Shown one piece after another: positions 1 through 22,524 of a stretch of DNA of 22,524 nucleotides. Positions within the stretch are counted from its first letter, which is position 1. The number at the start of each line of letters is the position of its first letter. Below the pieces are notes generated by a model that saw only the letters and a program-made list of their open reading frames with translations, made no database searches and was not told where the DNA came from. Location of the stretch: the IMG/VR virus record IMGVR_UViG_3300037492_000334, positions 1-22,524 of that record; one strand, given 5' to 3'. The position numbers and the translations under genes are program-made. The DNA comes from a virus.

Positions 1-120
1 CGCCGACCGACTGCGGGAGCGTGATCCCCTTGAGGTCGCAGCCGCACAGGTCCAGGTAGCCGCCGACCGACTGCGGGAGCGTGATCCCCTTGAGGTCGCA
101 GCCGCCCAGGTCCAGGGAGC
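1..120 (-). repeat. 60-bp tandem repeat, two copies
   Basis: Positions 1-60 and 61-120 are almost identical and differ at two bases (near 47 and 57 of the unit). Each unit encodes one 20-residue LRR-like repeat of the partial gene 1-421. Sequence right of 121 does not continue the repeat. The array probably extends beyond the left edge. Confidence 0.9.
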
Positions 121-421
121 CGCTAAAAATCTGCGGCGTTTTGGTCGGCCGGACTTCGTAGAAACAGGCTACGCCGTCTGGCGATGTGGCGCCGGTGGGG
201 TTGCGGCCGAGGAACCACGCTAGGAGCGGCCCGGAGCCTCCGGCTTGGAGGTTGTCCGACACACACAGATAGGCGCCGTTGGCTGGAATCTTCTGCCAGC
301 TTCGGCCGGTTAGCTTGTACGTCACTCGGCCGTACTTTTCGGTGAGGCTCGATCCGTCCGCGCGGAGAAGCTTGCAGCCGAGGACCGACTTTTCCGGCTT
401 GCTCTTCTTAGGGTTCGACAT
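1..421 (-). CDS. Leucine-rich-repeat-like protein, N-terminal part (runs off left edge)
   Basis: Translating the minus strand from ATG at 421 gives 140 codons with no stop before the window edge, so the gene is partial. The protein starts MSNPKKSKPEKSVLGCKLLR. After about 100 residues without a recognised domain it enters 20-residue repeats of the type LDLxGCDLKGITLPQSVGG. Their spacing and Leu/Val pattern look like a leucine-rich repeat or related beta-solenoid. A GGAG lies ten bases before the ATG, which supports this start. It follows the integrase and a tiny ORF in the same direction, and its start overlaps the end of that ORF by 14 bases. LRR-like proteins occur in phage accessory regions, and a binding role is possible but not shown. 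The reading frame is secure; the function is not. Confidence 0.75.
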   Translation of the reverse strand, partial: MSNPKKSKPEKSVLGCKLLRADGSSLTEKYGRVTYKLTGRSWQKIPANGAYLCVSDNLQAGGSGPLLAWFLGRNPTGATSPDGVACFYEVRPTKTPQIFSGSLDLGGCDLKGITLPQSVGGYLDLCGCDLKGITLPQSVG

Positions 422-569
422 TGGCTTGCGTCTCCAGATAGAGCGCGGCGGCGGTTCCCAGGGGCTTGGGGATCGTCCGAGGGGCGCGCCGCCGCGCAGG
501 GATGGCCGACCGTTCCCGATGGTCTTGGGGCTCCGGTCGGCCTGGGGCCGGACACGCGCCGGCCGACAT
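408..569 (-). CDS. Small hypothetical protein, 53 aa
   Basis: ATG at 569 follows the integrase stop (TGA at 572-570) with no intervening base, and TAA lies at 410-408. The product begins MSAGACPAPGRPEPQ, is rich in Arg and Pro, and ends with a helix-like GTAAALYLETQANVEP segment. Third positions are mostly G/C, and the position between integrase and the LRR-like gene with tight junctions on both sides favours a real gene. I recognise no domain. Against it: the first 40 residues are low in complexity and could be a chance frame in GC-rich DNA. Confidence 0.4.
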   Translation of the reverse strand: MSAGACPAPGRPEPQDHRERSAIPARRRAPRTIPKPLGTAAALYLETQANVEP

Positions 570-1445
570 TCAGGCGGTGAGAAGGGGCCGAGGCATGAGG
601 GCCGCGGCGTTCAGAGTTCCGACGATCCGCGGGTCGAAGTATCTGGCGGTGACCGTCGGCGTCGAGTGGCCGAGTTGCGCGGTCGCGTCTCCCCCGGCCT
701 TCTTGATGTAGCTCGCGGTGGAGCGGCGGATTCTGTGGAAGAGGCCGGTCCCCTTCTCGGCCGGCACTCCGGCGGCTTCGATGATCCGTCGGAAGCGTTT
801 CAGCAGACAGCCGCGCAGGAAAGGCCACGGCCAGAACAAAGGCCGGGCCGGCTCCCAGAGTGACCGGAAGGAAGCGGCTGTCGATTCGTCCACCTGGAAG
901 AATTGATCGGCGTGCTGTTTCTGGGCCTCGGCTCTGACGTAGAAGCCTGGAACGTCGACCAGTACGTCGGCCCGTGTGACGGCCAAGAGGGCTCCGATGC
1001 GTGCTCCGCTGTACCACGCGGCCCGCAAGAGCGAGCCCCACCAGGTCCCGGCCGGCAGGCCGGCGATTGTCCCCGGCTGGTGCACGGCCTCCGATAGCAC
1101 GGCCGAGAATTCGGCCACGGTGAAGGCCAGAGGCACACGGCGCGGCTCTTTCAGCCGTTGCCACCGAGGGCAGGCCGCAATCACGCTTTCCTCTTCGGCC
1201 AGTCGCAGGACGGCCAACAGGTGCCGGAGCGTCTTGTTGACCGTGGCCGGCCGGTCGAATTGCAGAAGGTGGGCGGCGAAGCGGGCAAGGGCGGCCCGGT
1301 CGATCAGGTCGAGAGGCGCAGGTCCGGCGAAGGCCGACCAGTGGCGCATGGCGATCTTGTGCTGTTCGATGGTCGCCGTCCGGGTCCCCAGCAGGCGCAG
1401 CGGGCGATAGTGGGACTCCCAGAAGTCCGGCAAGGTGCGAATCAA
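570..1445 (-). CDS. int: Tyrosine site-specific recombinase (phage integrase)
   Basis: This 291-residue protein should catalyse phage integration and excision through a covalent 3'-phosphotyrosine intermediate. Residues about 5-95 form a SAM-like core-binding domain. The catalytic domain shows Arg I at R149 (SGARIGALL), a likely beta-hairpin Lys at K176, HxxR at H237/R240, His at H260 (LGHS) and the nucleophile Y269 (ARYFDP). The H260-Y269 spacing of nine is typical. The start is TTG at 1445, chosen because GGGGAG sits six bases upstream; the next in-frame Met (residue 33) would remove part of the core-binding domain. Length is normal for the family. It lies downstream of the regulator gene in the same direction, about 0.6 kb from the tRNA-Phe half site. 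Confidence 0.95.
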   Translation of the reverse strand: MIRTLPDFWESHYRPLRLLGTRTATIEQHKIAMRHWSAFAGPAPLDLIDRAALARFAAHLLQFDRPATVNKTLRHLLAVLRLAEEESVIAACPRWQRLKEPRRVPLAFTVAEFSAVLSEAVHQPGTIAGLPAGTWWGSLLRAAWYSGARIGALLAVTRADVLVDVPGFYVRAEAQKQHADQFFQVDESTAASFRSLWEPARPLFWPWPFLRGCLLKRFRRIIEAAGVPAEKGTGLFHRIRRSTASYIKKAGGDATAQLGHSTPTVTARYFDPRIVGTLNAAALMPRPLLTA

Positions 1446-1527
1446 TGGAGGCTCCCCTCAAGCTGGTGTCTACCGGAAATAGTAGCACAAAGAAGAGGGG
1501 GCGGTCCATGCTTGGCGTGCTCCGTGC

Positions 1528-1548
1528 CGGTCCCGTCGTGTGGGACCG
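1528..1548. repeat. Inverted repeat in the integrase leader
   Basis: CGGTCCC (1528-1534) and GGGACCG (1542-1548) are perfect complements separated by seven bases. It is one of three hairpins in the 210-bp spacer 1446-1655 between regulator and integrase. That spacer holds no convincing ORF. There is no T-run beside it, so a simple terminator is unlikely; recombination arm sites or leader structure are possible. Confidence 0.55.
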
Positions 1549-1560
1549 CGCTGGGCGTCC

Positions 1561-1578
1561 GGGCCCGTTTCCGGGCCC
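1561..1578. repeat. Inverted repeat GGGCCCG-TTTC-CGGGCCC
   Basis: A perfect 7-bp stem with a four-base loop, 12 bp from the previous hairpin and upstream of integrase. It has no adjacent T-tract on the minus strand. Together with the neighbouring hairpins it makes the integrase leader strongly structured. Confidence 0.55.
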
Positions 1579-1623
1579 TGAATCGTTCAGGGTGGGCACG
1601 CAAGGCCAGAGGCGGCCAAGAAT

Positions 1624-1647
1624 GCCGGGCGTCAATCAACGCCCGGC
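1624..1647 (-). terminator. Probable terminator after the regulator gene
   Basis: GCCGGGCGT (1624-1632, read on the plus strand) and ACGCCCGGC (1639-1647) form a perfect 9-bp stem with a six-base loop. It lies eight bases after the regulator stop codon. On the minus strand it is followed by ATTCTTGG, only a weak T-tract, so termination may be partial and integrase may still be read through. Confidence 0.55.
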
Positions 1648-1655
1648 AGATTAAC

Positions 1656-1931
1656 CTATGTGCTAACCGGCGTCAAGGCCAGTGGCGCGGAATTTCCGGG
1701 AATTTCCTGCGCGTCGGTCGGCGGGGTAGACACCAGGGATTCGAGAGACTCCCCCAGGGCTGTGGCGATTCTTTCGCATACTGGGAGGGTCGGGGCCGAT
1801 TTACCGCCAAGCATCTTGCAAAGCCACTCGGGCGACAGGCCGGCCTCGTGCGCGAGGCGTTCCTGGCTCATCTTTTTCATCCGGCAGAATCGGCGGACGT
1901 TCAACCGGAAGGCGTCGGTCTTCTGTGGCAT
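1656..1931 (-). CDS. XRE-family (Cro/CI-like) helix-turn-helix regulator
   Basis: The 91-residue product has a five-helix XRE DNA-binding domain at about residues 8-65: FRLNVRRFCRMKKMSQERLA, then AGLSPEWLCKMLGGKSAPTL as the turn and recognition helix, then VCERIATALGESLESLV. There is no C-terminal LexA-type peptidase domain, so it is a Cro or short-repressor type; the last 20 residues are an unstructured tail. I chose ATG 1931 because GGAGGG lies seven bases upstream; ATG 1937 and TTG 1946 lie too close to, or inside, that Shine-Dalgarno. It is upstream of integrase in the same direction and probably controls lysogeny genes, but its operators are not resolved. Autogenous repression is an inference. 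Confidence 0.88.
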   Translation of the reverse strand: MPQKTDAFRLNVRRFCRMKKMSQERLAHEAGLSPEWLCKMLGGKSAPTLPVCERIATALGESLESLVSTPPTDAQEIPGNSAPLALTPVST

Positions 1932-2058
1932 TTCCATGCCCTCCAAGTTAGCCTAAGAGTCAACGCGAATCAAGGGGGAAGGCGGGAGGGTGTTGATTGC
2001 GCCGGCGTTCCGGTGTGCCCGGCCTCGCGGTGCGGGCGTCCTCTCGTCTCCCCCCGAG

Positions 2059-2100
2059 TGGACAGGGCGGGGGTCGGACCCGCGACACCTGGATTTTCAG
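2059..2100 (-). other. 3' half of tRNA-Phe(GAA): candidate phage attachment site
   Basis: Read on the minus strand, this 42-nt block matches tRNA positions 32-73: anticodon loop CTGAAAA, stem strand TCCAG, variable loop GTGTC, T-arm GCGGG-TCCGACC-CCCGC, acceptor strand CCTGTCC and discriminator A. The bases upstream (ATGGC) cannot form the 5' side of the anticodon stem, so this is half a tRNA and not a gene. Tyrosine integrases often use the tRNA 3' half, from the anticodon loop on, as the shared att core, and an integrase lies 0.6 kb away. One odd point is C where T55 of the T-loop is expected. Confidence 0.6.
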
Positions 2101-2190
2101 GCCATAGCGCGCGGCCTTCCTGGTTGCGCAGGAGAGCGATAGAGAGGCTTGGGCGGTTGGGACCTGGTAGGCCGATCTGGAGTCACGAAA

Positions 2191-2221
2191 GCTTGACACA
2201 AGCGAGCGTGGGGCGCAGGAT
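2191..2221 (+). promoter_or_regulatory. Candidate sigma-70-type promoter with overlapping palindrome
   Basis: TTGACA at 2193-2198 is a perfect -35 box. It is followed after 17 bp by CAGGAT (2216-2221), a weak 3-of-6 match to TATAAT. The -35 box lies inside the palindrome GCTTG-ACA-CAAGC (2191-2203), which could be an operator. It is 36 bp upstream of the only plus-strand gene. The rest of the gap 1932-2256 holds the tRNA-Phe half site and nothing else I recognise. Confidence 0.4.
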
Positions 2222-2256
2222 GGCCCGCGCGGGGCGATTACTTGGAGGGCGACGCG

Positions 2257-2721
2257 ATGGCGTGGGTTTTGCTGCTTGCGGTGGTCCTGGGAGCGTCCCC
2301 GAAGGATCCGGGGCCCCCGGTCGCCTTGTCGGAGTTTCCCCCGGCCAATAAGAAGGCGGCCGACGGCCTGGTCGGCCGGCGCGTGGTGGCCGACGGCGTT
2401 GTCGAGGCGGTCGACCCGGGCGAGAAGGCGGGGGAGTTCGTGGCCACGGTCCGGGCCGTGGGTCGGGATGGTTCGCGGCGAGGGACCGGGGCGGCTTGGA
2501 TTCAGGCGGGGAAGCGGTCCCGGTGGGTCAAGGTGGTCTTTGTCTTCGGGGTCGGCGAATCGTCGGCCCTCGGGCTGCGGCCTGGTCTTGACGTGGCGGT
2601 CGCTGGGAAGGTCGCGGCGGTGTCCGCTGATTTCGTGCGAACGGATGATTTTTTATGGGGCGGTCCGGCCGGCCGCGGTGAGCGGTGCGTCGTGCGGCTG
2701 GCCGAGGTCCGGGCCCGGTAG
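2257..2721 (+). CDS. Exported OB-fold-like (tRNA_anti-like) protein, candidate moron
   Basis: This 154-residue protein is the only gene on the plus strand. ATG 2257 is preceded by GGAGGG at seven bases. Residues 1-14 (MAWVLLLAVVLGAS) look like a short signal peptide with no lipobox Cys. The rest alternates beta-strand-like stretches: GRRVVADGVVEAVDPGE, EFVATVRAVGRDG, WVKVVFVFG, then LRPGLDVAVAGKVAAVS. That strand order and the closing G-x-V-x-V-x-G-x-V motif resemble tRNA_anti-like OB-fold proteins of the cell envelope; I cannot confirm this without a profile search. It converges on the last late gene with only 24 bases between stops. Own promoter, opposite strand and a signal peptide fit a lysogenic-conversion gene, by inference. 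Confidence 0.7.
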   Translation: MAWVLLLAVVLGASPKDPGPPVALSEFPPANKKAADGLVGRRVVADGVVEAVDPGEKAGEFVATVRAVGRDGSRRGTGAAWIQAGKRSRWVKVVFVFGVGESSALGLRPGLDVAVAGKVAAVSADFVRTDDFLWGGPAGRGERCVVRLAEVRAR

Positions 2722-2745
2722 GGCGGCGCGGCGATCGCGGCGTCT

Positions 2746-3240
2746 TCAGGTCGAGAAATCGAAGGCCACCACTACGCGCTCGTGGATGTCGCGGACTATG
2801 GCGCGGTGTGCGGGGTGTCGGCCCAGCGTCCATTCCCGAATCATGGCCTCTGTGACGTTGTGCGTCGTCTTGCCGGGCCACTCCAGCGGAAAGCTTAGGA
2901 CGGCCGCTTTTGCAACGCGCATCGCCTCACGGAAGGCAATTACCTGGCGCCCGCGTAGGTGCTCCCAGACCTGGAGGCCGACCAGCAGATCGTATGCCTT
3001 ATCGGCTACGGGCCACGGGGCAACCCCGGCGTCGTGCAGAATCGTCGGGCTCCCTCGAACGTCGAGCGTTTCGGATCCGTGGAAGATTGGGAGCACGTTG
3101 GCTCCGACTTCCAGAACGGTTGCGGGTTGCCGAAGTGCCGCGAATCCCAACGCCACGCTCAGGTAGCCCCAGCGGCCACGGCAATAGGGCTGCTCGCGCG
3201 AGAGGACCTCATATTCCGCATGGGTGAGCGGAGGAAGCAT
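2746..3240 (-). CDS. Class I SAM-dependent methyltransferase-like protein
   Basis: The 164-residue protein has a compact Rossmann methyltransferase pattern: motif I TVLEVGA at residues 41-47, an acidic residue after strand 2 (TLDV, about D60), then AYDLLVGLQVWEHL at 82-95, the typical motif IV region of sugar or small-molecule methyltransferases. The Gly-rich loop is shortened (GANVLP rather than GxGxG), so activity is not certain. The substrate is unknown. It is the last gene of the late operon, three bases after the glycosyltransferase stop, which suggests coupled translation and a shared role in modifying a surface sugar or virion protein. About 60 residues are missing relative to a full fold. 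Confidence 0.72.
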   Translation of the reverse strand: MLPPLTHAEYEVLSREQPYCRGRWGYLSVALGFAALRQPATVLEVGANVLPIFHGSETLDVRGSPTILHDAGVAPWPVADKAYDLLVGLQVWEHLRGRQVIAFREAMRVAKAAVLSFPLEWPGKTTHNVTEAMIREWTLGRHPAHRAIVRDIHERVVVAFDFST

Positions 3241-3243
3241 CGG

Positions 3244-4560
3244 TCAATATGCGCTGAACCATTTTCCGATCGGGCAGGCCCCGGAGCACAGCGAAGACAA
3301 CCACTTGTCCCGGGCCTTGCACCCGCCGCGCAGCTTGCACCCCGCGCCGGTGAACTGGTTGCAGGGTCGGCAGTGCGTCTCTAGCCGGTTGATCGCCACC
3401 GCCAGCATCTCGGCCGGGTAGTCGCGGCAGTAGGCGGTGAGCAGGGCCGCCGCGTCTTGCTGCGCACAGCCCCGCCGTGCGAGCCCGCGGAACAACCCGA
3501 AGAACTTCTCGACGTTTGCCTTCCAAAGCCACGGCTGAATCCGCCGCTCCATCTCGGCCGCGTAGGCCGGGTAGTTATCAAGGCAGCGGACCACGCCGTC
3601 ATAGAGAGAATCTACGGTTTGGTCACAGAGCGCCCCATTCACTCCATCCTCAACCAACAGCGGCACGTTTCCCACTCGCGTACTGGCGATGACGCAACCA
3701 CAGGCTGCGGCCTCGAAGGGCGGATTCGGCTGCGACTCAGACCGACTGGTACAAACGTAGACCTGGGCCGCGTTGTACCGCGGAACAAGCTCGTCTTGCG
3801 GGACCCAGCCGTCTTCGCGCGTGGTGGTGCTCACCATGCGAAAGTCGGTTTCAATCCCCGCAGCTTCGAGCCGGTCGCGTAGGGGTACAGTCAACCGATC
3901 CCAGCCCTTTACCTCCCGGCCGTAGTTGCTGCACACGAACACGACCCGCCGCCGCCGCTCGACTTCCGGCAGAACCCGGAACGTCCTTTCGTCTACCCAG
4001 TTCGGGACATACCACGATCGCGGATCGTTGACTTCCTTCCAAGAGTCGTGGTGGACGAAAACCAACCAGTCGGCCCACTCGCGCGCTTTCTTCAGCCGCT
4101 CTCCGCCGCACAGGTCAAGGGCCGTCGTAATGGCGTAGACGAGGATCGACCGATTCTCCCGTTGTGTCGCAGCTTTGTACAGCCGATCTCGGCTGCTCGA
4201 CGGCAATAGGTAGGCAATGTCGGGATCATTGTCTAGCAGGTTCGCCCCAGCCCCAACGCTCACCTCGAAGTCTTCCGGTGTCCGGGCCTGCATTGCCAGC
4301 GCTCGCCAGTAGTGCGCCCACTTTGATTTGCCGTCATAGCCAATGGCCATCCGTATCTTGCCGTTGGCGACAATTCGCGGGAGACTGGCCTTTGCCTTTA
4401 GGGTGTCAAGCTTTGCTGATCGCTGCTTGCCGGCTGGTACCTTTGGGCACGCAACCCTGACCAGTTCTGCAATTTCCAGCGAGCAGGAAAGCTTGCGACC
4501 GCAATAGCGGCAGGCCACTCTGCCCTCATCGGCTTTGGTAAATTCACAGAGTCCGGTCAT
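3244..4560 (-). CDS. GT-B (family 4-like) glycosyltransferase with terminal Cys-rich segments
   Basis: A 438-residue protein. The N-terminus has a zinc-ribbon-like Cys set (C5, C17, C20, C26, C38). Residues about 65-360 form a GT-B glycosyltransferase: VVFVCSNYGREVKGWDRL opens the second Rossmann domain. SRSESQPNPPFEAAACG carries the E-x7-E donor-binding pair (E275, E283), followed by GNVPLLVEDGVNGAL. The last 45 residues are Cys-rich (C397, C400, C408, C414, C425, C429), with motif CKLRGGCKARD; this may bind metal or anchor the enzyme, which is a guess. It should transfer a sugar from a nucleotide donor; the acceptor is unknown. It sits in the late operon between a Cys-rich tail-region protein (six bases upstream) and a methyltransferase. 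Codon use seems slightly less GC-biased than in the head genes. Confidence 0.85.
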   Translation of the reverse strand: MTGLCEFTKADEGRVACRYCGRKLSCSLEIAELVRVACPKVPAGKQRSAKLDTLKAKASLPRIVANGKIRMAIGYDGKSKWAHYWRALAMQARTPEDFEVSVGAGANLLDNDPDIAYLLPSSSRDRLYKAATQRENRSILVYAITTALDLCGGERLKKAREWADWLVFVHHDSWKEVNDPRSWYVPNWVDERTFRVLPEVERRRRVVFVCSNYGREVKGWDRLTVPLRDRLEAAGIETDFRMVSTTTREDGWVPQDELVPRYNAAQVYVCTSRSESQPNPPFEAAACGCVIASTRVGNVPLLVEDGVNGALCDQTVDSLYDGVVRCLDNYPAYAAEMERRIQPWLWKANVEKFFGLFRGLARRGCAQQDAAALLTAYCRDYPAEMLAVAINRLETHCRPCNQFTGAGCKLRGGCKARDKWLSSLCSGACPIGKWFSAY

Positions 4561-4566
4561 GTCGAC

Positions 4567-5175
4567 TTACCCGAGGCTCGCCAGGACGCGGCATGCCGCC
4601 AGATACCCGTCGCAGCAGGTAACGGCCCAGTCCTGGAGCGTCAACGTCTGGTCAAGCGTTCGGCAGCCCCACGGGTCGGTGGCCGCTTCGTTGAACAGCC
4701 AGTAGGCAAGCTCTACCGGCTGAAACTCCGGGTCTCCTCCCATCAGTCCAACGCGGATGCTTCTGCCAGTCGATTTTACGCTGACTGTAACGGTGACCCA
4801 AATGTCACCACCACCCACAAAGCAGGTATTAGCCGGCGGCGTGACGGGACTAGATGCCAAGCTAATTGTCGTCTCGTCAGCCTCTGGGAAGCCCTCGTTA
4901 CATGCTTCGTATTCAGCGACGTATATCCCATTAAGCGCCGCGCAGTAGGGAGGGGTGCTGGGCTCATACTCATACTCGCCGATCGGGTCGCACCCGTCGG
5001 CGTCGTTGCACTGGTACTGCTCGGGCGAGTAGTTCTTGACCAGGGTGATCCAGACATAGAGGGCGTCGATCCTGTTGCCGCATCGTAGCCGGTCCCCGCA
5101 CACCAGGTCGTAGCAACTTGGGCAGACCGGATTGCAGGGCGAATACATCAGGCCTGGGCGGGCGGGGACGGTCAT
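4567..5175 (-). CDS. Cys-rich phage protein, probably tail-tip or adhesin-region
   Basis: ATG 5175 overlaps the upstream stop as ATGA, so I prefer it to the TTG at 5196. The 202-residue product begins MTVPARPGLMYSPCNP and has many Cys spread along its length, in motifs such as CNPVCPSCYDLVCGD and RCGNRID near the start and TCCDGYLAACRV at the end. There is no signal peptide. The middle contains a beta-rich stretch, DIWVTVTVSVKS. I do not recognise the family. Its place after the distal tail genes suggests a minor virion protein stabilised by metal or disulfides; the Cys count is unusual for a cytoplasmically assembled tail. GC bias is weaker here than in the head genes. Confidence 0.8.
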   Translation of the reverse strand: MTVPARPGLMYSPCNPVCPSCYDLVCGDRLRCGNRIDALYVWITLVKNYSPEQYQCNDADGCDPIGEYEYEPSTPPYCAALNGIYVAEYEACNEGFPEADETTISLASSPVTPPANTCFVGGGDIWVTVTVSVKSTGRSIRVGLMGGDPEFQPVELAYWLFNEAATDPWGCRTLDQTLTLQDWAVTCCDGYLAACRVLASLG

Positions 5176-6206
5176 GTCGGCGGTGGCGAACAGCACCCTC
5201 CCGTAACGTAGAACCCGCCTTCATCCTCGAACCACGTAATCAACAGGCGGGTATTGGCCGGGATCGTCCCGCCGATCGGGCACCTGAACGTGGCCGGTAC
5301 CTGGACCGTTGGGAGGGCTTCAAGCGTCAGGTCGACGGCGTTAGCGTAATCGTCGTCGGTGATGTCTGTGGCTGAGTAGGCCCAGTAGGTCAACTGCGGC
5401 ACGCTGCCGACTACTTCCCACCGGTCGGTGTCGACGTTGTAGGCCGCATGGATGTGCTGCCCGATCCGCCCCTCGGGCAAACCAAAATAACCAGCGGGGC
5501 CGCGCAAGGCCCGGCAGTTGAACAGCGAGTATGTTGTCTCGGTGTCGGTAACGATAGCCCCGAGATCGTCCTTGTAGAGAAGGTACGCCGTAGCAACCGG
5601 CGGATTGGTTGCGCTGTGGTCGTGCCAGACTTCCTGGAGCTCGAAAAGGCTGGTAGCGGGGGCGGGCGCGGCCCCCAGGACCACCAGGGCCAGTTGTGGC
5701 CCGGAGGTACCGGCTTTCCAGAGGATGCGGAGCGGGCCCTCCTTGGCGCTTTCGAGGGTGTAGGCGTCGTCGACGGGTGTGGCCCATTCGTGGTCGGCGT
5801 CTTTGACGTCGACCGTGGCCACGGAGGCGCCGAGGATTACGGCGTCGACGGCGGCCCCTTCCGCGCAGGGCTCTTGCAGGATCGCGCAGCGGTTGACGTC
5901 CCCGGGAATGGCGGGTTTTGTCCCCGTGAATCGCGGGGCCTCGGTGAAGGCTTCGGCGGAGGTCGCCGGGTCGAACATTGGCGAGGTGAGGGCGACAACG
6001 TCAAAGCGGCTGCGGGCCGACCCGGTCGAGTTCTTGACTTTGACGATTGCGGCGTCACGGTGGCGGAGGGTCCGGCCGTGTCCCTGGTTGTGGTGCTGTG
6101 CCTGGACCCAGGCGACGGCGTCGAGGGTGGCATTGTGCTCCGACGCGCTGGGCGGATTGATCGGGTCGCCGGCGTTTACTTTGACAAAGGGGGTTTTGTC
6201 GGCCAT
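5172..6206 (-). CDS. Distal tail protein (unassigned), 344 aa
   Basis: The protein starts MADKTPFVKVNAGDPINPPS. It then runs through alternating beta-type segments (FDVVALTSPMF, GPQLALVVLGAA, PQLTYWAYSAT) with a C-terminal WFEDEGGFYVTGGCCSPPPT. It contains no enzymatic motif that I can see. The stop-to-start spacer from the previous tail gene is TAG-CCA-ATG, and the next gene overlaps by ATGA, so it belongs to a tightly coupled tail operon. By position it is a tail-tip, fibre or baseplate-like protein; the specific role is unknown. Confidence 0.8.
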   Translation of the reverse strand: MADKTPFVKVNAGDPINPPSASEHNATLDAVAWVQAQHHNQGHGRTLRHRDAAIVKVKNSTGSARSRFDVVALTSPMFDPATSAEAFTEAPRFTGTKPAIPGDVNRCAILQEPCAEGAAVDAVILGASVATVDVKDADHEWATPVDDAYTLESAKEGPLRILWKAGTSGPQLALVVLGAAPAPATSLFELQEVWHDHSATNPPVATAYLLYKDDLGAIVTDTETTYSLFNCRALRGPAGYFGLPEGRIGQHIHAAYNVDTDRWEVVGSVPQLTYWAYSATDITDDDYANAVDLTLEALPTVQVPATFRCPIGGTIPANTRLLITWFEDEGGFYVTGGCCSPPPT

Positions 6207-6209
6207 TGG

Positions 6210-7004
6210 CTACCCGATCCCCAGAAGGCCGAAGTTTCCAGACTGGTAGACGGTGTGACAGTAGGCGGCGATTGGTCGCTGGATCATTGCGGCGCCGCCC
6301 GTGTCGGGCTGGTCGCGGTATAAGAATGTGACGTACTGCCACCCGCCCTTAGAGATGGTGATTCCCGCGGTTGCGACGTTCGTGTTTGGCGAGGCGGCGA
6401 ACTTGAAGGAGAGGTCGGCTAGGTCGTTGGATCCCGTGCTCCCCGTGGCGCCGAGGAATAGAACCTCACCGGCGGCGAATCCCCAGAAAGCGGCCGAGTT
6501 TGTCCGGCCGGTCAGGTTGTAGTGAACCAGGAGCATCGCCGGATTGAGGAACTTGGCATCGAACGTGTAGTTGATCGAGAAGCCGAATTTTGGGACTACG
6601 ATGTCGACGCCCTCGACGGTCCCGTTGTGAACCCCGATCGCGCCGTAGGTCTCCGGCGCCGTGCCCGAAATGTCGTAGGCGGTGGTGGCGAGGCTCTGAA
6701 GGATTTTCTCGGTTCCCCCGGTGGTGTCCCAGGATAGGGTCCAGTCCCCGGCCTCTTTCTTCTTTCGCTTGCCGTAGGTGAGGGAGGCGTCCCACCAGTC
6801 GGAACCGGCCGGCTGGATGGTCGCGCGTTGGCGGCAAAGGTCGATACCCCAGAACGTCGCGGTCTCCGGGCTGGCGGCCAGAAGGATCGAGAGGGCCGTG
6901 TCCCGGTCGGTTGTGCCTTCCACGCGGTAGCGCTTGACGGCCTGGGGATCGTCCCCGTAGGTGACCTGGTCGGACTCGTGCAGTTCTATTGCTTGCATCG
7001 TCAT
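6210..7004 (-). CDS. Distal tail protein (unassigned), directly after the tape measure
   Basis: A 264-residue protein whose gene starts three bases after the tape measure stop (TAG-CCC-ATG). The N-terminal third (YRVEGTTDRDTALSILLAAS) has a mixed alpha/beta look. The rest is beta-rich with aromatic residues (FGFSINYTFDAKF, LLVHYNLTGRTNSAAFWGF, WQYVTFLYRDQPD). In siphoviruses the gene after the tape measure normally encodes the distal tail protein. The sequence does not show a motif that proves it, so the assignment rests on order and length. Confidence 0.8.
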   Translation of the reverse strand: MTMQAIELHESDQVTYGDDPQAVKRYRVEGTTDRDTALSILLAASPETATFWGIDLCRQRATIQPAGSDWWDASLTYGKRKKKEAGDWTLSWDTTGGTEKILQSLATTAYDISGTAPETYGAIGVHNGTVEGVDIVVPKFGFSINYTFDAKFLNPAMLLVHYNLTGRTNSAAFWGFAAGEVLFLGATGSTGSNDLADLSFKFAASPNTNVATAGITISKGGWQYVTFLYRDQPDTGGAAMIQRPIAAYCHTVYQSGNFGLLGIG

Positions 7005-7007
7005 GGG

Positions 7008-9044
7008 CTACGATCCCCACATTGGCCGGTCATTGGCTCGGGCCCAGTCGGAGTATTTTTGGCGGGTGTTCTTCGCGGTCTCCTCGCTGGCCCGTGCGAT
7101 CCGGTCGAGCGTCGTGCCCGAGAGGCCGAGGCCGGCGACGCCCCGCGCCGAGAAGCTCCCGACGGTATGCGTTTTTCCGGTAAGGTCGAGGGCGCCGGGT
7201 TGCTTCCCACCAGCGGCGAAGGGATTTAGCTTTTTCCAGTCGATAGGCTTGACGGCGTTCGCTTCGCCGAGGGCCCGGGCGAATTCCGCGCGGGCGGCGG
7301 CGGCGGCGTCTTCGGAGTCTTTGACCGAGGCGTCTAGGTCCGCTTGGCGGCCGGCTTCGTCCGTGAGGTGTTTTGCGCGAATCCTCTCTAGCGCGGCCTT
7401 GGTCTTGGGGTCGGTGGGTTCGGCTGCGGCAAGGTCCTTGTTTTTCTGGTCTTCGATTGTCTTGTTTCGGGTATCGTAGCCGTGGCGGTTGGATTCCTCT
7501 TTCTGGGAGCGAGCCCCTTGACGCAGTACATCCTCCTGCATCTCTTTTGCAGTCTCTGGGGTAATCGCGCCAGACTTTTCGAGTAGCCCTACCATCCATC
7601 CGGCGATCGATGTGGACGTACTTCGCATGGTGGTCGCTATCGCCTGGTCTAGGTTGTTCCACGCCGTTTTCATGGCGGCCACGGCCTTTATCCACGTCCG
7701 CTCCATAGTGCCGATCGGGTCAACCCACAGTTCGCCAAACCATGACACAACGTCGTCCCAAGTGTCCATGAAAAACTTTGCGACCACGGCCCACTTTTGG
7801 TTGATCCATCCAATCCCCTTGGCCCATTCGAGTTTAAGCAGGGACCAAACTACTTGGGCCGCGGCGGCGAGGTCTCCGCCCATCATGGCGTTTCCGATCG
7901 CTCCCCAGGCCGCGGTGGCTTCGTCGCGGAGTTGGTAAAAGGCCCCCTTGATCCAGTCGATTGTGCTCCCCGCGGCGGTCCGCCAGTTGAAGAATGAGGC
8001 GGCAAGGGCGACGATTCCCACGGCGATCAGGCCCGGCAGGGAAATGATCGCGGCCAGTCCGGCGGCCACGGTGCCGATGATGGTCCCCACGGTTACGACG
8101 ATGGCGATAAAGCCCCCGACGGCTCCGGCGATCGCGGCGAAGACGTTCCCCAGGAGAATCAGGGCGGCCCCAGCGGTTGCGATCGCAAGGCCGATCTTGA
8201 AGATGGAGAGGATCAGGGCTTGATTCTGCGCGGCCCAGTCGAGGGCGGTCTTGATCCAGGCCGTAACCCTGGTGACAAAGCGGGTCATATAGGGCAGGAT
8301 CGCGGCGCTGATGGTCTGGCCCAGGCGGGCGATGGACTTGGTGAGGGTCTTTGTCGCGTTGTCGAATTCCTTAGCGGCTTGGGCCTCGGCGGCCGGGATA
8401 ATCAAGCCCCTGTTTGCGGCCTCGGCTGCAAAGCGGCGGATTCCGGCGGCGCCCTGCGACAAGAGCGGGAGAAGGTTCGCAGCGTTGCTCCCCAGTAGGT
8501 CGGTGGCGAGCGCGGCCCGCATGGCCGGGGCGGGGACCGCGGCTAGCGCGTTGGCGATGCTGAGGAGTTGGGTCTCGGGGTTCATCGCGGCCAGCGCGGC
8601 GGCGTTGAGGCCGAGGGCGCGAAACGCGGCGCCCGCCTCCTGGTTTCCGCGGGCCGCCTGGATGGCCCGGTCGTTGACGGCGGCCAGTGCTCCGGTGACA
8701 GCCTCCAAGGTGGTCCCCGTCTGGCCGGCGGCGAAGTCAAGCGCGGTGAGGGCTTCGACCGATAGACCAGTCTGGTTGGCCATTGTGGCGAAGTTGGCGC
8801 CGCTCTTGCTGGCGTCGGTCGCGGCGGCCTGCAACCAGCGGACCACCTTTTGCAGGGTGCCGACCATGATGTCGGCGCCGAGGGCTCCGACGATCGACGC
8901 GCCCACGGCTGCGACGCGGCGGCCGACGCTCGATATGGCGTCGCCCCAAGCCTGGAGCTTTCCCTGGCTGGCGCGGAGGCCGTCGACCAGCGGCGAATCC
9001 TTGAGGAATAGCTCGACGTAGGCTCCCCCGGCTTTGACGTCCAT
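7008..9044 (-). CDS. Tail tape measure protein
   Basis: At 678 residues this is almost the longest gene of the window and sits directly after the chaperone pair. Residues 1-270 are Ala-rich helices with TMP-like segments (ANFATMANQTGLSVEALTAL at 84-103 and a Gln/Ala repeat region). Residues about 275-352 form a long hydrophobic block of several membrane-type helices, typical of tape measures that insert into the host membrane. The C-terminal 250 residues are charged helices (LRQGARSQKEESNRHG). The tape measure sets tail length; at about 1.5 angstrom per residue this predicts a tail near 100 nm. ATG 9044 follows the frameshift ORF stop as TAG-CCG-ATG. No lytic-transglycosylase or peptidase motif is seen. 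Confidence 0.93.
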   Translation of the reverse strand: MDVKAGGAYVELFLKDSPLVDGLRASQGKLQAWGDAISSVGRRVAAVGASIVGALGADIMVGTLQKVVRWLQAAATDASKSGANFATMANQTGLSVEALTALDFAAGQTGTTLEAVTGALAAVNDRAIQAARGNQEAGAAFRALGLNAAALAAMNPETQLLSIANALAAVPAPAMRAALATDLLGSNAANLLPLLSQGAAGIRRFAAEAANRGLIIPAAEAQAAKEFDNATKTLTKSIARLGQTISAAILPYMTRFVTRVTAWIKTALDWAAQNQALILSIFKIGLAIATAGAALILLGNVFAAIAGAVGGFIAIVVTVGTIIGTVAAGLAAIISLPGLIAVGIVALAASFFNWRTAAGSTIDWIKGAFYQLRDEATAAWGAIGNAMMGGDLAAAAQVVWSLLKLEWAKGIGWINQKWAVVAKFFMDTWDDVVSWFGELWVDPIGTMERTWIKAVAAMKTAWNNLDQAIATTMRSTSTSIAGWMVGLLEKSGAITPETAKEMQEDVLRQGARSQKEESNRHGYDTRNKTIEDQKNKDLAAAEPTDPKTKAALERIRAKHLTDEAGRQADLDASVKDSEDAAAAARAEFARALGEANAVKPIDWKKLNPFAAGGKQPGALDLTGKTHTVGSFSARGVAGLGLSGTTLDRIARASEETAKNTRQKYSDWARANDRPMWGS

Positions 9045-9047
9045 CGG

Positions 9048-9329
9048 CTAGGCTTTCTGCTGTGTCAACATGGCCTTCAACGGGCGGAGGTCGTGAGAGA
9101 GCGGGGAGGCGTCGTTTTCGGCTCGCAAGTACGGGTTGACGTCGCGCGGCTTTAGCGCTGGGGCCGCTAGGCGGTTGGCGATGTTGCAGACAATGGCGGT
9201 GGTTCGCTCCCACTCGGCACGGTCTCGGGCGTCGGCGGCCCAGACGAGTTGCCGGAGGGTGAGAGGTCGAGGGTCGAGGCCCGCAATTCCGGCGAGTTGC
9301 CAAACACGCTCCCAGGTCCATCGGGATCG
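9048..9329 (-). CDS. Tail assembly chaperone, C-terminal part expressed by -1 frameshift
   Basis: In the -1 frame relative to gene 9167-9802, the minus strand from 9329 to TAG 9050-9048 encodes 93 residues with protein-like character. It reads WTWERVWQLAGIAGLDPRP, then LTLRQLVWAADARDRAEWER, TTAIVCNIANRL and PRDVNPYLRAENDAS. Third positions are strongly G/C here, while the zero frame below about 9330 turns into low-complexity Ser/Pro. The frame has no ATG or GTG until a Met near its end, so it cannot start by itself. Order (tail tube, chaperone, frameshift chaperone, tape measure) matches the lambda G/GT arrangement. The fusion would be about 250 residues. The switch lies around 9330-9370; the exact slip site is not evident. 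Confidence 0.78.
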   Translation of the reverse strand, partial: RSRWTWERVWQLAGIAGLDPRPLTLRQLVWAADARDRAEWERTTAIVCNIANRLAAPALKPRDVNPYLRAENDASPLSHDLRPLKAMLTQQKA

Positions 9330-9802
9330 GCGGCGTCGGCCTTGGCCTCGGCCTGGTCGAGCACCTTTTCTATGTCGATCCGCCGGGCCCGGGCCTCGAT
9401 CCGCATGGCCGCGGCTGCGATGTTCTTCCTGGTCAAGCTGGTTTGCGTCTCGATGGCCTTGGCGAAGTGCTCTCGGCCGTCTTCTCGGAAAAAAAAAGCG
9501 TACTCCTCCATGAAGGCCGCGCGGGCATCGGCGGACGCTTTCCCGCCGATGGCCTGGGCGAAGTCGGCGGCCTCGATCTTGGCGGCCTCGATCTGTGGGG
9601 CCAGCAGGGCCCGCAAGACTCGGAAGAGAAGGCGGAGGTTGAGGTCGAGGCGGGTAATCAGCGGCGGCTTGCCTTCGAGCGGGTCGAGAAGGTCGATTGA
9701 TTCGTGGGTATCGTCGGCGGTCTGTTGGAACACGCGCTCGAAGGCATCAAGCGTTAGCTCGATCTTCCATGTTCTGTTGGCGTTGTCGGTGAAGGTGCGC
9801 AC
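9167..9802 (-). CDS. Tail assembly chaperone (G-like), zero-frame product
   Basis: The zero-frame product has 211 residues, with GTG start at 9802 and AGGAG ten bases upstream. Residues 1-155 look like a real helical domain (WKIELTLDAFERVFQQT; RLDLNLRLLFRVLRALLAPQ; a long helix rich in Ala, Glu and Arg). From about residue 159 on, the reading becomes Ser/Pro/Thr-rich with weak codon bias, while the -1 frame takes over the coding signal. It lies between the tail tube genes and the tape measure. Chaperones of this kind coat the tape measure so that tube subunits can polymerise round it. A T9 run at 9489-9497 lies inside the gene. Confidence 0.82.
   Translation of the reverse strand: MRTFTDNANRTWKIELTLDAFERVFQQTADDTHESIDLLDPLEGKPPLITRLDLNLRLLFRVLRALLAPQIEAAKIEAADFAQAIGGKASADARAAFMEEYAFFFREDGREHFAKAIETQTSLTRKNIAAAAMRIEARARRIDIEKVLDQAEAKADAADPDGPGSVFGNSPELRASTLDLSPSGNSSGPPTPETVPSGSEPPPLSATSPTA
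9489..9497 (-). other. T9 homopolymer with canonical slippery heptamer
   Basis: On the minus strand the zero-frame codons GCT TTT TTT TTC contain T_TTT_TTT and T_TTT_TTC, the only canonical X_XXY_YYZ sites I find from here to 9310 in the chaperone gene. The -1 frame is open from here to 9048. It lies about 165 bases before the point where coding bias changes frame, so it may be incidental. Confidence 0.4.
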
Positions 9803-9871
9803 GGGCTGGGGGCTCCTGGTTTGCGTGGGGACCGTTCCGGGGCGTGGGGCTATGTCAAAGCGGCCAGCGGC

Positions 9872-10471
9872 TTAGCTGTCGCTGTCGTAGAGGGCGCCGA
9901 TCTTGAGAGCACTGGCTCCGGTGCTGTCGCCGTTGCTCACCGTAGCGGAGGCTACGGTATCGCCCGCAAGCGGGTTGGTTACTCCGAGGTCAGAGCACCA
10001 GAACCACGGCGCCCCGGCCGTCAGTTCGATGGCCAGTAGGCTGGATCCGCCCGAGGCGAGGAAGTCGACGTGGGAGCGTTTCGTGGCCACGGCTGCGAGG
10101 ATTTCCAGCAAGTCGCCGGAAAAGTCGATGTCAACCGTGGTCGGAACGCAGACCGTAACGGCGGTAAGGTTCGACGGCAGATTGTCGCCGGCTCCGCCCG
10201 TGATCGTGCAGGCGTTGACTACGACGGTTGCATCTACCCCGTAGCGCATTCCGCCTGTCCAGTAGATGTCAACCTTACCCGTGGTGATCCCGTGGAGGGC
10301 TACCAGGGTGATAACCCCCTGGGTGTCGTTGGTACGGGTCGTGAGTTGGCCGACTTTCGCGACGGCCAACGAGAGGTCTTGACCGATCAAGCCGGATGCG
10401 GTCCGCACCACCGATCCGCTGATGGTCACTCCCGCGATACTCGCGGCCTGGGTCATGGTGACGTTGGCCAT
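9872..10471 (-). CDS. Beta-rich tail-region protein (possible second tube or Ig-like protein)
   Basis: A 199-residue protein beginning MANVTMTQAASIAGVTISGS. It is rich in Val, Thr, Gly and Ala, with regular strand-turn-strand segments (GVITLVALHGITTGKVDIYW, VDATVVVNACTITGG, SSLLAIELTAGAPWFW). There is no signal peptide or enzyme motif. The gene sits between the tail tube gene and the chaperone pair, where many siphoviruses have a single tube gene. It could be a second tube-like protein, a tail decoration protein or a tail-associated lectin-like fold; I cannot decide. ATG 10471 is the first start in the frame. Confidence 0.82.
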   Translation of the reverse strand: MANVTMTQAASIAGVTISGSVVRTASGLIGQDLSLAVAKVGQLTTRTNDTQGVITLVALHGITTGKVDIYWTGGMRYGVDATVVVNACTITGGAGDNLPSNLTAVTVCVPTTVDIDFSGDLLEILAAVATKRSHVDFLASGGSSLLAIELTAGAPWFWCSDLGVTNPLAGDTVASATVSNGDSTGASALKIGALYDSDS

Positions 10472-10535
10472 TTTGGCGATTCTCCGTTGTGGGTTGTGCT
10501 AGGTTGGGGCCGGGGTTTGGGGGATCGGCCCGCGG

Positions 10536-10952
10536 TTAGCTCCACACGGGGACGCGGTCGTCGTCGTTGGCCTCGGCCTCGATCTTGTAGACGATGACGT
10601 TTTCCAGGTTTTCCTCCCGGTCGCATTTCGTGATTACGAAATCCCCGTCGGGCCCGGCTCCGGTCGCGTGATCGCGTGCCCAGAAGGCGAGCCGGCCCTC
10701 GTCGGTGAGGGAGGCGGCGACTACGGCGGCGACCCCGGCGTCGGTGTCGTTGTCGGGCATCTCGAACGAGATTTTCAGGGCTTTGAGAGTGCCCTTCGTG
10801 GACTTCCAGCCCAGTGAGGCGCGGCGGGTTCCGTCGGCGGTGCCTCGCTCGATCGAGAATTGGACGTTGGATGCGGCGGACAGTTCGGTGTCGGCCTGGC
10901 TTCCGGCGGTGCCATAGTAGAGTTTTCCGAGAAATCCAAGGCGTAAGGCCAT
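10536..10952 (-). CDS. Major tail (tube) protein
   Basis: The 138-residue product starts MALRLGFLGKLYYGTAGSQA, typical of short tail tube proteins that begin with a strand and then a loop naming the virion component. It continues with beta strands (NVQFSIERGTADGTRRAS, LKALKISFEMPDNDTDAGV) and ends with VIVYKIEAEANDDDRVPVWS. Length and fold pattern match siphovirus tube subunits. Position after the completion proteins and upstream of the chaperones supports it. The tube polymerises into hexameric rings round the tape measure. Confidence 0.82.
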   Translation of the reverse strand: MALRLGFLGKLYYGTAGSQADTELSAASNVQFSIERGTADGTRRASLGWKSTKGTLKALKISFEMPDNDTDAGVAAVVAASLTDEGRLAFWARDHATGAGPDGDFVITKCDREENLENVIVYKIEAEANDDDRVPVWS

Positions 10953-10973
10953 TTTACGGGCTCCTGCTGTCGG

Positions 10974-11561
10974 TTATGTGGTGACGGCATTTGCCCAGAG
11001 CGTTGGGGATCGGCTGGCGGTCTGAGTGAGGGCTCGGGATAGGGCTGCGAGTCGCGGATAGGTGGCGGTGACTGTCCGGCCGGTGTAGAGCCACTTTCGC
11101 GGGTTGCGTGGCGCGTGTGGGAAGGCGGCAAGCTGGCCGGTCGGGATCAGTTGCCACACGTTGAGGGTTTGCCGGGCTCCGAATTCGTAGAGCGCGGAAA
11201 GGTTGCTGGTGTTGCGGACCGTCCACGTCGGGCCGCCGTTTTTCCAGTCCGCATCAATGCGGAAGGCGTCGAGAAGTCGATCGACAAGGGCTTGCGGTCC
11301 GGCGGGAGGCAGCGGGAACGGCTCCCAGTTGGGGACCATCACGGTATAGTGGCGGCGCTCGGCGTCTTCGCGCAGCGTGCGGAGTTCGGCCGGTGTGGAC
11401 GGGACTAGGGCCGTGGGGTTGAATCCCTGGATGATCTGCCGTGCCTGGTCCTGCACCATCTCGGACGTCGCGGACAGGACGCGGGAGGCGGCCCGGGCCA
11501 CGGCGGCGAGAATCGCGGCCGGGTCAAAGTGCGTCGTCGCTTTGGCGGTGAAGGTCGGCAT
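10974..11561 (-). CDS. Tail completion / neck protein (HK97 gp10-like, tentative)
   Basis: I chose ATG 11561, eight bases after the stop of the upstream gene, not the upstream extension to 11684, which overlaps that gene and reads as Arg/Pro-rich shadow. The 195-residue product begins MPTFTAKATTHFDPAAILAA, then two amphipathic helices (VARAASRVLSATSEMVQDQA). Later it has WTVRNTSNLSALYEFGARQT, similar in style to the region of gp10-like proteins where an N-terminal helix precedes a small beta domain. Location between terminator-like and tube genes fits a neck or tail completion role. Confidence in the exact family is low. Confidence 0.72.
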   Translation of the reverse strand: MPTFTAKATTHFDPAAILAAVARAASRVLSATSEMVQDQARQIIQGFNPTALVPSTPAELRTLREDAERRHYTVMVPNWEPFPLPPAGPQALVDRLLDAFRIDADWKNGGPTWTVRNTSNLSALYEFGARQTLNVWQLIPTGQLAAFPHAPRNPRKWLYTGRTVTATYPRLAALSRALTQTASRSPTLWANAVTT

Positions 11562-11569
11562 GGTTGCGG

Positions 11570-12022
11570 CTATTCGATCCAGCGATATGTCACGCGGACC
11601 GCGGCGGTTAGTTGGTTGAGTTTGCGGAGGTGCTCGGGGAAGTAGCCGGCCTCGGCTCCGGGGATTGTGGCCGATTCGATCCACACGGCGGACGTGCAGA
11701 AGGCGAGGTCGAGGTCTTCGAGGTAATCCTCGATTTCAGTGAGCAGGGCGTTTGCGTCGCGGTCGGCGAGGGCCGGCCCGACGGGCACCAGGAGGCCCAC
11801 GTCAACGGAGTAGGCTTTGAGCTTCTCGCCACGGCTGGCCCTGGCCTTCAGGCGGGAAGAGGGGACCACGGCGACGTGGGCGAGGCCCTCGGCAAGCTCG
11901 GTGCGTGCGGTCTCCGGCAACATGGCGGCCACGGCCTGCACGGGCCACGCGAAGCCGGGCGCCGAGTTGATCGCGGCGACAACGGCGTCGACCAGGGCGT
12001 CGTGGTTGCTGGTGTTGCTCAT
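11570..12022 (-). CDS. Tail terminator-like protein
   Basis: The start is ATG 12022, which overlaps the upstream stop as ATGA; the longer reading from 12175 adds a shadow extension. The product has 150 residues: a helix at the N-terminus (HDALVDAVVAAINSAPGFAW), a strand with LAHVAVVPSSRLKARASRGE, then VDVGLLVPVGPALADRDANA, a helix EIEDYLEDLDLAF, and a final strand LTAAVRVTYRWIE. This alpha/beta order and size match minor tail proteins that cap the tail tube (lambda gpU/gpZ class, SPP1 gp17 class). The assignment rests on order and pattern, not on a diagnostic motif. Confidence 0.72.
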   Translation of the reverse strand: MSNTSNHDALVDAVVAAINSAPGFAWPVQAVAAMLPETARTELAEGLAHVAVVPSSRLKARASRGEKLKAYSVDVGLLVPVGPALADRDANALLTEIEDYLEDLDLAFCTSAVWIESATIPGAEAGYFPEHLRKLNQLTAAVRVTYRWIE

Positions 12023-12393
12023 GCGGCGGAAACCTGCTTGGTGTGGATGCGCCAGAGGACGCGATCGCCGAGGAGTTCCGCCTCGGCGACGTTGTCGGCT
12101 GGTGCCATGACTTCGTGGGTATAGGTGGTGGTCCCTACGGTTTCTGTGATCCTGTCGCCCCTCGTTGGCGTCCAAAGCTGCCCGGAGTAGGTGAGGTCCG
12201 CCGGCTCGATATACCAGCGCTGACCCTCCACTCGTTCGACCATCCCCAAGGCGTTTAGCACCTCGGACGCTTCGCCCCCTTTGATCGCGGTCAAGCTGAT
12301 TTGCTGCCCGGCCCGGCTGTATACGACGGCCCGGCCGCGGGTCCCTTTGAGGCCCGCGGCCAAGGCCGCCAGAGAGTCGGATAGCGCGGGCAT
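12019..12393 (-). CDS. Head closure / head-tail adaptor-like protein
   Basis: The 124-residue protein begins MPALSDSLAALAAGLKGTRG with a helix, followed by a beta-barrel-like part (RAVVYSRAGQQISLTAIKGG, RWYIEPADLTYSGQLWTPTR, GDRITETVGTTTYTHEVM, DRVLWRIHTKQVSA). The phrase GDRITETVGTTTYTHEV is typical of small stopper proteins that ask for a domain boundary and a material property. In the virion it would plug or join the portal-connector to the tail. It is placed between the cement-like gene and the terminator-like gene and overlaps the latter by ATGA. Confidence 0.75.
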   Translation of the reverse strand: MPALSDSLAALAAGLKGTRGRAVVYSRAGQQISLTAIKGGEASEVLNALGMVERVEGQRWYIEPADLTYSGQLWTPTRGDRITETVGTTTYTHEVMAPADNVAEAELLGDRVLWRIHTKQVSAA

Positions 12394-12406
12394 GGTTGGC
12401 CCCCGC

Positions 12407-12820
12407 CTAGAACAGGAGGCGGAGAGTCATCGAGGCGGTGGCGGCGCTGCCGGCCCCGCTCTTCGTGCATCCGACCCGGACGTAGCGCTCGCCGTTCGTC
12501 CGCAGGCGGAAGCGCTTGGAGGCGGTGACGGCCCCGGCGCCGGCGGCCCCGGTCTGGGTGATGAGTGCGGGGATTTCCTCCGTCGCGCTTCCGAAGGCGC
12601 TGTCGTCGTCGGTCTGGACCTTGTAAATCAAGGTCTGAGCGTCGGGGAGTTCGCCTGTCGTCACGGCGGGCGCGACGAGTTCAAACTCCACGGGCGCGAC
12701 GCGCTGACCGTTTTGGGAGAGGGCCCCCAGGTCGATCCCGTCGGAATAGACCGTGGTGGCGCTGCCGGGAAGGGCCTTGGTTTCGATCAGTTCGGCGTCT
12801 TTCACGTTGGGCGCGGCCAT
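12407..12820 (-). CDS. Capsid cement / decoration-like protein (Bbp16-like, tentative)
   Basis: The 137-residue product starts MAAPNVKDAELIETKALPGS and has beta strands with a regular pattern: YSDGIDLGALSQNG, VEFELVAPAVTT, TLIYKVQTDDDSAFG, KRFRLRTNGERYVRVGCTKS, TASMTLRLLF. NGERYVRVGCTKSGAG plus IDLGAL resembles Bbp16-like proteins that stabilise capsids. It directly follows the major capsid gene, the usual place for decoration proteins. The 77-bp gap upstream holds the G-rich motif at 12866-12888. Confidence 0.62.
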   Translation of the reverse strand: MAAPNVKDAELIETKALPGSATTVYSDGIDLGALSQNGQRVAPVEFELVAPAVTTGELPDAQTLIYKVQTDDDSAFGSATEEIPALITQTGAAGAGAVTASKRFRLRTNGERYVRVGCTKSGAGSAATASMTLRLLF

Positions 12821-12865
12821 GTGCTTTGGCTCCGGTTTGGCGTTTGGTTAGGCGTTGTGGTGTCC

Positions 12866-12888
12866 GGGGTGGGCCTGGGGGCTTGGGG
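12866..12888 (+). repeat. Potential G-quadruplex in the capsid-cement spacer
   Basis: The plus strand carries four G-tracts: 12866-12869, 12871-12873, 12877-12881 and 12885-12888, with loops of one, three and three bases, which satisfies the usual intrastrand quadruplex pattern. This is the template strand for the late transcript, nine bases past the major capsid stop. It contains a copy of the dispersed motif GGGGCTTGGGG. Confidence 0.45.
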
Positions 12889-12897
12889 TTGCGGCCC

Positions 12898-13818
12898 TTA
12901 CAAGGTGAGCGTCTCGATGTTGGAAAGCGCGTCGGTTACGGCGATGGGGATTCCGAAGGCTTCCTCGGGCAGCGGTGCCGGCGTTCCGGTCGCGTTGGTC
13001 GCGGTCCGGTTTCCCCGAAGCTGGCCGCGGCTTCGGCGCGACATGAAAAAGACGTCGGGCGTGATCCCGGCCGGGAACTTCTCCAAGAGGTTGGCCAGCA
13101 TGGCGTCGGTGAGCGTCTTGTTGGTCTCGGCGGTGATCTTCTTGATACGGGCGACGGAGTAGAGGCTCCCGACTTGGAGGCCCGGGTAGGCCAACAATTC
13201 TTGGCGGTAGCCGGTGTACGGGTTGAGGGACCCGTCCAGGAGGCGGACCGTGGAAACCTCGGACAGGTCCAGCGAGCCGTCCTGCCCCCAAACCCATTGG
13301 ACGTTTTGCGGGCCGAAGCGCACGGCCCACACACTCGAGCAGGTGTTGTCGCTCGTTCCCGCTGCGTCGACCACCATGTTCGTGGCGTCGTACATTTCCA
13401 GCAGGCCCGGGAATCCCTTGGCGTCGCCGAAGGTCGCGTTGGTGCCGTAGAAGAAGACCTTGGCAAGCTGCTGCATGGCCCCCTCCATGTGCCCGACGCC
13501 CTCCATTGCGAGGTAGGCGGCCGCGCCGTCCTCGTAGCGGTCGGCGACGGCCTTGTCAGCCTCCCACTGCGGATTGAGGGTGTAGGTTTCGACCAGCCGG
13601 TTCTCAAAGGTCGACTTCGTCGCGGCGACGCCCTCGTTGGCGTTGCGGAATGTGACGGACGGGACCGCGGTGCGCACCAGGGTCTTGTAGTTCAGGCCCT
13701 TGATGGTGCGCGCGGGGAGGAGGGTGATTTCGGGGTGGACCTTGGTTGCTTCCTCGATCAGGCCGACAACGGCGTCGCAGCCGTTGGCCTTGGCGATGTC
13801 AAGCAGAGTGATGGCCAT
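12898..13818 (-). CDS. Major capsid protein
   Basis: This 306-residue protein follows the protease/scaffold gene, as in HK97-fold phages, and precedes the cement and connector genes. Residues 1-60 form a helical N-terminus (LLDIAKANGCDAVVGLIEEA) like an N-arm. LPARTIKGLNYKTLVRTAV and KSTFENRLVETYTLNPQWEA are typical of planctomycete-type and lambda-neighbour capsids. VFFYGTNATFGDAKGFPGLLEM is a well-preserved capsid signature region. It is long enough for a single HK97 fold with no extra domain. ATG 13818 has GAGGGAG ten bases upstream, inside a hairpin. Confidence 0.88.
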   Translation of the reverse strand: MAITLLDIAKANGCDAVVGLIEEATKVHPEITLLPARTIKGLNYKTLVRTAVPSVTFRNANEGVAATKSTFENRLVETYTLNPQWEADKAVADRYEDGAAAYLAMEGVGHMEGAMQQLAKVFFYGTNATFGDAKGFPGLLEMYDATNMVVDAAGTSDNTCSSVWAVRFGPQNVQWVWGQDGSLDLSEVSTVRLLDGSLNPYTGYRQELLAYPGLQVGSLYSVARIKKITAETNKTLTDAMLANLLEKFPAGITPDVFFMSRRSRGQLRGNRTATNATGTPAPLPEEAFGIPIAVTDALSNIETLTL

Positions 13819-13830
13819 TGCGTTGTTACT

Positions 13831-13860
13831 CCCTCAGCGTGTTGTGGTTGGTGCTGAGGG
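13831..13860 (-). promoter_or_regulatory. Hairpin in the major capsid leader, overlapping the ribosome binding site
   Basis: Read on the minus strand, CCCTCAGC (13860-13853) pairs perfectly with GCTGAGGG (13838-13831) across a 14-base loop. The downstream arm runs into GCTGAGGGAG, the Shine-Dalgarno region of the capsid gene (ATG 13818). It could modulate translation or mark an RNA processing site. It has no T-tract and is not a terminator. The remaining bases up to 13906 hold the dispersed motif GGGGCTTGGGG (13858-13868). Confidence 0.5.
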
Positions 13861-13906
13861 GCTTGGGGGACGCTGTCGCAACGGCTCGGGGACCGCTTGG
13901 CGCTTT

Positions 13907-14365
13907 TCAGTTCTTGGGGGCGGGTTGGGTGGAGAAGACCATGCCGGCGGCGACTTTGGCCACGTTGTCGCCCAGCTTGTGAAACTGGGCCGGGTCCCCG
14001 GCGGGGGACTTCTTGCCGGCCGGCGGCTCGGCGGCGTGGCCCGAGGAAAGCGGCGTCGCTTCCCCGCGGTTGACGGCGGCGAGGCGTGTCTTGAGGTCGG
14101 CGTTTTCCGCGGCCATGTCGGCGGCGAATTTCAGCGCGGCCTGTTCGAAGGTGAGGCCGGCGGCGAAGTAGGTGGCGGCTTTCTCGCCGAAGGCGTCGCA
14201 GAAGCGGCGAAACTCGTCTCGGACGTCGGCGAGTGCGGCGCTCAAGGCGGGCTCGGCGGCCGGCTCGGCCTCTTCGGCCGGGGCCTCGTCGGGTGCGGGT
14301 TCGGCCACGGGCGGCGTCGCCTGGTCTTCCGGCGGGGTGACTGCGTTCGGGTCTTCGGTGGGCAT
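13907..14365 (-). CDS. Scaffolding protein from an internal in-frame start (lambda Nu3-like arrangement)
   Basis: Within the protease gene, codon 204 is ATG at 14365. It is preceded by a perfect AGGAGG (14379-14374 on the minus strand) at the ideal distance of eight bases. That is the strongest Shine-Dalgarno I see in the late operon, and inside a coding sequence it has no other obvious purpose. It would yield a 152-residue protein starting MPTEDPNAVTPPEDQ, containing the acidic linker and the helical scaffold but no protease. In lambda, Nu3 arises in the same way within gene C. The initiation is inferred from sequence only. Confidence 0.7.
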   Translation of the reverse strand: MPTEDPNAVTPPEDQATPPVAEPAPDEAPAEEAEPAAEPALSAALADVRDEFRRFCDAFGEKAATYFAAGLTFEQAALKFAADMAAENADLKTRLAAVNRGEATPLSSGHAAEPPAGKKSPAGDPAQFHKLGDNVAKVAAGMVFSTQPAPKN

Positions 14366-14974
14366 TTCGGTTGCCTCCTGGTTGTCGGTAAAGGTCACGG
14401 TCGTATCGTGCGGCTGGGCCGCGGCGAATTGTGCGGAGGTGTTGGAGTCGACCCCATGCGGACATAGGGCGATTGCGCGGAGGGGCCATTGCCGGACGAT
14501 TACCCCCGGGCCCTCGAAGGTGTAGCCGTTCACCTTGGCGCTGACTCCCTCGGCAAGCTGTTCGAGCTTGACGCCCTCTCCGTTGAAGTCGATCGAAGCC
14601 TGGTACGGCACTCCGGCGCGGCCGCGCGTGAGAATCTCGGCGGCCCGGTCGTCGGCGCGGACCGGGACCAGGTTTCCCCGGGCGGTGACGGCGCCGTCCC
14701 CGGCGGTGATCTTGTCGGCGAAACCGATGATGTCGCGCGGGTCGTGGAGGTAATCGAGGGGGATGATCTGCTTGTCAACGCGCATTCCCTGGAGGTCGTG
14801 AACGATCCGCCCGAAATACCAGTGTTCGGCCGGCTGGTCGGTGCGGGCGGTGATCTCGACGGCGACGGCCTTACCCGGCTCGATCGGCGTGGGGCCGTCG
14901 GCCTGGTCGACGAAAAGGAAACGGGCCTCCGCGCGGAATTGCAGGGCGGCGGCCGGTATGGTCTTGGTGGTCAT
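13907..14974 (-). CDS. Prohead protease fused to scaffolding domain
   Basis: The 355-residue protein starts with ATG 14974 overlapping the portal stop by ATGA. Residues about 1-195 are a capsid maturation protease: IIPLDYLHDPRDIIGFADKI carries the likely catalytic His (H77), and VPYQASIDFNGEG carries the likely Ser (S127), then QWPLRAIALCPHGVDSNTS. Residues 200-245 are acid and Pro-rich, and 240-300 a helical, Ala/Glu-rich scaffold (LADVRDEFRRFCDAFGEKAA). The family cuts the scaffold and then the capsid protein during head maturation. A third catalytic residue is not assigned. Fusion of protease and scaffold in one gene is known in HK97-fold phages; here an internal start probably also makes free scaffold. 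Confidence 0.85.
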   Translation of the reverse strand: MTTKTIPAAALQFRAEARFLFVDQADGPTPIEPGKAVAVEITARTDQPAEHWYFGRIVHDLQGMRVDKQIIPLDYLHDPRDIIGFADKITAGDGAVTARGNLVPVRADDRAAEILTRGRAGVPYQASIDFNGEGVKLEQLAEGVSAKVNGYTFEGPGVIVRQWPLRAIALCPHGVDSNTSAQFAAAQPHDTTVTFTDNQEATEMPTEDPNAVTPPEDQATPPVAEPAPDEAPAEEAEPAAEPALSAALADVRDEFRRFCDAFGEKAATYFAAGLTFEQAALKFAADMAAENADLKTRLAAVNRGEATPLSSGHAAEPPAGKKSPAGDPAQFHKLGDNVAKVAAGMVFSTQPAPKN

Positions 14975-16461
14975 CGGGCGGGCCCTCCGGGCTGGTCCTG
15001 TTCGTCGGGCGGCGGGAAGTCCGGCCGCGGCGGTCCGGCCGGCTGTTGTACGGTGCTGGGTATCCCGCGCTCGGCCAGATACTTTTCTTCCGCCTCTAGT
15101 TCGTCGGCCACGTCGAAGAAGTCCGTTCCCCGGCTCTGGCAGATTCGTTGCCGGCTGGTGACGCGCAGGCCCAAGGCTTCGGTCTCGGCCTTGATCTCCT
15201 TAAGTGGGTCGATCCAGGGGACCGCGGCGGGTTGCCACTCCCAGGTGATTTGCTCGGGGCTCACCCCGGCGGGCAGGCGGAATTCCCCGTCGGCGATGGC
15301 AAGGCCGAGGCGCCAGCGGGTCAAGCGGTTCAGCAGATAGCGGTTGTCGCGGCGCTTCGCCTCGGCGCTCTGCTCGTACTGGAGAAGGGCCTGGCGGCTC
15401 CCCGAGTAGTTGGTGAAGTTCTCGGCGTAGAAGCTGTAGGGGATGTCCAGGCCCTTTAGGGCAAGGGCGATGGTCTGGCCCATGAAGGCTTGGAATTCGG
15501 CCGCCGGGCTGGCCGATTCGAGAAACTTAGCATCGTCGCCGGGGTCCAGGTCCAGGTGGATCGGGCCGGCGCCGAAGTCGACGGCGTACTTGGTTTCGGT
15601 GTCGCCGTCTTCGTTGACTTCTTCCTCGGTCTCCAAAATTCCGGCCGCCGCGGCCGTCTGGCGGAAGGTGACCAGGGCGAAAAGTTGGGTGACCTTGGCC
15701 TTGGCGAGGGCGTAGTCGAGGGCCTCGTAGGCGTCGCGGAAGGTGTTGATAGCCGCGGCCAGCGGGCTCACCCCGCGGATTTGATCCCACCTATCGAAGT
15801 AGCCGTGAAGGTAGGCGTTTTCTGCCGGGACCCATCGCTCCCAGGTAAACGTATTGGCCACGGTCCCCCGCTTGTGGACGGCGTAGCGGATCGCGCGCCC
15901 CTCGGGCGTGGCGTCGACCCCGTGCAACATGCCGCGCGGAGCGGTCGACCCGCCGTAAGCGGCTTTGTCGAGCGGGTTCTGGATGCGGTCGCCCTCGATC
16001 CCCTGGACCCGTCCGTCGGCGATCTGCACCACCAGGCCGTCGCCGTCGACGGTCCGGCTTGCTTCGGCGAGGCGCAGCCAGCGGTAGAGGTCGTGCCGGC
16101 CGGATACCTCGAAGTTCTGGGGGTCGGCCCATTTCTCGACCCATGCTTCGAGGCCGCGGTTGAAGGCGCGGTCGGGCGTGTTGCCGCGTATCGAGAAGGT
16201 GGCCACGTAATCCAGGTGCTTGCGAATTCCCCACCCGGCAAGGGCGAAGTTGCGGCGGATTTCCCGCGCGGCGGTAATCAGGGCGCGACGGTCGGCCCTG
16301 TTGAGCTCGAGGTCTTCGGATTGCAGTAGGGAGGGCGGGGCCTTCCGGCGCGTCGTGGTCTGGGCCGCGTCGTAGCGGAATTGCCGGAGGGCGTTCCCGA
16401 CGCGGGCAAAGAACCCGGCCGGCTTCGCGTGTCCGTTTCCGTTGGCCTGGGTGCGGCTCAT
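14971..16461 (-). CDS. Portal protein (lambda-type, phage_portal_2)
   Basis: The 496-residue protein starts with ATG 16461 overlapping the gpW-like stop by ATGA. Landmarks of the lambda gpB family are: RALITAAREIRRNFALAGWG (early helices), then WADPQNFEVSGRHDLYRWLR and SRTVDGDGLVVQIADGRVQG. Next come the wing/clip region with VEGDRIQNPLDK-type residues and YFDRWDQIRGVSPLAAAINT, and the stem helix region ALDYALAKAKVTQLFALVTF. Near the C-terminus it has LDIPYSFYAENFTNYSGSRQ. The last 40 residues are Pro-rich. It forms the dodecameric DNA channel at a unique capsid vertex. Length fits the family. Confidence 0.95.
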   Translation of the reverse strand: MSRTQANGNGHAKPAGFFARVGNALRQFRYDAAQTTTRRKAPPSLLQSEDLELNRADRRALITAAREIRRNFALAGWGIRKHLDYVATFSIRGNTPDRAFNRGLEAWVEKWADPQNFEVSGRHDLYRWLRLAEASRTVDGDGLVVQIADGRVQGIEGDRIQNPLDKAAYGGSTAPRGMLHGVDATPEGRAIRYAVHKRGTVANTFTWERWVPAENAYLHGYFDRWDQIRGVSPLAAAINTFRDAYEALDYALAKAKVTQLFALVTFRQTAAAAGILETEEEVNEDGDTETKYAVDFGAGPIHLDLDPGDDAKFLESASPAAEFQAFMGQTIALALKGLDIPYSFYAENFTNYSGSRQALLQYEQSAEAKRRDNRYLLNRLTRWRLGLAIADGEFRLPAGVSPEQITWEWQPAAVPWIDPLKEIKAETEALGLRVTSRQRICQSRGTDFFDVADELEAEEKYLAERGIPSTVQQPAGPPRPDFPPPDEQDQPGGPAR

Positions 16462-16661
16462 AGGTTCCCCAGGACGATCGAGGATGCTGTTGGCCTGGTC
16501 CCTGCGGCGCGGGCGGCCCGGCGCTCGAAGAGGGCAAGCTCTTGCAGCGCTTGGGCCCGATCGAAGTCCGTCTTGAGGCCGTCAACGGTTACGCTCACAA
16601 TGCCGGCCCCTGTGGCGAGGGCCGTCTGTAGCGCTACTACCATCTCGGCATCGGTTGCCAT
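16458..16661 (-). CDS. gpW-like head-tail joining protein
   Basis: The 67-residue product starts MATDAEMVVALQTALATGAG, followed by IVSVTVDGLKTDFDRAQAL, a helix-strand pattern, and ends with a helix ELALFERRAARAAGTRP and a short tail. This is the size and topology of lambda gpW (68 residues). Lambda also has gpW immediately before the portal gene, as here. It joins the DNA-filled head to the tail connector and helps the head become competent for tail attachment. The ATGA overlap with the portal gene and the small size together make it a firm assignment. Confidence 0.85.
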   Translation of the reverse strand: MATDAEMVVALQTALATGAGIVSVTVDGLKTDFDRAQALQELALFERRAARAAGTRPTASSIVLGNL

Positions 16662-16688
16662 CGGCGGCGGGCCCCGTAGTGAAAAGCG

Positions 16689-16718
16689 GGGGAGGCCGAC
16701 CCGAAGGCCGGCCTCCCC
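16689..16718 (-). terminator. Very stable UUCG-loop hairpin, probable terminator or attenuator
   Basis: On the minus strand, GGGGAGGCCGGCC and GGTCGGCCTCCCC form a 13-bp stem with one G-U pair, closed by a TTCG tetraloop. CGCTTTTC follows, a moderate T-tract. It lies in the 145-bp gap between the zinc-ribbon gene and the gpW-like gene. As a terminator it would cut the late operon in two, so it may be leaky, antiterminated, or a processing site. The rest of this gap holds two copies of GGGAAAGAA (about 16780-16800) and one GGGGCTTGGGG copy (16727-16737). Confidence 0.65.
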
Positions 16719-16806
16719 AGGGCGATCCCCAAGCCCCGGACTATCGCAGCATGACGGCGCGGGGCTGTGGCGTACTACGGGGAAAGAAGGGAAAGAAGGG
16801 ACTGAG

Positions 16807-17088
16807 TCACTTTTTTCCGGTGAGGAGAAACTCCCGATCGGTGCGGAATTGGCCGCATGACAGGCACTTGGTGCGCCGCCAGACTATCAGATTGTAGGGC
16901 TGGCCCTGGTGCAGGCCGGCGCTTTCCTGGCGCACGGCGTTTCCGACGCGCTCGCGGTCTGTGCTCCCGCATTGCGGGCAGCGCGTGAGCGGTGCGTCGA
17001 CGGTCGGGCGCGGGGCGTTCTTGCTTCCCGGCGGCCTGCCGATCGGCTTGGCGTCGGGCTGGTGCTTCGGTTGGGGCTGGGTGGTCAT
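16807..17088 (-). CDS. Zinc-ribbon protein with an AT-hook-like motif
   Basis: A 93-residue protein with ATG 17088 and AAGGAAG three bases upstream. Residues 17-23 are GRPPGSK, an AT-hook-like DNA minor-groove motif. A zinc ribbon follows with CPQC (C37, C40) and CLSC (C75, C78), with about 35 residues between the knuckles. The tail KCLSCGQFRTDREFLLTGKK is basic. It sits between the large terminase and the gpW-like gene, where a DNA-binding protein might help packaging or regulate late genes; Mu Com is a known zinc-ribbon translational activator in phage, but I cannot tell DNA from RNA binding here. Confidence 0.75.
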   Translation of the reverse strand: MTTQPQPKHQPDAKPIGRPPGSKNAPRPTVDAPLTRCPQCGSTDRERVGNAVRQESAGLHQGQPYNLIVWRRTKCLSCGQFRTDREFLLTGKK

Positions 17089-17112
17089 GGCTTCCTTTTC
17101 GATCTGGCGGGG

Positions 17113-19170
17113 CTAGGCTTTGAGCGGTTGTACCCGGCGGCGGCGGGCCTGGGTAACGGTGCGTTGTCGCGGGGCGTGCTGGGCAATGCTGATTCCCTCG
17201 ATCGAGGCGGCCACGGTGGCCCCGACGGCGCAGTCGAGCCAGTGGTTATCGCGGTTGGGCCTGGCTCGCCACTCCAAGACGGTGCGGCGGCTCCCTTCGA
17301 CGCGGACCGGTTCCTCGGCCGTCAAATGGTCGGCAAGAAGGCGGTGGTCCTTTGCCTTGCAGAGGGCGAGGCAACCGGGGTCCGGGTAGGGCACGGCCAA
17401 TCGGCCATGAAAATACGTTTTCCACCAGTTCGTATCGTAGACGACGTGGCGTATTTGGCGTTTCTCGCCGACGTTGGGCACCCTCCAATTTAGGCCGATG
17501 ATTTCCCCGGGGTGGCGCTTGTGCTCTGCGAAGGGCCGGGAGTTGGCCCCGACAAAAGCCCCGTGGCTGGGCAGCAATAGGGCGGCGTGGGCGCTGTGCC
17601 GGCAGAACCGATAGACAACGTCTGTCGCGGCTCCCCAGTTCGCGTCAATCAAGCATCGTCGGATTCTGGCCGGGTCCCCGTTCTCGCGCGGCCACTCTTG
17701 GCCGAGAAGTTTGTCTGTCAGTCGCTCCATTCCGGCGAAGAGCGCGGCCTCAACGCCGGCCTTCGGGAATTCTCGGGAGAGGGTCCGGCGTGATTCCCTC
17801 AGCAGGAAGTAGGCGCGGCGCTGGTCGGGGTAGGTCCCGTAGTCGACCACCTGGCCGGCGCCGGTCTGTTCCCAGCCGATGACCACCCAATACAACACCT
17901 CTTTGTGGAGGTCGATAAAGGCCGTCAAGACCGTGGCTTGGTCCGGGACCACCCCGCGCTTGATGGCGGTCTGCTTGGCGGCGATCCGCTCGGCCGGCAA
18001 GAGGTCTTCCGTTTCGACTTCGGGGAGGGGCTCGTTTTGATATTCCGCGGCGAAGGCGCGGGGGTCGCGGAAGTGCAGGTCCATCGCGTATTGAACGGCC
18101 GAAAGCTGGTCCGAGTTGAACCGCTCCGCCCATGCGACGATTGCGCCGGCGTCCATGTCGGCCCGGTGCTGGCGGTAGAAGTCGGTGGCGGCGCTCCCGT
18201 CGCCGTCGGCCTGGAGGTCTTCGGCCCGGATGGTGGCGTACTGGTCCCATAGGGCCGTGGCGGCGGGGAAGGAATAGACCAGCTTTGTACGCTCGCCCTG
18301 CCAGTCGGGATGGAGCTTGCGGTCGAGAATCTTGTCAGCCATATCATCGGGCCGGATGATCGTTGCGCAGAGGATGCCGGCGATTTTCTTCCCCGGGCCG
18401 GCCATGCCAAGAACGTCGCCGGCCAGAATGGCCTCGCGCCGTCGGCTTTGGAGTTCGGAATAGGCCGACTCTGTTGTCTGGGGATCGTCCAAGATGACCA
18501 GGGAAGGCCGAGTGATCGACCCGTCGGGGCGCTTGTGCCTCTGCCCTCGGATTGCTCCGCCCTCAAGGCCGGTCGCGGTGACGATCGAGGCGGATGCGCT
18601 CGAGCCGGCGATCGTCGGGAAGACGATCTTGTCGGCCGTCCATTCGATCCGTGTGGGCCTGCCCTGGTAGGTCTGGCCTGAGGCGCGGTTGTTGATTCGC
18701 TCCAAGGCGCGGACCGGAAAGACGGCCTCGGGGAAGTCCGCCAGTAGTTGCTCGTTGGTTTCAATCTCGGTCTTGAGGCTGGCCAGCATGGCCTCGCCCC
18801 GGGCGGCGGTGGCGCCGATCAGGGCGACAAAGGCACAATGGCCGTAGAGCACGGCCCAGAGGCAGGCGTATTCCGAGAGCGTGGTCTTTCCCGATCCGCG
18901 CGGCATGGCCACGGCAAACAGTCCGCCCGTCAACGTGGCGCGTTCGATTTTGCGTATCACTTTCAAGTGGTCCGTCGACCAGGCCAGCGTGAAGGCGTGG
19001 CAAAAGTAGGTCTCACAGAAGCGGCGAAAGCTCTTGCGGCAAGCGGCCCTACGGGCCGGGTCGGCCATTGGCGGGATGGCGCCGATGTCGCGCGCGGCGG
19101 CGGACAGAAAGCTCTGCCGGGTCGCGGTCTGGAGTCGGTGGGCGCGATATGTCGCCTTGGGTCGGATCAC
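17113..19170 (-). CDS. Terminase large subunit (GpA family)
   Basis: A 685-residue DNA-packaging motor. The start is GTG 19170, overlapping the small subunit stop as GTGA. Walker A is MPRGSGKT at 89-96, with the nucleotide-binding Lys K95. Walker B is SLVILDDPQT at 223-232, with D228 and D229 where DE is common. The C-terminal nuclease has D420 (FIDLHKE), D509 (LIDANWG) and D641/D646 (RDNHWLDC), fitting an RNase H-type fold. DNHWLDCAVGA is the GpA family ending. It cleaves and translocates concatemeric DNA into the prohead in complex with the small subunit and portal. GpA, gpW-like and lambda-type portal together mark a lambda-like packaging module, probably with cos ends by analogy. Confidence 0.95.
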   Translation of the reverse strand: MIRPKATYRAHRLQTATRQSFLSAAARDIGAIPPMADPARRAACRKSFRRFCETYFCHAFTLAWSTDHLKVIRKIERATLTGGLFAVAMPRGSGKTTLSEYACLWAVLYGHCAFVALIGATAARGEAMLASLKTEIETNEQLLADFPEAVFPVRALERINNRASGQTYQGRPTRIEWTADKIVFPTIAGSSASASIVTATGLEGGAIRGQRHKRPDGSITRPSLVILDDPQTTESAYSELQSRRREAILAGDVLGMAGPGKKIAGILCATIIRPDDMADKILDRKLHPDWQGERTKLVYSFPAATALWDQYATIRAEDLQADGDGSAATDFYRQHRADMDAGAIVAWAERFNSDQLSAVQYAMDLHFRDPRAFAAEYQNEPLPEVETEDLLPAERIAAKQTAIKRGVVPDQATVLTAFIDLHKEVLYWVVIGWEQTGAGQVVDYGTYPDQRRAYFLLRESRRTLSREFPKAGVEAALFAGMERLTDKLLGQEWPRENGDPARIRRCLIDANWGAATDVVYRFCRHSAHAALLLPSHGAFVGANSRPFAEHKRHPGEIIGLNWRVPNVGEKRQIRHVVYDTNWWKTYFHGRLAVPYPDPGCLALCKAKDHRLLADHLTAEEPVRVEGSRRTVLEWRARPNRDNHWLDCAVGATVAASIEGISIAQHAPRQRTVTQARRRRVQPLKA

Positions 19171-19667
19171 TTGGCATGGTTGGCCGGTTCTTCGAGGCGT
19201 CCCCGTAGGTTTACGATTTCGAGCGCTGCCAGTCGGGCCAGTTCGGGGAGGGTCTCCCCTTCGCGGCCGAGGTCGAGGCCGGCAAGGTGGGCGCGGGCCG
19301 CGGCGGCCTCCCGGTCGGCGGCGGTGGGCTCGGCGTGTCCGGTCTCTGCCGGCTGGGCCTGGTCTCGGCGGTAGAGGTCGAGAAGTTTGGAAAGTTCCTT
19401 CTGGGCAGCCAAGGCCGTCTTCGTGTCTTGCACGGCCAGAGCGCGGCGGTAAAGGTCGCGGTAGCGGGTGATGGCGGCCCCGGTCTCGCGGTTGCGGTCG
19501 GTCCGGGCGGCAAGGGTGATCCGGCGGCGGGCTTCGGCGATGGCCTTGTCCACGTGGGCCGGCTCGATCTTGAGGGCCTCGGTCGCGGTCGTCCGAATGT
19601 CTGCGGTCGTGATACCTGAGACCAAAAGCAAGACCAGTTTATCGGCGGCGCCGTCGGGTAGGGTCAT
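19167..19667 (-). CDS. Terminase small subunit (tentative)
   Basis: ATG 19667 overlaps the PLD-like stop as ATGA, so I prefer it to the longer reading from 19691. The 166-residue product has an N-terminal helical region: LPDGAADKLVLLLVSGITTA, then DIRTTATEALKIEPAHVDKA with a helix-turn-helix look. A long central helix pair follows, TGAAITRYRDLYRRALAVQD and TKTALAAQKELSKLLDLYRR, typical of small-subunit oligomerisation. It ends with a charged helix. The role would be recognition of the packaging site and stimulation of the large subunit. Its ATGA overlap and position leave little alternative, but the fold is not proven. Confidence 0.78.
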   Translation of the reverse strand: MTLPDGAADKLVLLLVSGITTADIRTTATEALKIEPAHVDKAIAEARRRITLAARTDRNRETGAAITRYRDLYRRALAVQDTKTALAAQKELSKLLDLYRRDQAQPAETGHAEPTAADREAAAARAHLAGLDLGREGETLPELARLAALEIVNLRGRLEEPANHAK

Positions 19668-20344
19668 CTGGCGAAAGCCTCCTCCATCCATGCCGTATGG
19701 AAGGCGTAGAGGCCCGGGTCCCTGGTCAAGGTGACCTGTTCCGTGGTCGAGTGGCTCCGCAAGTTGGCCGAGGATTCGGAAACGATCTGGCCGTCGGGGC
19801 CTCCAAGGTCCAGCGCGATGATCTTGCAGTGGTTCTGCATCGCAAGGAGGCGGTGACCGCGGGCCCCGAGTTCGGTACGGGCATACTCGAAGCGGCCCGG
19901 GTCGTTTGCCTTGTCGTAGACGGACACAATGAAATGCACCCGGCCCAGTTGGCCGGCGTCCGAAAGTCGCAAGAGGTCTTGGAGGTTTTCCCGGTTGTAG
20001 GAGAGGGTTGCGATCCAGAGGGCAACGGCGGGCCGGGCGGCAAGGGCCAGAATTGCGGGGACCAGGTCCCAGGAACGGTAGCTGCCGGCAACGACCAGGT
20101 GGTAGCTTTCCCCCGGATCGGGCAAGCGTTCAAGCTGGGCCTGTGCTCGTTTGGCCATCAATAGGCTCTTGTAGCTGTGCCTGGTCGCGGTGCGGGTGTA
20201 CTTTCCGCCCTCCACCCCGATCGGCTTCTCAATCGGCCGGACGTCCGGGTCGCCGAGAATGTCCAGCAGGAGGGCCCGGCCGGCCTGGTCTGACGTTGGA
20301 CCGCCCAGAATGTCGGCGATGAGTGGGTCGGCGTCGTCAGGCAT
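19664..20344 (-). CDS. Single-HKD phospholipase D-like protein
   Basis: The reading frame begins at 20416, but I chose ATG 20344, which gives MPDDADPLIADILGG; the 24 residues before it are unlike the rest. In 226 residues there is one HKD-type motif: H172-x-K174-x4-D179 (NHCKIIALD), followed by SSANLRSHSTTEQV, matching the SxN-type second part of PLD active sites. The section before it (SYHLVVAGSYRSWDLVPAIL, ALWIATLSYNRENLQDLLRL) looks like the alpha/beta core. Such proteins act as dimers, forming one active site from two HKD motifs; nuclease activity is known in the Nuc class. It is directly upstream of, and coupled to, the terminase pair. A role in DNA end processing or anti-defence is open. 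Confidence 0.8.
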   Translation of the reverse strand: MPDDADPLIADILGGPTSDQAGRALLLDILGDPDVRPIEKPIGVEGGKYTRTATRHSYKSLLMAKRAQAQLERLPDPGESYHLVVAGSYRSWDLVPAILALAARPAVALWIATLSYNRENLQDLLRLSDAGQLGRVHFIVSVYDKANDPGRFEYARTELGARGHRLLAMQNHCKIIALDLGGPDGQIVSESSANLRSHSTTEQVTLTRDPGLYAFHTAWMEEAFAR

Positions 20345-20494
20345 GGTCAAGCGGTCGCGGTGGGTGAAAGAAAGTCTGTGCGGTCGGATGATGGCCGGCG
20401 GAGCAAAGAAGAACAAAAGGCGTAGGGAGGACCCGTTAGCGGCTGGGTTTGCTGCGTGACCCCTCTGTTGGTTTTTCGTTCAGCAGCGCGCGCT

Positions 20495-20516
20495 TTTTCG
20501 CGTCAACCCGCGAAAA
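20495..20516. promoter_or_regulatory. Palindrome TTTTCGCG-N6-CGCGAAAA, candidate operator
   Basis: A perfect 8-bp inverted repeat with a six-base spacer in the 191-bp gap between the 169-residue methyltransferase and the PLD-like gene. The spacer on the minus strand holds part of TTGACG, a -35-like box, but no convincing -10 box follows. No T-tract supports a terminator. The AT-rich arms in GC-rich DNA favour a protein-binding site. Confidence 0.45.
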
Positions 20517-20535
20517 TATCGAGGATCGGGGGGGT

Positions 20536-21045
20536 TCATGCTGTGTTCGGTTTGCGTGCCACTCCCCAGCAATCGACCCCGTTTGCGTCGTAGCCTATCG
20601 TGAGCGCTTCGAGGCCGGCCCACTCGAAGAGCGCGGCCATACCATCGGGCAGGATGCGCCAGCAGTCGATCGGGTAGCGGTGCTGCGCAAAGGTCCAAGG
20701 TGCAATGATGATCGCGTGTCCGTCTGGCTTGACGATTGAGGCAAGGCTGGCGATCCACTCCCAAGGTCGGCCGACGTGCTCAAGGCATTGGCCACTGATG
20801 ACCAGGTCGAAGCGGCTGGGGCATGGGGACGGATACCAGGGGCCGTGCTTTGGAACGACGTGGTCGACGTTGGGGCCTTCGGCTACGTCGATCCCGCAAT
20901 AGTACAGGTGCCGTTCGATGCACAGTTCCCGGTGAGTGCGTTGGCTGTGGTAAGCCATTGCGCCCACGTCTGCGACTGTCGACCCGGGCGCAAGGCCGAG
21001 GCCGTCGAGCAGTTCGCCCATCTTGGCAAAGGATGAAGCGTGCAT
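20536..21045 (-). CDS. Class I SAM-dependent methyltransferase
   Basis: I chose ATG 21045 because GGAAAGGA lies seven bases upstream; a TTG at 21078 has no comparable site. The 169-residue product has motif I TVADVGAMAY at 23-32, an acidic strand-2 end (YYCGIDVAEG, D53), motif IV FDLVISGQCLEHVGRPWEW, and a C-terminal GHAIIIAPWTFAQHRYPIDC with CWRILPDGM. That last set is typical of phage and glycan-locus methyltransferases that act on sugars. It stands between the GT2-methyltransferase fusion and the packaging genes. The substrate is not known; a surface or virion glycan is a guess. Confidence 0.82.
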   Translation of the reverse strand: MHASSFAKMGELLDGLGLAPGSTVADVGAMAYHSQRTHRELCIERHLYYCGIDVAEGPNVDHVVPKHGPWYPSPCPSRFDLVISGQCLEHVGRPWEWIASLASIVKPDGHAIIIAPWTFAQHRYPIDCWRILPDGMAALFEWAGLEALTIGYDANGVDCWGVARKPNTA

Positions 21046-21166
21046 GGCTATATCCTTTCCTTTCAAGTACGCCCACAATTGTCTCGGTCATCGCGGGAAA
21101 CTGGGTTCCTACCGGACAAACGTTGTTCGGCGGCGCCTTCCGATGTCTGGGTATGGGTTTGTGAAG

Positions 21167-22393
21167 TCATACTTCCAAGCGCCCAGGTGTTCTGTGCATC
21201 GGTTTCAGCAGGTGGGCAGCCACGTAGGGGATCTGCTGGGCCCGGTGCCACTGGCTCGGGTAGTGGGTGTAGACGCGGACGGCTTGAAACTTGGCTGGCG
21301 TGCCGATGTACTTGGCCTGTGCGGCACGGGTGTAGTAGTGGAAGCTGTTGGGGTTCCAGTAGCTTCGGTGCGTTGGGTCCTGAAAGGCTCCGCGGCCGTC
21401 GGTGCTGGGCGTGTTGGTGAGCATCCAGCCCCCAGGTGCAAGGCAGCGGTTCGCCTCGGTCATGGTGTGGATCGGGTCGCGTAGGTGTTCTAGGGCGTCC
21501 TGAGCGCGGAAGAGTCCGACCGATCCATCGGGCCACGGCCAAGGCCCATCGAGGTCGATCCCATTGCAGAGGTCGGCGCCTTCGTATGCTGTCGGCGGGT
21601 TCGGCCCGGAGCATAGGTCGACGGATCGAAGGGCTTTCAGGCTGCACCACTTGAGGCAAAGGCGCTCGATGTACTTGGTGTGGATTTCGAGCGTCTTGAC
21701 CTGAATCTCCCGGTTCCGCTCGCCCTTGCATGTGTTCGCGCCGTGGTAGTGGTACACGTAGAGGCAGCGGTCGACGTGCTTGACGTTCCCCGCCGCGTAG
21801 GTGCGGCAAAGCAAGTCTTGATCGTCCAAGACGTGGAGGCTTCGGTCGTGGCCTCCGATGGCCTCGTAGAAGCTGCGGCGCCACGCTCGCACGTGGTTGG
21901 GTGCGTACCAGATTCGGGAGAAGCTCGCCGGCGTAGGATCGAAGGCGATGATTTCCTGTTGCGGCCTTCCGGCCCACGTGAAGGGGCGATACTTCCAGCC
22001 GAAAACCGGCGAATAGGTGTAGGGCGTGCCGTCAGGCTTGATTTCGCAACAGTTGGAGAAGGCGAAGTCGACGGCCGGATCATCGAAGGCCCGGGCGAGT
22101 TCGTCGAGGCAGTCGGGGGTCAGTTCGTCGTCGTGATCCACTTCGACCAGTATGTCGCCGCGGGCCTGGTCGGCCGCAAAGTGCTTTAGGGCCCCGATGG
22201 CCGGCGTGGGCTCGTCGCTCGAATAGTCGACGGCGCGGGCCTGGGGAATCGAGAGCGATAGATCGGCCGTCCTGATTCCGGCATTTGGCACGACCACCCA
22301 TTCATAATCTTGGGCGGTCTGTGCTTTTAGGCTGGCTTCAAGGCGTCCGATCCATCGCGGGTTGTGTGTTGGGGTGAGGATCGAGAATCGCAT
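21167..22393 (-). CDS. Family 2 glycosyltransferase fused to a methyltransferase
   Basis: A 408-residue two-domain protein. Residues 1-250 are a GT-A glycosyltransferase: SILTPTHNPRWIGRLEASL opens the fold, VDHDDELTPDCLDEL at 85-99 carries the metal-binding DxD (D86-D88), and a central GGHDRSLHVLDDQDLLCR at 180-197 has the catalytic-base region. Residues 255-408 form a Rossmann methyltransferase (VDLCSGPNPP motif I; SVGLFRAQDALEHLRDP motif IV; FQDPTHRSYWNPNSFHYY). It would add a sugar and methylate it or a neighbouring group. It is the first complete late gene, upstream of a second methyltransferase; both suggest decoration of a virion or cell-surface glycan. ATG 22393 is used, 8 bases after the previous stop. 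Confidence 0.9.
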   Translation of the reverse strand: MRFSILTPTHNPRWIGRLEASLKAQTAQDYEWVVVPNAGIRTADLSLSIPQARAVDYSSDEPTPAIGALKHFAADQARGDILVEVDHDDELTPDCLDELARAFDDPAVDFAFSNCCEIKPDGTPYTYSPVFGWKYRPFTWAGRPQQEIIAFDPTPASFSRIWYAPNHVRAWRRSFYEAIGGHDRSLHVLDDQDLLCRTYAAGNVKHVDRCLYVYHYHGANTCKGERNREIQVKTLEIHTKYIERLCLKWCSLKALRSVDLCSGPNPPTAYEGADLCNGIDLDGPWPWPDGSVGLFRAQDALEHLRDPIHTMTEANRCLAPGGWMLTNTPSTDGRGAFQDPTHRSYWNPNSFHYYTRAAQAKYIGTPAKFQAVRVYTHYPSQWHRAQQIPYVAAHLLKPMHRTPGRLEV

Positions 22394-22401
22394 GGTCTCG
22401 G

Positions 22402-22524
22402 CTAGGTTGGTGCGTCAACTTCGAGCCATGACACCACTCCGCCATTGCCGGAGCTAGTGACTTTGAGGACGTAATACTTGGCATCTGTTTGGTCCGGGTC
22501 GGGCGCCGCTGGTAGTCCGGCGTC
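22402..22524 (-). CDS. C-terminal end of an unidentified phage gene (partial)
   Basis: The minus strand from the right edge to TAG 22404-22402 encodes 40 residues in one open frame: DAGLPAAPDPDQTDAKYYVL followed by KVTSSGNGGVVSWLEVDAPT. The alternating Val/Thr/Tyr pattern suggests a beta-rich structural protein. It ends 8 bases before the glycosyltransferase start, so the gene belongs to the same operon. The start and the function are outside the window. Confidence 0.65.
   Translation of the reverse strand, partial: DAGLPAAPDPDQTDAKYYVLKVTSSGNGGVVSWLEVDAPT

Follow-up and report, generated by a model that had tools for sequence, protein, structure and literature searches.

A small gene in the tail region of this viral contig is followed, just ahead of the gene for the tape measure protein, by a segment that reads like protein in another frame and has no start of its own, and the question that the locus raises is how this segment is translated. 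A preliminary description of the DNA had proposed a lambda-like arrangement, in which a −1 ribosomal frameshift extends a G-like tail chaperone into a GT fusion, and comparison with relatives strongly supports that proposal, with the shift placed at a different position from the one then favored.

Gene neighborhood and reading frames

The window, by which we mean the whole stretch analyzed, is a 22.5-kb virus record (22,524 nt) with lambda-like head genes, including a portal (PF05136, E value of 1.5e-42) and a terminase gpA nuclease (PF20454), both identified with Pfam. The features relevant here are all on the minus strand.

7008 to 9044, minus strand: tape measure protein (PHROG tape-measure families, best E value of 3.8e-26)
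9048 to 9317, minus strand: conserved T domain (TWERVWQLAGIAGLDP..TLRQLVWAA...), supported by homologues, some of which distantly match PF06223, Phage_tail_T
9048 to 9497, minus strand: −1 frame part of the proposed GT after the slip (linker and T domain), from reading frame analysis
9167 to 9802, minus strand: G-like chaperone gene of 211 codons in the zero frame, starting with GTG; an open reading frame conserved in relatives
9170 to 9497, minus strand: region free of stops in two frames, giving the C-terminus of G in the zero frame and the linker with the beginning of T in the −1 frame, from frame analysis
9488 to 9497, minus strand: candidate slip site T9C; it holds T TTT TTT and T TTT TTC, which overlap, are in frame, and are the gene's only X XXY YYZ heptamers
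9503 to 9509, minus strand: GGAGGAG, resembling a Shine-Dalgarno sequence and ending 5 nt before the T run, from the sequence

G is a small gene between the major tail protein region and the tape measure, as the upstream gene at 10536 to 10952 has a weak likeness to major tail proteins (PHROG E value of 0.011), and the tape measure, with its ATG at 9044, lies directly 3′ of the G/T region. We found no consistent Pfam or PHROG family match for G, no fold match at an E value of 0.001 or better with Foldseek, and no relatives when viral contigs were searched with the G part alone; the name therefore rests on position and on the fusion to T, and it is gene order together with this fusion that suggests a counterpart of lambda G. 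AlphaFold gave the G product a mean pLDDT of 85.5, with predicted structure up to about residue 158 (about position 9329) and low confidence beyond. This drop near residue 160 agrees with the preliminary observation that the zero frame loses its coding character at about 9329. A 199-amino-acid open reading frame just upstream of G (9872 to 10471, minus strand) had no Pfam or PHROG match at an E value of <0.1. Elsewhere in the window we observed two glycosyltransferase genes and methyltransferase-like domains (3244 to 4560, 20536 to 21078, and 21167 to 22393, minus strand), as well as an open reading frame with repeated GGCDLKGITLPQSVGGYLDL-like units that runs off the contig end (2 to 421, minus strand).

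The −1 frame of G does carry a start-less coding segment, and its TAG stop (9050 to 9048) falls three bases short of the tape measure ATG, both as first described. The segment had been taken to begin at 9329, which is where its protein character sets in (TWERVWQLAGIAGLDPRPLTLRQLVWAADARDRAEWERT), but the frame is already open from 9748, with the last upstream stop at 9749. As homologues occur in more than 300 viral contigs, the segment is more than a chance open frame, and on these comparative grounds it is real coding sequence for a T-like domain. This domain appears to be distantly related to Pfam Phage_tail_T, as 13 of 20 relatives matched PF06223 at E values up to 0.1, one of them (L030) at 34.7 bits, above the cut-off of 25.9, and the other listed relatives below it. 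The window's own copy, taken alone, had no PF06223 match, the fold search with T gave nothing significant, and no match was found in the cultured-phage records searched with either the T domain or the tape measure. The −1 frame linker of the window looks low-complexity and arginine-rich; a basic linker was considered as a trait of the whole family and rejected, the mean net charge across loci being about 0.

A conserved probable slip site and an open −1 frame

The T segment as sole query found one relative, a two-sequence T profile gave 25 loci from viral contigs and 5 from genomes, and a 20-sequence profile found 321 viral relatives, 80 of which were kept. Our first sample comprised 71 loci from viral and genome contigs, the window included, after removal of near-duplicates. 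The T domain was present in 41 of 392 genomes from the phylum of a Planctomyces metagenome-assembled genome, and 42 further nonredundant loci, with regions fetched from Planctomycetota genomes, made up the second sample. Eleven copies of the T domain were found on one chromosome (genome G356, contig C1), perhaps many related prophages.

With the frame of T relative to G decided by a G profile, T lies in the −1 frame in 70 of the 71 loci of the first sample and in 41 of the 42 loci of the second (111 of 113 when joined), and the arrangement of a start-less second frame that a −1 shift would fuse to G is conserved in relatives. In the sole exceptions, L021 and L148, T is found in the +1 frame; such an offset corresponds to a difference of one base and could reflect decay, an error, or another kind of shift. 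None of the 113 loci has G and T in a single continuous frame, the outcome that the preliminary description had named as evidence against frameshifting.

G contains two zero-frame X XXY YYZ heptamers, at 9497 to 9491 and 9494 to 9488, and none elsewhere in the gene; a slip there would lie at codons 103 and 104 of 211. Of 70 loci, 61 have a heptamer of the form T TTT TTC/T at one and the same G codon pair (T TTT TTC in 59 and T TTT TTT in 2), usually in an Asp-Phe-Phe context, with the T9 of the window at this place, and the heptamer is also present in 31 of the 42 loci of the second sample. The run is exactly six Ts long in 57 of the 61 heptamer loci counted. In the 61 loci, the codon ahead of Phe-Phe always ends in T and is GAT in 51; the G genes are GC-rich and prefer GAC to GAT (494:216) and TTC to TTT (160:59). 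Among 114 Phe-Phe pairs from other long open reading frames on these contigs, 9 have this form (P = 6e-29), so the in-frame heptamer is conserved beyond codon preference. The locus L021 is included in the start-codon and T-run counts and in the anti-Shine-Dalgarno and folding statistics and is left out of the 70-locus heptamer and stop counts, as its T is not in the −1 frame of G.

The −1 frame is free of stops from the heptamer to T, with 0 in 2,954 codons compared with 171 in 6,552 codons upstream in G (P = 1e-28), and synonymous codon shuffles within the interval gave a mean of 28.9 stops and a minimum of 16 in 1,000 trials. The second sample likewise had 0 stops in 1,501 codons. Five loci have a −1 stop immediately next to the heptamer, so that the −1 frame opens exactly there. 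For the window alone the test carries no signal, as 0 stops are expected under shuffling, and it is informative for the family only. Comparing homologues in both frames, as the preliminary description had advised, thus finds both the slip site and the −1 open reading frame conserved. The T run at 9497 to 9488, canonical in form and conserved in relatives, is the likely slip site. The preliminary description had correctly located the gene's only heptamer site at the T9 run, upstream of the switch in coding character, and had set it aside in favor of a new kind of site near 9330 to 9370, an idea that found no support.

In relatives, pairing with the anti-Shine-Dalgarno sequence is greatest immediately 5′ of the heptamer and surpasses that of a synonymous null model (P = 2.7e-7), and the GGAGGAG of the window is a probable stimulator of the shift. 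RNA folding is strongest right after the heptamer (family mean z of −0.79, with other stretches at −0.30 to 0.07); the downstream structure in the window is weak (z of −0.89 against dinucleotide shuffles, a test with pseudoknots outside its range).

The canonical heptamer is missing from 9 of 70 loci in the first sample and 10 of 42 in the second. Most of these loci retain xxT TTY where the heptamer would stand, and in those with a located site the −1 frame has 0 stops in 879 codons up to T. In one branch (L062, L078, L138, L140, L142, L158, and L161, alignment A4), T TTC TGC replaces T TTT TTC, and an invariant 8-bp hairpin (GCCCGAGG..CCTCGGGC), conserved at third codon positions too, follows four bases after the site. 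As a stimulator-like element this hairpin is a lead, its stem being invariant and thus offering no covariation to test. The natural series of sites, from T9 through T6C and T TTT TCC to T TTC TGC with the hairpin, could be used to test the trade-off between slipperiness and stimulators.

Proposed mechanism and alternative explanations

The comparison of relatives establishes the relation between the two frames, conservation at the slip site, the open −1 frame, and the homology of T, and we estimate at roughly 90% the probability that a programmed −1 ribosomal frameshift at the T run makes GT from the G gene. From here we infer the occurrence of slipping, its rate, and the roles of G and GT. 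Ribosomes would read G in the zero frame as far as the T run at 9497 to 9488, where the P-site and A-site Phe-tRNAs would slip back one base with pairing retained, at a rate probably raised by the upstream GGAGGAG and, in many relatives, by downstream RNA structure. The majority of ribosomes would remain in frame and produce G (211 amino acids), and a minority would continue in the −1 frame to produce GT (251 amino acids), consisting of 104 G residues, a linker of about 57 residues, and the T domain. If the roles are as in lambda, the tape measure would be coated by G, and GT would recruit the major tail protein through its T part.

A shift closer to the T domain, at an unrecognized or noncanonical site around 9330 to 9370, would let GT retain the structured C-terminal part of G, and it has in its favor that structure and coding character in the zero frame extend to about residue 158 and that the −1 frame is coding-like only afterwards. 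We consider it unlikely, as it would need neither the stop-free interval reaching back to the heptamer nor the conservation of the heptamer and explains neither, and relatives share no motif in this region. The A AAG within “gaa aag gtg” and the triplets CCC and GGG were among the candidates there that were rejected for this reason. When two frames overlap over a long stretch, a search for the slip at the change of coding character points to the wrong place. Slippage of RNA polymerase on the T9, giving messages of mixed length of which some encode GT, would act at the same place, and a run of nine Ts as in the window is long enough for it. The relatives, however, keep the same arrangement with six Ts or, in one branch, with only T TTC TGC, and the Shine-Dalgarno-like element points to the ribosome; polymerase slippage is disfavored as the mechanism of the family by these six-T and shorter sites, though at the T9 of this phage it may still occur, and we give it a very small chance overall.

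As T is a distinct domain directly ahead of the tape measure, it might instead be made separately, from an internal start or by reinitiation. This we regard as highly improbable, since the interval from the slip to the T motif contains neither ATG nor GTG nor TTG in the window and in 54 of the 61 slip-heptamer loci, and since separate translation leaves both the heptamer and the missing −1 stops back to it unexplained. Last, single-base indels in homopolymers are a common sequencing error, and the preliminary description had offered an assembly error in this contig as the alternative to frameshifting. The same frame relation recurs in both samples, from many assemblies and with no continuous frame in any locus, and this refutes the explanation, to which we assign next to no probability.

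A long two-frame overlap and comparison with known systems

With the slip at the T run, 331 nt separate it from the end of the G stop, and about 110 codons are open in both frames. Changes at zero-frame fourfold sites are reduced in the overlap (49 of 344) compared with upstream (128 of 418; 14 disjoint pairs, P = 7.5e-8), which is as expected if both frames matter, with RNA constraint as an alternative. G and GT should share 104 residues and then differ. The predicted helices of G (residues 111 to 141 and 144 to 157) both lie after the slip point, so G would keep two predicted helices and GT would have the linker and T in their place.

The arrangement resembles that of lambda, in which the tape measure is bound by G and by the G portion of GT, T itself binds to the major tail protein, and frameshifting takes place close to the 3′ end of G (PMC5009743). 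Common to both are a chaperone gene before the tape measure and its extension, by a −1 shift, into a T domain that has no start codon; in addition, T relatives here have distant matches to Pfam Phage_tail_T, and the contig has a portal of the lambda family. The slip sequence differs (GGGAAAG in lambda, a T run here), as does the distance from the slip to the G stop, which is 24 nt in lambda and 331 nt here, far from the 3′ end. G here has no detectable similarity to known families, and the T profile of this family did not detect lambda T. P2-like phages use T-run slip sites (T6G in P2, T7G in Smp131, and T7C predicted in related prophages), and E′ of P2 reaches just 37 nt back into E (PMC3931495). 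The slippery T run, the −1 shift, and the tail chaperone position of P2 E/E+E′ and Smp131 are as here; the overlap is much longer here than the one in P2, and the likeness rests on arrangement, not on sequence relation. Shine-Dalgarno-like stimulators of frameshifting have been reviewed (PMC8211752), and dnaX-type cassettes combine a slippery heptamer with such an upstream element, as here, along with downstream structure, toward which the relatives show a trend. Unlike the dnaX type, the shift here would give the longer product, and the downstream structure is weak in the window.

We propose that these loci form a further G/GT frameshift family of viral contigs and Planctomycetota genomes, well supported by sequence comparison, with a T unmatched in the cultured-phage records searched. 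The kind of shift is already known, and the family appears to be a variant set apart by how far upstream the slip lies, by the length of the overlap between the two frames, and by C-termini that differ between G and GT. More tentatively, at somewhat less than even odds, in this Planctomycetota-associated family the shift may swap C-termini, with 40 to 60 or more codons functional in two frames, the G helices absent from GT, a constrained GT linker, and one branch relying on T TTC TGC with the invariant 8-bp hairpin.
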